DNA from: an uncultured Clostridia bacterium
GTDB lineage: Bacteria; Bacillota; Clostridia; Christensenellales; UBA1242
Direction of reading: 5' to 3'
Length of the DNA: 64,000 nt
NCBI GenBank assembly: GCA_944377165.1
Contig: CALWEJ010000005.1
Coordinates: 1-64,000 of the forward strand
Below, in pieces: positions 1 to 64,000 of the stretch (position 1 is its first letter; every line of letters starts with the position of its first letter). The notes under the pieces were generated by a model that ran no database searches, was not told the origin of the DNA, and worked only from the letters and a program-made list of their open reading frames with translations. Position numbers and translations under genes: made by a program.

Positions 1-34
1 ACAATCCTATATGTTTGTTTTAGCGAGTTTAGCA

Positions 35-108
35 ACTCTCGAAGACTTGACCCAACAGGTTATCACACCTTATCAGGGTGGTGCTCTAACCTGCTGAGCT
101 ACATCTCT
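35..108 (-). pseudogene. tRNA-Ile(GAT)-like sequence with degenerate 3' half
   Basis: On the minus strand the 5' part looks like tRNA-Ile. It has a 7-nt acceptor strand AGAGATG, an intact D arm (GCTC...GAGC) and an anticodon loop CTGATAA with anticodon GAT. The anticodon stem has four good pairs. After that the fold fails: the T loop reads GTCAAGT instead of TTCAAGT, the T stem pairs at only about two positions, and no strand complementary to the acceptor and no CCA follow. It sits just downstream of tRNA-Ala, the usual Ala/Ile partnership. I read it as a decayed or recombined tRNA. A badly diverged functional tRNA is less likely. Confidence 0.5.
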
Positions 109-178
109 ATATGAAAGTGTAGATTTTATTCTAGCACATTGTTTGGTCGATTAATGCTGCCGCCAACATTATCGTGTC

Positions 179-255
179 TGGTGGAGAATATCGGATTCGA
201 ACCGATGACCCCTTGCTTGCAAGGCAAGTGCTCTAGCCAACTGAGCTAATCCCCC
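179..255 (-). tRNA. tRNA-Ala (anticodon TGC)
   Basis: The minus strand folds as a full cloverleaf. The acceptor GGGGGAT pairs with ATTCTCC, the D arm is GCTC/GAGC, the anticodon loop CTTGCAA carries TGC, and the T arm ATCGG-TTCGAAT-CCGAT is perfect. The 3' CCA is encoded (TGG at 179-181 on the plus strand). A consensus promoter lies just upstream at 273-301. Confidence 0.96.
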
Positions 256-272
256 ATACAAAACGCAATATT

Positions 273-301
273 ATTCTAACAATATTTGAATTATTTGTCA
301 A
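273..301 (-). promoter_or_regulatory. Promoter of the tRNA-Ala transcript
   Basis: On the minus strand TTGACA (296-301) and TAGAAT (273-278) are separated by 17 nt. Transcription would start a few bases before the tRNA-Ala 5' processing site. Confidence 0.75.
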
Positions 302-329
302 TAATTTTCATAAAGATTTTTAATATTTT

Positions 330-358
330 TTCAAAAATTTGTTATTGCTGTTTAAAAT
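330..358 (+). promoter_or_regulatory. Possible rubrerythrin promoter
   Basis: TTCAAA (330-335), a 17-nt spacer and TAAAAT (353-358) lie 35 nt before the rubrerythrin start. The -35 matches consensus at four of six positions, so the call is tentative. Confidence 0.4.
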
Positions 359-393
359 TTCGTATTTGTGAAAATAATCATACGGAGGCAATT

Positions 394-984
394 ATGGATT
401 TTCAAATGTCAAAAACTAAAGAAAACTTAGCACGTTCATTCGCTGCTGAATGTCAAGAGGGGGCGCGTTATCAATTTTTAGCGCAAATGGCACAACAAGA
501 AGGCTACCAATATATGAGTATGATTATTAGGACACTTGCGCACAATGAGATGGCGCACGCAAAGCAGTTTTTCCAAAAAATTGGTGAACTAGGCGGACAG
601 AATGTACAAAATATCGATATAAGTGCAGGTTATCCTTATAAGACAGGGACACTACAAGAGACTTTGACTTTTGAGGCACACAATGAACAAATGAGTAGTG
701 ACAGCATTTATCCGAAATTTGCAGATATTGCACGCGACGAAGGTTTCAAAGAAGTGGGAGAGCTTTTTGATATGGTGTCCAAAGTGGAGAAGACGCATCA
801 AAGGACTTTAGAGAAATTGGCAGAAAGCTTAAAATCAAATGCACTTTACAAGTCAAATTCTGGAGAACAAGCTTTTAAATGTGACGAATGTGGAACAATT
901 ATCTTAGGCAAATCTGCACCTAAAACCTGTCCGCTATGCAAAATGGGACAAGGCTATTTTAGAATAGATTTTTCTATAAATTAA
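394..984 (+). CDS. rbr: Rubrerythrin
   Basis: A 196-residue cytoplasmic non-haem iron protein. The family reduces hydrogen peroxide to water in anaerobes, using electrons from rubredoxin or NADH oxidoreductases. The N-terminal ferritin-like four-helix domain (about residues 1-140) shows the diiron ligand pattern, including ExxH in HNEMAHA and in EKTH. The C-terminal rubredoxin-like domain has CDEC and CPLC, a four-cysteine iron site. The start at 394 is chosen because GGAGG lies 7 nt upstream; an in-frame extension to 286 has no ribosome site and reads through promoter-like DNA. It is monocistronic, divergent from tRNA-Ala, and implies an anaerobic lifestyle with oxidative-stress defence. Confidence 0.95.
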   Translation: MDFQMSKTKENLARSFAAECQEGARYQFLAQMAQQEGYQYMSMIIRTLAHNEMAHAKQFFQKIGELGGQNVQNIDISAGYPYKTGTLQETLTFEAHNEQMSSDSIYPKFADIARDEGFKEVGELFDMVSKVEKTHQRTLEKLAESLKSNALYKSNSGEQAFKCDECGTIILGKSAPKTCPLCKMGQGYFRIDFSIN

Positions 985-1194
985 TTTTATTACTAGCATA
1001 ATTTTGAAAATTTTATGAAAATTGCGAAAATTAGTATAAAAACTATCGATTTTATATTAAAAATTCAACATTTTCATAAAATTTTTTAATTTTTATAAAA
1101 ATTTTTGCATAGTAAACAATTATAATAGAAAGTAAAAAAATCCAATATTGGAAAATTTTTATTTTTACATTTAAAATTTTGATTGGCTAGTTAT

Positions 1195-1995
1195 TTATTT
1201 TTTGCTAGTTGGAGTTATACGATAGATTGTCCCTCTATGCTCGTGATGTGCAATATCTAATTTGACGTCAATATTAGGTTTTATATTTTTGCTCTCAAGA
1301 TAATTTACAATAGTACCTACTGCTAAATTAATCGTATTACTATGTTCGCTTATGTGCGATAAGACTACTAATCGTGTGCCAGATTTTGTCAATCTCTCAA
1401 TCGCTTTAGCGCAAGCAAGGTTTGACAAATGGCCGTGTGTTCCGTTTATTCTTCGCTTTAAAAATGGTGGATAATTAGGGTAGGACATTAACATTTCGGG
1501 GTCATAATTCGATTCGAGATAGACTAAGGCGCTAGACTTGATAGCCTCGTATGTCGCGTCGCTGAATTGACCCAAGTCGGTACAAACGGACACAACGGCA
1601 TCTTCTTCGGCTACGCGATAACCGACACAATACTTGCTATCGTGTGGGAGAGGGAAGGGCTGGATATCTAAATCGCCAATTTTGAACTCAGAATCAAAAA
1701 AGACGAATTGCTCACTAGGAATTTTGATTTGGTGCAACACAATTTCACGTATGAACATATGTGCATAAACTTTTGTGTTATAAGTTCGCGCGAATTTTTC
1801 AATACCTTTTATATGGTCGCCGTGCTCGTGTGTTATTAATATTGCGTCAATTTTTTCGGGCGGAACACTAAGTTCATTTAGCTTATCAAAAATGTAAGAT
1901 AATGGCTTTCCATTATCTATAAGAATTCGAGTAGTAGCACTCTCTATATATGTAGAATTGCCATTGCTTCCACTAGCTAAATTACATATGCGCAT
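1195..1995 (-). CDS. WalJ/YycJ-like MBL-fold metallo-hydrolase
   Basis: A 266-residue metallo-beta-lactamase-fold protein. The opening residues MRICNLASGSNGNS and the metal-binding motif THEHGDH (near residue 55) match the WalJ/YycJ family. That family is probably a nuclease or phosphodiesterase linked to DNA metabolism and, in Bacillus, to the WalRK cell-wall locus. Further metal ligands are plausible at HD near residue 118 and in the C-terminal SHIS segment. No walRK genes adjoin it here. There is no Shine-Dalgarno: the start codon lies 6 nt after a TATAAT box, so the mRNA is predicted to be leaderless. The substrate cannot be told from sequence. Confidence 0.85.
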   Translation of the reverse strand: MRICNLASGSNGNSTYIESATTRILIDNGKPLSYIFDKLNELSVPPEKIDAILITHEHGDHIKGIEKFARTYNTKVYAHMFIREIVLHQIKIPSEQFVFFDSEFKIGDLDIQPFPLPHDSKYCVGYRVAEEDAVVSVCTDLGQFSDATYEAIKSSALVYLESNYDPEMLMSYPNYPPFLKRRINGTHGHLSNLACAKAIERLTKSGTRLVVLSHISEHSNTINLAVGTIVNYLESKNIKPNIDVKLDIAHHEHRGTIYRITPTSKK

Positions 1996-2001
1996 ATGCT
2001 C

Positions 2002-2030
2002 ATTATAGCAAATTCGCGAATTATTTGCAA
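2002..2030 (-). promoter_or_regulatory. Promoter giving a leaderless walJ-like mRNA
   Basis: On the minus strand TTGCAA (2025-2030), a 17-nt spacer and a perfect TATAAT (2002-2007). Only six bases separate the -10 box from the ATG at 1995, so transcription should start at or next to the start codon. Confidence 0.7.
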
Positions 2031-2077
2031 TAGTTTATTGAATTTCAAAGATAAAATTTGACTTATAAAATTTTTTC

Positions 2078-2106
2078 TTGACAAAAATATAAAGATTATT
2101 TAAAAT
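2078..2106 (+). promoter_or_regulatory. hflX leader promoter
   Basis: TTGACA (2078-2083), a 17-nt spacer and TAAAAT (2101-2106). It produces a roughly 285-nt leader before hflX. Confidence 0.75.
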
Positions 2107-2121
2107 AACAAGATTGGAGGT

Positions 2122-2340
2122 GTGAGATGGACAATTTACTTAATCTCACGAAATAATTAAAGATAAAAGTTGTTTAAAGATATAAATACAACAATAAATG
2201 AAGCGTGACCTTGTTTATTTTTTGATTTTTCTAATTGTGAATTAAATCGGCATTTTGAATTAGAAATGGGGTAATAGAAATAAAAGTTGCCTATGTAGAA
2301 TATGTATTTATATTCTTAAATTATCAACTTTCTTTTATCT
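2122..2340 (+). promoter_or_regulatory. Structured hflX leader, probable attenuator
   Basis: The leader holds a uORF (2127-2156) whose start lies in a hairpin, GTGAGAT (2122-2128) with ATCTCAC (2143-2149). A terminator-like hairpin follows: AATAAATGAAG (2193-2203) with CTTGTTTATT (2210-2219), then T-rich DNA. TTTCTAATT and AATTAGAAA form a further 9-bp stem. The 10-mer ATAAAAGTTG occurs twice (from 2163 and from 2280), and both copies can pair with the single downstream strand at 2325-2340, so alternative folds exist. Family knowledge: hflX-type genes in some Firmicutes are induced by ribosome-targeting antibiotics through leader attenuation. The mechanism here is inferred. Confidence 0.6.
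2127..2156 (+). CDS. Leader peptide MDNLLNLTK upstream of hflX
   Basis: A nine-codon ORF ending in TAA, preceded by a strong GGAGG site 6 nt upstream and starting about 15 nt into the predicted transcript. Its position in front of terminator-like structures fits a translated sensor rather than a functional protein. Confidence 0.55.
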   Translation: MDNLLNLTK

Positions 2341-2398
2341 ATTTTGTGAAATGTTTAGAAATGTTTTATTTTTAATTTTTATAAAGGGGAGTTGAATT

Positions 2399-3496
2399 AT
2401 GTTTGAAAACAATAAAGTTATTAAAGAAAAAGCATATTTGGTATGCCCATATGTAAATTTAAACGGTTCGGACTATAGGTCAAAAGAGTTGATACTTTTA
2501 AGCGAATCTGCTTTGTTAGACGTAGTAAAATGCAACGTGTTTTTATTAAAAGAAATTAATGCGCGAACTTATATGGGGATAGGAAAAGTTGAAGAAATTC
2601 GTGACGAGGTTGAAAGTTTAGGTGCTAATGTCGTTATTTTTGATTGTCCGCTAACTGGGTCGCAACTGAGGAATTTGGCGGAAATAATTGGAGTAAAGGT
2701 TATTGATAGGACTATGCTTATTCTAGATATTTTCGCAGGACGAGCAAAGTCGAGTGAGGGTAAACTAGAAGTAGAGTTGGCGCAATTAAAATATACTTTA
2801 CCGCGTCTTGCCCTACTTAATATGAATAACGCGCGCGCTAGTACTGGTGTAGGTATGCGCGGAACAGGTGAAACGAAGTTAGAGTTAGACAAAAGAAAAA
2901 TACAAGATTCAATAGTCCGACTCGAAAAGGAGATTAAAGAAGTTCAGAAACGCAGACAAACTACACGAAAACAACGTCTAAGTAATATGCGAAGTGTGGC
3001 GCTTGTCGGATATACAAATGCAGGGAAATCTACTCTTATGAATTCGATAGCAAAGGCTGGAACGTACGCGGACGATAGGCTATTTGCTACCCTTGACGTA
3101 TTATCAAAACGCGTCTGGGACGAAGGGGTAGAGTATGTTCTCATTGATACAGTAGGATTTGTATCTAACCTACCGCACGAATTAATGCACGCCTTTTCGG
3201 CTACACTTGAAGAAACTCTTGATGCTGATGTTTTACTTATGGTGGTGGATGCAAGTGATGAGCATAAATACGAGCAAATTGAAGTGGTAGAAAGAGAATT
3301 TGAACGTTTAAAAATAGACAAATCTAAGGTAATTTTAGTGTATAATAAAGTGGATAAAATCTCTAATGAAGAATTGCAGAATTTAAGGCAATATCCATAT
3401 GATACGTGTTATGTTGAGGCTAGAAGCGGAACAAATGTAGTACAGTTAAAACAAATGGTACGCGAGAAAATTCAATCAATACCAAAATACAGATGA
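2399..3496 (+). CDS. hflX: GTPase HflX
   Basis: A 365-residue ribosome-associated GTPase. HflX binds the 50S subunit and splits stalled or hibernating ribosomes after heat or antibiotic stress. The N-terminal HflX domain (about 1-190) contains the conserved GxGETKLELDKR block. The G domain shows GYTNAGKST (G1, near residue 205), DTVGF (G3) and NKVD (G4). It is shorter than the approximately 420-residue E. coli protein because the C-terminal extension is reduced. GGGGAG lies 8 nt before the ATG. The long leader upstream suggests regulated expression. It shares a bidirectional terminator with the convergent dehydrogenase. Confidence 0.95.
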   Translation: MFENNKVIKEKAYLVCPYVNLNGSDYRSKELILLSESALLDVVKCNVFLLKEINARTYMGIGKVEEIRDEVESLGANVVIFDCPLTGSQLRNLAEIIGVKVIDRTMLILDIFAGRAKSSEGKLEVELAQLKYTLPRLALLNMNNARASTGVGMRGTGETKLELDKRKIQDSIVRLEKEIKEVQKRRQTTRKQRLSNMRSVALVGYTNAGKSTLMNSIAKAGTYADDRLFATLDVLSKRVWDEGVEYVLIDTVGFVSNLPHELMHAFSATLEETLDADVLLMVVDASDEHKYEQIEVVEREFERLKIDKSKVILVYNKVDKISNEELQNLRQYPYDTCYVEARSGTNVVQLKQMVREKIQSIPKYR

Positions 3497-3511
3497 TTTA
3501 TAAGATTTAAA

Positions 3512-3547
3512 AGAAAAAAGGCTTTACATTCATAAAGCCCTTTTTTA
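3512..3547. terminator. Bidirectional terminator, hflX / dehydrogenase
   Basis: GGCTTT and AAAGCC pair around an 8-nt loop, flanked by an A tract on the left and a T tract on the right. It can serve both converging genes. Confidence 0.85.
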
Positions 3548-3594
3548 GTTGTATTTTTAACTATTTAACATAATCAAATTAACATAATCGAAGA

Positions 3595-4560
3595 TTATTT
3601 TTTATCATTGATTACAGCGACTAATCTTCCTTTTACTTTATTTTCTTTTAATTTCCTAAGCCCTTTATCAATTTCTTCAAAAGGAATAGTAGTTAGTTCT
3701 GGAGTTAATTTTCCTGTTTCAAAGAATTTATATACACCCTTAATATCATCAGGATTTCCGCCATTGCTTCCCTTTACGGTTAACTGCTTTGTAATCATAA
3801 GGTATGTGTCTATATTTGCTTCAAGTTTAGCCATACCTACAATTACGACTGTACCTTTAAATGCTACCGCTTTAATAGCATCACTAGTAGTTTTACCTGT
3901 GCCGGCATAATCAACAATCAATTCAGGTGCGTCCTTTTCAAGCTCTAGAACATCGGTATATACCTTTTCACAACCTATAGACTTAGCATAATTGCGTGCA
4001 TCTTCATTAACATCGACGGCATATACTTTGCAACCTTTAATTAAAGCCATTTGAGCAGCGAATTGACCCAAACCGCCTATTCCGATTATACCTACTTTCA
4101 TACCACGTTTTGCTTTACCGACAGTAAATAGTGAGTGATAAGAGGTCATACCAGCATCTGTAGCTGCAGCGCCTTGCACGAAACTAACCTTATCAGGAAT
4201 AGGTACGCATTGCACTGCTGGAACAGCTAGTTTAGTAGCATAACCGCCATCTCGAACATATCCGATAGCGTCGAGTGGCTTTTCAGGATTCTGCGGAGAT
4301 ACGCCTACGCGGTCACCTTTCTTTAAATTCTTAACCTTTTTACCTACTTTTGAGACAACTCCTGCACATTCGTGACCGAAAATCACAGGTGCAGCCGTGA
4401 TAAGATTCATCCACGACGGGTCTTCAAGTGCGGACACGTCTGAATGGCACAATCCTGCTGCCTTAATGTCCAACACTACTTCATCATCTGCTGGAGTAGG
4501 ATCTTCCTTTTCAATTAATTTTGGAGCAACTCCTGTTTTTGTAAACAACCAACCTTTCAT
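3595..4560 (-). CDS. Zinc-dependent alcohol dehydrogenase family protein
   Basis: A 321-residue medium-chain dehydrogenase/reductase. The N-terminal GroES-like domain has the catalytic zinc motifs GLCHSDVS and GHECAGVV, and the Rossmann domain has GIGGLG near residue 160. The structural-zinc lobe with four cysteines, found in classical alcohol dehydrogenases, is missing: the segment after GDRVGVSP carries no cysteine cluster. A single-zinc NAD(P)-dependent oxidoreductase is therefore expected. Substrate is unknown; a short alcohol or aldehyde is possible. AGGGGG lies 5 nt before the ATG. It is a single-gene unit ending at the shared terminator. Confidence 0.85.
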   Translation of the reverse strand: MKGWLFTKTGVAPKLIEKEDPTPADDEVVLDIKAAGLCHSDVSALEDPSWMNLITAAPVIFGHECAGVVSKVGKKVKNLKKGDRVGVSPQNPEKPLDAIGYVRDGGYATKLAVPAVQCVPIPDKVSFVQGAAATDAGMTSYHSLFTVGKAKRGMKVGIIGIGGLGQFAAQMALIKGCKVYAVDVNEDARNYAKSIGCEKVYTDVLELEKDAPELIVDYAGTGKTTSDAIKAVAFKGTVVIVGMAKLEANIDTYLMITKQLTVKGSNGGNPDDIKGVYKFFETGKLTPELTTIPFEEIDKGLRKLKENKVKGRLVAVINDKK

Positions 4561-4912
4561 TTATCCCCCTTAATATAAACGACAGTTAAATTAAACATAA
4601 TTAACCATATTCATTTCCTGTCGCTAGTTAAAAGTAATATAACAAATTGCACGACAATAGTCAAACGATTAATTTAAGAAATTAAAACTATAGATAAAAT
4701 TATAAAACATTTTGACTAAACATCAATAATAGATAGGTATAAATTCAAATTGATTTTGATAGATGTGGTTAGACAAAACAATATTTTAGTTCAAGTGTGA
4801 ACTTTTTTTAATTTTGTGCGTACTATGTATTATACAAAGGAAAATTTAAGGTACCGAAGATAAAGACTTTTGTAGTACATATCGAATTTTTAAAATACAT
4901 TTAGGAGGAATT
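4561..4912. other. 352-bp intergenic region with a terminator-like hairpin
   Basis: AT-rich DNA between the divergent dehydrogenase and the cysteine-rich gene. A short hairpin AGTTCA-AGTG-TGAACT followed by seven T (4788-4809) looks like a plus-strand terminator although no gene precedes it, so a small transcript or a premature stop before the next gene is possible. TATTAT at 4828-4833 may be a -10 element for the cysteine-rich gene. No clear -35 was found. Confidence 0.4.
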
Positions 4913-5107
4913 ATGTTCAATAAATTCTTTGGTGGGAACGACTGCGGTTGTGGAAACGACTTCGGTTGCAACGGCGACTGCACTTGGATAATTATATTAA
5001 TATTAATTTTATGCAACTGCGGATGCAAAGTTGACCCTTGCTTACTTATCATAATTTTATTGATTTTATGCAACTGCGGAAATAAGAAAAACGATTGTGG
5101 TTGCTAA
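4913..5107 (+). CDS. Small cysteine-rich hydrophobic protein
   Basis: A 64-residue protein with two similar halves. Each has a run of about ten Ile/Leu residues followed by LCNCG and a cysteine-rich polar stretch; the N-terminus is rich in Gly, Asn, Asp and Cys. The 17-nt core TTTTATGCAACTGCGGA occurs in both halves, so the gene arose by internal duplication. Similar short cysteine-rich proteins in clostridia are sometimes labelled 'chorion class high-cysteine' or spore-coat-like; that resemblance is my impression, not a database hit. AGGAGG precedes the ATG by 5 nt and a strong terminator follows. Function is unknown; metal binding or a disulfide-linked surface layer is possible. Confidence 0.75.
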   Translation: MFNKFFGGNDCGCGNDFGCNGDCTWIIILILILCNCGCKVDPCLLIIILLILCNCGNKKNDCGC

Positions 5108-5164
5108 TTTAAGTACAAATTAGATAACAAAATAGTGGTTTAATTAACTAGATTATTCTAGGCT

Positions 5165-5193
5165 GAAAGGAAGTGCCCCTTCCTTTCTTTTAT
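5165..5193 (+). terminator. Terminator of the cysteine-rich gene
   Basis: Perfect 9-bp stem GAAAGGAAG/CTTCCTTTC with a 5-nt loop, followed by TTTTATT. Confidence 0.9.
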
Positions 5194-5259
5194 TAGAAAT
5201 AATGTTCTTTTATTTATAATTTATTTATTAAAGTAATATAATACGAAAAATTTTAGGTA

Positions 5260-5288
5260 TTGACAAATTGCACATTTAATGATAATAT
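5260..5288 (+). promoter_or_regulatory. Promoter of the two-gene unknown operon
   Basis: TTGACA (5260-5265), 17 nt, TAATAT (5283-5288). The TTG of this -35 box is in frame with the next gene and can be mistaken for a start codon. Confidence 0.75.
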
Positions 5289-5307
5289 TTCTAATAATAG
5301 AGGGTTA

Positions 5308-5973
5308 ATGCAAATGATTAATGTTTTAAATAATAGACTTTTAGGTTCTTTTGATTTAAGTGATATTCTTTGTGATAAAAAACCTAATGCTAAATATACA
5401 AAATCAAACGAGAAAAAAATCATAAATTTAGATAGAAAAAGTATATTAAAAACATATTCAGTCATAACGGAAGAGACTAATGTTATTTTAAAAAGCAGGA
5501 TTTTTAACTATTCAGAATATCAATCTGAAATGTATGATATGATTGAGTTTGTTAAATTAATTACAAATGATACTGATTTAATTATTGAATTAACAAACGT
5601 GAATATGTGCATTTATTGTTATCTAAGTTATTTAATCTATTGCAAAAATAAAAGTGAAGATACAGTAAATGAGGAAATGATTATTTTAGATAGAATTAAA
5701 TATTTGCGCAGTTTTTATCTTTTACTTATCAGTGAAATGTTTAATAGAGGTGCAAGGCACGGAATAATATACCTTGATGATGAAGGTGAGAGAATAAAAG
5801 ATATTAAAAATTTTAGTGTTTTTGGCGAGGGGGATGCGGCTATCAAAGTAAATAACAATCAGATTTGTGATACAATCGATAGTATTGCTTACGATTTAGA
5901 TTTAAATGAAGCGCTAACTCAGATGAATGGAAAATCAATGATAAATATGACTAATGACAGTTATACATTGTAA
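5308..5973 (+). CDS. Hypothetical protein, first of a pair
   Basis: A 221-residue soluble protein that I do not recognise. It is rich in Asn, Ile, Asp and Tyr, with no signal peptide or long membrane segment; the middle (around IYCYLSYLIYC) is hydrophobic and cysteine-containing. GAGGG lies 3 nt before ATG 5308 and 9 nt before an in-frame ATG at 5314, which may be the real start. Upstream in-frame sequence is the promoter, not coding. It is followed 15 nt later by another unknown gene of similar size and composition, so the two probably act together. Codon use resembles the neighbours. Confidence 0.7.
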   Translation: MQMINVLNNRLLGSFDLSDILCDKKPNAKYTKSNEKKIINLDRKSILKTYSVITEETNVILKSRIFNYSEYQSEMYDMIEFVKLITNDTDLIIELTNVNMCIYCYLSYLIYCKNKSEDTVNEEMIILDRIKYLRSFYLLLISEMFNRGARHGIIYLDDEGERIKDIKNFSVFGEGDAAIKVNNNQICDTIDSIAYDLDLNEALTQMNGKSMINMTNDSYTL

Positions 5974-5988
5974 ATAGGACATAGAGAT

Positions 5989-6633
5989 ATGAGTATTTTA
6001 GGGCTTGTTGATAGAGATTTAAAAAATTTTAATTGGAAAAATGCGGACAATTATTTCCGCGTTAAGTGTATTATTAAGCAAAATCTGAGAATAATTAGAA
6101 AAGAAATAAACCTTTTAGATAAGGACTTATTAGGTAAGGGCATAACAAAAATAATACAAATAGAACGCGAGAATTTACAGGATTATCTCCTAAATCTTGG
6201 ATTTGATGAACTTTTTTCAAATAATATTTCGATATATATTAAGTTTTTTAAGTCGTATTCCTATTATTTATTGCAAAAGATAAAAGACTTTGAATTTTAT
6301 AATTTAGAAAGAATCGCATTCAATAGAATAATGTTTTTAAAAAACTGCATCTTGCACGAAATTAATTCTTATTTATCGCAATTTGACGACAATGTAAACA
6401 TAACTACAAATAGCACTGAGCGCATTTTAAAGATAGAGAATTCGCATTGCGAAGAAACTCAACTAAAAACTATTATAACGATTATGGACTTAATTGAAGA
6501 TATTATATCCGCCCTAAAAATGGAAGATGAAATTTGTTTGCAAGAAAGTATTCTTAATTTTAATTTAAATACGATGGAAAGAAAAGTGGGAGTATCAATT
6601 TCAGACGAAAGTAATCCCTTTCCCGATTTCTAG
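5989..6633 (+). CDS. Hypothetical protein, second of a pair
   Basis: A 214-residue soluble, predicted mostly helical protein of unknown function, cotranscribed with the preceding unknown gene. AGGA lies about 8 nt before the ATG. No catalytic motif was noticed. The sequence is rich in Ile, Asn, Lys and Glu and contains repeated heptad-like stretches (for example IIRKEINLLDKDLL), so helical bundling is possible. It lies 186 nt upstream of rpoB, which has its own promoter, so a link to RNA polymerase is not implied. No obvious terminator separates it from the rpoB promoter. Confidence 0.65.
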   Translation: MSILGLVDRDLKNFNWKNADNYFRVKCIIKQNLRIIRKEINLLDKDLLGKGITKIIQIERENLQDYLLNLGFDELFSNNISIYIKFFKSYSYYLLQKIKDFEFYNLERIAFNRIMFLKNCILHEINSYLSQFDDNVNITTNSTERILKIENSHCEETQLKTIITIMDLIEDIISALKMEDEICLQESILNFNLNTMERKVGVSISDESNPFPDF

Positions 6634-6694
6634 TAAAAATGTAAAATTTTGGTAAAATGACGTAAAAATCTTATCAAAAATCACAGAAAAACTA

Positions 6695-6723
6695 TTGACA
6701 TAACTTGCGGAATATGCTAAACT
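6695..6723 (+). promoter_or_regulatory. rpoBC promoter
   Basis: TTGACA (6695-6700), 17 nt, TAAACT (6718-6723), giving a leader of about 90 nt. No L10-binding leader or rplJL genes precede it. Confidence 0.75.
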
Positions 6724-6819
6724 AACCTAGTATGAAAAATTGTCGCTAGATAATAATTAAATTTTTATACATAGTATAAAGTTTTGTTATCTGTGGCTAC
6801 AACTGAATAAGGAGTTATA

Positions 6820-9800
6820 ATGGATTCAAATACACTCAATATCAAAAAGGTAAAAAGTGGCAAGGCTGAAAGAATCAGTTTTGCTAAAACTGAAGTCCCT
6901 TATGTAATGCCTGATTTATTAAGCATTGCTAAGGAATCGTACGAAAAGTTCTTAAACGAAGGTATTGGCGAAGTTTTGAACGAATATAACCCAATTATAG
7001 ATTACTCAAATAAAGCTGAGTTATCTTTTTTAGGTTATACTGTCGATAGAACGCCTAAGAACTCTTGGTCTGAATGTAAAATTAAGCAGACGAGTTATAC
7101 AATACCTTTAAAAGTAAATGTTCGTTTACTTGTTAAAGAAACTGGTCAGATTATGGATCAGGAAGTCTTTATGGGCGATATTCCATATATGTCAAAAGAC
7201 GGTGGATTTATCTGTAATGGTGTAGAAAGGGTTGTTTTAAACCAATTAGTTAAAGCCCCTGGCGCTATTTTCGGTAAGACACTTAATAAATATGGATTTA
7301 TGGACTACGACGGTGCAATTCAACCTAGTTATGGTATGTGGGTGCAAACGGAGCAAGTTGGTGGCGAAACATTGCGTGTAATTGCTGACCGTAGATACAA
7401 GATGAGCTTAGGCGTATTCTTAAAATGTTTTGGCTATACTAATGAAGATTTGTTAGAAATATTTAATCATCACCCTTATATTGTAAAGACATTAGAGAAA
7501 GAGCCTCAAATAACACAAGAAGATGCTTTAATCGAATTTGGTCGTCGTACTCGTCCGGGCGAAATCCCTAACCCTGAGAATACTTTATCGTACATTAACG
7601 ATAGATTTTTCAATCAACAACATTATAATTTAGAGAAAGTTGGACGTTTCAAATTAAATAAGAAATTGTCACTTGCAAATAGAATTACTGACCAAATCGT
7701 TGCAACTGATGTAAAATTAGGTAAAAAAGTATTTGTAAGCCAAGGCGAATTGATTGATTCAGATACCGCGTGGGCTATACAAAATGCTGGTATCAACTCA
7801 GTTGACGTTTTAGTTGACGATAAGGTAGTGCGCGTTGTTGGTAATAAACGTGTTGATTTAAAAGCATATGCTAAACTTGATAAAGAAGAATTCGGAATAA
7901 CTGAATTAGTTTATCTTCCTTTATTGCAAGAGATTATGAAGGCTTGCAAAGATGACCAAGATATGTTGAAAGCTCAAATTAAAGCTAATGCACACAAGTT
8001 GGAAGATTATCAAGTGACTTTAGACGACTTTATCGCTACAGTAAGTTATCACTTGAACTTAATTGACGGTTTAGGCGAAACAGATGAAATTGATAACCTT
8101 TCTATGCGTAGAGTAGCAACCAGTGGCGAACTTCTTCGTGATGAGTTCCGTCGCGGTATGGCTAAACTTCAAACTCAAGTGCGCGAAGCCTTGCAAAGTA
8201 GAGATTTAACTGATGTCACACCTAGTCAAATAGTAAATGCAAGATATATCAATAAGGTATTCAAAGACTTTATGGCTACTAGCCAATTAGTTTCCCTTAT
8301 GGACCAAACTAACCCTGCTGCTAGTTTGCGTAATAAACGTCGTTTGTCATCAACTGGTCCTGGAGGAGTTAAGAGAGAACGTGCTACTGCTGAAGTTCGT
8401 GATATTAACCCTTCACATTATGGACGTATATGTGTCGTTGAAACACCAGAAGGTCAACCTATCGGTCTTATGACATCTATCGCTGCTTACGCGCGTGTTA
8501 ATAGGTATGGATTTATTGAAACACCTTATAGAAAAGTTGACCCTAAGACTAAGAAAATTCTTGATGAGCCGGTATTCTTAATGGCTGATGAGGAAAAGGG
8601 CCACTTTATAGCGCAATCTTCTATTCCTTTGAATCCAGATAAGACTATCAAGGAAGGAAGTGTAGATTGTCGTCATAATGGACAACCTGAGCACGTTGAT
8701 TCTAGTTTGATTGACTTAGTTGACTTAAGCCCAAGACAAGAGTTATCAGTTGGTGCTGGACTTATTCCGTTCGTTGAATATTGTGCCGCTAACCGTGCGT
8801 TGATGGGTACTAATATGCAATGTCAATCAGTACAACTTTTAAGACAAGAAAGCCCTATCGTTGGTACAGGACTTGAACATAGAATTGCTGCAGACTCAGG
8901 CGCATTGATTTTAGCTGAGCAAGACGGTGTGTGTAAGTATGTTTCTGCCGACTATATTACAATGGAATATGCAGACGGAAGCATAGTTAATCATAAACTT
9001 AGAAAATTCGAGCGTACTAACGAGAAAGCTTGTTTCAATCAAAAACCACTTGTTAAGAAGGGTGAGAGAGTTAAAGCAGGCGACACATTAGCAGACGGTG
9101 ATACAGAGAAAGGCGAGTTAGCACTCGGTAAGAATATGACAGTCGCATTTATGAACTGGGAAGGATATAACTTCGAAGATGCGATTTTGGTAAACGAACG
9201 TGTTGTACGTGACGATGCGTTTACTTCAATTTGTATTCAACAAGTTAAAGTGGAAGCACGTACTACAAAATTAGGTGATGAAGAAATCACACGTGATATT
9301 GCCGGTGTAGGCGAAGAAGCATTAAAGAACCTTGACGAAAATGGTATTGTTCGTATTGGTACTGAAGTTAAGAGAGGAGATATCTTAGTCGGGAAAGTGA
9401 CTCCTAAGGGAGAAACGGACTTAACTCCTGAAGAAAGATTGTTAAAAGCAATCTTCGGCGAAAAGACTAAAGACGTTAAGAACACAAGCTTGAAAGTTAA
9501 ACCGGGCGAAGAAGGTGTGGTAGTCGGTATTGAAATCTTATCAAGAAAGAACAAAGACGAACTTGATGCCGGTGTTAATATGTGCGTCAAAGTGTATATT
9601 GCACAAAAACGTATTTTACAAGTCGGCGATAAATTAGCTGGACGTTATGGTAATAAAGGTGTTATTTCGGTAGTTTTACCAGAAAGCGATATGCCTTATA
9701 TGCCTAACGGTGAAACAGTAGATATCGTATTGAATCCACTAGGTGTTCCTTCTCGTATGAACTTAGGACAGCTTATGGAAATGCACTTAGGTTGGGCTGC

Positions 9801-10491
9801 TAAACAACTCGATTGGAAAGTTGTCACTCCTGCGTTCGATGGTGCAACAAAAGATGAGATTAGAGAATTATTACGTGCTAATAACCTTCCTGAAGACGGA
9901 AAAATGCAGTTATATGATGGACGTACTGGTCTTCCTTTCGAAAATAAGACTACAGTCGGCGTTATGTATATGTTAAAACTTATTCATATGGTTGACGATA
10001 AGATTCACGCGCGTGGTATTGGTACTTATGCTTTGATTACTCAACAACCTCTTGGCGGACGTAATCAACTCGGTGGACAACGTTTCGGTGAAATGGAAGT
10101 GTGGGCTTTGGAGGCATATGGCGCATCAAGGCTATTGCAAGAAATGCTTACTATTAAATCAGATGACGTTGACGGACGTATTAAGACATACGAAGCAATC
10201 GTTAAGGGTGAACCTATCCCTGAACCTGGTATGCCAGAATCATTTAAAGTGCTTGTAAAAGAAATGCAAGGATTGTGCCTTGACGTTAAGATTCTTACTG
10301 CAGATAATCACGAACTTACTATTAATGAGGTCAGCGAAGAAGGAGAAGAAGTTCCTGCTGTTGAACCTGTTAATAAGCAATCGCTTGAAGATGTGACTCT
10401 TGCATTCGATGACATTCAATCAGACTATCAGAATGACGTCAATAACACTGCATTCGACGATTCTGATTTGTTCGATGATTTAGATGAATAA
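6820..10491 (+). CDS. rpoB: DNA-directed RNA polymerase subunit beta
   Basis: A 1223-residue catalytic subunit of RNA polymerase. Recognisable blocks include GGFICNGVERV, the rifampicin cluster (about residues 488-512), KRERATAEVRD, the active-site segment NWEGYNFEDAI, GDKLAGRYGNKGV, and the C-terminal QQPLGGRNQLGGQRFGEMEVWALEAYGA. GGAG lies 6 nt before the ATG. It is cotranscribed with rpoC 25 nt downstream. Oddities: the rifampicin pocket differs from E. coli at Q513 (Ser), F514 (Leu), H526 (Asn) and L533 (Thr), and the C-terminus has an acidic tail of about 60 residues. The usual rplKAJL genes are not upstream. Confidence 0.98.
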   Translation: MDSNTLNIKKVKSGKAERISFAKTEVPYVMPDLLSIAKESYEKFLNEGIGEVLNEYNPIIDYSNKAELSFLGYTVDRTPKNSWSECKIKQTSYTIPLKVNVRLLVKETGQIMDQEVFMGDIPYMSKDGGFICNGVERVVLNQLVKAPGAIFGKTLNKYGFMDYDGAIQPSYGMWVQTEQVGGETLRVIADRRYKMSLGVFLKCFGYTNEDLLEIFNHHPYIVKTLEKEPQITQEDALIEFGRRTRPGEIPNPENTLSYINDRFFNQQHYNLEKVGRFKLNKKLSLANRITDQIVATDVKLGKKVFVSQGELIDSDTAWAIQNAGINSVDVLVDDKVVRVVGNKRVDLKAYAKLDKEEFGITELVYLPLLQEIMKACKDDQDMLKAQIKANAHKLEDYQVTLDDFIATVSYHLNLIDGLGETDEIDNLSMRRVATSGELLRDEFRRGMAKLQTQVREALQSRDLTDVTPSQIVNARYINKVFKDFMATSQLVSLMDQTNPAASLRNKRRLSSTGPGGVKRERATAEVRDINPSHYGRICVVETPEGQPIGLMTSIAAYARVNRYGFIETPYRKVDPKTKKILDEPVFLMADEEKGHFIAQSSIPLNPDKTIKEGSVDCRHNGQPEHVDSSLIDLVDLSPRQELSVGAGLIPFVEYCAANRALMGTNMQCQSVQLLRQESPIVGTGLEHRIAADSGALILAEQDGVCKYVSADYITMEYADGSIVNHKLRKFERTNEKACFNQKPLVKKGERVKAGDTLADGDTEKGELALGKNMTVAFMNWEGYNFEDAILVNERVVRDDAFTSICIQQVKVEARTTKLGDEEITRDIAGVGEEALKNLDENGIVRIGTEVKRGDILVGKVTPKGETDLTPEERLLKAIFGEKTKDVKNTSLKVKPGEEGVVVGIEILSRKNKDELDAGVNMCVKVYIAQKRILQVGDKLAGRYGNKGVISVVLPESDMPYMPNGETVDIVLNPLGVPSRMNLGQLMEMHLGWAAKQLDWKVVTPAFDGATKDEIRELLRANNLPEDGKMQLYDGRTGLPFENKTTVGVMYMLKLIHMVDDKIHARGIGTYALITQQPLGGRNQLGGQRFGEMEVWALEAYGASRLLQEMLTIKSDDVDGRIKTYEAIVKGEPIPEPGMPESFKVLVKEMQGLCLDVKILTADNHELTINEVSEEGEEVPAVEPVNKQSLEDVTLAFDDIQSDYQNDVNNTAFDDSDLFDDLDE

Positions 10492-10516
10492 CGATTAATT
10501 TAGGAGAAAGATTTAT

Positions 10517-13500
10517 ATGTTTGAATTAAACAACTTTGACTCAATACGTGTTGGTATCGCCTCACCAGAGATGATTCGTTCTTGGTCACGCGGTGAGGTC
10601 ACCAAACCTGAGACAATAAATTATCGTACGCAAAAGCCTGAAAAAGACGGTTTGTTTTGCGAACGTATTTTTGGACCTAAAAAAGATTGGGAATGTCATT
10701 GCGGTAAGTATAAAAGAGTTAGATATAAAGGCGTAATTTGTGATAAGTGCGGTGTTGAAGTGACACGCAGTAAAGTTAGACGTGAACGTATGGGTCACAT
10801 CGAACTTGCTTGCCCTGTAAGTCATATTTGGTTCTTTAAGGGTGTTCCAAGTCGTATCGGCTTAGTGCTTGATATGTCACCAAAACTTTTGGACGAAGTA
10901 CTTTATTACGTGAGCTATGTCGTACTTGACCCTAAAAATACTGAATTTACTTATAAGCAAGTTATTCGCGATAAAGAATATCGTGATGCTATCGAAAAAT
11001 ATGGTCCAAACGGTTTCCGAGCAGGTATGGGCGCAGAAGCTGTTAAGGAATTACTTAACAATATTGACCTTCAAAAAGAGTATGATGAATTATCTAATAT
11101 AATGCATACCTCTAAAGGTCAAAAGAAGCTTAAAGCTACTAAACGATTAGAAGTTATTGACGCGTTCATCAAAAGCGGTAATAAGCCTTCTTGGATGATA
11201 CTAGACGTTATTCCGGTCATTCCGCCTGATTTAAGACCATTAGTTCAAATTGATGGTGGAAAATTTGCAGCAAGTGACCTAAACGACTTGTATAGACGTG
11301 TTATTAACAGAAATAATCGACTTAAAAAACTTATGGAACTCGGCGCACCTGAAATCATCGTGCGCAACGAAAAACGTATGTTGCAAGAGGCAGTCGATGC
11401 CTTATTCGATAACGGTAAACGTGGACGTGCTGTTCAAGGTAGCAGACAACGTGATTTAAAATCATTAACTGCTTCGCTTAAAGGTAAACACGGACGTTTC
11501 CGTCAAAACTTGTTGGGTAAACGTGTTGACTATTCTGGTCGTTCGGTTATCGTCGTTGGTCCTGAATTGAAGATTTATCAATGCGGACTTCCTAAGACTA
11601 TGGCGCTTGAATTATTTAGACCATTCATAATTAGACGTTTACTTGAACTTAATGCTACAAACAACTTAAAGAAAGCTACTCGTATGATTGAACAAGAACG
11701 TCCTATTGTATATGACATTTTGGAAGAAGTTGTTCAAGGTCATCCAGTGCTTTTAAACAGAGCACCGACACTACACAAATTGTCAGTGCAAGCATTCGAA
11801 CCTATTCTAGTAGAAGGTAAGGCTATACGTCTTCCACCTTTGGCTTGTTCGGGATTTAATGCGGACTTCGATGGTGACCAAATGAGTGTGCACGTTCCTC
11901 TTAGTGTTGAAGCTCGTACAGAAGCAAGAATGTTATTGCTCGCTTCAAATAACGTTTTGAAGCCAAGTGATGGTAGCCCTAATATGGTTCCTAGCCAAGA
12001 TATGATTTTAGGAAACTACTATTTAACAGTTATTCGTCCGGGTGCAAAGGGCGAAGGTATGACTTTCGCTAGCCCAGAAGAAGCTATGCTTGCTTACGAT
12101 AACGGAGATTTAAGCCTTCAAGCACTTATTAATTTAAGAAGAACGGTTGAATTTAATGGCGAACAAATTACTGGACGTATTAAAACAACTTTAGGTAAAA
12201 TCATATTTAACAGCATAATACCTCAAGACTTAGGTTTCGTTGATAGAACTAAACGTGAAAATGCGCTAGAATTTGAAATTTCTAGTGAAGTTAAAAAGGG
12301 TAGTTATTCTAAACTTATTGAGAAATGTTATCGTGTGCATGGTACGAATACAACTGTCACAATGATTGATAACATTAAAAATATGGGTTATAAATACAGT
12401 ACTTTAGCAAGTGTATCATTCTCAATGTTCGATATACAAGAAGCTAAAATACGTGATAAAATTGTTAATGATGCGACTGAACTTGCTAAAGCTAACGATG
12501 ACTTGTATATGCAAGGTTTGTTAACTGATAGCGATAGAAAGTCTAAGAATATTGAATTGTGGGATAAAGTATCAAATGAATTAGTTAAAATCACTGCTGG
12601 TGAAATTGATAAATTTAATCCTTTAATGATTATCTTGACTTCTGGTGCGCGTGGTTCAGAAGGACAATTAAAACAACTTGCTGGTATGATGGGTAATATG
12701 GACGCTATTGGCGGTATTTCTAACATTCCAGTTAAATCAAATTATAGCCGTGGTTTGTCTGCGCTTGAATATTATAGTGCAGCACGTGGTAGCCGTAAAC
12801 AACTTATGGATACAGCATTAAAGACAGCAGACTCTGGTTATTTGACTCGTAGGCTTGTTGATATTGCACAAGATACAGTTATTACTGAAGATGATTGCTT
12901 CGCTAATAATAACGAGCCAATCAAAGGTATGGAAGTAAGTGCTATCGTGCAAAACGGAACAGTTATAGAATCATTGTACAATCGTATTGTTGGTAGATAT
13001 ACTTCAGCGCCTGTTGTTAACCCTAAGACTAAGAAAGTTATATGTCCTGAAGATACATTCATTACTGAAAGTCTAGCTAATGAAATCGTAGATGCAGGAA
13101 TAGAAAAAGTTCAAATTAGAAGTCTATTTACTTGTAAAGCTAAATCTGGTTTGTGCGCTAAATGCTATGGTAGAGATATGTCAACTAACGATATCGTTCA
13201 CGTTGGTGAAGCAGTCGGTGTCATTGCCGCTCAATCAATCGGTGAACCGGGTACACAGTTAGTCTTAAGAACATTCCACAGCGGTGGTACAGCAGCAGCC
13301 GATATCACTACAGGTTTGCCTCGTGTAGAAGAAATTTTCGAAGCACGTAATCCAAAAGGTGCAGCAGTTGTCACAGAAATCGGCGGTAAAGTTTCGATTA
13401 ATCAAATTGATAAGCGATTTGAAGTCGTTGTTAAGGGTACAACTGAAGAAAGTTATATACTTCCTTATGGCTCAACTATTAAGGTTAAAAATGGAGATGT

Positions 13501-14083
13501 TGTCACTCCTGGTACACCTTTAACAGAAGGACCATTAAATCCACGTGACGTATTGCGTACTCGTGGTGTTAAAGCTGTTCAAGAATATTTGTTGAATGAA
13601 GTTTTAGGTGTTTATAAATCACAAAACGTTTCAATCAATGCTAAACACTTGGAAGTCGTAATTCGTCAAATGTTAAGAAAGGTTAAGATAGAAAATTCTG
13701 GTGATACTGACTTATTGCCTGGCGATATAGTTGATATCAAAGTTTACGAAGAAGCTAACTTGAAAGCTATTCAAGAGGGCGGTGCTCCTGCTACTGCTAA
13801 ACGTGAATTGCAAGGTATTACAAGAGCATCTTTAACTACTGAAAGTTTCTTGTCTGCCGCTTCGTTCCAAGAATCAAGCAACGTTTTAACTGAAGCTGCG
13901 ATGAAAGGTAAAGTTGACCACTTATTAGGACTTAAAGAAAATATCATTATCGGTAAGATGATACCTGCTGGTACTGGCGCTCCTATATATAGGAACTTAT
14001 TACCAAAGCAAGTTAAAGATAATGACTCTAACTTAAGCGAACAAGACATTGATATAAAATTCAAAGATGTCGAAGAAGAATAA
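10517..14083 (+). CDS. rpoC: DNA-directed RNA polymerase subunit beta'
   Basis: A 1188-residue largest subunit of RNA polymerase. The N-terminal zinc ribbon (CHCGKYKRV...CDKCGVEV) is at about residues 58-80. The catalytic Mg-binding loop NADFDGDQM is near residue 455. The second zinc site [15 protein letters not shown] and the trigger-loop/bridge region [10 protein letters not shown] lie in the C-terminal half. GGAG lies 9 nt before the ATG. It is the second gene of the rpoBC operon and ends at a strong terminator. Length fits Firmicutes beta' without large lineage insertions. Confidence 0.98.
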
Positions 14084-14086
14084 AAA

Positions 14087-14122
14087 ATAAAAATCCTATT
14101 TGCGTAGGATTTTTATTTTTTT
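14087..14122 (+). terminator. rpoBC terminator
   Basis: AAAAATCCTA and TAGGATTTTT form a 10-bp stem, followed by a long T tract. Confidence 0.9.
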
Positions 14123-14493
14123 TGTATTAATAAAACCACTAGATAGTCTGATGGATTTTATTCTTATCATTAATTTAAAATCAATTTAAAGAATATTAAA
14201 ATTAATAAAGTCTGGTTAATATTAAATTTAAATTCAATAATAAATGAAGTTTTAATATAGTTTAATATAATTAACAGCAATATTTATTAGCCATTAATAA
14301 AGAAATAATTAAATTATATAAAAAATAATAAAAATATAGTAAAAATTAATTAAAAATATAAAAATATATAGTATATTAAATATTTTTTGTAATTTATTTA
14401 TGAAAAAATTGTTCCACAAAAATAGTCGATTTTTATCTATATTATAGTAAAAAATTGACAATAAAAAAATATAAAAAAATTATTAAAAAACTA
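14123..14493. other. 370-bp extremely AT-rich intergenic region
   Basis: No ORF, stable hairpin or repeat was seen. The DNA is almost entirely A/T with many TTAAT and AAATAT words. It separates rpoBC from the following small genes; a curved-DNA or UP-element role for the next promoter is possible but not shown. Confidence 0.5.
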
Positions 14494-14522
14494 TTTACAA
14501 ATTACTAAATTTATGATATTAT
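14494..14522 (+). promoter_or_regulatory. Promoter of the 100-residue unknown gene
   Basis: TTTACA (14494-14499), 17 nt, TATTAT (14517-14522), 26 nt before the chosen start. Confidence 0.65.
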
Positions 14523-14548
14523 ATAGGCATAAATATAGGAGGCTCTTT

Positions 14549-14851
14549 ATGAACAAACCTAAAGATATGCAAAGAAGTTCTTTAACATTTCAAAGATTAG
14601 TTGCTGAGTCCGCTTTGGAATTAGCTGGCGAAGTTCAAAATAGAAAAGTGACAAAAGATTCTCAGACCGGTGCTGAGTGCGCGTGGAAACGCAATGACTT
14701 TTATTATGAAAAAACTATGATTTCTCTTGCAATTGATGCCAATATTGAAGCATCAAAAAAGAGTGGTAAAGTTAACCCTAAACAATTAAATAAAGCTATT
14801 CAAAAAGTAATAGAAGATATTTCAACTAAGGAAAATGAAGCTGCGCTTTAA
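14549..14851 (+). CDS. Hypothetical 100-residue soluble protein
   Basis: A small charged, mostly helical protein that I do not recognise. The start at 14549 is chosen because AGGAGG lies 6 nt upstream and the in-frame extension to 14513 overlaps the -10 box. The middle (CAWKRNDFYYEKTM) contains the only cysteine and aromatic cluster. No membrane segment is visible. It is a single-gene transcript with its own promoter and terminator. The pattern 'helix - aromatic patch - helix with KSGKVNPKQL' could suggest a nucleic-acid or protein-binding adaptor, but no family is assigned. Confidence 0.7.
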   Translation: MNKPKDMQRSSLTFQRLVAESALELAGEVQNRKVTKDSQTGAECAWKRNDFYYEKTMISLAIDANIEASKKSGKVNPKQLNKAIQKVIEDISTKENEAAL

Positions 14852-14860
14852 CTGATTTTT

Positions 14861-14886
14861 AAACTCTCATATTTGAGAGTTTTTCT
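14861..14886 (+). terminator. Terminator of the 100-residue gene
   Basis: AAACTCTCA and TTGAGAGTTT pair around a 3-nt loop, followed by a T tract. Confidence 0.9.
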
Positions 14887-14906
14887 TATTTTAATACTAA
14901 AATTGT

Positions 14907-14935
14907 TTTACTTGAAATCGTTTTTATGGTAAAAT
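14907..14935 (+). promoter_or_regulatory. Promoter of the HicB-like operon
   Basis: TTTACT (14907-14912), 17 nt, TAAAAT (14930-14935). The -35 is weak (four of six). Confidence 0.5.
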
Positions 14936-14971
14936 ATATTTATACGAATTCATACGAAAGGAAGGGGATAT

Positions 14972-15241
14972 ATGAAAGATTTAGTCTATCCAGCAGTTAT
15001 ATATAAAGATGACGAGAGAGCAACAAATACAGGTTGGTACACTATTAAGATTGCTGACCTTGATATTGTCACTGAAGGCGAAACTGTAGTTGACGCATAT
15101 ATTAAGGCAAAAGCTATTCTTTGCGCTATGGTTGAGTGCGCTATTAAGTTTGATTGTGAGATTGAGTCGCCTAGTGATTTCGATAAAGTCTATTCTAAGA
15201 ATAAAGATAATATTGTTCTTTTAGTTGACGCATTAAGCTAA
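14972..15241 (+). CDS. HicB-like antitoxin-family protein
   Basis: An 89-residue protein with the HicB fold signature: an N-terminal YPAVIYKDDE strand, a WYTIKIADLDIVTEGETVVDA core and a following AKAIL helix. HicB proteins are normally antitoxins for the HicA mRNA interferase and often carry a C-terminal DNA-binding domain. Here the C-terminal DNA-binding domain is missing and no hicA-like gene with a double-stranded-RNA-binding fold is adjacent. Instead it is followed 8 nt later by an unknown 175-residue gene. GGAAGGGG lies about 6 nt before the ATG. It could be an orphan HicB, a regulator, or part of a new pair. Confidence 0.7.
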   Translation: MKDLVYPAVIYKDDERATNTGWYTIKIADLDIVTEGETVVDAYIKAKAILCAMVECAIKFDCEIESPSDFDKVYSKNKDNIVLLVDALS

Positions 15242-15249
15242 GGTGATTT

Positions 15250-15777
15250 ATGACTAAAGTTAATATTTCGAATTGGGCTCAATTAGACTTTCTAATTAAT
15301 AATTTCTACGAGATTGTTGAGTATAAACGTGGTCGTGGAATATACGGAGATAGGGTAATATTAAAGCGCCCACGTCACGCACAAGCAATTGTCGAACAAC
15401 CTGAAAAGTTATACACATTTTACTATATGGACGCAAATGCAGTTAAAGAGTTGCCTCGTACAGTACTTGAAAAGATACAGATTATCACACGATTTGTGAC
15501 TTCGCCTGAAGATATGAATGTGCTATGTCAATTTAGTGACGAAAATGGTGTACAACCTAACGTTTGGGCAGTAGAGACAAGTGAAGCTTTCGCTAAAGCG
15601 AATACTCTTGATTTCAAGATTCTAAATGATATCCTACTTGATAGATATAAAATGTTAGGAAGCGAATTCTTATCATTACTAAAAAAACATAGAGAAAAAC
15701 AATATTTTTTAGCAAGTAGTGATGAATTTAATTTTATTACAAAAGATTATGCTGATGAGCAAATCGCTAGATTATAA
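15250..15777 (+). CDS. Hypothetical protein cotranscribed with HicB-like gene
   Basis: A 175-residue soluble protein of unknown family. AAGGTG lies 5 nt before the ATG, and the gap to the HicB-like gene is 8 nt, so the two are surely one transcript. The N-terminal half is basic (YKRGRGIYGDRVILKRPRHA) and could contact nucleic acid; the C-terminal half is helical and ends with DYADEQIARL. No HicA-like GSHxxY motif is present. A toxin, a nuclease or an unrelated housekeeping protein are all possible. Codon use matches the genome, so recent transfer is not suggested. Confidence 0.7.
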   Translation: MTKVNISNWAQLDFLINNFYEIVEYKRGRGIYGDRVILKRPRHAQAIVEQPEKLYTFYYMDANAVKELPRTVLEKIQIITRFVTSPEDMNVLCQFSDENGVQPNVWAVETSEAFAKANTLDFKILNDILLDRYKMLGSEFLSLLKKHREKQYFLASSDEFNFITKDYADEQIARL

Positions 15778-15778
15778 A

Positions 15779-15851
15779 TTAGTTGTTGTTGAAGTAAACC
15801 TTACAAGGTAGATAACCTTAGGGGTGAACTTCATTAAACAACTTTTTTTAT
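15779..15851 (+). terminator. Large multi-stem terminator
   Basis: An outer stem AGTTGTT (15780-15786) with AACAACT (15837-15843) encloses GAAGT/ACTTC and AAGGT/ACCTT stems, then a T7 tract. At about 65 nt it is much larger than the other terminators here. Confidence 0.7.
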
Positions 15852-16065
15852 TTCAATGTTAATTTTATTTGTCTTTAATTTATAATTAAATTATTCAAAA
15901 TTTAAATTTAATATGTTAAGTATTTTAAAAAAAACTAATTTTTATAAAGACTAATTAACCTGTTTTTAGATTATTTTTACATTTTGTATTGATAAATTAT
16001 ATCTTAGATGACATTAGTATTAATTTTCTAAAATACAAACTTAAAATTTAGTTATTTACATTTAA

Positions 16066-16100
16066 TGAAAAATGACGACTATGTTGAACGTCATTTTTTA
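16066..16100 (-). terminator. Terminator of the DUF898-like gene
   Basis: AAATGACG and CGTCATTT pair around an 11-nt loop with A/T tracts on both sides. It lies just downstream of the minus-strand gene. The preceding 15852-16065 stretch is AT-rich with no gene seen. Confidence 0.8.
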
Positions 16101-16134
16101 TAAAACGATAATTTAAAGAAAATATTTACAACGA

Positions 16135-16434
16135 CTATACAAAATGTGTATGATATGTAATCCATTGTTTCATTTTAATAGAAACCCAAAATCCATAGAT
16201 ACCGATAGTGATAATAGTTAAAAGAAACCATTTGATGTAATTTCCGAAAAGTTGAATTCCCTTTCCGTCGAATTTTAATTGCTTGCCATCAATGGTTGTA
16301 TGCGTTGCTACCCAATCTTCTTTGAAGCAAACTGCCCAAGGAATTCCGATTCCAAGAGTGAATACACTAATTAAAATAAAAACGATATTTACACCAATAA
16401 GTCCTAATAACCCACCTGAAAATTTTGATTGCAT
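16135..16434 (-). CDS. DUF898-like small membrane protein
   Basis: A 99-residue protein with two membrane segments (about residues 8-34 and 67-86). The conserved-looking stretch between and after them, FDGKGIQLFGNYIKW and GIYGFWVSIKMKQW, resembles the DUF898/YjgN family, of which this is a short version. Function of the family is not established. AGGAG lies 6 nt before the ATG. The promoter on the minus strand is TTGACA (16475-16480), 16 nt, TATGAT (16453-16458). It is a single-gene unit. Confidence 0.75.
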   Translation of the reverse strand: MQSKFSGGLLGLIGVNIVFILISVFTLGIGIPWAVCFKEDWVATHTTIDGKQLKFDGKGIQLFGNYIKWFLLTIITIGIYGFWVSIKMKQWITYHTHFV

Positions 16435-16874
16435 AAAAAACTCCTTTATTTAATCATACCAAACTAAAATTATTTGTCAATATAATTTCATAAATTTATA
16501 TTTGATTGAATTTGAAATGAAATAACATAGTTCTCAATTTAACAACTATACAAAGCATAATGTTAATTAAAATTTTATATTATTAAACTAATTAATATAG
16601 TTTATAATTTAAAATTTGAATGCTGTACAATATCAATTAAAATACTTTAAATTTATTTCATTTATTATTACGTTTATTTATTTGATAAAATTTTATTTTT
16701 CTACCAAAAATGAAGCAAAATTAACATAAATTTATGCAAAATTTAACGTTTTTTTAAAATTTTTCTATTATATTTAGTTTTTATTCGACAAAACTCGTAT
16801 TTTTTTTCATAATAAATTTTCTTTTTCTTTAACAAACTAATCACGTAAACTTTATAAAACAATACCTATTTTGA
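16435..16874. other. 440-bp intergenic region
   Basis: AT-rich DNA between the divergent DUF898-like gene and the surface-protein gene. It holds the minus-strand promoter at 16453-16480 and ends at the plus-strand promoter at 16875. No ORF or stable RNA structure was seen in the middle. Confidence 0.5.
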
Positions 16875-16903
16875 TTGACAAATTTTACAAGATTTATTAG
16901 AAT
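16875..16903 (+). promoter_or_regulatory. Promoter of the 1240-residue surface protein
   Basis: TTGACA (16875-16880), 17 nt, TAGAAT (16898-16903). The TTG is in frame with the gene, so an extended ORF starting at 16875 is artefactual. Confidence 0.75.
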
Positions 16904-16931
16904 TATCAAGACAATTAATAAGGAGACATCA

Positions 16932-19900
16932 ATGAAGACCAAAACTAATTTTTTTAAACTATTCTTCTGCTTTATAGCATTTGCAATTTTAAGTGTTATA
17001 TTTGCATTTGCGCCTACATTGACAACATTTGCAGCAGAAAGTGAACAACTTATAGAAAGTTATGTTTACACATTTAGTATGACTAAAATGCCTGATAGAA
17101 CTATCGATATTAGTACAGGCGCTGAATTTTTAATTCCGCTTGTTTCGGATAATGCTACTTGGACATCTTACAAAATTAAAGTGACTGACCCTGCTGGTCA
17201 AGTTCACGAGTATGACCCTAGCGCAGACAATAGCGAAAATGACTATTTCGTAGCACCTACAACTGCTAGTGCTAGCGAATATATAAAGGTTAATTCAACT
17301 GTGGCTGGCGATTATGATATTTATTATGTTCTAACAGGTGCTATCGGTACAGTGACATCTAATGCTTACACAGTGACTATTGAAAATACAACTTATGAAA
17401 TTGATTTTTCTATTTTCAATGAAGAAAATGTTGATACTGGCTTAGATGCGCTTATACCTTCACAAGTAAAAGTTGGACAATCTTATACCCTACCTGCTGG
17501 TTATATCAAAGAAACGGATAGCGAAGTAGTAGAAAATACTACAACAGCAACTTTAGTAGTCACAAATTCAAACGGTGATGAAGTTGTATTACAAGATAAC
17601 GTTCTACCTACTACAGAGGAAGAAACTTATACAGTAGAATATAGTTATGCTGGCGGAACAAATAAGCCTACAGTTTCATATACAATCAACGTTGTGAGTG
17701 AAGCAGACTACGAAGCTCCAGAAGAGACAATAGTTGTCACTCCAACATTCCCAAGCTTTGAATTAGGCGATAAAGAGATTAAATTACCAACTCTTACTGT
17801 AAATGAAAAATATTCTAATAGCACAACAAATAATGTTAAGTACAATATTAAGTCTATTACAATTAAGAAAGAGGGTAGCGATACTATTAAACAAGTATTG
17901 TCAAACAATGATTTAACTTTTGATATGACCACTTCTGCTTTCGGAGTTGAAAATTATGCTGATTTGGTAGGCAACTATACTGTCACATACGAGATTGAAA
18001 CAGCTTATACAACTGTCACTCGTAATTATCGTATAACAAATGTAAACTATGTTTCTAGTCCTGAAGTATATATGGCTTATAACTACACAGATGCAAATAA
18101 TGTAGATACAAATTATGCATATGACTTAAAGTCAACTTATGGATATAATGAAATCGTTTTACCTGCAATTTATGCTACAGACAAAGTATCTTCAAGCGAA
18201 GATTTGTTAGTAATAAGATATTTACAAAGGAATAGTGATAATCGCATTTTCTACGTAGATAATAAAGTTATTGACGGCGGTGAAATAGTTGACGTTGATG
18301 AAGCATACCTTGAGTCTCACCCTACAGTTTCTGCTAACAAAGCAGAAACTTTGACTGGTGCTAATAATGCGCAATTATTTAGATTCGCAGTTGAACCAAT
18401 AGCAAGCGATTATGAAGGCGGAGAAACGAGCGAAGAATATAAGCAAGCTATGGCTGAATATATTGAAACTTGTCAAGATTCAGCTGGCGAATATACTCTT
18501 TATTATCAAGTTTATTCAAAAGTTTCAAAGAAAACTAATTACGTTTATTCTTCTGGTACAACAAGATATACAATTACAATTGATGATGATGCAGTTTATC
18601 ACGTAGATGATGAAAGTACTCCAACAATCTCATTCAACAATTTCACAAATAGGTCAATTAAACCTAGTGAAGAGTTTACAATTAGTGTAAATGCTTCTGA
18701 CGAACAAGACACAAGATTAAAGACTGCAATGTTCTACTTCTACGGAACAGATGTTGCTGATATAACAACAAAAATTACAGGTGCTATCGCAGAAATTGAA
18801 GGTGACTCAGTTAATACAACTGGACGCACAAGCAATATCTTAGATAGTGCTGAATTCGCTACAAAATTAGGTTATACACGTTTAAAAGCAACTGAAGGAA
18901 AGACAAATACATTTGACTTCAGTTTAGAAGGCACAACTGATTATGAAGGACAATCTAATATTACAGTTGTTGCTATAGCTATTAACGATTTTGGTAATAT
19001 TGACGTAGTGACTAAGACATTAAGTTTACGTGATACTCAAGAAGATAATATTGCTCCAACAGCATCAATTATTGATGCAGGAAGCTTCACTGTAAGCGGA
19101 AGTTCATTAACTTTAAATAATATTAACCAATTTGATAGTATTAATCTTCCTACAATAACATTTGCGGACGATATCGACAATAGCCTTTCAGTTTCTGTTA
19201 TGTACTATGTACAGTCTAACGGAAAGGTAATAAATTATAAATATCCAAGCAATTATGTTTTGACAGGAAATAGTGCTAATGGCGGTACAATAACAGCTAC
19301 TGAAGCCGGCACATATTATGTAATTTATACTGCTACTGATGATGCTGGAAACACAACAACATTATTTATGAATTTTGTGGCAGAAGAAAATTCTGACCCT
19401 ATATTCGAAGTTGAAGCGGTAGGCGAAGATATTACTAATACAGGTAATACAGTATCAGCGGAGCAAGGTAGTGTAATCAACTTTTACCCAACAGTTTATT
19501 CTTCTGACCGCACTAGTGATATAACTGCGACTTATGAAAATGATATCACAGTTAGTGTTAATAATAACGGAAAGAGATATGAACCTACGGGTGATGATTT
19601 ATATTCATATAAATTCTATGAAGTAGGTAATTACGTCTTCACATTCACTCTCAATAGAGAGGGAAAAGATAGCTTAACACAAGTCGTTTACGTTAATGTG
19701 ACAGAAGCTGAATTAAAATGGGATAACGAATTTTCAATTAGTTCAACTGCAACTGCAGGTTCAACAATCGATTTAGGATATCCTACTGCATCACAAGGCG
19801 ACGAGAAAGCTGAAATTTCAGTCACTGTAAAAGCTCCAAGCAAAGACCCTGTTAATGCAACGTATGTAAACAATAACTGGACATACACAGTTCCATCTAC

Positions 19901-20654
19901 CGGCGACAATATTAACGGAACTTATACTGTCACTTATACTGCAAAGACTTCAAGTTCTACTATCAGTATGACTAAGACTTTCAGAGTAGGCGACTTACAA
20001 GCCCCTTCAATAGCACTTTTAGTTAGCGATGATAAATTAAAAGAAGATATTGTTTACAATGGTTCAAATATAAGCTATTCAATTAAGGTCGTTAAAACTC
20101 CTGCAAATGAAAGAAAAGTTGTTATTACTGTGACAAATGGAGATAAACAATTATATTCATATGAAATCTTAAATAGTTCTACAGGTTTAAGCGATAATAA
20201 TGCAACTCAATCAAGATTATGGAATAATCTATCAGTTGTATTATCAAGTGCAAATGGAACTGTCGCTAGCGAGAAAGATGGAGATATTACAACTTATACT
20301 ATCACAGGTACAGGCGAATATACTTTAACTATTTCAACATACGACGGTGAAACTGAGTCATCTAGCAACAAAGCAACTAAGACTTTAACATTTAATGTTA
20401 AATCAGAAAGCACAGTTGATGAAAAAGACGATACAGTCGTTGGAGTAGTATTAATTGTAATTTCATTACTTGTATTAGCTGGAGTTATCTTATTCTTCGC
20501 ATTCACTGGTAAAGGTGGAAAGAGCAAGAAATCGACTTCTAAACGCGAAAAATCTACAAAAGTGGAGTCTAAGAGTGAAGAAGTAGAGGAAGTTAGCGAA
20601 AATAAGGAAGATAAAACTCCTGATGAAGCTAAAACAGGCGAGATCGAAGAATAA
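16932..20654 (+). CDS. Membrane-anchored surface protein with Ig-like repeats
   Basis: A 1240-residue secreted protein. Residues 1-37 form a signal peptide (basic start, hydrophobic core, likely cleavage near TTFAA/ES). The long extracellular part is rich in Thr, Ser, Asn and Asp with beta-sandwich repeats; segments such as GTYYVIYTATDDAGNTTT resemble bacterial Ig-like or HYR-type domains. Residues about 1168-1193 form a membrane helix followed by a Lys-rich then acidic tail of about 45 residues in the cytoplasm. There is no LPXTG motif, so anchoring is by the helix. The start follows AAGGAG. Likely roles are adhesion or cell-envelope structure. It is a single gene with its own promoter and terminator. 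Confidence 0.85.
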   Translation: MKTKTNFFKLFFCFIAFAILSVIFAFAPTLTTFAAESEQLIESYVYTFSMTKMPDRTIDISTGAEFLIPLVSDNATWTSYKIKVTDPAGQVHEYDPSADNSENDYFVAPTTASASEYIKVNSTVAGDYDIYYVLTGAIGTVTSNAYTVTIENTTYEIDFSIFNEENVDTGLDALIPSQVKVGQSYTLPAGYIKETDSEVVENTTTATLVVTNSNGDEVVLQDNVLPTTEEETYTVEYSYAGGTNKPTVSYTINVVSEADYEAPEETIVVTPTFPSFELGDKEIKLPTLTVNEKYSNSTTNNVKYNIKSITIKKEGSDTIKQVLSNNDLTFDMTTSAFGVENYADLVGNYTVTYEIETAYTTVTRNYRITNVNYVSSPEVYMAYNYTDANNVDTNYAYDLKSTYGYNEIVLPAIYATDKVSSSEDLLVIRYLQRNSDNRIFYVDNKVIDGGEIVDVDEAYLESHPTVSANKAETLTGANNAQLFRFAVEPIASDYEGGETSEEYKQAMAEYIETCQDSAGEYTLYYQVYSKVSKKTNYVYSSGTTRYTITIDDDAVYHVDDESTPTISFNNFTNRSIKPSEEFTISVNASDEQDTRLKTAMFYFYGTDVADITTKITGAIAEIEGDSVNTTGRTSNILDSAEFATKLGYTRLKATEGKTNTFDFSLEGTTDYEGQSNITVVAIAINDFGNIDVVTKTLSLRDTQEDNIAPTASIIDAGSFTVSGSSLTLNNINQFDSINLPTITFADDIDNSLSVSVMYYVQSNGKVINYKYPSNYVLTGNSANGGTITATEAGTYYVIYTATDDAGNTTTLFMNFVAEENSDPIFEVEAVGEDITNTGNTVSAEQGSVINFYPTVYSSDRTSDITATYENDITVSVNNNGKRYEPTGDDLYSYKFYEVGNYVFTFTLNREGKDSLTQVVYVNVTEAELKWDNEFSISSTATAGSTIDLGYPTASQGDEKAEISVTVKAPSKDPVNATYVNNNWTYTVPSTGDNINGTYTVTYTAKTSSSTISMTKTFRVGDLQAPSIALLVSDDKLKEDIVYNGSNISYSIKVVKTPANERKVVITVTNGDKQLYSYEILNSSTGLSDNNATQSRLWNNLSVVLSSANGTVASEKDGDITTYTITGTGEYTLTISTYDGETESSSNKATKTLTFNVKSESTVDEKDDTVVGVVLIVISLLVLAGVILFFAFTGKGGKSKKSTSKREKSTKVESKSEEVEEVSENKEDKTPDEAKTGEIEE

Positions 20655-20674
20655 TTAAGTAAATTATTGAAATA

Positions 20675-20714
20675 ATAAAAGGATATTGTTTAAGTACATT
20701 ATCCTTTTTATTAA
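20675..20714 (+). terminator. Surface-protein terminator
   Basis: AAAAGGATA and TATCCTTTT form a 9-bp stem with a 14-nt loop and a T tract. Confidence 0.85.
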
Positions 20715-20861
20715 CAGTACTAAAATTTGTAATTATATAATATACGCATTTAATAATAAAATAATTTGATTATTAATAATTATTGCTTTATTAAAATTAT
20801 TTATTAATGAATAACAATTATAAAACAATATGATAAAATCGAAATGTAAATAAGGAGAATT

Positions 20862-21392
20862 ATGAACATATGGAGAGATATTTCGCCTGAGCGAATTAAT
20901 GCAGAAGATTTTGTTGCGTGCATAGAGATTCAACAGGGCGATAAAACAAAGTACGAATTAGATAAAGAAACAGGAATGTTAAAACTAGATAGAGTGCTAT
21001 ATACTAGTACAAATTATCCTATGAATTATGGTTTCATTCCGCTAACATTAAGCGAAGATAACGACCCACTAGATGTATTTGTGTTGTGTTCACAGCCATT
21101 AGCCAGATTGTCTTTAGTTAGATGTTATCCAATAGGTGTTGTCGCAATGACAGATATTAATGAACACGACGAAAAAATTATTGCTATACCATTCGGCGAC
21201 CCACAATACAATGAGTATAAAGATATTTTCGAATTGCCTAAACATATGGCACAAGAATTGGAACATTTCTTGACTGTATATAAGCAGTTAGAAAATAAAA
21301 TAGTAAATGTTGAAGCATTGCGTGGTCACGAAGATGCAATTAAAGTCATTAATGATAGCATTTTAAGATATTACAAAAACTTAAACAAATAA
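20862..21392 (+). CDS. ppa: Inorganic pyrophosphatase (family I)
   Basis: A 176-residue soluble enzyme that hydrolyses pyrophosphate to phosphate with Mg2+, pulling biosynthetic reactions forward. Family I features are visible: the YPMNYGFIPLTL strand, the metal-binding NDPLDVFVL motif (near residue 68) and a later DPQYNEYKD acidic block. Length matches bacterial family I enzymes. AAGGAG lies 6 nt before the ATG. An AT-rich upstream region holds a TAAAAT -10 element with a poor -35. It is monocistronic and shares a bidirectional terminator with uvrB. Many Firmicutes use the family II enzyme instead, so family I here is a lineage trait. Confidence 0.93.
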   Translation: MNIWRDISPERINAEDFVACIEIQQGDKTKYELDKETGMLKLDRVLYTSTNYPMNYGFIPLTLSEDNDPLDVFVLCSQPLARLSLVRCYPIGVVAMTDINEHDEKIIAIPFGDPQYNEYKDIFELPKHMAQELEHFLTVYKQLENKIVNVEALRGHEDAIKVINDSILRYYKNLNK

Positions 21393-21517
21393 AATTTCAG
21401 TAGAAGTTAACAATATTTAAGTTAAAGAAATAAAGAATGACAATATTTTAAGATAGCACTAGAACTCAAACAAATAAATTTAAGTAGTTAAACAATATTT
21501 AAACTAGTGAAATAAAA
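21393..21517. repeat. Short imperfect direct repeats after ppa
   Basis: Two related units, each reading roughly GTTA(A)ACAATATTTAA followed by about 10 nt and GAAATAAA, lie about 80 nt apart, with a third partial ACAATATTTTAA between them. No coding potential was seen. Confidence 0.4.
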
Positions 21518-21555
21518 TAAAAAAGGACTCTTATAAATAAGAATCCTTTTTTATT
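21518..21555. terminator. Bidirectional terminator, ppa / uvrB
   Basis: AAAAAAGGA and TCCTTTTTT flank an inner CTTA/TAAG stem. A and T tracts on the two sides serve both converging genes. Confidence 0.85.
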
Positions 21556-21641
21556 AGTTAAAATGAAATGACTTACAACTAATATTTTATAATTATCTAT
21601 TCAATATCTCTTTAATTATCTATTATAATTTGCTTCTATAA

Positions 21642-23597
21642 TTATCTTAGTTTACGTTTTAATTTAGCAATTTCTTCTCTTAATTTTATTGCCGTTTCGA
21701 AATCTAATTGAGAGGCAGCAGTATTCATCATACCTTTTAAACCTTCGATTTTCTTAATTATATCAGATTTAGACAATTTTTCTTCGTCTGTATCCATACG
21801 TATTTTTAATGTATCAACTATATCTTTTTTAATTGTCATAGGCTTAACATTATGAATTCTGTTATATTCAGATTGCTTATTTCTACGATAGTTTGTTTCA
21901 TCTATCGCTTGCTTCATACTGTCCGTCATATTGTCAGCATACATTATTACTTTACTTTCGCTATTACGCGCAGCTCGACCAATTATCTGTATTAGCGCAG
22001 TCGCACTACGCAAGAAACCTTCTTTATCTGCATCGAGTATTGCAACAAGTGTCACTTCAGGTAAATCAAGACCTTCTCTTAATAAGTTAATACCTATTAG
22101 TACATCAAATTCGTCTGCGCGTAATTCATTAATAATTTTAACGCGCTCCAATGTATCTATATCACTATGCAAATATTTAACTCGAATTCCGTTTTCACCG
22201 AAGTATGAGCATAAATCTTCTGCCATTTTTTTAGTAAGAGTTGTGACTAAAACTTTACCGTGCTTTTCAATATTTTTCTTAATTTCATCATACAAGTCAT
22301 CGACTTGACCAGAACTTGGACGAACAATTATTTCAGGGTCTAATAGATAAGTAGGGCGAATGATTTGTTCGACAACATTTCCTGAGATTGACAATTCATA
22401 TTCATTAGGCGTTGCTGAAACGTAAATTGCTTGTCCAATTCTATTATTATATTCTTCGAAATTTAGCGGACGATTATCATACGCACTTGGCAACCTAAAA
22501 CCATAATCGATTAGACTTGTTTTTCTCGCACGGTCACCGTTATACATACCGCGTACTTGTGGTAAAGTAATGTGACTCTCATCTACGAATAACAAAAATC
22601 CTTTAGGAAAATAGTCGAGTAGGGTATAAGGTGGTTCGCCCGGTTTTCTTCCGTCAAAGTAGCGCGAATAATTCTCGATACCTGAGCAGTAGCCCATTTC
22701 TTTCATCATCTCTAAGTCATAGTTCGTGCGCTCTTTAATACGTTGAGCTTCAATATATTTCCCCTGTTCAGTAAAATACTGCTCGCGTTTAATTGCATCT
22801 TCACGTATTTGAGATAGAGCATTCTCCAATTTTTCGCTACCGACAGCATAGTGGCTTGCAGGGAAAATACTTACGTGTTTTAATTTGCTAAGTACTTTTC
22901 CGCTAACAACTTCAAATTCACTAATATTTTCAATTTCATCGTCAAAAAATTCTACACGAATTGCCCTTTCACTGCTATCAGCTGGAAATATATCGACTAC
23001 ATCACCGCGCGCTCTAAATGTAGAACGTGTAAAGTCAATTTCATTGCGCTCGTATTGTATAGCAATCAATCGTTTAATTAATTCGTCGCGTGTTAATTTA
23101 TCTCCTATACGCAAGGATATTTGAAGATTAAAATATTCTTCAGGCGCGCCTAGTCCGTATATGCACGAAACAGAGGCAACCACAATGGTATCTGAGCGCT
23201 CTAACAAGCTACTTGTTGCACTATGACGTAATTTATCTATCTCGTCATTAACACTCATATCTTTTTCAATATATGTATCGCTTGAAACAATGTATGCTTC
23301 AGGTTGATAATAATCGTAATATGATACAAAAAACTCGACCCTATTGTTAGGGAAGAATTCTCTAAATTCATTGCATAACTGAGCTGCTAATGTCTTATTG
23401 TGCGCTAGTACAAGAGTGGGGCGGTTGACTTGAGCTATAACGTTTGCCATAGTAAAAGTTTTTCCGCTACCAGTGACACCTTTCAGTACTTGAGCAGTCA
23501 ATCCGTCGTTAATACCATCTACTAGCGATTTTATTGCTTCAGGTTGGTCGCCTGTAGGCTTGTATTTCGATACTAATTCAAATTTTCTTTCTTCCAT
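21642..23597 (-). CDS. uvrB: Excinuclease ABC subunit B
   Basis: A 651-residue DNA-damage recognition helicase of nucleotide excision repair. It takes over the lesion from UvrA and recruits UvrC. Walker A GVTGSGKT is near residue 40, the beta-hairpin segment [10 protein letters not shown] near residue 95, helicase motifs follow (for example QIIGRAARN near 545), and a C-terminal UVR domain (about 615-650) ends in a basic tail. ATG at 23597 is preferred over GTG at 23603 because the AGGTG site overlaps the GTG. It is last in an operon after two small winged-helix-like/membrane genes. uvrA is 2.7 kb away on the other strand rather than adjacent, as it often is. Confidence 0.96.
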
Positions 23598-23603
23598 ATG
23601 CAC

Positions 23604-23963
23604 CTACAAGAAAATAAATCTAATAAGAACACCGATAATACCACTTATGACAGCTAAAATACAAGTGCGACCGAGCAAAAGCAATAAATTACGTTTATTG
23701 TTAGTTAATTCGCGATGGAAACCTTCGCCTTTAATTTTTAATGAAACGCAATAGACAGGGCTACCTTTTTTATCACTCTTAAAAAGTTCAATGTAATTGT
23801 CATAACTAAGATTAGTCATTATGCGCTCAAGTTCATCTGGCTGTATCACATATCTATCAGCAGTAAAAGAAATTATTTCTCGCGGAGAAATAAGACAAGA
23901 CTTTTTGCCTTGACATTTCTCATATACATATTCCATTACATATTTTTCTTTAAAAGTTAACAT
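23604..23963 (-). CDS. Small winged-helix-like protein with C-terminal membrane segment
   Basis: A 119-residue protein of unknown function. Residues 1-80 look like a compact helical domain ending in a strand-rich wing; residues about 95-118 form one hydrophobic membrane segment. The neighbour at 23967-24335 has the same layout and a similar length, so the two are probably distant paralogues. The genes are 3 nt apart and uvrB starts within a few bases after this stop, so the three are translationally linked. A tethered DNA-binding or damage-responsive role is tempting because of uvrB, but nothing in the sequence proves DNA binding. Confidence 0.65.
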   Translation of the reverse strand: MLTFKEKYVMEYVYEKCQGKKSCLISPREIISFTADRYVIQPDELERIMTNLSYDNYIELFKSDKKGSPVYCVSLKIKGEGFHRELTNNKRNLLLLLGRTCILAVISGIIGVLIRFIFL

Positions 23964-23966
23964 AAT

Positions 23967-24335
23967 TTACAACATAATTGCGAAGAAAATGATTAAAGCT
24001 AACATAGTTCCAACGAATGACGCGATACATACGAAAAGATAGTGCAGGAAAGAGGAAGTAGTCTTTTTAGTCTTTGACTTGCCTGTCTCTTGCTCTAAAT
24101 ATATACGTGCTTTTGGTAAAAGAGAGTAGCAATACGTATTTTCTTCGCTAAATTTGATATTGATATATTCTTGTTTGCCTAAAAAATCTATTATCTCACG
24201 GATAGAATCAGCATCATATTGTGATTTTTGGTTAAGCAAAGCAATAATCTCATCACTTGAAGCAACTTTATACGTCGTTCCGCTAGCAAGTTTATTTAAT
24301 GCTTTTAGTACAGAAATAGATTTTTTATCTAACAT
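23967..24335 (-). CDS. Small winged-helix-like protein with C-terminal membrane segment (paralogue)
   Basis: A 122-residue protein. Residues 1-85 suggest a winged-helix-like domain (DEIIALLNQKS... SIREIIDFLGKQEYINIKF then a strand pair), followed by a Lys/Thr linker and a membrane helix at about 97-121. The start at 24335 replaces a 13-residue extension. The promoter TTGCAA (24369-24374), 17 nt, TATAAT (24346-24351) lies only 10 nt before the ATG, so the transcript would have a leader of about 4 nt and the GGGG upstream may not be transcribed. It heads the operon with the next small gene and uvrB. Confidence 0.65.
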   Translation of the reverse strand: MLDKKSISVLKALNKLASGTTYKVASSDEIIALLNQKSQYDADSIREIIDFLGKQEYINIKFSEENTYCYSLLPKARIYLEQETGKSKTKKTTSSFLHYLFVCIASFVGTMLALIIFFAIML

Positions 24336-24345
24336 ACTTACCCCA

Positions 24346-24374
24346 ATTATAACATTATAAAATATTTTTTGCAA
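24346..24374 (-). promoter_or_regulatory. Promoter of the uvrB operon
   Basis: On the minus strand TTGCAA, 17-nt spacer, perfect TATAAT. It gives a near-leaderless transcript starting about 4 nt before the first ATG. Confidence 0.7.
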
Positions 24375-24405
24375 TCTTTTATAAATTATTTATTTATAAT
24401 TATAA

Positions 24406-26178
24406 CTAATTAGATTGAGTAAGTTTTTTAAACTCTTTTAATTGTTCTTTTATGAAATCAAACGCAAGTTCATATGACGAATTTTGAGTTAAATCTATAC
24501 CTATATCTTTTAACATATCTACAGGATTTTTATTAGTACCATTTTTCAAAAATTCAATATATTTTTTAGCAAATGTATAATCAGACATAACTTTGTTTGC
24601 TATGATTATTGCACAAATTAATCCGGTTGAATATGAATAGACGTAATAAGGGCGATAGAAGTGCGGAATACGTGACCATTCATAAGCAAGATTTTTAGGT
24701 ATAATCATTTTTGTGCCGTAATATTTTTTATTTAACTCATAATATTTTTTATTTAATTCTTCGTAAGTTATAGGTTGTTCATTTTCAACTGCAGTGTGGG
24801 CATATAATTCGAATTCGCTAAATAAAGTTTGTCTAAATATTGTTGAACGCACCTGCTCTAAAAACTCTAGAATTAGCGCTAATTTTTCACTTTTTTTACA
24901 GTGATTTTGCATATATTGATTTAGTAATATTTCGTTTACAGTACTTGCTATTTCTGCAGCAAAAATTGTTATATTTGCTTTTTCGTATGGTTGTGAAGAT
25001 AAGAAATATTCGCTATTAATGCAGTGACCCATTTCGTGTATCAATGTTGACATAGAATTATAATCTTCAGTATAATTCATTAATATCAAAGTCTTAGCGC
25101 CATAACAATGCGAGCAATATGCACCAGACGCTTTATTTTTATTAGGTAGATAGTCTATTGATTTATCATTTAATTTTTTATTTACCTTTTCTACATAGTC
25201 ATCGCCTAAACATTTAAGAGCGGAAAGGATAGTTTCTTTTGCTTTAGTTAAGGATATTTTTCCGCCTAATTTCATTGATTCAAATAAATCGAAGTATGCA
25301 AATTTGCTGTTTTTACTAAAATTTTTCCTAAGTTGTACATATTCGTGAAGCAAAGGAAGATTTCTATTGACATTTTCAATATTTTTTTCGAAAACAACTT
25401 TTGGAATATCATCTTCGATAAGTTCAGATTCTAGTACTGAATTGAAATTTTTTAATTTAGCAAAATCTGTGTCGTGGCGTATGCTAGATAAATATAACTC
25501 GGCTAGTGTTTTATTAAATTTAGAGTAGCCGTTCATAATAGAATTAAATGCGTTTTCGCGTAAAGTTCTATCCGAGCTCGAAACATATTTTGAATATACT
25601 GCGTCGTTTACTTCGTGCGATTTGCCTTTATTATCAAGCGCATTTTCGAATGGTATTTCACTATCAGACAAAATATCAAACACGTTCGAAGAACTATTAA
25701 AAGAACGGTTGAGTTTTGATATAACAAGATTTGTAGATTCGTCTAATTTGTGTGGCTTTAGACGAATTATCTCACGTATAAAATTATCTAAATTTTTTGC
25801 TCGTTTATCAGAGAGCAAACTTTCTAAATATTCATCAGTTAATGCAAATAATTGTGGCATAACGAACGAACTCGCGCGAGTCAATTTCGAGTTCGCAATA
25901 GATAGACGTTCACTTAATTTAAGCATTTTTACGTCAGAATTATCGGTTGATAAGTTGTTTTGAATATAGAAAGCAAGTTTATTAATATCCTTACTGTATT
26001 TTGAATCAAATTCGCAATATTCAAAAAATTTATTTTTTTCACCCAATTTTCCATTAAAAGATGCTATTTTTGATATATATTCGTTAATTTTTTCAAAAGT
26101 TTTTTCAATTTCGTCGTCATTAGAGTACAATTCTAAATCCCATTTGTATTCATTAGGTATTTGATTTCGTGTTTTCAT
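24406..26178 (-). CDS. pepF: Oligoendopeptidase F (M3B metallopeptidase)
   Basis: A 590-residue cytoplasmic zinc peptidase that cleaves short peptides, contributing to peptide recycling. The catalytic HEMGH motif is near residue 381, and the downstream glutamate helix follows (around FAAEIASTVNE). The N-terminal helical domain is typical of PepF, and length matches the roughly 600-residue family. The start at 26178 is chosen because GGGGG lies 4 nt upstream; an extension of four residues begins inside that site. The promoter on the minus strand is TTGACA (26218-26223), 16 nt, TAAACT (26196-26201). It is divergent from uvrA. Confidence 0.93.
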   Translation of the reverse strand: MKTRNQIPNEYKWDLELYSNDDEIEKTFEKINEYISKIASFNGKLGEKNKFFEYCEFDSKYSKDINKLAFYIQNNLSTDNSDVKMLKLSERLSIANSKLTRASSFVMPQLFALTDEYLESLLSDKRAKNLDNFIREIIRLKPHKLDESTNLVISKLNRSFNSSSNVFDILSDSEIPFENALDNKGKSHEVNDAVYSKYVSSSDRTLRENAFNSIMNGYSKFNKTLAELYLSSIRHDTDFAKLKNFNSVLESELIEDDIPKVVFEKNIENVNRNLPLLHEYVQLRKNFSKNSKFAYFDLFESMKLGGKISLTKAKETILSALKCLGDDYVEKVNKKLNDKSIDYLPNKNKASGAYCSHCYGAKTLILMNYTEDYNSMSTLIHEMGHCINSEYFLSSQPYEKANITIFAAEIASTVNEILLNQYMQNHCKKSEKLALILEFLEQVRSTIFRQTLFSEFELYAHTAVENEQPITYEELNKKYYELNKKYYGTKMIIPKNLAYEWSRIPHFYRPYYVYSYSTGLICAIIIANKVMSDYTFAKKYIEFLKNGTNKNPVDMLKDIGIDLTQNSSYELAFDFIKEQLKEFKKLTQSN

Positions 26179-26195
26179 ATAATCCCCCATAAATT

Positions 26196-26223
26196 AGTTT
26201 ATAAACATTTAAATTTTTGTCAA
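26196..26223 (-). promoter_or_regulatory. pepF promoter
   Basis: TTGACA, 16-nt spacer and TAAACT on the minus strand. Confidence 0.65.
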
Positions 26224-26273
26224 GCATTGTATTATAACTGATTAAATAACAATAGTTAGTTAAATCTAAAAAC

Positions 26274-26302
26274 TTGAAAAAATTAAACTTTTTTGGTATA
26301 AT
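26274..26302 (+). promoter_or_regulatory. uvrA promoter
   Basis: TTGAAA (26274-26279), 17 nt, perfect TATAAT (26297-26302). No LexA-like box was recognised by eye. Confidence 0.75.
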
Positions 26303-26348
26303 ATATTTATAACAATATTGGACAAAATTAAAACTATAAGAGGAAAAT

Positions 26349-29165
26349 ATGTTAGAGAATATAGTAATTAAAGGTGCAAAGGAAAACAATTTAAAAAATA
26401 TAGATTTGACTATCCCTAAAAATAAGTTAGTTGTTTTTTGCGGTGTGAGTGGTTGTGGTAAATCTACTCTCGCATTTGATACCATATTTGCGGAAGGGCA
26501 GAGAAGGTATATGGAGAGTCTATCTAGTTATGCAAGACAATTTTTAGGTCAAATGAACAAACCAGACGTGGAGAGCATAGACGGTCTTAACCCAGCAATC
26601 TCTATAGACCAAAAGAGCACTAACAATAACCCAAGGTCAACCGTTGGCACTATAACTGAGATTTATGATTATTTAAGATTATTGTACGCGCGAATAGGTA
26701 AACCATATTGTCCTAAGTGCGGTAAACCTATAACCGTTCAAACCTTAGACCAAATCGTAGATAAGATAATGACCGAAACAGAGTTGGGCGCTAAGATGTT
26801 AATTATGGCACCAATTATAAGAGCACAAAAAGGTACACACGAAAAGACACTTGAAGGGCTAAAGAAAAACGGCTATGTACGTGTTATGGTAGATGGCACG
26901 ACTTACTCGCTCGATGATTCAATAGTTTTAGACAAAAACAAACGTCACGATATTTATGTTGTCATTGACCGAATAGTTATGAAGGAAGGCATTATATCGC
27001 GTCTGACCGAATCTATCGACCAATGTTTACATCTAGCAGACGGAATTGTCATTGTTAATACGGACGGCGAAAACAAACTATATAGTGTTAAATATAGCTG
27101 TGTAGATTGCGGTGTATCAATTCCAGACATTGAACCTACATTATTTAGTTTTAATAATCACGCAGGTGCTTGCCCAAAATGTGGCGGATTAGGTTATGTA
27201 ATTAGAATAGGCGAAAATGCTATTGTTAGAAATGACCGATTATCTATTAATGAAGGCGCGCTCACTGTAATGGGCTTTAACATTGACGCGTCAGGTATTA
27301 CGAAAAAGGCATTAGGTAAATTAGCAAAAAAATATGGCTTTACTCTTGACACTCCGTATTACAAGATACCGATTGAAGCGCGAAACGCACTTATAAATGG
27401 CGAAACTGGAGAAGGAGAAGTTGCGCCTAACTTACATCAATATTTTACACAAAAAGATGCACTCTTTATGGGCTTAATTCCTGATTTATTGCGTAGATTT
27501 CAAGAAAGTCAAAGCGAATATGTCAAGGAAGAAATTTATAAATTAATGAGTGAAGACACATGTCCAGAATGTTTAGGTAAGAGATTAAATCCAAGTGCAC
27601 TATCAATAAAGATTGAAGGTAAAAATATCGCGGAATTATGCGACTTGTCTATCAGCAAATTATATGCATTTATAACAAATTTAAAACTCACCAAAACGGA
27701 AACTCTCATTGCAGAAAGTATTCTTAAAGAAATAACTTCAAGATTATCTTTCCTAATCAATGTAGGATTAACATACCTAAATTTATCTAGGCGCGCAGGG
27801 ACACTATCAGGCGGAGAGTCACAAAGAATTAGACTTGCGACGCAAATCGGTAGCGGACTAAGCGGTGTTTTATACATTCTTGACGAACCAAGTATAGGGC
27901 TACATCAACGCGATAATGATAGATTAATTGATACTTTAAAGAACTTACGTGATTTAGGTAATACATTAATCGTAGTTGAACACGACGAAGACACTATTCG
28001 TCAAGCAGATTATCTAGTTGATATTGGACCAAAAGCTGGCGTGCACGGGGGACAAATTGTGGCACAAGGTTCGGTCGCAGACTTAGAGGCGTGCAAAGAT
28101 TCGCTAACAGGTAAGTTCTTAAGCGGAGAAATGAAAATTGAAGTCCCACAAACGCGTAGAGAAATAAAAAAAGGATATATTAGATTATTAGATTGCGTTG
28201 AACATAACTTGAAGGGTATTGATGTGGCAATACCGCGCGGAGTGTTTACTTGCGTGACAGGGGTCAGCGGTAGCGGAAAATCTACATTAGTCAACGACAT
28301 ATTTTATCGCGGACTGTTCAATAAATTAAATAATAGAGATAAAGATAAAAATTTAGGTGAGATTTTAGGTATTGAAGAAGTAGATAAAGTTATTCAAATT
28401 GACCAAACTCCTATAGGCAGAACTCCACGTAGCAATCCGGCAACTTACTCAGGCGTTTTCACAAAGATACGTGAACTATTTGCGTCAACTCCAAGCGCAA
28501 AAGAAAAGGGTTTTGATGCAGGGAAATTTAGCTTTAATGTTTCAGGCGGACGATGCGAGGCGTGCGCAGGTGATGGAGTTAAGCGATTAAGAATGTACTT
28601 TATGGCGGACGTCTTTGTTCCGTGTGAAGTTTGTGGCGGTAGGAGATATTCGCGTGAAATTCTTGACGTTAAGTATAAAGGTAAATCTATCTATGACGTA
28701 TTAGAAATGACTATCGATGAAGCCTATGAATTTTTCGATGCTGTTCCTCAAATTAAACGTATATTGGCTACACTCGTCGATGTCGGCTTAGGATACGTAA
28801 AATTAGGGCAAAGCGCCACAACTCTTTCAGGCGGAGAGGCTCAAAGATTAAAATTAGCTACGGAATTAACGCGTAGAGATACAGGTAATACCGTATATAT
28901 TCTTGACGAACCAAGCACTGGTCTTCATCCGTACGATATTAAGAAATTGTTAGTTATTTTACAACGACTTGTAGGTAAAGGCAATACGGTCGTAGTAATA
29001 GAGCATAATCTTGATATTATTAAGACAGCCGATTATATTATAGATATGGGGCCAGAAGGTGGAGATGGTGGCGGAAAAGTCATCGCTGTAGGTACACCTG
29101 AAGAGATATGTAAAGTTAAGGGTAGTTATACCGGTATGTATTTAAAGAAAATGCTAAATAAGTAA
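26349..29165 (+). CDS. uvrA: Excinuclease ABC subunit A
   Basis: A 938-residue dimeric ATPase that finds bulky DNA lesions and loads UvrB. It has two ABC modules: first Walker A CGVSGCGKST near residue 35 and signature LSGGESQRIRLA near 488; second Walker A GVSGSGKSTL near 640 and LSGGEAQRLKLA near 828. Zinc-finger cysteine pairs are visible (CPKCGKP, CVDCGVSIP, CPKCGGLGY, CEACAGDG, CEVCGG). Walker B motifs read LDEPS in both halves. Length is standard. GAGG lies before the ATG. It is monocistronic, with an unusual long palindrome just downstream. Confidence 0.97.
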   Translation: MLENIVIKGAKENNLKNIDLTIPKNKLVVFCGVSGCGKSTLAFDTIFAEGQRRYMESLSSYARQFLGQMNKPDVESIDGLNPAISIDQKSTNNNPRSTVGTITEIYDYLRLLYARIGKPYCPKCGKPITVQTLDQIVDKIMTETELGAKMLIMAPIIRAQKGTHEKTLEGLKKNGYVRVMVDGTTYSLDDSIVLDKNKRHDIYVVIDRIVMKEGIISRLTESIDQCLHLADGIVIVNTDGENKLYSVKYSCVDCGVSIPDIEPTLFSFNNHAGACPKCGGLGYVIRIGENAIVRNDRLSINEGALTVMGFNIDASGITKKALGKLAKKYGFTLDTPYYKIPIEARNALINGETGEGEVAPNLHQYFTQKDALFMGLIPDLLRRFQESQSEYVKEEIYKLMSEDTCPECLGKRLNPSALSIKIEGKNIAELCDLSISKLYAFITNLKLTKTETLIAESILKEITSRLSFLINVGLTYLNLSRRAGTLSGGESQRIRLATQIGSGLSGVLYILDEPSIGLHQRDNDRLIDTLKNLRDLGNTLIVVEHDEDTIRQADYLVDIGPKAGVHGGQIVAQGSVADLEACKDSLTGKFLSGEMKIEVPQTRREIKKGYIRLLDCVEHNLKGIDVAIPRGVFTCVTGVSGSGKSTLVNDIFYRGLFNKLNNRDKDKNLGEILGIEEVDKVIQIDQTPIGRTPRSNPATYSGVFTKIRELFASTPSAKEKGFDAGKFSFNVSGGRCEACAGDGVKRLRMYFMADVFVPCEVCGGRRYSREILDVKYKGKSIYDVLEMTIDEAYEFFDAVPQIKRILATLVDVGLGYVKLGQSATTLSGGEAQRLKLATELTRRDTGNTVYILDEPSTGLHPYDIKKLLVILQRLVGKGNTVVVIEHNLDIIKTADYIIDMGPEGGDGGGKVIAVGTPEEICKVKGSYTGMYLKKMLNK

Positions 29166-29189
29166 ATAAAAATTTATTTATATAAAATG

Positions 29190-29305
29190 AAAAAATAAGG
29201 AATTGTTAAATCATTTTGAAACTGGTTAAATGAGAAATAAAAGAATCTACAACTTTTATTTTAGTTTCAAAATTAATTTGATATATTTCCTTATTTTTTA
29301 TATTT
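29190..29305 (+). terminator. Long nested palindrome after uvrA, terminator or palindromic element
   Basis: Three co-linear perfect stems nest in 110 nt: AAAAAATAAGGAA with TTCCTTATTTTTT (13 bp), TTTTGAAACT with AGTTTCAAAA (10 bp) and AAATAAAAG with CTTTTATTT (9 bp). The 3' side runs into T-rich DNA. It probably terminates uvrA but is far larger than the other terminators here, and it resembles a small inverted-repeat element. Confidence 0.6.
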
Positions 29306-29343
29306 TTTAACTAAATAATTGAAAATAATAGAATAATATCTTA

Positions 29344-29372
29344 TTGACAAATTAAAAAAATTATATTACTAT
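29344..29372 (+). promoter_or_regulatory. ABC-F leader promoter
   Basis: TTGACA (29344-29349), 17 nt, TACTAT (29367-29372). The uORF start codon begins 6 nt later. Confidence 0.7.
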
Positions 29373-29378
29373 AGCCAT

Positions 29379-29411
29379 ATGAGGTATCATACTGTCATTA
29401 TGTACTGTTAA
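29379..29411 (+). CDS. Leaderless leader peptide MRYHTVIMYC upstream of ABC-F gene
   Basis: A ten-codon ORF (TAA stop) whose ATG lies 6 nt after the -10 box, so it would be read from a leaderless mRNA. Codons 3-5 overlap the strand 29386-29393 that can form the 5' arm of a terminator, which is how ribosome-sensing attenuators are built. Confidence 0.55.
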   Translation: MRYHTVIMYC

Positions 29412-29514
29412 TTACAACTAAATGTTGCACTTTTAGATGCAACATACTTTTTGCTGTAATTAATAAAAATGAATTGAGAGTATGATTTTTTTTGTTAAAA
29501 TTTTGTCATACTCT
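29386..29514 (+). promoter_or_regulatory. Probable transcription attenuator of the ABC-F gene
   Basis: ATCATACT (29386-29393, inside the uORF) pairs with AGTATGAT (29479-29486), which runs straight into T8: a terminator. Inside it nest TTAATTACA/TGTAATTAA (29408-29416 with 29455-29463) and ATGTTGCA/TGCAACAT (29422-29429 with 29438-29445, followed by T5). Alternatively AGAGTATGA (29477-29485) pairs with TCATACTCT (29506-29514), excluding the terminator and leaving the AAGGAG site free. A stalled ribosome on the uORF would favour this. Known for several antibiotic-resistance ABC-F genes; inferred here. Confidence 0.65.
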
Positions 29515-29527
29515 AAAAGGAGACAAA

Positions 29528-31174
29528 ATGATAATATTAGAGGTTAATAAAGTAAATAAAAATTTTGGGTATGGCACTCTTTTTGAAAATTTGAGTTTTT
29601 CACTTAATGAAGGAGAGTCAATTTCGATTGTAGGTCCTAACGGTTGTGGTAAATCCACTTTGCTTAAAATGATAATAGGACTAACTAAAATAGATGGTGC
29701 TTCAATAAATATAAAAAAAGGTGCAAAAGTTGCATATCTTGACCAAACAGGTTCAAGCATAGAAGATGAAAGGTCTGTTTATGAAATATTAAAAGATGCG
29801 TTTGTCGAGTTAAATACAATCCAAAATAAAATAAATAATTTACAAGAAAAATTAAATTCGCAATTGGAAGAAAAAGAATATAATAATACATTAATAAAAT
29901 ATTGTGATTTACTAGATAAATTTTCAAACTTAGGTGGGTATGATATTTCTAAAAATATCAATACAGTTGTTGACGGATTAAACATTAACAGAAAATTACT
30001 TGAACAATGTTATAATAATTTAAGCGGAGGAGAAAAGACAATTGTCCAACTTGCAAAAGCACTATTATCTAAACCAGATTTATTTTTGTTAGATGAGCCA
30101 ACAAATCATTTAGATATTCAAAGAATAGAATGGTTAGAAGCATATATAAAATCATTTAAAGGAGCAACAGTTATTGTTTCACATGACAGATATTTTCTAG
30201 ATAAAATGTCTAATAAAATTTTAGCAATAGATAATGGAAAAGCAAAAGTTTATAATACGAATTATTCAGGGTATTTGATTGAAAGAGAAAAAGAATTTGA
30301 AAAACAATTATCAGAGTATAAAACACAACAAATAAAAATAAAAAGACTAGAAACTCAAATAAAGTATTTTGCTGAAATGGGAATTGCAAAGAATAGTTCG
30401 ACACTTTGTGATAGAGCGCGCGCACTACAATCTCAACTTGATAGATTAAAGAAAAGTGCAGTGCCTAGACCAAAGGAACAGAAAAAATTGAATATGAAAT
30501 TCGACAGTTTAAGAAAGACAAGCAAAGAAATTATTAGTTGTAAAAAACTATCAGTAATTCTTCCGAATGGTAAGGCTATTCTCAATGAAATAAACTTAAA
30601 TATATGCGCAGGTGAAAGAATTGCTTTAATAGGTGCTAATGGGAGTGGTAAATCAACATTTATAAAAACTATTATGAATAGACAAAATTTGCAAGTAATA
30701 GGAGAGATAAAGGTTGGTCCAAATGTTAAAATTGGATATATACCGCAAATAATCAACTTTTCGAATGAAAACTTATCATTGTTAGAATATTTTAAAAGTC
30801 AAATAAGTATAAACGAGCAAATTGCACGGCAAATTCTAGCAGAATTTCAATTCTATAGTGATGATGTAAATAAATCAGTAAAAAATCTTTCTGGTGGAGA
30901 AAAGATAAGGATTAAACTCGCAGAACTATTACAACGACCGATTAATACACTAATTTTTGACGAACCTACCAACCATATAGATATTAATACAAAGGAAGTT
31001 TTAGAAGAAGCATTAATTAACTTTAAAGGTACATTGATATTTGTAAGTCACGATAGATATTTTATAAATAAATTGGCAGACAAGGTTATAGAATTTAAAG
31101 ATGCTACTATTAATACTTATCTTGGCGGATACGATGATTACAAACGACAGAAAAAGAGTGAAAACATCATTTAA
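29528..31174 (+). CDS. ABC-F ribosomal protection-type ATPase
   Basis: A 548-residue soluble twin-ABC protein without membrane domains. ABC-F proteins bind the ribosomal E site and free the peptidyl-transferase centre. Module 1 has GPNGCGKST (near 35), LSGGEK and LLDEPTNHLD. Module 2 has GANGSGKST (near 370), LSGGEK and IFDEPTNHID. The linker (about 250-320) is charged and helical, as in proteins that reach toward the P-site tRNA. The start follows AAGGAG at 29528; a 12-residue upstream extension is rejected because it lies within the attenuator. The regulated leader favours an antibiotic-resistance type over housekeeping EttA. Drug specificity cannot be read from sequence. Confidence 0.85.
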   Translation: MIILEVNKVNKNFGYGTLFENLSFSLNEGESISIVGPNGCGKSTLLKMIIGLTKIDGASINIKKGAKVAYLDQTGSSIEDERSVYEILKDAFVELNTIQNKINNLQEKLNSQLEEKEYNNTLIKYCDLLDKFSNLGGYDISKNINTVVDGLNINRKLLEQCYNNLSGGEKTIVQLAKALLSKPDLFLLDEPTNHLDIQRIEWLEAYIKSFKGATVIVSHDRYFLDKMSNKILAIDNGKAKVYNTNYSGYLIEREKEFEKQLSEYKTQQIKIKRLETQIKYFAEMGIAKNSSTLCDRARALQSQLDRLKKSAVPRPKEQKKLNMKFDSLRKTSKEIISCKKLSVILPNGKAILNEINLNICAGERIALIGANGSGKSTFIKTIMNRQNLQVIGEIKVGPNVKIGYIPQIINFSNENLSLLEYFKSQISINEQIARQILAEFQFYSDDVNKSVKNLSGGEKIRIKLAELLQRPINTLIFDEPTNHIDINTKEVLEEALINFKGTLIFVSHDRYFINKLADKVIEFKDATINTYLGGYDDYKRQKKSENII

Positions 31175-31256
31175 TTGTTGTATAAATATAAATTTTAATC
31201 AATAAAAGTTTAATTCAATATCCTTTTACAATAACAAGACTATACTTAGTTAGTAA

Positions 31257-31292
31257 AAATAAGTTTGTTATGTTAGCAAACTTATTTTTATA
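31257..31292 (+). terminator. ABC-F gene terminator
   Basis: AAATAAGTTTG and CAAACTTATTT form an 11-bp stem with a T tract. The rest of the intergenic stretch to 31494 is AT-rich with no gene seen. Confidence 0.85.
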
Positions 31293-31494
31293 TTGCTATT
31301 ATAGTAAGTTTTGAATCTTCTCTAAAATGTAAATTTTTTATAATTTACAATAATATTTATTGTATAAAAATTTAATTAATTTTGTAAAATAGTTAAATTT
31401 AGTTGTTTTTTATTTAAAAATTAATGTTTTTCTAGTATTTTTTAATAAAATTTGAATTTATTAGATTAGTTTTTGAATTATCTTAAATATCTTG

Positions 31495-31881
31495 CTATAT
31501 AATATTTAAAAAGTCGGTGCCTGTAATTTGATTTAGACCTATTAGATTGTAGTTCAATAATCGAGAATAGGTTATTGCATCTTCTTGATTATTATTTATT
31601 GATGCACTATATAAATATTGTAAATAATCACTAATGGATTGTAAATCTTTTCTAGAAATTGAAATGCAGAGTACGTCCATTTCTTTAGTCCAATAATCGT
31701 TCAAATTATCAATTTTAGATTTGACGTTTTCATCTGAAATCTCTGTAGTGAGTAAGCTAGTATATATTGCTGAACTTTCATTTTCCATATAGTCGAAAAC
31801 CTTTTTTGTATGTATGCCGTCCCATATTCCTAAACTTATGACGGCGATAAATAAGATAATAATTGATATATATGTCTTCAT
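31495..31881 (-). CDS. DUF4363 family protein
   Basis: A 128-residue protein with one N-terminal membrane segment (about 4-20) and an extracytoplasmic helical domain. The layout and its 4-nt ATGA overlap with the DUF421 gene match DUF4363 proteins that accompany DUF421 in clostridia. Function is not established. It is the last gene of the DUF421 unit; no strong terminator was seen after it. Confidence 0.75.
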   Translation of the reverse strand: MKTYISIIILFIAVISLGIWDGIHTKKVFDYMENESSAIYTSLLTTEISDENVKSKIDNLNDYWTKEMDVLCISISRKDLQSISDYLQYLYSASINNNQEDAITYSRLLNYNLIGLNQITGTDFLNII

Positions 31882-32591
31882 AATTTAATTTCCTTTTTTA
31901 TATCATCAATAACTCTATAGGACGAATTTTTTTGCTGATAATAAATTTTTCCTTTTTCGTCCATAGAAAAAATTAATAGGTCTTTTACATTTGTATTTAA
32001 CTTTGATAAAATTTTTGATAGTTGTTTGTTATCTAGCTTTAATGTTTTCATTTCGTCTTTAATTAATTTCCCGTCGCTTATAATTACGTGAGGAAGTTGC
32101 GCTGGCGGATTTTCTTTTCCTAAATCTCCTGCAGTTGCTGGCGCATTTGCGCTTGTAGGGATTATACTCATTTTGCCGTTTGTTTCAATAATAGCATATA
32201 AAATTTGGTCTAAGCTGTAGAAATTGCATTGACGTATGCTCTCTAACAGGTCGTCTATGTTCATATTTAATTCTTTAAGTGCCTTATATTCAATTCCATT
32301 AGGACTAATGACTACGACTGGACGTCCACTCATAAAGCGTCTAATTTTAATATTTTTTCTTGTTAAAAGAGTAATAACATAATGTACAATAACTAAGATT
32401 GCTAGTGGTAAAATTCCGTTTAAGAGCGGAACGTTTCCGTCACTCATAGGTATTGTCGCTAAGTCGGCAATTATAAGAGTGATAACTACTTCATATGGTT
32501 GCATTTCTCCGATTTGACGTTTGCCCATTATGCGTAAAAATATTAGTACAGTGACGTATATTATAAGTACTCTTAAAAATGTAGTAAACAT
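31878..32591 (-). CDS. DUF421 (YetF-like) membrane protein
   Basis: A 237-residue protein with about three N-terminal membrane segments, the conserved block FLRIMGKRQIGEMQPYEVVITLIIADLATIPM, and a soluble C-terminal region with paired YetF-type folds (SGRPVVVISPNG, LLESIRQ). YetF/YrbG proteins are linked to sporulation or envelope functions in Bacillus, but the activity is unknown. The start at 32591 is chosen because the longer GTG-initiated frame at 32669 lies inside a terminator stem and adds residues absent from the family. CATAAT lies 6 nt before the ATG, so this mRNA may be leaderless. Confidence 0.85.
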   Translation of the reverse strand: MFTTFLRVLIIYVTVLIFLRIMGKRQIGEMQPYEVVITLIIADLATIPMSDGNVPLLNGILPLAILVIVHYVITLLTRKNIKIRRFMSGRPVVVISPNGIEYKALKELNMNIDDLLESIRQCNFYSLDQILYAIIETNGKMSIIPTSANAPATAGDLGKENPPAQLPHVIISDGKLIKDEMKTLKLDNKQLSKILSKLNTNVKDLLIFSMDEKGKIYYQQKNSSYRVIDDIKKEIKL

Positions 32592-32637
32592 AAATAAATT
32601 ATGCACAAATGTTGTATTTTTTATACAATTAGTGGAT

Positions 32638-32669
32638 AAAAAAATGTGATTAATAAAAAGCTTAATCAC
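32638..32669 (-). terminator. Terminator between spoVB-like and DUF421 genes
   Basis: On the minus strand GTGATTAA and TTAATCAC form an 8-bp stem with a T6 tract. It separates the flippase gene from DUF421. Confidence 0.8.
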
Positions 32670-32680
32670 GTCTTTAAAAG

Positions 32681-34192
32681 TTAATTTGCCTTATTCTTTT
32701 TATGCTTTATTAGTTTAAATAACGAGCGAATTTCAAATATCTTGAATGATGAACAAAGAAAAGCAAAACATAATAGACTTATCATTCCAGCGATAGCGCA
32801 AGAGAATATATTAGTGAAAACGTATTGGCAAATATTTGATACAAGCATACCTAACAAAACGGAAGGTAGTATTATAAGAAAATATTTTAATAAAAGCTTA
32901 AACAAATTTAAATTTAAGTCGGGTACAATCTTTTTTATTTTTCGCATATTTAGCATAGTTATTGTGGTCATTGATAGGAAGAAGGATACACTAACAGAAG
33001 TGATTCCTATTAGCGGTGTTAAGATTATTAAACCAGCGAATAGAACGATTGAACCTAAAAGATAATTTACAAAAGATTTTACCTCTAAATTAAATGCATT
33101 TAATATGCTTCCGCTTAAGTTGCAGAGCGTGATAGGGAGGATACATATCGCAGAAATTTGGAGTAGTAGACCGGACATAAGATTATCGTATAATACAACA
33201 CCAATAAGGTCGCCGACCGATATATATAGCGGGACGAACAATAAACTTAAGAATATCGCTACATTTAATGATTGAGAGATATTAGACTTTATTTGTTCAA
33301 ATTCATTTTTTGTCATCATTGCTGTTATAGATGGAATTAAAACCATACTTATACTGCCTATAACAGTCATTGGAACAAATAAGAGTGGGAAGGTCATACC
33401 CATTATTACTCCAAAGCTTGCTACTGCCTCGCTTGTTGAATAACCGCTAAAAATCAACATTGCAGGAATAATCATTGTCGTGAGCGGTTGTACAACTGAA
33501 TTTGCGAGCCTAACACCAGTTATTGGTAGTGCAGATTTCAATATATTTTTATATTCGCCACGTGATAAATTAAGTTTTCCGTGTCTAAAGTATATAATAA
33601 TCGTAATTAAAGCGGATAGAAGACAGGTTATATTAAACGCGATAGAGGAATAGCGCGTCGCGACAAAGAAGTCCGAAATGTTATTAAGCATAATAAAGGT
33701 TAAAGCAAACCGTATTATCTGTTCAATTAGCTCAGTAAGTCCGCAATTAAAGTAGTCATTTTGACCCCAAAGTGCTCCGTGAAATACCGCATATATTGCG
33801 CTAAATATAACGGAAGGTATTAAAATAATAAGTATTTCGACCGCGCGGTAATCAGATAAAACGATGCCCCAAACTTTCTTTAATATAAATATTAAAAAAG
33901 CGGAGATAATCGCCGTTATTAAAGCGATAATTAATGAAGCAGTCACTACTTGATTCCTTCGTTTTAGTTCAGAGTTTACTTCATATTTAGACACAAGTTT
34001 TGCGGTAGATAAAGGTATTCCGCTTGATACTAAAGTCATAAATATACCTAATACTGAAGTAGCCATTTGATATAGACCGATTCCTTCAGCTCCGAGTTTA
34101 CGCGTTAAATATATTCTAAAAAAGAAGCCCAATACACGCGTGATTATTGAGAAAATAGTAATTATAAAAACCGCTTTAAATAATTTTTTCAT
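32681..34192 (-). CDS. SpoVB/MurJ-like polysaccharide flippase
   Basis: A 503-residue integral membrane protein with about 14 helices of the MOP/MATE superfamily. The N-terminus GFFFRIYLTRKLGAEGIGLYQM and the GVRLANSVVQPLT block are typical of SpoVB-type lipid flippases, which move lipid-linked sugars such as lipid II or the spore-cortex precursor. The start at 34192 is preferred because the 24-residue extension is not family-like and overlaps the TTGACA-containing promoter region; AGGA lies 5 nt upstream. It is divergent from a LysM gene. Whether it serves sporulation or general wall synthesis is unclear. Confidence 0.85.
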   Translation of the reverse strand: MKKLFKAVFIITIFSIITRVLGFFFRIYLTRKLGAEGIGLYQMATSVLGIFMTLVSSGIPLSTAKLVSKYEVNSELKRRNQVVTASLIIALITAIISAFLIFILKKVWGIVLSDYRAVEILIILIPSVIFSAIYAVFHGALWGQNDYFNCGLTELIEQIIRFALTFIMLNNISDFFVATRYSSIAFNITCLLSALITIIIYFRHGKLNLSRGEYKNILKSALPITGVRLANSVVQPLTTMIIPAMLIFSGYSTSEAVASFGVIMGMTFPLLFVPMTVIGSISMVLIPSITAMMTKNEFEQIKSNISQSLNVAIFLSLLFVPLYISVGDLIGVVLYDNLMSGLLLQISAICILPITLCNLSGSILNAFNLEVKSFVNYLLGSIVLFAGLIILTPLIGITSVSVSFFLSMTTITMLNMRKIKKIVPDLNLNLFKLLLKYFLIILPSVLLGMLVSNICQYVFTNIFSCAIAGMISLLCFAFLCSSFKIFEIRSLFKLIKHKKNKAN

Positions 34193-34283
34193 ACTTGTCC
34201 TATCAAGATAATATATTAAAAAAACTGTCAATATATGATATTGGAACAAGTCAACTTTTTTCAAAAATTGAATATATAGATAT

Positions 34284-34595
34284 ATGAAAGTAAAATTAGC
34301 GAGTGAATTTTTCTATAGAATACAACAAAATGACGATTTTAAATCGTTATGCAAAAAGTTTAACACTATTGAAACAAACATTATTCGAAATAATTATCAA
34401 ATTCCTCTGTACTGTGGAGAGATGATAAAGATAAAGACTAATGACTATTTAACGCATTTTGTAAAACCGACTGAGACAATAGAAAGTATATCGAACAAAT
34501 ACGATTTATCTATTGAAAAACTAATACGTGACAACGGACTAAAAAACACAAAACTTTTTATCGGTCAAAGGATAAAAATTTATAAGGAAGATTAA
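34284..34595 (+). CDS. Double LysM-domain protein without signal peptide
   Basis: A 103-residue protein made almost entirely of two LysM-like repeats (about residues 8-50 and 56-100), each with the pattern YxxxxxDxxxSLxxKF...GxxIKI. LysM binds peptidoglycan or chitin-like glycans. No signal peptide or membrane segment is present, as in spore-coat LysM proteins made in the mother cell; that role is an inference. There is no Shine-Dalgarno, and an AT-rich TATATA lies 5 nt before the ATG, so the mRNA may be leaderless. It ends at a bidirectional terminator shared with the next surface protein. Confidence 0.8.
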   Translation: MKVKLASEFFYRIQQNDDFKSLCKKFNTIETNIIRNNYQIPLYCGEMIKIKTNDYLTHFVKPTETIESISNKYDLSIEKLIRDNGLKNTKLFIGQRIKIYKED

Positions 34596-34627
34596 AAAAG
34601 TATCCACAAAATTGGATACTTTTTAAA
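34593..34627. terminator. Bidirectional terminator, LysM / surface protein
   Basis: AAAAAGTATCC and GGATACTTTTT form an 11-bp stem around an 8-nt loop. Confidence 0.9.
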
Positions 34628-34629
34628 TA

Positions 34630-37600
34630 CTATTTATTTGTTTTTTCTTCGCTGTTTTCATTAGTTTCGTTTTGTTGAGTACTAGTTTTATCGGTAGATA
34701 ATTTTTTAATTAAACTATTAATATACGCATCAGTTTTAACATAATTGATTTCTGTTTCTACCTTAGATATATCGACACCGATAGAAGCAACTAAACGTTG
34801 ATTTTTCTTTAATTCTTTTTCTACACTATTAATATCAGACTTGTCCGCGCGCCTGATTTTCAAATCACGCAAATTAGCTAAATCTTTCTTATATTTTGAT
34901 TCGTATTCACTACGTTGAGTTGTTAAATTCGTTAATTGTTTATTTAATTCGCGGAGTTTAGACTCTTTAATAGCTGTAGCTTTTCTTAAATATACTTGTC
35001 TATTGACTGTAAGATTTCTATCATATTCATTCTTAGATTTTTTAACAGGTTTCTTCCATTTTATTTTGCGTACACAAACACCTACTACTGCAATAACAAT
35101 TGCAAGTGAGAATAGGATAGTAGGAAGTACATATCCCCAATTAATATTACCTAAATTGTTAGTTGGTTCTTCTTCTGACTCAGTATCTTCATTTTCGTCA
35201 CTATTTGAAGATTGAGCTAAAATCTTATTATATTCATTTTCGCTAACAGAGTTAAAGTCAGTTAAATCGTCCTTAAATTCTATATCAGTAAAGAATACAG
35301 TTCCTGCACATTCATTAGATGCGCTACCTAACGAAAATTGTATGTTTGCATTAGTGACATCACTAGTTGGGTTAATATAGAAAGTATAAGTCTTCCAACC
35401 ATTGTTGATAGTGTTATCAGAATTTAAACTTGCAGTAGTAATGTTAGTAAATCCACCGTCAAAACCAGAGATAGATAGGCTCGCAGTTAGATTATCTAAC
35501 TTATCAGCTGTTTGATTTAAGTGATTATAGGTGAATACTTTAATAGAGATAGAGTAGTATTTATCAGTAGATAAATCAAATCCTATAGTTGAATTTACAG
35601 TATAATGCGTTGTGTCAGTTGAACGGATTGCTAATATATTTTTGTTTTCGCCTATACTTAAGAATTTTGTGCGTTGTTCTGCGTCTGCAGATGAGATAAT
35701 ATTGTTGTTGTTAATATTGTTTGTATTTACAATACCGTATATAACACCGTCTTTAGACTCTCCGCTAATGAAGTTTGGTGTAGCAAAATCACCTTTACCA
35801 TTATTAGCATAAAAATCGTGAAGGTCTGCGCTAGTGGAGTAATCAGCTACCACTGTATTTTTAGAGACGTTTACGAGTGCGTTGTCGGCATATAAGTATC
35901 CATACCCTTTAGACGTGTTTAAAGTAATTTTTAATGAAACATCAAGTGCTTGATAAGCAGTCTTTAAATTTAATTCTACTGTCTTCCATTCGAAGTTCGT
36001 ATCTACACTTGTTGAAGTAAGGACAACTTCTTTTTCATTCAAAGTTGTCACAAGAGATATTGTAGCAGGAGCATTTTGAGTTTTGATATTTATTGTAAAT
36101 CTATAATTAGATTCAACTGCTAATGTTTTTGCTGTACTTGTGTAAGATAGCGTATCGTTTGTAGCATTATATAACATTAAAATATTGTTGTTAGAACTTC
36201 CGCTTGGACTGTTAGGATTAATTAAATTTGTATAATCTGAACTTGCCCATTTAGCCCATTCTGTTGAGTCAGTATTTACGACCCCATAATATTGTTGATA
36301 ATTTCCGCTAGAAACTTCCCAACCAGATGGAGTGATAGGGTAAGCCTTAGAATAATCTTCCACTTCTACACTATTGAAGTTTCCGTTAATTAAATAGGTA
36401 TTGCCTTCTTCATCTACGTTATCAGAAGTTATTGCAGTACTAGAAGATAAATCTGCGCTAGCAACATTGTCGCCTGTAGCATTAGAGAAGGTTGAATAAT
36501 TTGTGTACGATACTGTCACATTTGATATATAAAGTTTACCTACAGCACCATCTTCACCACCAAAATTAATAGATAATCTATAATTAGAAATTTCTGTTGG
36601 GTTAGAAAGTACATAGAAAGTAAATGTACTATAGTTGTTCATTAGTTCAGATGATGTGTCGCTAGAGATTGTAATTGTAGGATTTTCATCAGCTAAATCT
36701 TCGCTAGCAATATCGCCGTCCGAATTAGTTGCTATTAATGATAATGTGATTTCTCCGTCCAAATCTATAACTTTAGTTTTAACACTTATCTTGTAAACTC
36801 TATTTTGTTCTAGTGATAAGAAATCATTTGAAGTTGTATATAAAGATGAACATTTATTTATATTTTCTGCTCTAAAAGCAAATTCGTTTGTTCCGTCGAA
36901 AGCTTCTTTATCATCACTTAAAACATAACTATACGAAGAATTTTCGAGATTAGAACCGCCCTCTCTAAACAAATAATTGTTTTTAGAAGTCATTTCATAT
37001 GAAGTTATTACTTGGTCATTTAAATCTAATTCCACCGCGTCGCTTGCAACCGAACTAAGCGCACTATCGTTAAGTTGGTGTGCCGATAAATTATCGAATA
37101 ATACAGCGCCCGCACCATTGTGGAACATAGCCAATTTGATATTAGATGAAGAATTATCATTAGTCTTAACTACGAATGTATATGTTGTCCAACTATTTGC
37201 TTTTCCTGCGAATAAGATAGAAGATAAAATTTCATTATCATTATCACTGTCCACTAAATACAACTCAGCAATTCCATTAGCATTTGTGAAGACGTCAACG
37301 GTGAGCATATAGTTAGAGTTAGAAGACATTGCTATAGCATTGTCCATTATATAGCCTACGTGCGCGCTAGCAGGCGAATCAATGACTAGCATATATTCTT
37401 CACTAGCATTGTTCGGATTGCTATAAGGATATAGACTTTTGAATTCGTCCTCGTCGCGTTTAATGACACCGATATTCTCTGCGTTTACGTTTTCACTATC
37501 AGAAATTTCTGTAAAATCTGCATTAACTAGAGTATAATCAGCGGGCTCAATAGGATAACTAGATTGACTACCGCTAGGTACGAAGTTAGGATTATCTAGT

Positions 37601-37746
37601 TCGACCTCTAAGATGTTAGAACTAACTGCATATGCTACCTTTTTACTACTAAAAATATGGAATAAAGTTTGGCTTGCGAATAAGAGCATAGCAAAGGTTA
37701 GTACGAAAGTTAATAATTTTTTGAATTTTGAATTAATCGTTTTCAT
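34630..37746 (-). CDS. Membrane-anchored surface protein with jelly-roll-like repeats and cytoplasmic coiled coil
   Basis: A 1038-residue protein with a signal peptide (about 1-40). At least four repeats of a beta-jelly-roll type follow; each contains 'YMLTVDVFT' or 'YRFTINIKT'-like strands, 'W..YTF.V' and ends near 'LF.DN' (carbohydrate-binding CenC/CBM-like pattern). A membrane helix at about 868-892 is followed by a basic, heptad-rich cytoplasmic region of about 145 residues, a probable coiled coil. No sortase motif is present. GAGGT lies 5 nt before the ATG and a TTGCAT-17-TATAAT promoter is upstream. It probably binds glycans outside and could connect to intracellular partners. Confidence 0.8.
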   Translation of the reverse strand: MKTINSKFKKLLTFVLTFAMLLFASQTLFHIFSSKKVAYAVSSNILEVELDNPNFVPSGSQSSYPIEPADYTLVNADFTEISDSENVNAENIGVIKRDEDEFKSLYPYSNPNNASEEYMLVIDSPASAHVGYIMDNAIAMSSNSNYMLTVDVFTNANGIAELYLVDSDNDNEILSSILFAGKANSWTTYTFVVKTNDNSSSNIKLAMFHNGAGAVLFDNLSAHQLNDSALSSVASDAVELDLNDQVITSYEMTSKNNYLFREGGSNLENSSYSYVLSDDKEAFDGTNEFAFRAENINKCSSLYTTSNDFLSLEQNRVYKISVKTKVIDLDGEITLSLIATNSDGDIASEDLADENPTITISSDTSSELMNNYSTFTFYVLSNPTEISNYRLSINFGGEDGAVGKLYISNVTVSYTNYSTFSNATGDNVASADLSSSTAITSDNVDEEGNTYLINGNFNSVEVEDYSKAYPITPSGWEVSSGNYQQYYGVVNTDSTEWAKWASSDYTNLINPNSPSGSSNNNILMLYNATNDTLSYTSTAKTLAVESNYRFTINIKTQNAPATISLVTTLNEKEVVLTSTSVDTNFEWKTVELNLKTAYQALDVSLKITLNTSKGYGYLYADNALVNVSKNTVVADYSTSADLHDFYANNGKGDFATPNFISGESKDGVIYGIVNTNNINNNNIISSADAEQRTKFLSIGENKNILAIRSTDTTHYTVNSTIGFDLSTDKYYSISIKVFTYNHLNQTADKLDNLTASLSISGFDGGFTNITTASLNSDNTINNGWKTYTFYINPTSDVTNANIQFSLGSASNECAGTVFFTDIEFKDDLTDFNSVSENEYNKILAQSSNSDENEDTESEEEPTNNLGNINWGYVLPTILFSLAIVIAVVGVCVRKIKWKKPVKKSKNEYDRNLTVNRQVYLRKATAIKESKLRELNKQLTNLTTQRSEYESKYKKDLANLRDLKIRRADKSDINSVEKELKKNQRLVASIGVDISKVETEINYVKTDAYINSLIKKLSTDKTSTQQNETNENSEEKTNK

Positions 37747-37783
37747 TTTTACCTCAAATTAAATTATTGCATAAAACTAATTT

Positions 37784-37812
37784 ATTATAATATAAAGATA
37801 AAAAAAATGCAA
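37784..37812 (-). promoter_or_regulatory. Promoter of the 1038-residue surface protein
   Basis: Minus strand TTGCAT (37807-37812), 17 nt, perfect TATAAT (37784-37789). Confidence 0.65.
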
Positions 37813-37817
37813 ATAAA

Positions 37818-38207
37818 ATGCTAGATTTTACACACAATACATTAATGAAAAAATGTAAAACTTGGCAAATTGTATTTTTTGGCGCGTTAATCGGTTTGAT
37901 TAACGGATTTTTTGGTGGTGGCGGAGGAATGATAGTTGTTCCTTTACTTACTAAATTTTTTGGTATGGAGCAGAAAAGAGCACAAGCTACCGCACTTTTT
38001 GTCATTCTTCCTATTAGTCTCGTTAGTACAATAGTTTATATGTGCTATAATTCTGTTGATTTTTCGTCTGGCTGGCCAGTAATCGTGGGTATTGTCGCAG
38101 GTGGGGTCGTTGGAGCACTATTATTGAACAAGCTAAAAAATAATATTGTGCGCGGAATTTTCATTTTCTTTATGCTTCTCGGCGGAATAGTTATGTTGTT
38201 TAGGTAG
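37818..38207 (+). CDS. TauE/SafE-family transporter, N-terminal half protein
   Basis: A 129-residue membrane protein with four membrane segments. The glycine-rich GFFGGGGGMIVVPLLTKFF motif is the hallmark first half of TSUP (TauE/SafE) permeases, which export sulfite or organosulfur anions. A full TSUP protein is about 250 residues with two such repeats; here the second half is a separate gene 8 nt downstream. The start could instead be ATG 37845, since neither has a good Shine-Dalgarno. Two separately encoded halves probably assemble into one transporter. Substrate unknown. Confidence 0.85.
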   Translation: MLDFTHNTLMKKCKTWQIVFFGALIGLINGFFGGGGGMIVVPLLTKFFGMEQKRAQATALFVILPISLVSTIVYMCYNSVDFSSGWPVIVGIVAGGVVGALLLNKLKNNIVRGIFIFFMLLGGIVMLFR

Positions 38208-38215
38208 GAGAGAAT

Positions 38216-38626
38216 ATGCTGTTTTGGGAAATTGTAATAGGTGCGTTGGGTGGAATAATAGGCGGAATGGGTATGGGTGGAGGCAGTTTGACTATACCTT
38301 TGCTCACAATATTTTTGTCATATGAACAATTGTTAGCGCAGGGAGTGAATTTAGTCGCATTTTTACCTATGTCGTTAGTTGCTTTATGTATTCATATAAA
38401 AAATAAGCTCGTTGATTTTAAGTCAACGTGGGCTTTAGCTGTAGTGGGGTGCTTGTTTAGTTTAGGTGGGGCAATTTTAGCGAACCACATTGAAAATAAA
38501 GTCCTTAAAATATTATTTGCATTATTTTTAATTGCTTTAGGCATTTGGCAATTAGTTGAAATGATTAAAGAGGTTAAAAAGAAAAAACTAAAAAACAAAA
38601 AATCCGACGAAGGGGAAATGAACTAA
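38216..38626 (+). CDS. TauE/SafE-family transporter, C-terminal half protein
   Basis: A 136-residue membrane protein with about four membrane segments and a basic C-terminal tail. GGIIGGMGMGGGSLTIPLLTIFL is the second-repeat TSUP signature, matching the motif of the preceding gene. AGGAGA lies before the ATG. It is in the same transcript as the first half, 8 nt apart. The two halves are complementary rather than frameshifted pieces: each has its own start, stop and ribosome site. Confidence 0.85.
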   Translation: MLFWEIVIGALGGIIGGMGMGGGSLTIPLLTIFLSYEQLLAQGVNLVAFLPMSLVALCIHIKNKLVDFKSTWALAVVGCLFSLGGAILANHIENKVLKILFALFLIALGIWQLVEMIKEVKKKKLKNKKSDEGEMN

Positions 38627-39001
38627 ATTAAGCATTGATAAAGCAAAAACTTATAAAAAATTAAAAAATTCTTAAATCAATATGTATGATTTGTTAAAAT
38701 AATAGTAAAATCTTAATTTGAAATTCGATTAGTATAGTTTAAGAAGTCTAAGCAAATTTATTAAAGCAAAAAAGAGTTGTATTGTACTTACAAACTCTTT
38801 TGCCTCAAAATAATTATCGTTTACTGTTTAAATAATATATAAAAATATAAGACATATATGTATTTTAGACATTTAAATATCTTTTCCATTTTAATTATAT
38901 TAATCTTACTAGATTAAAAATTATGAATTAGTTTTTAACATATAAGCATTTCGTAAATAATGCAACTATCATATATGTTCGTAAATTTGCGCTACTTTTT
39001 G
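38627..39001. other. Intergenic region with convergent terminator
   Basis: 375 bp of AT-rich DNA. AAAAGAGTTGT and ACAAACTCTTTT (about 38768-38803) form a hairpin suited to both the TSUP pair and the minus-strand gene. No ORF or other RNA was seen. Confidence 0.55.
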
Positions 39002-39607
39002 TTATAGACCTTTAATATCTGTTGATAATGGCAATATTTTTATTTCAGAATTTTTTGTTATTGTGAAATCACTACTTCCTACATTAAAATGATTAGTTGG
39101 TAAGCCTTTGTCGGCAATAATTTTCCAATCGTAATGCTCATAATCAAAATTCCCGTTATAACATTCGTGAATATTAAATATAGTTTGATTTTTTGTAAGA
39201 GCAAATGAAATACCTTTGCAGTTTAAGAAAGTATCTTTTTGGAATCTAATTGGATAATCGGTTGATACAACTATTATTTTATCTCTTAAATCACAAAAAC
39301 AATCTTCAGCTAAAGTCACATAACCATCTAAATATTTTTTATGCTGAATAAAAGATGAATATCTTGCAGCGAAAGAATAATGTCTATAAAGAGTATAGAA
39401 ATCTTCTTCATTCAAAAATTTATTTTCAAAGTCTTTTATTTTAATTGGCGGTAGCATAATTTCCTTAGATTCATAGTTGTTTTTCATATTGAAGAATCTA
39501 AGAATTTGAGTTCCTGCGACTTGGAATCCATAATCAGGAGTACCGTCATCTCCAAATTTTATGTATAATTCACCGCATTTTAGATATTTTCCGCTTAAAT
39601 CTTTCAT
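39002..39607 (-). CDS. Hypothetical 201-residue soluble protein
   Basis: I do not recognise this protein. It has no signal peptide or membrane segment. Notable are a YxxCGELYIKFGDDG start, aromatic-rich middle (FYTLYRHYSFAARYSSF) and cysteines in DCFCDL and near residue 158 (HECYNG). GGAGG lies 8 nt before ATG 39607; the ORF extends nine residues upstream to 39634 but that part precedes the ribosome site. The promoter on the minus strand is TTGACA (39648-39653), 17 nt, TGTACT (39625-39630). It is a single-gene transcript. Confidence 0.7.
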   Translation of the reverse strand: MKDLSGKYLKCGELYIKFGDDGTPDYGFQVAGTQILRFFNMKNNYESKEIMLPPIKIKDFENKFLNEEDFYTLYRHYSFAARYSSFIQHKKYLDGYVTLAEDCFCDLRDKIIVVSTDYPIRFQKDTFLNCKGISFALTKNQTIFNIHECYNGNFDYEHYDWKIIADKGLPTNHFNVGSSDFTITKNSEIKILPLSTDIKGL

Positions 39608-39816
39608 AATTTTCCTCCACGGGTAGTACAACATAACAATAAGAGTCTGTCAATATGCTTTAAATTAAAATAAACTTTGATACAATAGAAAGAAATAGAC
39701 ATATTAAAATCTTAATGAAATTAAGTTTCTTTAATTATAAGTGATTTTAATAAACCGATTTTTTTAATTAAAATGTTAAAATTTGATTTGTACTATTAAG
39801 ATAGGTTAATATTGCT

Positions 39817-40536
39817 TTAATTTAAGTAAGACAAAAATTTTGAATGATTAACAACTATGTCAATTAGATTATATTTTAATTTATAATTCTCGTTAGATTC
39901 TATTGCGGATAGAGTTGAGTTTAATGAATCGCTTATTTTGTTTAAGTATTTACTATAATTCACTAACGATTTAAAATTTTTAAATTCTTTTAACGTACTT
40001 TCGTAGTTAGATATTGTATCTTGCATATACACTTTAAACGAAGATAGAGATATTTCACCTTTATCAATTTTCAATATTGAAGAATATAGGCTATTTATTG
40101 TTTCTATATTTTTGTTTATCATTTTTTCAACCGCTAAATTTTCTTCTTTACTAAATGAATTTGATTTAGTAAATTTTTTTGTTTCTAAAGTGTATATGCG
40201 TGCGCTATAATCGGTAGATAAATTTTCGACAACTGCTTCTGCCTCGCTCTTTGTCGGGTAGTAGCAGGCTAGCACGTGATAACTGCCATCATAATAAATA
40301 AAACCGGCACCGCCTCTCGACTGTATTTCGCTTGACAGCTCACTCGCACTTGAATAGTTTAAAAAAGAGTTGATTTCTACGAAATAAAATTTGCTAGTTG
40401 AGTATTTTTTAGGTATCAAGAAAAATGCCAGTCCTATCAAAAGTATTATAAATAATACGATTATGCTAATAGGCATAGTGCGTCTATGTACTATTTTTTT
40501 TCTATATTCCTTTAAATCAAAAGTGTAATTTTCCAT
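39817..40536 (-). CDS. SPOR-domain-like membrane protein
   Basis: A 239-residue protein: a short basic cytoplasmic N-terminus, a membrane helix at about 22-42, then an extracytoplasmic region. Residues 50-105 (FYFVEINSF...SYHVLACYYPTKSEAEAV) resemble a SPOR domain, which binds glycan strands lacking stem peptides at division or sporulation sites. The rest is helical. There is no Shine-Dalgarno; TATTAT (40543-40548) lies 6 nt before the ATG, suggesting a leaderless mRNA, although the -35 is poor. It is divergent from groES. Confidence 0.7.
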   Translation of the reverse strand: MENYTFDLKEYRKKIVHRRTMPISIIVLFIILLIGLAFFLIPKKYSTSKFYFVEINSFLNYSSASELSSEIQSRGGAGFIYYDGSYHVLACYYPTKSEAEAVVENLSTDYSARIYTLETKKFTKSNSFSKEENLAVEKMINKNIETINSLYSSILKIDKGEISLSSFKVYMQDTISNYESTLKEFKNFKSLVNYSKYLNKISDSLNSTLSAIESNENYKLKYNLIDIVVNHSKFLSYLN

Positions 40537-40630
40537 TAATATATAATATTTTTCAAGAATTTGTTTTATGTTTGCATATTTTGGATAAAATTCTGTAATT
40601 GTGATATATCATCGCGCTAGGAGGAAAGAA

Positions 40631-40918
40631 ATGAATTTTACACCATTATATGATAGGATAGTTATTTTACCTAAGAACAATGAAAGGACTACCGAGCACG
40701 GAATCGTTTTACCTAATACCTCGCAGGAACGTCCGCAGTTTGGCACGGTCGTTGCAGTAGGAGACGGAGAGAATCCAGATAGAGAAGGCTCTACTATGAA
40801 ACTAAAAGTTGGAGACAAAGTGCTATTTAATAAATACGCAGGAGTTGAATTAACAATCGAAGGCACACTTTATATTGTTATGCGACAAATTGATGTAATA
40901 GGGGTTATGAATGATTAA
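40631..40918 (+). CDS. groES: Co-chaperonin GroES
   Basis: A 95-residue heptamer-forming lid of the GroEL folding chamber. The PLYDRIVI start, the mobile loop with GIVLP, GTVVAVGDG, and GDKVLFNKYAGVELTIEG are standard GroES segments. AGGAGG lies 6 nt before ATG 40631; a ten-residue extension upstream is rejected. It overlaps groEL by 8 nt and is the first gene of the operon. No CIRCE operator (the HrcA-binding inverted repeat) was seen upstream. Confidence 0.95.
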   Translation: MNFTPLYDRIVILPKNNERTTEHGIVLPNTSQERPQFGTVVAVGDGENPDREGSTMKLKVGDKVLFNKYAGVELTIEGTLYIVMRQIDVIGVMND

Positions 40919-42527
40919 AACAATTGTTAACGGCGAAGTTGCTAAAATGAAGTTATTAAAAGGCGTCGAAACTATGTCGAACGCAGTAAAAATAACATTA
41001 GGTCCTAAGGGAAGAAATGTGATAGTTGACCATATTTATATAAATCCACTTGTGACGAATGACGGAGTGACTATTGCAAAAGAAATTGAACTTGACGATG
41101 AAATAGAAAATACAGGTGCTATGATACTACGTGGCGCGTGTACTAAGACTAACGATATAGCAGGAGATGGTACAACAACCGCCACTGTTTTAACAGAAAA
41201 AATTTTCCGCGAAGGGTTAAAAAGCTGTACAACAGGAGCTAACCCGATTTTGCTTAGAAATGGTATTAAAGAAGCGGTTGAATTTGTAGTAGTTGAATTA
41301 CAAAAGCGCGCAAAGCCAGTAAAAGACAATAACGCAATATGTCAGGTTGCAAGTATATCTTCAGGTAGTAAATCAACAGGCGAATTATTAGCAAAAGCGT
41401 TTGAAGAAGTTGGTTTAGACGGAGTAATCACGATAGAAGAAGGCAATAATGTACTATCAAGTTTAAATGTGGTAGAAGGCACGCGAATTAATCGCGGTTA
41501 CATAAGTCCTTATATGTGTCAAGACCAGACTAAGATGATTGCTGAACTTGCAAATCCTTACATACTTATCACAGATAAAAAGATATCTAATATTCAAGAG
41601 ATTTTGCCTGTTATTGAGAAAGTGGCTAACGTGGGCGGTAGTCTATTTATAATCGCAGATGACGTCGAAGGCGACGCATTAACTACAATAGTTATTAACA
41701 ATATGCGAAAGATTTTTTCGTGCTTAGCAGTAAAAGCTCCTTACTTTGGAGATAGACGTAAAAAAGTACTTGATGACATTGCTTTAGTTGTTAATGGAAA
41801 ATTCATTTCAGGCGATATATATAATAACTTTAAAGATGTCACACTTGATGATTTAGGTAGGGCGGATAAAGTAAAAGCGGATAAAGATAACACAACTATT
41901 ATTGGCGCTAAGGGAGATAAAACAAAAATTTCTGAGCGAGTTAAAGAATTGCGCGCTAGTCTATTAAAGGCAAAACGTGATTTTGATAAGGAAACCATTC
42001 AAGGACGAATATCTAATCTTAATGGCGGAGTTGCGATGATAAAAGTGGGTGCCGTTAGCGAAGTTGAAATGCGAGAGAAAAAATTGCGCATAGAAGACGC
42101 ACTTAATGCTACATTGTCCGCAATAGATGAAGGTATAATCGTAGGTGGCGGAACAGCATTATTAAAGATTAAACCATTGCTTGATAAATTCGTTGAAGAA
42201 AATTTAACTGGAGATGAGAAAATCGGTGCTATGATAGTGTCCAAAGCATTGGAAGAACCAATCAGACAAATAGCAAAGAACGCAGGGGTTGATGATGGTG
42301 TAGTAGTTAAAGAAGTCTTGAGTAATGACGATGAAAATTATGGTTATGACGCGCTTGAAGACAAATATTGTGATATGTTTAAAGAAGGTATTATTGACCC
42401 GCTAAAAGTGACTAGAACAGCTCTTGAGAGTGCGGGTAGTGTCGCTTCTACACTATTAACGACTGAATGTGTAGTTGTCACAGATAGGTCAAAATTGCCG
42501 AAAGAAAATACTACCATCAATCAGTAA
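40911..42527 (+). CDS. groEL: Chaperonin GroEL
   Basis: A 538-residue ATP-dependent folding chamber subunit. Family motifs are present: TLGPKGRNV near residue 29, DGVTIAKEI, and AGDGTTTATVL near residue 84. Apical-domain and C-terminal equatorial motifs follow, such as AIDEGIIVGGGTAL. The C-terminal Gly-Gly-Met repeat found in most GroELs is missing; the protein ends in a polar tail (PKENTTINQ). It is noticeably diverged in the equatorial segment ELDDEIENTGAMI. The 8-nt overlap with groES shows tight operon coupling. Confidence 0.95.
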   Translation: MIKTIVNGEVAKMKLLKGVETMSNAVKITLGPKGRNVIVDHIYINPLVTNDGVTIAKEIELDDEIENTGAMILRGACTKTNDIAGDGTTTATVLTEKIFREGLKSCTTGANPILLRNGIKEAVEFVVVELQKRAKPVKDNNAICQVASISSGSKSTGELLAKAFEEVGLDGVITIEEGNNVLSSLNVVEGTRINRGYISPYMCQDQTKMIAELANPYILITDKKISNIQEILPVIEKVANVGGSLFIIADDVEGDALTTIVINNMRKIFSCLAVKAPYFGDRRKKVLDDIALVVNGKFISGDIYNNFKDVTLDDLGRADKVKADKDNTTIIGAKGDKTKISERVKELRASLLKAKRDFDKETIQGRISNLNGGVAMIKVGAVSEVEMREKKLRIEDALNATLSAIDEGIIVGGGTALLKIKPLLDKFVEENLTGDEKIGAMIVSKALEEPIRQIAKNAGVDDGVVVKEVLSNDDENYGYDALEDKYCDMFKEGIIDPLKVTRTALESAGSVASTLLTTECVVVTDRSKLPKENTTINQ

Positions 42528-42655
42528 ATTTATAAAAATTTTTTAAAATTATTGAAAATCGACATAAAAATTGCACAATTTCATTAATTTTTAGTTAAAT
42601 TTATAAAATTTTTAAGTTTTTATGAAAATAAATATATCTTTTAATATTGAATAAA

Positions 42656-42694
42656 AAATAAAAAAGCATAATGATTTCGTTATGCTTTTTTATT
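42656..42694. terminator. Bidirectional terminator, groEL / valS
   Basis: AAAAAAGCATAA and TTATGCTTTTTT form a 12-bp stem around an 8-nt loop. Confidence 0.9.
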
Positions 42695-42700
42695 TTAGGT

Positions 42701-45121
42701 CTATTCAGATAGAATTGGCTTACCGACATTTACAGCGAATTCGCCGGTTTTATAAATTATTTCTTTTGCCGAAGAAACAGCTTTAATATCCATTTCACAA
42801 TCTTTAATGAAATCTAAATCGTCATTTACTATTTCAATATTTGTTAATTCAGTTTTTAGACTTAATTTGTTTTCACTTTTGAATTGTCTAACTTTCGAAA
42901 CGATATCTATGACTAAATCACCGTTATCTATAATCTTATCTTCATCTTCTATATTAATCTTTGATAGAGTAGTTAAATGAATACTTTTTACTTTTTCAAA
43001 CTTAACAAAATAATCTTGATAGATTTCTTCAGTGATATGTGGCATTGTTATTGCTAAAAGTTTTAACATTCCTAGAAGCACGTTATAGCAAGCCCATTGC
43101 GCGCTCTCTTTAGCATCTTCGCCGTAAACTTCAGGTTTATACAATCTATTCTTTGCAATCTCAATATAGTTATCGCAGAAGTTCCAGAAGAACCTTTCAA
43201 TTTCGTTTTTAGCAAAACTCATTTCAACGTCATCATAGAATGCGCGAGTATCATCATATGCTTGATTAAATTTATGAATGATATATCTATCCATTGGAAG
43301 AATTTTCTTAGGTTTCTTTGGAGTATAGTCTTGCAAGAATGATAAAACGAATTTCGATGCATTCCAAATTTTATTTAATAATTTGTAGCCGTCTTTTAGT
43401 CCTTCGTCACTAAATAAGACATCTCTACCATAAGCACCAATAGCACACCAATAACGTATTACGTCTGCGCCGTATGTGTCTAATAAATCGCTTAATTTCA
43501 TTTTGCTGTTTGCTAAGTGTTTACTAATTTTTATACCCTTATCAGCCATTACCCAACCGTTGATTAAAAGTGATTTCCAAGGAAGGCAATTTTGATGATA
43601 ATATGATTTAATGATTGTACGTAAACACCAAGTTGTGATAATATCACGGCCAGCAAAACGCATATCCATAGGAATGTGTGTTTTAGCATATTCTTCGTCG
43701 TCTGCCCAATTCATATTTATTTGTGGAGTGACTGAACTTGTAGCCCAAGTATCCATAACATCACTTTCAGGTATAAATTCGCTTGAACCGCATTTGCACT
43801 TTACTTTAGGTGAGCTTGATAGCGGATTGATAGGCAAATCTTTTTCGTCCGCTAAAATGACATTTCCACAATTTTTACAGTACCATACTGGGAACGGTAC
43901 TCCGAAATATCTTTGTCTAGATATTGACCAATCTTGATTCAAATTGTTTACCCAAGCGCGATATCTTGTTTTCATTTCTGCTGGATGCCAAACGAGTTGG
44001 TCACCTAATTCGAGCCATTTTTCTTTCAGCTCAGGAGTAGAGGTCTTAATGAACCATTGCTTTTTAGACAAGAATTCAATAGGTTTACCGCATCTTTCGT
44101 GAACTTTAACAGCGTGAGTAATGGGTACTTGATTATATAAATAACCTTTTTCTTTCAAATCGTCAATGATTGCTTTTCTTGCGTCGGTAGTTTTAAGTCC
44201 TGCATATTTACCTGCAATTTCTGTCATACTACCGCTATCATCAATCGCTTGCTTTAAAGGAAGATTATATTCTTTCCACCATTCTACGTCTGTCTGGTCA
44301 CCGAAAGTACAGCACATAACAATACCTGTACCCTTATCAATGCCAACTTTATCATCTGAAAGAATTGTCACTTCTATATCTTCAAACAAAGGTACGCGAA
44401 CCTTTTTGCCAACTAACGACTTATAACGGTCATCATCTGGGTTAACGAATATAGCAACACACGCAGGTAAGAATTCAGGACGCGTTGTCGCAATAGGGAT
44501 TGTACCACTACCATCTGCAAGTGGGAAGTTAAGATAATTGAATACACTATCTAAATCTTTATCTTCTAATTCGAATCCTGCTACACTTGTCCTACATTTG
44601 CAACACCACGGACTTGGTTTATCTTCACGATAAGCAATACCGCGCCTAGCTAAATCAAGGAACGATTTTTGACTAGTTTTTTGACTGCGATTATCTATAG
44701 TGTTGTACCCTAAACTTAAATCACAAGACATACCAGAACGTACCATCATATCGCGGTAAGCTTGATTATATCCTGATACTAAATCAAGTGCAATCTTAGT
44801 AAATTCTTCACGTGGGAGAGTGTGCGCGCGAATTTTTTTCTTGTCCTCAACCAATAATTCAGTAGGTAATCCATTATTATCAAACCCAAGCGGATAGAAA
44901 AGATTTTTGCCTTGCATTCTATTATACCTAGCAATCATATCTGCTTGACTAAAACCGGAGATATGACCGATGTGTAATTCACCGCTTACTGTTGGAGGTG
45001 GGGTATCTATTGAAAACATTGGCTTATTAGATTTAGGGTCAAATTTATATATTCCCTCATCTTGCCAAAATTTTTGCCATTTCTTTTCTGTTTCTAAAAA
45101 ATTGTACTTTCCTTCTAACAT
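42701..45121 (-). CDS. valS: Valyl-tRNA synthetase
   Basis: An 806-residue class I aminoacyl-tRNA synthetase that charges tRNA-Val. HIGH is near residue 50 and the KMSKS loop appears as KISKH near residue 531. The segments PPPTVSGELHIGH and FDNNGLPTE, the zinc-ribbon cysteines (CKNCG...KCKCGSSEF) and the short length point to the archaeal/rickettsial-type ValRS rather than the approximately 880-residue bacterial form with a C-terminal coiled-coil arm. That assignment is from memory of motifs. GGAG lies 7 nt before the ATG. The promoter TTGACA-17-TAATAT is at 45147-45175. Confidence 0.93.
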   Translation of the reverse strand: MLEGKYNFLETEKKWQKFWQDEGIYKFDPKSNKPMFSIDTPPPTVSGELHIGHISGFSQADMIARYNRMQGKNLFYPLGFDNNGLPTELLVEDKKKIRAHTLPREEFTKIALDLVSGYNQAYRDMMVRSGMSCDLSLGYNTIDNRSQKTSQKSFLDLARRGIAYREDKPSPWCCKCRTSVAGFELEDKDLDSVFNYLNFPLADGSGTIPIATTRPEFLPACVAIFVNPDDDRYKSLVGKKVRVPLFEDIEVTILSDDKVGIDKGTGIVMCCTFGDQTDVEWWKEYNLPLKQAIDDSGSMTEIAGKYAGLKTTDARKAIIDDLKEKGYLYNQVPITHAVKVHERCGKPIEFLSKKQWFIKTSTPELKEKWLELGDQLVWHPAEMKTRYRAWVNNLNQDWSISRQRYFGVPFPVWYCKNCGNVILADEKDLPINPLSSSPKVKCKCGSSEFIPESDVMDTWATSSVTPQINMNWADDEEYAKTHIPMDMRFAGRDIITTWCLRTIIKSYYHQNCLPWKSLLINGWVMADKGIKISKHLANSKMKLSDLLDTYGADVIRYWCAIGAYGRDVLFSDEGLKDGYKLLNKIWNASKFVLSFLQDYTPKKPKKILPMDRYIIHKFNQAYDDTRAFYDDVEMSFAKNEIERFFWNFCDNYIEIAKNRLYKPEVYGEDAKESAQWACYNVLLGMLKLLAITMPHITEEIYQDYFVKFEKVKSIHLTTLSKINIEDEDKIIDNGDLVIDIVSKVRQFKSENKLSLKTELTNIEIVNDDLDFIKDCEMDIKAVSSAKEIIYKTGEFAVNVGKPILSE

Positions 45122-45146
45122 ATTTTCTCCTAAAAATAACTTAATA

Positions 45147-45175
45147 ATATTAATATATAAAAACTAGATTGTCAA
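45147..45175 (-). promoter_or_regulatory. valS promoter
   Basis: Minus strand TTGACA (45170-45175), 17 nt, TAATAT (45147-45152), giving a leader of about 20 nt. No T-box is present in this short leader. Confidence 0.75.
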
Positions 45176-45378
45176 GTTAATTACATATCAAAACTCTGTA
45201 TAAAATATTGAATAATTTTCGAATTTGTTATCAAATTTTATGATTAAAAATTTCATTTAAATTTGTGAGTATTGTAATTCCGTTAATCTTAGTTTTTTAA
45301 GTTTACAGTAAGAGTTGATTAAAAACTTAGTAGTAAAAATTTTCAATAATAAAATAGATTTGCCGAACTTATGAAAAC

Positions 45379-45449
45379 AAAAAAAATAAAGTCGGACAAA
45401 GCCGACTTTTCATATGTATTTCTTTTGTACTTTATTGCTTCTTTTGTAT
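45379..45449 (-). ncRNA. Predicted small RNA upstream of valS
   Basis: A strong minus-strand promoter, TTGACA (45479-45484), 17 nt, TAAACT (45456-45461), starts a transcript near 45449. It runs about 40 nt to a hairpin AAAGTCGG/CCGACTTT (45388-45409) followed by a T-rich tract (45379-45387). The product would be about 70 nt. The only ORF in it is short and lacks a ribosome site. It is separated from valS, which has its own promoter. It could be a free small RNA or a first-level attenuator. Confidence 0.6.
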
Positions 45450-45455
45450 AACTAA

Positions 45456-45484
45456 AGTTTACTATATTCGACATTATTTGTCAA
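45456..45484 (-). promoter_or_regulatory. Promoter of the predicted small RNA
   Basis: Consensus TTGACA, 17-nt spacer and TAAACT on the minus strand, with no coding gene directly downstream. Confidence 0.7.
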
Positions 45485-45563
45485 TATATTATTAATATTT
45501 TTTTAAAAATTTTATAAGAATAAATGAAATTGACCTAAATTTTGCCATTTTTTAGTAAAAATA

Positions 45564-45592
45564 TTGCAAAAATTAAAAATTTTTATTAAAAT
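45564..45592 (+). promoter_or_regulatory. Promoter giving leaderless rsmA mRNA
   Basis: TTGCAA (45564-45569), 17 nt, TAAAAT (45587-45592). The ATG begins 6 nt after the -10 box. Confidence 0.65.
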
Positions 45593-45598
45593 AAGATT

Positions 45599-46384
45599 AT
45601 GGAAAATAAAATTGATTATAAGAAAAGTTTAGGGCAAAATTTTTTGTTTGATAGAAATTTATTGAATGCGATAGTTCACGACGCAGGGGTTAATAAAGAG
45701 GATACTGTTTTAGAAATTGGAGCAGGGGCAGGTACACTGACACGTGCGTTAGCTTTAAATGCAAAAAGAGTTATTTCATTCGAAATAGATAAAGGCTTAA
45801 AACCATATTTAGACGATGTTGCTAGTGAATATAAGAATGTAGAAATTAATTTTGCTGATTTTATGGAAGTCGATATAAACTCTATTGATATAGAGAGAGC
45901 AAAAGTTGTAGCGAATATTCCTTATTATATTACTACACCTATCATATTTAAGTTGGCGGACAATATAGATAAATTTGATAGCATTACCGTTTTAATTCAA
46001 AAAGAAGTTGCGTTAAGATTTGCTTCAAAAGAACGAACAAAAGAGTATGGAATCACTTCGGTTATTTTACAAGCAATGTTTGATGTGACAATACCTAGGA
46101 TTGTAAAAAAAGAATGTTTCACACCTATGCCTAAAGTTGACAGTGCATTGTGTAAATTAGTGAAACATAATCGCTACATTATCAATGACTTTAATAGATT
46201 TAAAGAATTTGTAAGTAAGTCTTTTGGTATGCGTAGAAAAACATTAGTAAACAATTTAAAAACTAATTATGATAAAAATTTAATTATTCAAAACTTGATA
46301 AATTTAGGATATAATGAAATGACAAGACCAGAGGAAATATCTGTAGAAAACTTCATTAAGATTTATCATTTGCTAAATTTTTAA
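45599..46384 (+). CDS. rsmA: 16S rRNA dimethyladenosine transferase
   Basis: A 261-residue SAM-dependent methyltransferase (KsgA) that dimethylates the two adjacent adenines in 16S rRNA helix 45, a late quality check of the small subunit. The N-terminal KSLGQNFLFD, the SAM-binding VLEIGAGAGTLT (near residue 38) and the catalytic NIPYYITTP (near residue 103) are diagnostic; FTPMPKVDSA lies in the C-terminal half. Length is standard. No Shine-Dalgarno is present and the start lies 6 nt from the -10 box, so translation is predicted to be leaderless. It is monocistronic with a terminator about 110 nt downstream. Confidence 0.95.
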   Translation: MENKIDYKKSLGQNFLFDRNLLNAIVHDAGVNKEDTVLEIGAGAGTLTRALALNAKRVISFEIDKGLKPYLDDVASEYKNVEINFADFMEVDINSIDIERAKVVANIPYYITTPIIFKLADNIDKFDSITVLIQKEVALRFASKERTKEYGITSVILQAMFDVTIPRIVKKECFTPMPKVDSALCKLVKHNRYIINDFNRFKEFVSKSFGMRRKTLVNNLKTNYDKNLIIQNLINLGYNEMTRPEEISVENFIKIYHLLNF

Positions 46385-46496
46385 GATGTTAAAAAATTGT
46401 ATTTTAAAATAAAAAAAATAAAAAATTTATTAAAATTTTACTGAAAATTATTGATTTTTAATAAAAATAATGAAATTTTTTATAATTTTTAAAATT

Positions 46497-46557
46497 ATAG
46501 ACAGAAAAATGAAATATATAAATTTTGACATAATTCTGTCTATTTTTTATTTTTTAG
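46497..46557 (+). terminator. rsmA terminator
   Basis: ATAGACAGAA (46497-46506) and TTCTGTCTAT (46534-46543) form a 10-bp stem with a 27-nt loop, then a long T tract. Confidence 0.75.
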
Positions 46558-46818
46558 CATTTTTAGTGTTTACTTTATCTTTGATTTAAAAATTAACATT
46601 TTTGATAACAAAAATAATGATAGAATTTATTTAATCATTTTTATCTAAAGGTAAAATTATAAATATAGAAAGAAATTAAATGTATTTATTAAAAACGGTT
46701 TTTATTTAAACTTAAAATTAAATTAAATGTGATTTTTAAAGTCAAATAATCGATAGTTTAAATATTTATTTTTTAAATAAAAATTAATTATTAAACTTGC
46801 TTTTTATTCACTTTTTAT
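46558..46818. other. AT-rich region upstream of the giant gene
   Basis: About 260 bp of A/T-dominated DNA after the rsmA terminator. No ORF, RNA fold or repeat was identified. Confidence 0.5.
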
Positions 46819-46847
46819 TTGACACCTATTTTGATAAAATATATAAT
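46819..46847 (+). promoter_or_regulatory. Perfect-consensus promoter of the giant surface protein
   Basis: TTGACA (46819-46824), 17 nt, TATAAT (46842-46847), both hexamers exact. It gives a 5' leader of about 100 nt. Confidence 0.85.
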
Positions 46848-46957
46848 ATTTTTAGATAATTTGTAATTTAGTGTAGAATTTTCTTTAATTTTGAGAATAA
46901 TATTTCTAACTTACATTTTCATTAACTTCAATAATTTGAAGCATTTAGGTAGGGGTC

Positions 46958-49900
46958 ATGACAAAAAGAATTTTTAAAGTTTTAGCGATTGTGTTAGCAA
47001 TAGTCACTGGTGTGACAGGAATAGTCTTAGGAGTGCTAGCATTACAAGGAAAATTTAAGACGCCGGAAGTATATCCAGCGAGTCTTTCTTTTGATATGGA
47101 AAGTAATTTATTAATTGATAATTACGCGGACGAAGAATTTTCTTTTATCCTGTCTGCGCAGTCAAATAGTGAACACGAAGTTAATCATACAACTTGTTAT
47201 ATTCAATTTGTTCGCGGAGAAAATTTAATTACGCTATTAAATAACGATGGAGAAATTAATCAACCTAATTCAAGTGGTTGGTATCAAGTTGAGTGTAATA
47301 ATGAAATAAAATTCAAGTTAAAAGATGTGACCGAATCCAACTTCGAAGGCGATGAATATGGTATAGTGACAATTGTCGCTAGAGATGAGAGAAACATTGT
47401 TCAATCGCAACAATTTAGTTTTACGATAGACAGGAAAATAGATAGTATTTATTTAGATTCAGAATCTACTACTATTGATAATGATTTAGCAGTCCCTGAG
47501 CAAGTTCTATCTTTAGGACTCGACACTCGCCAAGATTTAACTTATGTTAGTTCACCTTCATATGCATTAAGGCCTATTAGTAGTGAAAGCGCTAAAACAG
47601 TTGAACTTTATTATAATGACCCAAATAATAAAAATGACCTTGTAGCGATTACTAGCGAGAATGCAAGTCAATACGAATTCTTACATATAGATGATGAAAC
47701 TAATCAAATGTATTTTTCGTCAAATGAAGCAGGTATATACGAATTCAGAATTGCGGTTTTCGACACATTTGCTTCACGCAATGAATATTTGTCAGACCCA
47801 ACTAATGAAGGTAAATTAAATTCAGAAAGATTAAATAGTATGGTATCAACAAAACTTACTATTAATGTAGTTAATTCTGAAGTGACTGACGTTAATGTGA
47901 CTGATTCAGGAGTTTTGTTCAACTTATATGCTGGAAATAATTATTTAACATTGAATGGAAATGGAACTGATTCTAGTGTAAATAATATCAATTTAGGTTT
48001 AGTCTTTTCTCCAAGTAATTCAGAAACAGATGTGCGATACAATGAAGTGGATTTCAGTCTGAATGAAAATACTTCGTGGCGCGATAACAATATTATATTT
48101 GAGTCGAACAATGGCGCAAGTATAACGTTCTCAACTACAACTTCTTCAATAAAAGGACTATTTGGCGAAGAAAAATTCTTTGATAGCTACACGATTAACG
48201 ACACTGCTGATACTATTACGTTGACGAACAATACAACAAGTGAACGATATAATTTAAAGATAAATTATGGTGAAATAGAAATTAGAAATAGAAAACTTAT
48301 AAACAGCTTAGAGTTAACAATAAATAATGGTGAGGCAGAAGAAACCTACACATTTACAGCATCAAACGGCTTAACATTCATTAGGTCGGACGCAACCACT
48401 AAGAGCGTGACTATGCTAATCACAGGCTCATACTTAGATTTCTATATTTATGACGCGAATGAACACACCTATACACTTGCAACTGATTTTGACTACGAAA
48501 TTGCGGGAGTTAATGGAACGGGTAAAGATAAGAACTTTAATATAATAGTCAAAAATCAATTAGAGTTAAATAGCGGTACATCTTTATTGCTAGGTGCGCT
48601 TGTAGTAAATAGTACAGGCGGAGAGTTAATGTTTGATACAACTTTCGTCACTATTCAAACGGTCGATTTGTCATATGAATTTGTTGATGGTAGCAGAAAT
48701 TACAGTTTAGATGTTTCTTATCGTCCGGTTGGAGATAGCTTTGAAGCAGTTTATGGAGAAATTGAGTTCGGCGATTTAGTGACTGTTAATGCGGGCAGTT
48801 ATAATGCAATGATATTAGTGACAACTCATGAATATTTAACTGAAATTGATACGCTTGAAAATCTAACAATTACTGACGGAATAAATACTTATTACATTGT
48901 TGGTTATATCGATGATAATGATGTATTTATAAATAATGTACGCGCACGCGAAGGTGCTACGAATATCGGCGCTAAAATCTATATGGTGCAATTAAAGAAT
49001 GCATATGACGAGACTGCTAGCGAAATTATATCTGATATTTATAACACTAATGTCAAAAATGAAATTGACGGAACAGTCACTTATAATCCTTATGCTATTA
49101 ATGTGAATGATGATATAATCGTTAATACGTTTATTACAGACAATAATGCTATAACAATCAATATAAATTATGAATTATTAGAAGATGAAATTAATTTTGA
49201 TTATGATTTAACTTACGAATATGTAATCGAAAATCCAGATGATTCAATAAGTTTAGTTGAAGGTATGGACGGATATACATTAGTAATATCTTCTAATGTG
49301 CCTAATATGCTTACAAATGCTTATGGAGTGATAGGAGCGGACAATATATTAAATCATTTATCATTCTATCTATTTACAGGTAATGACTCGTATAGCATTG
49401 ATAATTCAGTTTTAAGCATCGTTAGTGCAACTTTAGAAAATGACCAAATTATTGTAAACTTTAGCACACTAGAAAGCAGTTTAAACGATAATGCTTATTT
49501 AAAATTTGTATTCAGTTATAAAAATAAAACTATAATCTCAAATCAAATAGTAAAGATTCTAGATACTGAAGCTACAGATATTGTTTTAAATTACGAAACA
49601 ATGGTAGAGGACACTCCTACTACTAATACAATAAATTTAGCGCAAAGTGAAAATAGCGCATTAAATGATAATATGCCTTACCTAAACATTGTAATTGCAT
49701 ATGATAATATGGCTGAGGCATATAATTACAATGCATTCTTGTATGATACTAAAGGGAATGTTATATATAATAACTTAGATGTATTTGCCCCTCAAGTTGT
49801 TGGTATTAATAATCAAGGATTTAATGTAATACCAGCTATAAATGGTGTTAGTCATACATTACAATATGCAAGTACAGATACATCAATATTCGATTATGAT

Positions 49901-52900
49901 TTTAACACTAAGGAATTCAAAACTTGCAAGGTCGGTGAACTCGCTCTTCAAATTTCTTCTGACAGCAATGTGACTAGATACTTAAAGGTTGTAATTACGG
50001 CTGAACAAGGTGAAAATGGATTTGAATTTAATGTACCTAGCAGTCAATCATCATCAAAAAATCCATTAAAATTAAATGAGTTTGTTAACTATTCTTTCAA
50101 TAGAACAAATATTCCTACTAATTCAAAATTCATTAATATTTCAAATATAAATATAGAATCGTTCGGCATAACAAATGTGACATTATCAGTAGAAAATGAC
50201 CCCGATAATTCAAATATCTATTACATTAAGGCTGACAATGGTGATACAATTTTAACTATCGCAGACGATCCAGAGTCGTGGACATTCACACGTAATAACA
50301 GTTATTTATATTCTTCTTTAGAGATTAGTTTTGATTTAAGTGTAGATACATTATCGACTAGTAGAAGGGTTAATTTAAGCTTTACTTCAAGTATTACAAT
50401 TAATATGAATGATAGTTGGTCGAATATATATGCTAACACTAACATTTTATTAATAGAAAGTAGAGAAAGTACAACTACTAATTTTAACGAAAACGCATTA
50501 TTTAACGTCACTAATTTAACAGGCGAAGGCAGTGTGACGGTAGATATAAATGGCACAGTCCTTGAATCTAATACGTATAAATTTAATACTCCGGGCGACT
50601 ATACTATCAATTTCTCATATGGGCAAGGCGAAACCACAGGAATAATATCTTCAATTAATATCTCAGTTTTACCAAACGTTATAATTAATGTTATAGAAAC
50701 GAATGTGGAAAGTGACACTACATATAAATTAAGTGATATAATTTCAGTAAGTAGTTATGACGAATTACAAACTTATGGTCAAAGCGGAGTAATGTACAGT
50801 AATGAATACCTTAGCGAATTAGAAACTATTCCTACCAACTTAATTGTTAGCGCTAATGACGGAAATTCATTAATTACACAAACAGCGGACGGCTTTAAAA
50901 CAGGTTGGATAACTAGTCTAAATTCTACAGGAGTTAATCAAACAATAGATTTATTATACACATACGGTAGTGGTAGTGTTGTATTATCTGATATTGAATT
51001 AACTATAAGCAACAAATACTCGATTAGTGGTGGACTTGTTGGACCATTAAAGACATTAACAAGTTATAATGTTGGCTTATCAGTTGACGGATTTGCATTA
51101 AAATCTATCGAGAACAATAAGGGCTTAAATATTGAATTAAACGCAGATAAAAACCAATTTACTATTAATTCATATCTTGTTAGTGAGCAAAAGGCGGTAT
51201 TTACATATACATTCTATAATTCAAGTGATGCAAGCAAAGAATTAACATATTATACTGAAGAAATAACGATTTCGCCTTACATACCTAATGAAATAGACAG
51301 CAGTAGTATTTTAAAGGCTTATACTAATTCTAGTTATGATTTAATTAACAACATTTATAGCGATATTGTAAAGGATGATATTTTCATAAATAATGTACGT
51401 AGTTTTGTTGTCCTTTCGGTTGACAATAGTGAATTAATAACGAATTTCGAAGATATTATCGGCGCAGGTTATCACGAAGGTACAACCTTAGTTTCGGCAG
51501 TCGCTAATTTTGGTGCAATTAGCGAAGATAGTGCGACTATAGAAATTACATATAGAATTACATATAAAGACGGAAATTATTATGACTATACACGCGAGTT
51601 AGTTGTTTATAACAACACAGATATGGTTATAAATTATCCTTTTATAGATTCTTCACTGGTTGTAAATGGAGTTAACTTCAAGTTTATTAATGAAGAAGAC
51701 GCTAAGAATTTAGGTACAACTAATGGAACAATTTATAGTTCAAGTAATTTGTCTTTCGAACCAGTAAGTGTAGGTCAGACTATTAACTTTACTAATGACG
51801 AAGATTTAAATATAGTAAGAGGAACAGTATTAAATAGAGAAGATGGCTCTATCTTAAGCGCAGACTATACGATTTCACTTGTCGCATATCAGAGCAACCC
51901 AACCGGCTATAATTATTATACTAATATCGTAATAGACGGCAAGAATGTGACATTTAGAAGTAGTACAGCAATCGCTAGCACTGCTTCAGCATACTTTATC
52001 TTTAAACTAACGACTGAAACAGGCGCATATGAATATTATTTTGTATATTTGTACAATCAAAACAATACTTCACTTAGTGGTATAACTAAAAATACTATTA
52101 TGGAGCAAATTAATTTGACTTCAGGTGAAAAGATACTTAATGCGACGAATAATACATTATTTGGTGTTGGTATCACTAATTTAGTTGCAAGCTTAGGAGT
52201 ATCATCTAGTATAAGCACACAAAATCTTGATTTCTATATCTTAGACGCATATGATTTAGCAGGAAATGAGAAATATTCTTCATTAACTATTGACGGTCAA
52301 GCAGTTGAAACGTATGTTAAAATAGATGATGCAGTATTTACTGACCCTATCAATTATTCTGTATTCAAAGTGGCAGTAGTATATGCTAATAGTACGGCAG
52401 TAGTTCATATTGGAAATATCGATTTTGTTTATGCAAATAATACAATAAGTATTGGTACTTTGACCGCAACGTTAAAAAACAATTCGACTCTAAGCATAGG
52501 GTTGACTAACAAAAATGGAGAGATAAATTCAGGCGAATACAAGGCCGATATCTCGTATGAAGTAGAAAGTTTATCGGCTCCATCACTAACAGACATAGTA
52601 CTTGATTCAGTCAATATAACTTCAATTAATAATGACACTAGATTTGAAATAACAAACGACGGACAATCAGTCGTTGTAAGAGATAATACTGATGTAATTG
52701 TTTCGCTAGATGCAATAATTAAAGGTCAAATTAACTTTAAGGAACAAGTATTAGACGATGATTTAATTTTCACTGTTAAATATACATATGTTAAAGACAC
52801 AAACACTATTGTAATTTTCGTCACATATACATATGAAGCAATTAAACTTGATTTCACTGACAGCACGATTTCATTAGGAGATTTCAGTACAGTAGATGGG

Positions 52901-55900
52901 TTTAACGATACTTATAAATTAACTACAATATTCGGAAACTATCTTGGCAATATAACGTTTGCTATTGACGGTCAAGAAACTGAAATTACATATGCTGGAG
53001 TTATTAAAGAAGGAACTGAAGGGTACAATACTGACCCTGTAGCAATAACAGATAATGTAAGTTATGTTGTTATAGACGGCGAACCTTACTTTAAGTTTAA
53101 TTTAATCAATAAAACTTATCAGACTGAAATTACAATCAAATTCACAGATGTGGCAGAAGTAAAAGGTGTAAATTCAAAGAAAATAATTGCTAACGTTGCT
53201 ATGGGATTAAGCATATCTTCAAACCCTTATGAAAGTAACCCTTATGCAATAGATGTAGAGAAGGGAAGTGTTAATTACACTTCGAATGTCGGCTCTAGTT
53301 TAACATTTAGCTACTCTGAAACTGAATCAAATTATATAACCTACAATCTAGGGAATACTAATGGTTTAACTATTTATATTTATATAAATACAATGACTAA
53401 AGGCCTTGACTTTACATATAGTGATAATAGTTATGTTGTAGATAGTATTATTTCCGAATCTGGAAGTGGCACAGAAACAACACTAAGCAACGAAAATGAT
53501 AAAACTATCAATTTTGTTCATTCAGCTAGTGAAATATCTGACTTTAGAATTAATGTTAAAGTTAAATATGGTTCTGAATATTATATAACCGATAGCTTAG
53601 ATAATACTGAGGTTAGCATTCCTGTATTAGTAAAAATTCCGCAAACATATTTAGGGGTAAAACCTATTTATTTAGTCAAGAATTCGGAATATGAAATTGT
53701 TGACCCTACAACAAATGATAGTTGGGGATTAAGTTCATTATTTGATGAAAATAATAGTAATAACATTTTCAACAAATATAAGTTAGCAATTATAGACTTA
53801 AATAATGCACCAACTACTGATTATAATTCACAAAATATAGGCTTTACTAATAGCAATAATCCAAATTATGTCACAATATCTTCGGGTAGCGGTGATTTAA
53901 CTATTAATAATGGCAATGTGACTTTCGGTAGTGTGACGACTAATACAAATGCTTCAATTTATATTATTAATGATACAATGGGAAGCTTAGGTGCGGTTGA
54001 ATATAAATTCTTAATATTGCCTGATAGCACACGTTTGAATTTCACTGATAATGTGAGAAGCGGAACAGTCACTGAGAGTGAAAAGAGATATACTTATGCG
54101 GTAGCATTGATTAACGATAATGTTATAGGGGAGAATTTCAGTACTGATATTGAATTTGCTAGTTTAATAGATGTCGATAATAAGTTATTGTATGCTAGCA
54201 ATTTAGCTTATAGTATGGATTATTATGACAGTGGCAGAGGAACAACTCAATCTTCTAATGGAACATATTCAAATGAAGATGCTAATGGTCAAGAAATTGT
54301 ATTAAATATAAATATTAATTTATCAGTAATTATTAAGATTAACGAAAATGGCAATTTAGTATTTACGATAAATAGAGCGAACGGTACAAATCAATTTAAG
54401 AGTTTAATATTAGAAGCAACATTGTACGGTAATGGCTTGATTTGCGAGAACTATAGATTCATATTCTTTAACTATTCGATTAATTCAGCTATTGATAATG
54501 AGATTTATGCTTCTACGCAAGTAAATTTATCTAACGCAGTAGAGATTAAATCTAATTCGGACAACTCTGATTTAACAATGAATAATGCAACACTTGATAC
54601 TTCTAAATCATACTACAATGTCCCAGGTGGCGGAACATTAAATATCACTAGTGACATTAACGAATTATTCACATATTCAACTGAAACTAAAGTTATTGAA
54701 TTTAGTCCGGTGGCGGTAGATGTGACTGCGCATATTGAATTTATGATAACATCTAGCATTGGAAGCTCATCATATCACGTAGGTTCAGTAATATTTGATT
54801 GGACAATAAAACAAAATCACGAATTTGCTATTAACAATGCTACAGTAGCAAATCAAAATGATATCTTTACTACAAATTATATGCTTTCGGATACAAATTT
54901 AAAATCAGGTAAAGAATTCCCATATGAAACTAACTTAAATAATAGTAATTTAGGTGATACGATTTCATATGATGGAAAATCATATTATACTGCTATTAAT
55001 TTCGTTGTACGTGATATTTTAACAAAAACACAGTTAACGAACTTAACGGACGCATACTTAGATTTCGTTATAACTAATCAAGATGATTTCGGATTCGTTG
55101 GTGACGAGCCAGTAGTATCAATAGTACAAGACGGAAATACATATAAACTTGTTTTACTAAAGGATATTACAGGCGATATTGAAATAACAGTCACGGCAGG
55201 ATTTATTCATATTGGCGAATATACGAGAAGATGGACTATTTCTGTTCAAGGATTTGCTAATTTCGATTATAAGTACAATGAAGACGCGATATTAACTACG
55301 TCCAGTGCTCAAGCATTTGTTAGTGGAGCTCAAGTAAAACCTTTCAATACTGTTTCGAGCGATAGCTCAGTATATTCAAATGACGGAACGGGTGTTATTG
55401 TGTCAGATATAAAATCTATTAGAAAATACACATATACGTACACAGTAAATAGTATTCAATATGTAGATTTACCGAACTCTCAAACTATTAACAGTGCCGC
55501 GCAATTATTCAATGACAATAGCCCTAAGCATAATATAGAATACACTCTTGACAATTCTAATGGTATCATAACGTTGACATTGCCTTTTGTTGAACAGTCA
55601 TTAAGTACAAATATTATTAATCATATAATTATTATGAAAATCGAAATGACCTATCTAAATAATACTATTACTAGATATGTCACTTATCGGGTTTATAATA
55701 ATACACGTGTAGAAGTTGCAGATGCAATAAATGGCGCTAACATAAATGTAGATTCTGACAATCGTCTAAGAATAGAAGGCGGAGAGGCTAATCTAGCATT
55801 ATTCGATTATTCTGATGTTTATACTGATGAATCTAACAATAAGTACATTGTTAAATATGTATATAATAATGCTAATAAATATGCTTTAACTATTATTAAT

Positions 55901-57061
55901 GCTGGTGAAGATTCTGGTACTACGATTTATTCATATAATGCTGAAGAATTTACATACGGCAACACTACTTATACTATAAGTGAAGATAGTATTGTCGTAA
56001 AAGGCGATAGTTCACAAAATATTAATGTGACTAAAACAAATACTATCGGTGAAAATACACTATTTACAAGTACATTCAATAATGTGACAGAGTTTGCTAA
56101 CTTCATTAATGATATAAGATACATTCAGTTATCTAATATGTCAGGATTTACTGCCCAAAACGATACGATTTACTACAAGTTAACATATATCTCAAGTGGA
56201 AACAATAAAGACAAATGGGGTATTGATATACTTGAACCATATTCTGATACTGAGTTAAAGGCAAGAATTGATATAGACGGAAAATTGTTTAATGGCACAT
56301 TATTAGCAGATTTCAGTGTTGTTCAGACAAATAGTTCAATTGATATAGAACAATATTCGTCTTCTAACAATATAGGATTTAGGCTATATGGTAATACTGA
56401 AATTATACCTGTAGGTACAGACGAATATAGACTTTCAGATTTGTTTAATCTAAATGATATTAATCCTAACTATGCTAATTATCGCATTATAGGAATATTT
56501 AGTGGAGATAGTTATACTAATGTAGGTAATGCTTGGGTTAAATTAAATAAAGGTACGGCTTATATAAGCTCTAGCGGTAGTGCAATAAGTGAGCAAGTAA
56601 TTTATAATAAAAACTATAAATTATATGCTATAACATTCACAGATAACAGTACTACTACAAGCATATATAACGCACAAGCAACTTATTACGCAATAGGTGT
56701 TTCAAGCGGAAATGCTGAGATAATGAAAGTTAATTATAATATCATTTCTGCAAGTTATTTCAATGTAGAGTATAAGGCTAACACTGATTCAACATTTGAT
56801 TTAACTAATAAATTCTTGAAATTTGATATGCAGAACAATGCTCTAACAAGGACAGAAATGTCGCCTAGTAAAGTAGAATATAAGTCAACTTCAATAAATA
56901 TAACAATTACTGTACCTAATATAAGCATTAGCAATCAGGAGTTAATCGATTATAAAGCAAATAATCTAACAGCAACATTCGTAGATTTAACATTTACAGC
57001 AACACTTTCTAGTGGAACGAAAGACTTCGTAGTTAGATTCTGGCTGCCAAATGAATTGTAA
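46958..57061 (+). CDS. Giant (3367-residue) N-terminally anchored surface protein
   Basis: A 10.1-kb gene. Residues about 5-29 are a hydrophobic segment after a short basic start, with no clear cleavage site, so it is a signal anchor. The remaining 3300 residues are extracytoplasmic, rich in Asn, Thr, Ser, Ile and Asp, with strand-turn patterns suggesting dozens of beta-sandwich (Ig/cadherin-like) domains. Cysteine and tryptophan are rare. No C-terminal membrane helix, LPXTG or S-layer motif is present. AGGTAGGGG lies before the ATG. It resembles giant adhesins or fibres in general design; no exact family is recognised. A frameshifted domain remnant follows the stop, so the protein may once have been longer. 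Confidence 0.85.
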   Translation: MTKRIFKVLAIVLAIVTGVTGIVLGVLALQGKFKTPEVYPASLSFDMESNLLIDNYADEEFSFILSAQSNSEHEVNHTTCYIQFVRGENLITLLNNDGEINQPNSSGWYQVECNNEIKFKLKDVTESNFEGDEYGIVTIVARDERNIVQSQQFSFTIDRKIDSIYLDSESTTIDNDLAVPEQVLSLGLDTRQDLTYVSSPSYALRPISSESAKTVELYYNDPNNKNDLVAITSENASQYEFLHIDDETNQMYFSSNEAGIYEFRIAVFDTFASRNEYLSDPTNEGKLNSERLNSMVSTKLTINVVNSEVTDVNVTDSGVLFNLYAGNNYLTLNGNGTDSSVNNINLGLVFSPSNSETDVRYNEVDFSLNENTSWRDNNIIFESNNGASITFSTTTSSIKGLFGEEKFFDSYTINDTADTITLTNNTTSERYNLKINYGEIEIRNRKLINSLELTINNGEAEETYTFTASNGLTFIRSDATTKSVTMLITGSYLDFYIYDANEHTYTLATDFDYEIAGVNGTGKDKNFNIIVKNQLELNSGTSLLLGALVVNSTGGELMFDTTFVTIQTVDLSYEFVDGSRNYSLDVSYRPVGDSFEAVYGEIEFGDLVTVNAGSYNAMILVTTHEYLTEIDTLENLTITDGINTYYIVGYIDDNDVFINNVRAREGATNIGAKIYMVQLKNAYDETASEIISDIYNTNVKNEIDGTVTYNPYAINVNDDIIVNTFITDNNAITININYELLEDEINFDYDLTYEYVIENPDDSISLVEGMDGYTLVISSNVPNMLTNAYGVIGADNILNHLSFYLFTGNDSYSIDNSVLSIVSATLENDQIIVNFSTLESSLNDNAYLKFVFSYKNKTIISNQIVKILDTEATDIVLNYETMVEDTPTTNTINLAQSENSALNDNMPYLNIVIAYDNMAEAYNYNAFLYDTKGNVIYNNLDVFAPQVVGINNQGFNVIPAINGVSHTLQYASTDTSIFDYDFNTKEFKTCKVGELALQISSDSNVTRYLKVVITAEQGENGFEFNVPSSQSSSKNPLKLNEFVNYSFNRTNIPTNSKFINISNINIESFGITNVTLSVENDPDNSNIYYIKADNGDTILTIADDPESWTFTRNNSYLYSSLEISFDLSVDTLSTSRRVNLSFTSSITINMNDSWSNIYANTNILLIESRESTTTNFNENALFNVTNLTGEGSVTVDINGTVLESNTYKFNTPGDYTINFSYGQGETTGIISSINISVLPNVIINVIETNVESDTTYKLSDIISVSSYDELQTYGQSGVMYSNEYLSELETIPTNLIVSANDGNSLITQTADGFKTGWITSLNSTGVNQTIDLLYTYGSGSVVLSDIELTISNKYSISGGLVGPLKTLTSYNVGLSVDGFALKSIENNKGLNIELNADKNQFTINSYLVSEQKAVFTYTFYNSSDASKELTYYTEEITISPYIPNEIDSSSILKAYTNSSYDLINNIYSDIVKDDIFINNVRSFVVLSVDNSELITNFEDIIGAGYHEGTTLVSAVANFGAISEDSATIEITYRITYKDGNYYDYTRELVVYNNTDMVINYPFIDSSLVVNGVNFKFINEEDAKNLGTTNGTIYSSSNLSFEPVSVGQTINFTNDEDLNIVRGTVLNREDGSILSADYTISLVAYQSNPTGYNYYTNIVIDGKNVTFRSSTAIASTASAYFIFKLTTETGAYEYYFVYLYNQNNTSLSGITKNTIMEQINLTSGEKILNATNNTLFGVGITNLVASLGVSSSISTQNLDFYILDAYDLAGNEKYSSLTIDGQAVETYVKIDDAVFTDPINYSVFKVAVVYANSTAVVHIGNIDFVYANNTISIGTLTATLKNNSTLSIGLTNKNGEINSGEYKADISYEVESLSAPSLTDIVLDSVNITSINNDTRFEITNDGQSVVVRDNTDVIVSLDAIIKGQINFKEQVLDDDLIFTVKYTYVKDTNTIVIFVTYTYEAIKLDFTDSTISLGDFSTVDGFNDTYKLTTIFGNYLGNITFAIDGQETEITYAGVIKEGTEGYNTDPVAITDNVSYVVIDGEPYFKFNLINKTYQTEITIKFTDVAEVKGVNSKKIIANVAMGLSISSNPYESNPYAIDVEKGSVNYTSNVGSSLTFSYSETESNYITYNLGNTNGLTIYIYINTMTKGLDFTYSDNSYVVDSIISESGSGTETTLSNENDKTINFVHSASEISDFRINVKVKYGSEYYITDSLDNTEVSIPVLVKIPQTYLGVKPIYLVKNSEYEIVDPTTNDSWGLSSLFDENNSNNIFNKYKLAIIDLNNAPTTDYNSQNIGFTNSNNPNYVTISSGSGDLTINNGNVTFGSVTTNTNASIYIINDTMGSLGAVEYKFLILPDSTRLNFTDNVRSGTVTESEKRYTYAVALINDNVIGENFSTDIEFASLIDVDNKLLYASNLAYSMDYYDSGRGTTQSSNGTYSNEDANGQEIVLNININLSVIIKINENGNLVFTINRANGTNQFKSLILEATLYGNGLICENYRFIFFNYSINSAIDNEIYASTQVNLSNAVEIKSNSDNSDLTMNNATLDTSKSYYNVPGGGTLNITSDINELFTYSTETKVIEFSPVAVDVTAHIEFMITSSIGSSSYHVGSVIFDWTIKQNHEFAINNATVANQNDIFTTNYMLSDTNLKSGKEFPYETNLNNSNLGDTISYDGKSYYTAINFVVRDILTKTQLTNLTDAYLDFVITNQDDFGFVGDEPVVSIVQDGNTYKLVLLKDITGDIEITVTAGFIHIGEYTRRWTISVQGFANFDYKYNEDAILTTSSAQAFVSGAQVKPFNTVSSDSSVYSNDGTGVIVSDIKSIRKYTYTYTVNSIQYVDLPNSQTINSAAQLFNDNSPKHNIEYTLDNSNGIITLTLPFVEQSLSTNIINHIIIMKIEMTYLNNTITRYVTYRVYNNTRVEVADAINGANINVDSDNRLRIEGGEANLALFDYSDVYTDESNNKYIVKYVYNNANKYALTIINAGEDSGTTIYSYNAEEFTYGNTTYTISEDSIVVKGDSSQNINVTKTNTIGENTLFTSTFNNVTEFANFINDIRYIQLSNMSGFTAQNDTIYYKLTYISSGNNKDKWGIDILEPYSDTELKARIDIDGKLFNGTLLADFSVVQTNSSIDIEQYSSSNNIGFRLYGNTEIIPVGTDEYRLSDLFNLNDINPNYANYRIIGIFSGDSYTNVGNAWVKLNKGTAYISSSGSAISEQVIYNKNYKLYAITFTDNSTTTSIYNAQATYYAIGVSSGNAEIMKVNYNIISASYFNVEYKANTDSTFDLTNKFLKFDMQNNALTRTEMSPSKVEYKSTSINITITVPNISISNQELIDYKANNLTATFVDLTFTATLSSGTKDFVVRFWLPNEL

Positions 57062-57128
57062 ACTAAAATACATTAAGTCCAAAATATACTTACAATTATT
57101 AACTCGAATGTATGAAGGCTAAATATTT

Positions 57129-57272
57129 ATAGGTTGGTACTTAGACTCTAGTTGCGAACAGGCATTTTATGTGAATATCGCTTCTTTAGCAAGTGATAGT
57201 GTATCATATGCTGGCTGGACAACAAATCAAGAAAGATTAAGTGAGTATAATGCTCACTTTTTCTTGACATAA
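57129..57272 (+). pseudogene. Remnant of a Listeria-Bacteroides (Flg_new)-type repeat domain
   Basis: In a different frame from the giant gene, 57129-57272 reads IGWYLDSSCEQAFYV...YAGWTTNQ and ends at TAA. The GWY(x)DSSC...F...YAxWT pattern is that of InlB-type B repeats (PF09479). No start codon or intact frame precedes it: an in-frame TAA lies 9 nt upstream. It looks like the decayed C-terminal end of a surface protein, possibly of the giant gene itself. Confidence 0.5.
57238..57264 (+). terminator. Terminator after the giant gene
   Basis: AGTGAG and CTCACT form a stem followed by TTTTTC. It overlaps the end of the domain remnant and lies about 180 nt after the giant gene stop. Confidence 0.75.
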
Positions 57273-57292
57273 TGTCATTTTCAGATTAAAAT
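57264..57292 (+). promoter_or_regulatory. Promoter of the sepF operon
   Basis: TTGACA (57264-57269), 17 nt, TAAAAT (57287-57292). Confidence 0.75.
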
Positions 57293-57311
57293 TGATTAAT
57301 AGAGGTGTATT

Positions 57312-57554
57312 ATGGCAATGAATAATGAAGAATTTGAAAATAAATGTATGGACGTTATAGAAAAAATTGTTGCTATAGATATTAAACAAAATCGTCAAGG
57401 CGCAATTAAAGTTGCAGAGAAGATGCTAGAAAAGGCTAAAGAAAAGACAACTAATGCTAATGTTATAGCAATATATGAGCGCGTTGTTAAAGAATTTAAT
57501 ATTGCTACAGATAACGAATATGAATTGTTGCGTAAACAAATATTTAGGAGTTAA
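57312..57554 (+). CDS. Hypothetical 80-residue helical protein
   Basis: A small charged protein, predicted all-helical (EEFENKCMDVIEKI... AEKMLEKAKEKTT), with no membrane segment. I do not recognise a family. AGAGGTG lies 6 nt before ATG 57312; ATG 57318 is an alternative start. It is first in the operon and ends 9 nt before sepF, so a role near the divisome is suggested by context only. Confidence 0.7.
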   Translation: MAMNNEEFENKCMDVIEKIVAIDIKQNRQGAIKVAEKMLEKAKEKTTNANVIAIYERVVKEFNIATDNEYELLRKQIFRS

Positions 57555-57563
57555 CGGTCAAAT

Positions 57564-58004
57564 ATGGGATTTTTTGGTTGGATAATGCAAGGTCTTGGAT
57601 TTGAAGACACAGATAAAAAGAAGAAAAAGAAGAACGATAAGGAAGAAGATAAATACGCAAACTTCAATTTGCACGAGCACGTCGCTGGAGAGACAAATAA
57701 TATAAACGGACTTGCTTCCGTAAATAATTTTAATAATTTCGGAATGCAACCAGAGAACAATATTATAATGGTAGAACCTAAGACGCATAAAGAAATTCAG
57801 CAGGTTATAGACTATTTAAAACAAGGACAATCGGTTGCAGTTAACCTTGAGGCGATTAGCGAAGAAGATAGTACACGTATTTTAGACTTTTTATCTGGTG
57901 CAATTTATGGGCTTAATGGGAGTATTCTTCGTTGGCACGGAGATTTATTCTTGTTGACTCCAGAAGGGCATAAGATTTTAAAACCTGAGCAGACTGAGAA
58001 TTAA
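57564..58004 (+). CDS. sepF: Cell division protein SepF
   Basis: A 146-residue cytoplasmic divisome protein that bundles FtsZ filaments and tethers them to the membrane. The N-terminal amphipathic helix MGFFGWIMQGLGF is the membrane anchor. A Lys/Glu linker (about 17-65) precedes the conserved core (about 68-140), with the patterns IIMVEPKTHKEIQQVIDYLKQG, RILDFLSGAIYGLNG and DLFLLTPEG. Length is typical. AGGAG lies about 13 nt before the ATG, near the previous stop. The sepF-lspA-rlu order matches the ylm cluster of many Firmicutes. Confidence 0.93.
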   Translation: MGFFGWIMQGLGFEDTDKKKKKKNDKEEDKYANFNLHEHVAGETNNINGLASVNNFNNFGMQPENNIIMVEPKTHKEIQQVIDYLKQGQSVAVNLEAISEEDSTRILDFLSGAIYGLNGSILRWHGDLFLLTPEGHKILKPEQTEN

Positions 58005-58005
58005 T

Positions 58006-58464
58006 ATGAAAAGTTTTTTGAAAATTATTATTAGTATAATTTTAGTTTTGGTGATAGACCTTGTCACCAAACATTTTTTATTTGAGATTGACTATTATAA
58101 TCTTATTCCTAACGTCGTTTCGATTGCGTCTAATGGGGGCAATACGGGGGCAGGATTTGGAATTTTTGCAGGATATACTATCGAATTATCAATAATTAGC
58201 GCAATAATGATAATCGCACTACTTATTTACAATTATTTTGTGAAAAACAAAAATACTTTTTACTGTATAGGTATGGGATTTGTTTTAGGCGGAGCGGTAG
58301 GAAATTTAGTAGATAGAATTTTTTTAGGTTATGTACGTGATTTTATATATTTAGACTTTTGGACAAGTTTTCCGGTATTTAATTTTGCCGACTCTTTTCT
58401 TTGTATAGGCGCGGTTATGTTAGTAATTTTTATTCTATTTATGGGGAAGAAGAATGAAAAATAA
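58006..58464 (+). CDS. lspA: Lipoprotein signal peptidase (SPase II)
   Basis: A 152-residue membrane aspartyl protease that removes signal peptides from prolipoproteins after diacylglyceryl modification. Four membrane segments are evident, with catalytic aspartates in NLVDRIFLGYVRDFI and FNFADSF and the family NTGAGFGIF motif. It starts 1 nt after sepF and overlaps the next gene by 11 nt, so translation is coupled. Length is standard. Confidence 0.95.
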   Translation: MKSFLKIIISIILVLVIDLVTKHFLFEIDYYNLIPNVVSIASNGGNTGAGFGIFAGYTIELSIISAIMIIALLIYNYFVKNKNTFYCIGMGFVLGGAVGNLVDRIFLGYVRDFIYLDFWTSFPVFNFADSFLCIGAVMLVIFILFMGKKNEK

Positions 58465-59353
58465 GTATATATATGTTGGGGACGGAATTAGGTTAGACGT
58501 TTTTTTGGTAGAGAAGACAGGCTTAAGTAGAAACTATATTAAAACGTTGAACGATGAAAATCATATTTCAGTAAACGGAAAATCTGTAAAGGCAGGTTAT
58601 AACTTAAAACAAGGCGACGAAGTAGAGATTGAAGAAAAACCGATTGAACAAATTTCGGCAAAGGCGGAAGATATTCCATTAAATATTGTTTATGAAGACG
58701 ATGATTTGTTAGTTATTAATAAGCAAGTTGGTCTAGTCGTTCACCCTTGCGCTACTACTAAGTCACACACTTTAGTAAATGCACTTTTGTACCACATTAA
58801 GAATTTGTCAACTATTAATGGTGTTTTGCGTCCGGGCATTGTCCATAGACTTGACAAAGATACAGGCGGACTAATGCTAGTAGCAAAGACAGATTTTGCG
58901 CATAAAATTCTTTCAAATCAGTTAAAAGACAAAACACTAAATAGGGAATATAAAGCCTTAATTAAGGGAAGAATAAAAGAAGATTTTGTTGTCGAAGGCT
59001 ATTTAGGTAGAAATCCTAAGAACCGCGAACAAATGGCACTAGTAGATGAAAAGAATGGTAAATATAGTAAAACAATATTTACAGTAGATAAAGTTTTTGA
59101 CCATTACACACTACTTAATTGCAAATTAACTACAGGTAGAACGCATCAAATACGCGCACACTTAAAATCAATTAATCATCCTATCGTAGGTGATAAATTA
59201 TATGGCGGACTTGACCCTAATATTAAAACAAATGGACAATTATTGTTTGCTTATAAAATACAGTTTATTCACCCTAGAACGCACGAATTAAAAGAGTTCC
59301 AAGTGCCACTCGAGGAAAATTTTCAAAAAATAATTAATAATTTTGTTGTATGA
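58454..59353 (+). CDS. RluD/YlyB-type rRNA pseudouridine synthase
   Basis: A 299-residue enzyme that isomerises specific uridines in 23S rRNA to pseudouridine. An S4 RNA-binding domain (about 10-70, including DVFLVEKTGLSRNYIK) precedes the catalytic domain with HRLDKDTGGLMLVAKT near residue 134, where the aspartate is the nucleophile. The TGRTHQIRAHL motif is near residue 235. It is in the classic place after lspA, overlapping it by 11 nt. Exact target uridines cannot be told from sequence. Confidence 0.93.
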   Translation: MKNKYIYVGDGIRLDVFLVEKTGLSRNYIKTLNDENHISVNGKSVKAGYNLKQGDEVEIEEKPIEQISAKAEDIPLNIVYEDDDLLVINKQVGLVVHPCATTKSHTLVNALLYHIKNLSTINGVLRPGIVHRLDKDTGGLMLVAKTDFAHKILSNQLKDKTLNREYKALIKGRIKEDFVVEGYLGRNPKNREQMALVDEKNGKYSKTIFTVDKVFDHYTLLNCKLTTGRTHQIRAHLKSINHPIVGDKLYGGLDPNIKTNGQLLFAYKIQFIHPRTHELKEFQVPLEENFQKIINNFVV

Positions 59354-59374
59354 ATATGATTTTTATGATATAAT
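59346..59374 (+). promoter_or_regulatory. Promoter of the small membrane-protein pair
   Basis: TTGTAT (59346-59351), 17 nt, TATAAT (59369-59374) with a TG-extended -10. It overlaps the end of the pseudouridine synthase gene. Confidence 0.65.
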
Positions 59375-59391
59375 AAACATATGGAGGATAT

Positions 59392-59649
59392 ATGAAAGGT
59401 AAGGGTTTAGTGAACTTCTTAGCATATCTTGCAATAATTTTAATTGCAGTTGCTTTAATCTTAGGTGTTATTTTGTCAAGAGTAGGCATCAGTGCTACAG
59501 TTGTAAGTGCTATGACTTTGGTTGCGCAATGTATAGCTTACGCTATTACCGCTGTATTCGCTTTTGCGTTTGCTAAAGGCAAGAATATCGGTTTTATGAT
59601 AGCACTTATCATTGCAGTAATATTAATTATTGTAATGTTGTTCTTATAA
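59392..59649 (+). CDS. Small membrane protein (85 residues)
   Basis: A three-helix membrane protein (about 8-28, 37-58, 65-85) of unknown function with a short basic start and little soluble sequence. GGAGG lies 5 nt before the ATG. A terminator-like hairpin lies just after its stop, inside the next gene. It has its own promoter at 59346-59374. Confidence 0.75.
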   Translation: MKGKGLVNFLAYLAIILIAVALILGVILSRVGISATVVSAMTLVAQCIAYAITAVFAFAFAKGKNIGFMIALIIAVILIIVMLFL

Positions 59650-59650
59650 G

Positions 59651-59992
59651 ATGAAAAAGTTTAATATTAAACTCACCATTTCTTTGGTGAGTTTCTTTAT
59701 AAGTTTAATATTATTGATTTTTAGTGGTGGGAACAGGGTATGTATAGGCATTGCGTGCTGGCTGTTGGCACTAGCACTAGTGTTTTTCACTTTATCTAGA
59801 AGGGAAAATACTAATGAATTATTAAAAAACTTAGATGAAGAAATCGAACTTTCAAGTCAAGATGACGAAGATGATAGTATTGATTTAGAGGGCGAAAGGC
59901 ATAAATTAGTTAAAAATATTAAACGTACGACATTTACTATGTATTTTTGCGCAACACTTTTAGTAATTGTTGGAATTTTTGCGTTCATTTAA
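59651..59992 (+). CDS. Small membrane protein (113 residues)
   Basis: Two N-terminal membrane segments (about 7-24, 28-47), an acidic cytoplasmic loop (DEEIELSSQDDEDD) and a C-terminal membrane segment (about 94-113). Family unknown. It begins 1 nt after the preceding stop without its own good ribosome site, so translation depends on coupling. Codons 8-15 contain a terminator-like hairpin, AAACTCACC with GGTGAGTTT then CTTT (59669-59698), which may reduce readthrough into this gene. Confidence 0.7.
   Translation: MKKFNIKLTISLVSFFISLILLIFSGGNRVCIGIACWLLALALVFFTLSRRENTNELLKNLDEEIELSSQDDEDDSIDLEGERHKLVKNIKRTTFTMYFCATLLVIVGIFAFI
59669..59698 (+). terminator. Intragenic terminator-like hairpin
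   Basis: A 9-bp stem with an 8-nt loop and a CTTTAT tail, located in the first codons of the 113-residue membrane protein gene. It could attenuate transcription between the two membrane-protein genes. Confidence 0.55.
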
Positions 59993-60021
59993 TTGCAAAA
60001 TTTAAAAATGTGTGTTAAAAT
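59993..60021 (+). promoter_or_regulatory. tig-clpP promoter
   Basis: TTGCAA (59993-59998), 17 nt, TAAAAT (60016-60021), about 20 nt before the tig start. Confidence 0.75.
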
Positions 60022-60042
60022 ATGCGCGTTTAAGGAGAAATT

Positions 60043-61329
60043 ATGAAATACGAATTAGAAAAAAAGGAAAATGGAATATTTGTTGCAAATATTAAAATAG
60101 AAAAGGATATGTGGCAGGAAGCTTTAGATACTGCTTATGAAAAAAATAAGGGTAGATTTAATATCCCGGGATTTAGAAAAGGCCACGCACCTAGAAATAT
60201 AATCGAAAAGACTTATGGTAAGGGCGCTTTCGTAAACGATGCTATTGACGAAGTTTACTACAAGGCATACACTGCAATTTTGAAAGAACACGATGAAGTT
60301 AAACCTGTCGATGCTCCTAGACTTGATATAAAGAATTTCGACGAAGATAATGGAGTAGAAATAGAATTAACTATTCAATGCGTGCCTGAATTTGAACTCG
60401 CTAATTACAAAGGTCAAACATTTACTAAACAAGAAGTTAAAGTGACAGATGAAGATGTAGAGAAAGAAATTAAGAACAACTTACTTCGTTCTTCTCGCTT
60501 AGTTGAGACTAATAAAGCAGTTAAGAATGACGATTTTGTCACATTAGATTTCGATGGATATGTAGACGGTAAGCAATTCGACGGCGGAAAGGCTGAAAAT
60601 TATCAATTAAAGATAGGTTCACACACTTTTATTGATAATTTTGAAGACCAACTTATTGGCTTAAATATTGGAGATAAGAAAGACGTTGTTGTCACTTTCC
60701 CTAAAGACTATCACGAGAAATCTCTAGCAGGTAAAGAGGCTACTTTCAAAGTCGAGATTAAAAATGTTCGTGAACGCGTTATGCCAGAATTAAACGAAGA
60801 ATTTGTATCAAACAGCACCGAATTCGAAACGGTTGAAGAATACAAAAATAGTGTTAAGGAAAAGTTAGTTAAAGAGGCAGAGAACCGCGCTGAAATCGAA
60901 CTTGACAACGATATGCTAGATAAACTCATCGATGATACAAGTTTCACTGCACCAGAAACTATGATAGACGAGGAATTTAATCGTCAAATCAATGGTATGA
61001 CTAATCAATTAAGATATCAAGGTTTAACTTTAGCCGACTATGCTAAATATGTTGGTAAGAGCGAAGAAGATTTCAAACAAGATATTAGAAATAATTGTGC
61101 AAGGAATGTTAAAGCTCGTCTTGTATTAGAAAAATTAATCAGGACTGAGAATTTAGATATTAAACAAGAAGATATCGACCAAAAAATCGAAGAACTTGCA
61201 AAAAATTCAGGTAAAACAGTGGAAGAATTTAAGAAGCAAGTTAATAATGATATGGTAAACAGTATTGCAAACGAACTTTTGATGAAAAAGATTGTTGATT
61301 TCCTTCATGCAAATAATACTATCAAATAA
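60043..61329 (+). CDS. tig: Trigger factor
   Basis: A 428-residue ribosome-bound chaperone that shields nascent chains and has prolyl isomerase activity. The ribosome-docking loop FNIPGFRKGHAP is near residue 40. An FKBP-like PPIase domain lies at about 155-240 (DFDGYVDGKQFDGG, IGLNIGDKK), and a long helical C-terminal domain follows. AAGGAG lies 7 nt before the ATG. The tig-clpP-clpX order is widely conserved and links folding to proteolysis; the gap to clpP is 21 nt. Confidence 0.97.
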   Translation: MKYELEKKENGIFVANIKIEKDMWQEALDTAYEKNKGRFNIPGFRKGHAPRNIIEKTYGKGAFVNDAIDEVYYKAYTAILKEHDEVKPVDAPRLDIKNFDEDNGVEIELTIQCVPEFELANYKGQTFTKQEVKVTDEDVEKEIKNNLLRSSRLVETNKAVKNDDFVTLDFDGYVDGKQFDGGKAENYQLKIGSHTFIDNFEDQLIGLNIGDKKDVVVTFPKDYHEKSLAGKEATFKVEIKNVRERVMPELNEEFVSNSTEFETVEEYKNSVKEKLVKEAENRAEIELDNDMLDKLIDDTSFTAPETMIDEEFNRQINGMTNQLRYQGLTLADYAKYVGKSEEDFKQDIRNNCARNVKARLVLEKLIRTENLDIKQEDIDQKIEELAKNSGKTVEEFKKQVNNDMVNSIANELLMKKIVDFLHANNTIK

Positions 61330-61350
61330 GTGAATTTTAGGAGGTAAAAT

Positions 61351-61929
61351 ATGATACCTATGGTTATTGACCAAGTTGGTAATGTCGAACGTAGTTATGA
61401 TATATATTCACGTCTATTAGAAGATAGAATTGTTTTCTTAACTGGTGAGATAAACGACCAAATGGCTAACACTATAGTTGCTCAATTAATATATCTTGAA
61501 GGTAAAAACCCAGATAAGGATATATTTATGTATATCAACAGTCCGGGCGGAAGTGTAAGCGCTGGACTTGCGATATACGATACAATGCAATATATAAAGT
61601 GCGATGTATCAACTATTTGTATTGGAATGGCGGCTAGTATGGCTGCAGTTATCCTTTCTAGTGGCACGAAAGGTAAGAGAATTTGCTTGCCTCATAGCGA
61701 GGTAATGATTCACCAACCTCTCGGCGGTACACAAGGACAGGCTACTGATATTGAAATCCACGCAAAACATATTCAAAAGACACGCGAAATATTAAATAAA
61801 ATACTTTCTGAGAATAGTGGTAAAGACGTTGACACTATTACTAAAGACACAGATAGAGATAATTTCTTAGATGCTAAACAAGCTTTAAAATATGGTTTGA
61901 TTGATAAGATTTTCAGCAAGCGCTCATAA
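61351..61929 (+). CDS. clpP: ATP-dependent Clp protease proteolytic subunit
   Basis: A 192-residue serine protease forming the 14-subunit Clp chamber. The catalytic triad is visible: Ser in GMAASMAA near residue 97, His in MIHQPLGG near residue 121, and Asp in DTDRDNF. AGGAGG precedes the ATG by 7 nt. Length fits the major ClpP. It is cotranscribed with tig; a hairpin before clpX may reduce readthrough. Confidence 0.97.
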
Positions 61930-61934
61930 AATTG

Positions 61935-61964
61935 AAATGCAGACCATAAAGTCTGCATTTATTA
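61935..61964 (+). terminator. Terminator or attenuator between clpP and clpX
   Basis: AAATGCAGAC and GTCTGCATTT form a 10-bp stem around a 6-nt loop, followed by ATTATG. It may separate clpP and clpX expression. Confidence 0.7.
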
Positions 61965-61978
61965 TGTATAGGGGGAAT

Positions 61979-63253
61979 ATGAAAGAAATAGATACAATTT
62001 GTTCATTTTGCGGACGCCCAGCACGTGAACTAACTGACATTATTAGTAATCCGGAAGGGGATTGCTTCATATGTAAAGACTGCCTTAATATTTGTCGTGA
62101 CTTGATGGACCTTAACCATAGGACAAAGGAAAGCGACAATAATAACTTTATAGATTTGCCTAAGCCACAAGAAATTAAAAACAAACTAGACGAATTTATT
62201 GTTGGACAAGACGAAGTAAAGAAAATATTAGCTGTTTCAGTTTATAATCACTACAAAAGAATTAATTATAATATGATTAAACGTAGCAATAATCAAGACG
62301 AAGTAGAGTTGGAGAAATCGAACGTCTTGCTTGTAGGACCTACAGGTAGCGGTAAAACCTTGCTTGCAAAGACACTTGCAAAGACTTTGAAAGTACCTTT
62401 TGCTTCAAGTGACGCAACTGCGCTAACTGAAGCGGGCTATGTAGGCGACGACGTTGAAAATATTTTGTTAAAATTAATCCAAAATGCAGACTATGATATA
62501 GAGAAGGCACAACGCGGAATAATCTATATTGACGAAATCGATAAAATTGCAAGGAAGACTCAAAACGTATCAATTACGCGTGACGTTAGCGGAGAAGGAG
62601 TGCAACAGGCACTTTTAAAAATACTCGAGGGGACTATCGCGTCCGTTCCACCGCAAGGCGGAAGAAAACATCCGCAACAAGAAAATATTAAAATAGATAC
62701 TACTAACATATTGTTCATATGCGGAGGTGCATTTGTCGGACTGGATAAAATTATTAGCGAACGAACAGGTGCTACTGCTCTTGGATTTGGCGCAGACGTG
62801 AAATCAAAGACAGAGAATACTTCACTCAATAAATTCGAAGATATTCAACCGCAAGACCTTATAAAATATGGTATGATACCGGAATTTGTAGGGAGATTGC
62901 CTATTGTCGCAACACTAGACAGCCTAGACGAAAACGCACTAGAAAAAATCTTAGTAGAGCCTAAGAATGCAATAACAAAACAATATATACAAATGTTTAA
63001 GATGGACGGCATTGATTTGCAGTTTGACCCTAAAGCTATTAAAGCAGTCGCACGTAAAGCGATTGAATTGAAGACAGGTGCAAGGGGTTTAAGAACAATC
63101 CTTGAAGAACGTATGTTAGATATAATGTACAGTGTGCATTTTGAAGACGATATTAAGAAAATCATTGTGACCGAAGACTTTATTACGAAGAAATCTAAAC
63201 CGGAAATTATTAAAGAAAAACCAATTAAACGAAAAACCAAACAGCCTGCATAA
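61979..63253 (+). CDS. clpX: ATP-dependent Clp protease ATPase subunit ClpX
   Basis: A 424-residue hexameric unfoldase feeding substrates to ClpP. The N-terminal C4 zinc domain CSFCGRPA...CFICKDC is at about 8-36. The AAA+ domain has Walker A GPTGSGKT near residue 120, Walker [10 protein letters not shown] near residue 180, the sensor-1 region and GARGLRTI (sensor 2) near 370. The start at 61979 is chosen because GGGGGA lies 5 nt upstream; the ORF extension runs through the clpP-clpX hairpin. The C-terminus KTKQPA and its terminator match the end of the gene at 63452. Confidence 0.97.
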
Positions 63254-63271
63254 TAGGGCTGTTTTTGCTTT
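63238..63271 (+). terminator. clpX terminator
   Basis: AAACAGCC and GGGCTGTTT pair around the stop codon, then T5. The stem includes the last codons of clpX. A near copy follows the next gene. Confidence 0.85.
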
Positions 63272-63413
63272 CACACAACTTAGTTGTTAAATATTTAAAA
63301 TTATTTATGTAAAGTAAATTATTCATAATTTTATTGTTTTTTTGCTTATATGATTACTATACTTGACAGCTATCAATCAATTTAAATAATAATCTGAAAT
63401 GTAATTTATTTTA

Positions 63414-63442
63414 TTGACAAATTGAAAAATTTTTAGTAGACT
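63414..63442 (+). promoter_or_regulatory. Promoter of the deoxyribosyltransferase-like gene
   Basis: TTGACA (63414-63419), 17 nt, TAGACT (63437-63442). The ATG lies 9 nt after the -10 box, so the leader would be only 2-3 nt. Confidence 0.65.
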
Positions 63443-63451
63443 CGACATAAT

Positions 63452-63778
63452 ATGAAAGTTGTAACAATTTGTGGGAGTATGCGATTTGAAAAAGAAATGA
63501 AAAAAATTGCTTGGGAACTAGAAACGATTAAAGGATATTCGGTTATTCAATGTGTTTATAATATAGAAAATAATTCTATTTCGGAAGAGCAACTTGTTAA
63601 ATTGAATGATGCTCATTATAAAAAAATTGACATATCTGATGCTATTTATGTGGTCAATATAAATGGGTATATTGGTTCACAGGTCAAAAAAGAAATAGAA
63701 TATGCTTTATCAAAAGAAAAAGAAATAATTTATTATGAAACAAAGGAGCAAAAATACAAAACTAAACAGCCTACATAA
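63452..63778 (+). CDS. Nucleoside 2-deoxyribosyltransferase-like protein
   Basis: A 108-residue single-domain protein with the Rossmann-like pattern CGSMRFEKEM at the N-terminus and DISDAIYVVNINGYIGSQVKKEIEYALSKEKEIIYY at the C-terminus. This matches the nucleoside 2-deoxyribosyltransferase-like / DUF4406 superfamily, whose members cleave or transfer N-glycosidic bonds of nucleotides. The substrate is unknown; a role in nucleotide salvage, toxin or defence is possible. No Shine-Dalgarno is present, so the mRNA is predicted to be leaderless. It ends KTKQPT with a terminator almost identical to that of clpX. Confidence 0.8.
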   Translation: MKVVTICGSMRFEKEMKKIAWELETIKGYSVIQCVYNIENNSISEEQLVKLNDAHYKKIDISDAIYVVNINGYIGSQVKKEIEYALSKEKEIIYYETKEQKYKTKQPT

Positions 63779-63800
63779 TCGGGCTGTTTATATATTTTAT
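63763..63800 (+). terminator. Terminator of the deoxyribosyltransferase-like gene
   Basis: AAACAGCC and GGGCTGTTT pair around the stop codon, followed by T-rich DNA. It is a near-copy of the clpX terminator. Confidence 0.75.
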
Positions 63801-63857
63801 ATTTAGAATAAATAATAAAACTAAACAATAAAAATACTTATTTATCAATATTTATGT

Positions 63858-63863
63858 TATAAT
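63858..63863 (+). promoter_or_regulatory. -10 box of the last gene
   Basis: Perfect TATAAT with a TGT extension just upstream; the -35 is poor. It lies 14 nt before the ATG. Confidence 0.5.
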
Positions 63864-63877
63864 ATAAAAGGGGTAAA

Positions 63878-64000
63878 ATGAGAGCAATAATAGGTTTAGT
63901 TTCAAAACATAATGAAATAAAAAGTAGGAGAACTGTCACTTTTATTAGTGATGAGATGAAAAATGCTATTTTTTCTAATGGAGGAATTGCAATAGGTATA
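63878..64000 (+). CDS. Gamma-glutamyl hydrolase-like (class I amidotransferase) protein, partial
   Basis: Only the first 41 residues are in the window. The opening IIGLVSKHNEIKSRRTVTFISDEMKNAIFSNGGIAIGI fits the start of Peptidase_C26 / PuuD-like gamma-glutamyl-gamma-aminobutyrate hydrolases, with the 'isD...NAI..NGG.pIgi' pattern. AAGGGG lies 4 nt before the ATG. The catalytic Cys-His-Glu triad lies beyond the window edge, so activity cannot be checked. Confidence 0.6.
   Translation, partial: MRAIIGLVSKHNEIKSRRTVTFISDEMKNAIFSNGGIAIGI

Follow-up and report, generated by a model that had tools for sequence, protein, structure and literature searches.

A uORF leader that probably attenuates translation of the only hflX gene of a 1-Mb clostridial genome

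The hflX gene of a 1.02-Mb genome (assembly G000), from a gut genus in the Clostridia (Christensenellaceae), is preceded by a structured leader with a short upstream open reading frame (uORF). We consider this leader likely to be a translation attenuator resembling those of erm and cplR genes. It was analysed in the window, that is, the whole 64,000-nt stretch of DNA, and in relatives. Its elements (Table 1) and their conservation are evident from the sequences. The genome yielded a single strong hflX match, the next-best ones reaching ~31 bits or less; in the genus survey, hflX was present across 34 genomes, with a weak match only in G022.

In the proposed off state, the uORF start would be folded into hairpin P1, and an anti-Shine-Dalgarno (anti-SD) strand would pair with the hflX SD (helix P3), leaving hflX untranslated. 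A ribosome completing the uORF would end on the switch strand and block helix P2, thereby maintaining the off state. If instead a drug acting early, or some other block immediately after initiation, were to hold the ribosome at uORF codons 1-2 (sometimes 3), P1 would melt and the switch strand would be left free from 2146 onward. The freed strand would then form P2 with 2339-2349, the adjoining 2158-2172 would capture the anti-SD, and the hflX SD would open. HflX would then be produced, able to split stuck ribosomes. The stalling, its cause and the response of HflX levels are steps that we infer.

Table 1. Features of the hflX leader in the window
Feature	Position	Strand	Remark
Sigma-70-type promoter, TTGACA-17-TAAAAT	2078-2106	+	Consensus score 11/12; transcript start expected at ~2113
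uORF Shine-Dalgarno, GGAGG	2116-2120	+	
Hairpin P1	2121-2150	+	2121-2128 (spacer and start codon) pairs with 2143-2150 (distal uORF)
uORF, ATG..TAA, MDNLLNLTK	2127-2156	+	Nine codons; start position and stop kept among relatives, peptide varies
Switch strand	2146-2156	+	Distal uORF including stop codon; partner is P1 or 2339-2349 (P2)
On-state partner of anti-SD	2158-2172	+	Contains repeat copy 2163-2172; fold prediction
Terminator-like hairpin of the first-pass annotation	2193-2223	+	Judged not a terminator
Anti-Shine-Dalgarno strand TCAACTTTCTTTTAT	2324-2338	+	Shuffle p 0.006
P2 3' strand CTATTTTGTGA	2339-2349	+	
hflX ribosome-binding site ATAAAGGGGAGTTGA	2381-2395	+	Off-state partner (P3) of 2324-2338
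hflX	2399-3496	+	Ribosome-splitting GTPase, 365 aa; TIGR03156 (HflX equivalog model), E 9e-116

Results

Promoter, uORF and hairpin P1

A first-pass annotation of this DNA had described a promoter at 2078, an SD-preceded uORF encoding MDNLLNLTK and a hairpin holding the uORF start, and all three withstood comparison, the uORF with identical coordinates. Comparison of hflX leaders revealed the same kind of leader in 13 genomes of the genus (L001, L002, L003, L014-L020, L023, L025 and L027), always before hflX. The promoter, scoring 11/12 with a 17-nt spacer, is common to all 13, and the end of its -10 box lies 9-14 nt from the uORF SD in each. The presence of one conserved promoter suggests that uORF and hflX are co-transcribed. 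Some 230 nt of A/T-rich sequence separate the uORF from the hflX SD.

The strands of P1 (TGTGAGAT at 2121-2128 and ATCTCACG at 2143-2150; -8.6 kcal/mol when folded alone) are also kept in relatives. Covariation in P1 is slight, amounting to a single compensatory pair (G-C to A-U in L018). The uORF starts with ATG in 11 leaders, GTG in L002 and ATT in L020, and its stop lies at the equivalent place in 11 of 13. L002 and L014 are one base shorter in the P1 loop; the frame is shifted and the pairing of P1 and P2 is preserved, and therefore it is the RNA that is conserved, not the peptide. Judging from these sequences, what counts is the RNA and that it is translated. Peptides of the relatives include MSNVHYLAM, MSKACFLTM and the frame-shifted VVSFVISQNN. 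We rejected peptide-specific arrest: beyond a frequent MS(N/K) start there is no conserved peptide, and the window does not have that start. The uORF might also be read as an amino-acid or tRNA-charging attenuator, given the three Leu and two Asn codons of MDNLLNLTK; these codons are not kept in the relatives named above, and we give this reading almost no credence.

No terminator-like site between uORF and hflX

The annotation of 2193-2223 as a terminator-like hairpin is probably wrong. The hairpin has only -2.1 kcal/mol (-4.1 with flanks), it is omitted by a terminator scan, and the segment around it is not more stable than its shuffles (z +0.97). Across the whole set, 0/13 leaders have a terminator-like site between uORF and hflX. 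Weak, shuffle-like, unlisted by the scan and missing in relatives, the candidate was rejected. The same evidence bears on transcription attenuation as in Listeria rli80/hflXr, whereby a terminator at ~2193-2223 would cut short most transcripts except when a ribosome is stalled on the uORF. The nearest known control of hflX does work in this way (PMC6310831), and the leader does contain a weak A/T hairpin with T6 after it, but the -2 to -4 kcal/mol of this hairpin does not rise above shuffles, none of the 13 leaders has a terminator-like site, and the RLR motif is missing from the uORF, which together make this explanation quite improbable. As to the earlier proposal of leader attenuation of hflX, the comparison supports the structured uORF leader well and speaks against the terminator level.

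A helix over the hflX ribosome-binding site

The earlier description of a direct repeat, ATAAAAGTTG, offering two partners for 2325-2340 was accurate in part: the repeat is present at 2163 and 2280 and is complementary to 2325-2340, and its 2163 copy is the predicted partner in the on fold, but the strongest partner, which had been overlooked, is the hflX ribosome-binding site (2381-2395). Indeed, segment 2260-2398 folds far better than its shuffles (z -3.4; 0/200 equally stable) because 2324-2338 pairs with the SD-holding 2381-2395 to form the 15-bp helix P3. An anti-SD helix closing the SD of the main gene, as in the erm and cplR attenuators, thus occurs in eight leaders, namely the window and seven relatives (p 0.002-0.008 in seven; weaker in L023).

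A search for P3 in all 13 leaders found it missing from five (L014, L015, L018-L020). These apparently use a helix with hflX codons in its place, and their modelled SD accessibility changes little. The off-state helix of L014, L015, L018 and L020 joins AUGCACGUU to hflX codons AACGUGCAU (GCGCGU/ACGCGC in L018). A second ORF (MHVKFF...), present in three of the five leaders without P3, was considered for coupling and dropped because its end varies. The helix of these four leaders, in which ATGCACGTT pairs with hflX coding sequence AACGTGCAT at about codons 10-16 (GCGCGT/ACGCGC in L018), would be a regulatory one extending into the coding region.

A/U-rich helices over the hflX SD could also melt on heating, with the uORF incidental. 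Such an RNA thermometer would suit the U-rich anti-SD, which pairs with AAAGGGGAG, and the heat-stress role of HflX in the literature (rescue of heat-damaged ribosomes). We regard it as very unlikely, since it leaves the conserved uORF SD, start, stop, P1 and P2, and the mutual exclusion of these helices, unexplained.

Helix P2 and its relation to P1 and P3

The pairing of the uORF 3' end with 2340-2349 (P2) had also escaped the first-pass annotation. P2 joins the distal uORF strand (TCACAATGTA-type) to a strand starting ~45-65 nt upstream of hflX, and it is found in 13/13 leaders (per-leader shuffle p 0.002-0.066). In an alignment of 11 distinct rows, 87.6% of cells are paired and in nine of them both sides have changed, as with TCGCAA/TTGCGA in L003 and TCACGAAATA/TATTTTGTGA in the window. 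Neither the pairing nor the covariation was reached by any of 500 shuffles, counts that are not probabilities since the rows are related, and slid controls attained at most 43%. Many weak structures arise in A/T-rich linkers, and one might attribute the leader to chance folding with no regulation; compensatory changes, conservation at a single gene in 13 genomes and the shuffle controls make that hardly believable.

P1 and P2 share bases and are therefore mutually exclusive. With P2 formed, the anti-SD mostly pairs elsewhere in the linker, its alternative partners being 2158-2172 in the window, AAAGAAAGU in L016 and AAAGAAAAGAU in L023. From these folds, P2 would mark the on state and P3 the off state. 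P2 and P3 could also form together as a pseudoknot, P2 then stabilising the off state and induction following from a ribosome at any point of the switch strand. The order of uORF strand, anti-SD, P2 strand and SD permits an H-type pseudoknot, the gap between anti-SD and P2 strand being ~1-10 nt in most leaders, and nested folding cannot judge the combination of P2 and P3. We nevertheless find it unlikely: in the window, L016, L023, L025 and L027, P2 is accompanied by another anti-SD partner, and in L014, L015, L018 and L020, some bases belong to both the P2 strand and the off-state helix, which makes P2 and that helix mutually exclusive.

Ribosome position and opening of the hflX SD

We folded each leader at 37 C with a 30-nt ribosome footprint placed at each uORF codon. 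In silico, P1/P2 and P2/P3 behaved as alternatives, and the response was specific to codons 1 and 2: a footprint there exposed the hflX SD in every one of the eight P3 leaders, whereas at codons 4-9 the SD mostly stayed closed. When the footprint was scanned along the whole leader, comparable opening elsewhere was seen only with the ribosome covering or adjoining the anti-SD. The predicted effect is what a stalled ribosome does in erm and cplR systems, namely inducing an alternative fold that frees the SD. A drug that acts at the first codons would fit this prediction, as would any post-initiation block.

Shuffling the linker abolished the opening: over 11 leaders, the gain averaged 0.36 for the real sequences and -0.03 for the shuffled ones, and the best of 40 shuffle replicate means was 0.04. 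The observed gain was matched by 0 or 1/40 shuffles in each of the eight P3 leaders and in L013; in L026, it was matched by 5/40, and in L028, the gain was negative. The window's own predicted opening is modest (0.01 to 0.20). With the coding sequence included, the window figure (L001) is 0.29 to 0.41, and the effect persists in all eight P3 leaders, smaller in several; L003 then opens clearly at codon 2 only.

Distribution and leaders of unrelated sequence

Run against 297 genomes of the family and 396 of the order, an element model of the uORF (R1) found the leader in the 13 genus genomes and one near-identical contig, always before hflX and on no other gene in this sample. Three weak R1 matches in or next to unrelated genes were judged chance, and the looser matches to GGAGGTGTGAGATG that were inspected were mostly ordinary gene starts. 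A contig of 8.7 kb in a genome of another genus (L097, G260:C46) is nearly identical to the hflX leader region of G017 and is probably misplaced.

Three further hflX genes of the genus have leaders of unrelated sequence, with uORFs MSNYRFAYSIC (L013), MDRLIVG (L026) and MDKCKMRLN (L028), in which the elements stand in the same order of uORF strand, anti-SD, P2 strand and SD. In L013, the SD opens at codons 1-2 only (0.00 to 0.74-0.76) and is closed again from codon 3; its hflX reading frame is apparently interrupted early, and this copy may therefore be broken or misassembled. In L026 and L028, P2 is already present in the resting-state fold, and a ribosome at the uORF end closes the SD. The shared layout is a good sign, at the level of sequence and modelled folds, that the arrangement itself is under selection. 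Footprint folding gave no clear switch for L007 (MSIECDFLF) or L031 (MIVAR). The latter (in G006) has a different design, a five-codon uORF with SD and a GGACGA/TCGTCC hairpin before hflX.

For 40 hflX genes from other genera of the family, no SD-led uORF was found in their vicinity. Many of the family's hflX genes, as well as L004-L006, L008 and L010-L012, have a -10 box directly before the ATG and no SD, and apparently give leaderless mRNA. On a tree of HflX, the leaders fall in several groups among leaderless ones, with three label changes for the P3 type. Given this scatter, the order of gain and loss is not confident, several inner branches being unsupported.

Discussion

Control of hflX by a uORF is already known, at the transcriptional level and with an Arg-Leu-Arg peptide, from Listeria rli80 and Bacillales uORFC-6-1. 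In Listeria monocytogenes, hflXr is controlled through a terminator by rli80, a uORF of 14 aa containing RLR (Arg-Leu-Arg) (PMC6310831). Both leaders set an HflX under a uORF with alternative RNA folds, the ribosome stalling being demonstrated there and proposed here. The Listeria target is a second, dedicated paralog, hflXr, whereas ours is the genome's only hflX, predicted to be governed by SD sequestration with no conserved peptide; neither a terminator between uORF and hflX nor RLR was found in the window or its relatives. The uORFC-6-1 motif of Bacillales likewise combines a uORF with covarying structure upstream of hflX, and its conserved RLR peptide accompanies a suggested transcription control (PMC8632094). 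In that motif the whole structure follows the uORF start; here the start codon is within a hairpin and the structures differ, and neither that placement nor the RLR peptide occurs in the window or relatives.

The closer parallels are in mechanism. In erm (ermB) attenuators, a stalled ribosome frees one strand and the downstream SD and start open (PMC11264731), as proposed here. Those systems need drug-dependent arrest peptides and control an rRNA methylating enzyme, whereas stalling in the hflX leader is predicted at codons 1-2 with no conserved peptide, and the target splits ribosomes. The C. difficile cplR leader combines translational and transcriptional attenuation, with a uORF, MRI, on which stalling by post-initiation drugs is thought likely (PMC10201436). 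It shares with the hflX leader an anti-SD element and, on the reading proposed here, very early uORF stalling and translational attenuation, but transcriptional attenuation also acts there and the target is an ABC-F gene. As in both systems, a short SD-led uORF lies upstream, by inference on the same transcript. In its predicted mode of action the leader thus resembles an erm/cplR attenuator, its target is that of rli80, and it belongs to neither the rli80 nor the uORFC-6-1 type. A translation-level uORF switch of hflX did not appear in the mostly open-access literature searched; the leader would be a translational, apparently peptide-independent variant, acting on the single hflX of a 1-Mb genome.

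More tentatively, and with the balance of our judgement still against it, the pairing of uORF start and end may provide a sensor, independent of the peptide, for ribosomes that are stuck at initiation or immediately after it. The sensor would directly control the ribosome-splitting factor able to clear them, closing a homeostatic loop around the single hflX of a minimal genome, and one genus would contain it in versions of unrelated sequence. If the attenuator reading is true, translation-level uORF control of hflX would exist separately from the transcriptional hflXr attenuators known in Bacillales, and where the ribosome sits could serve as the signal in place of an arrest peptide. An early-stall sensor feeding a ribosome-splitting factor would make the cellular substrate of HflX directly testable. 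Finding such leaders needs comparison of element order, not of letters.

Other observations in the window

In an Rfam scan of the whole window, the leader had no match above the gathering score, and the sole match was a tRNA. Two very long ORFs (46958-57061 and 16875-20654; 3367 and 1259 aa) gave zero matches in an NCBIfam search at the cut-offs used.

The window had also been credited with leader attenuation of a second ribosome-stress gene, an ABC-F gene (ribo_prot_ABC_F) ending at 31174. This gene does have a uORF leader of its own (29379-29530), of a design different from that of hflX. Its uORF, ATGAGGTATCATACTGTCATTATGTACTGTTAA (MRYHTVIMYC), has its ATG seemingly at the transcript 5' end and no SD. 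Relatives of ~50% identity (L116, L117, L118 and L120) carry MRYHTILAYVED, MRYHTILAYELD, MRYHTILAYV or MKYHTILAYV, followed by a conserved TTAATGTTGCAC..ATGCAA hairpin. The uORF peptide is conserved in the ABC-F leader, in contrast to that of hflX, and by its sequence the ABC-F leader looks like a separate arrest-peptide attenuator.
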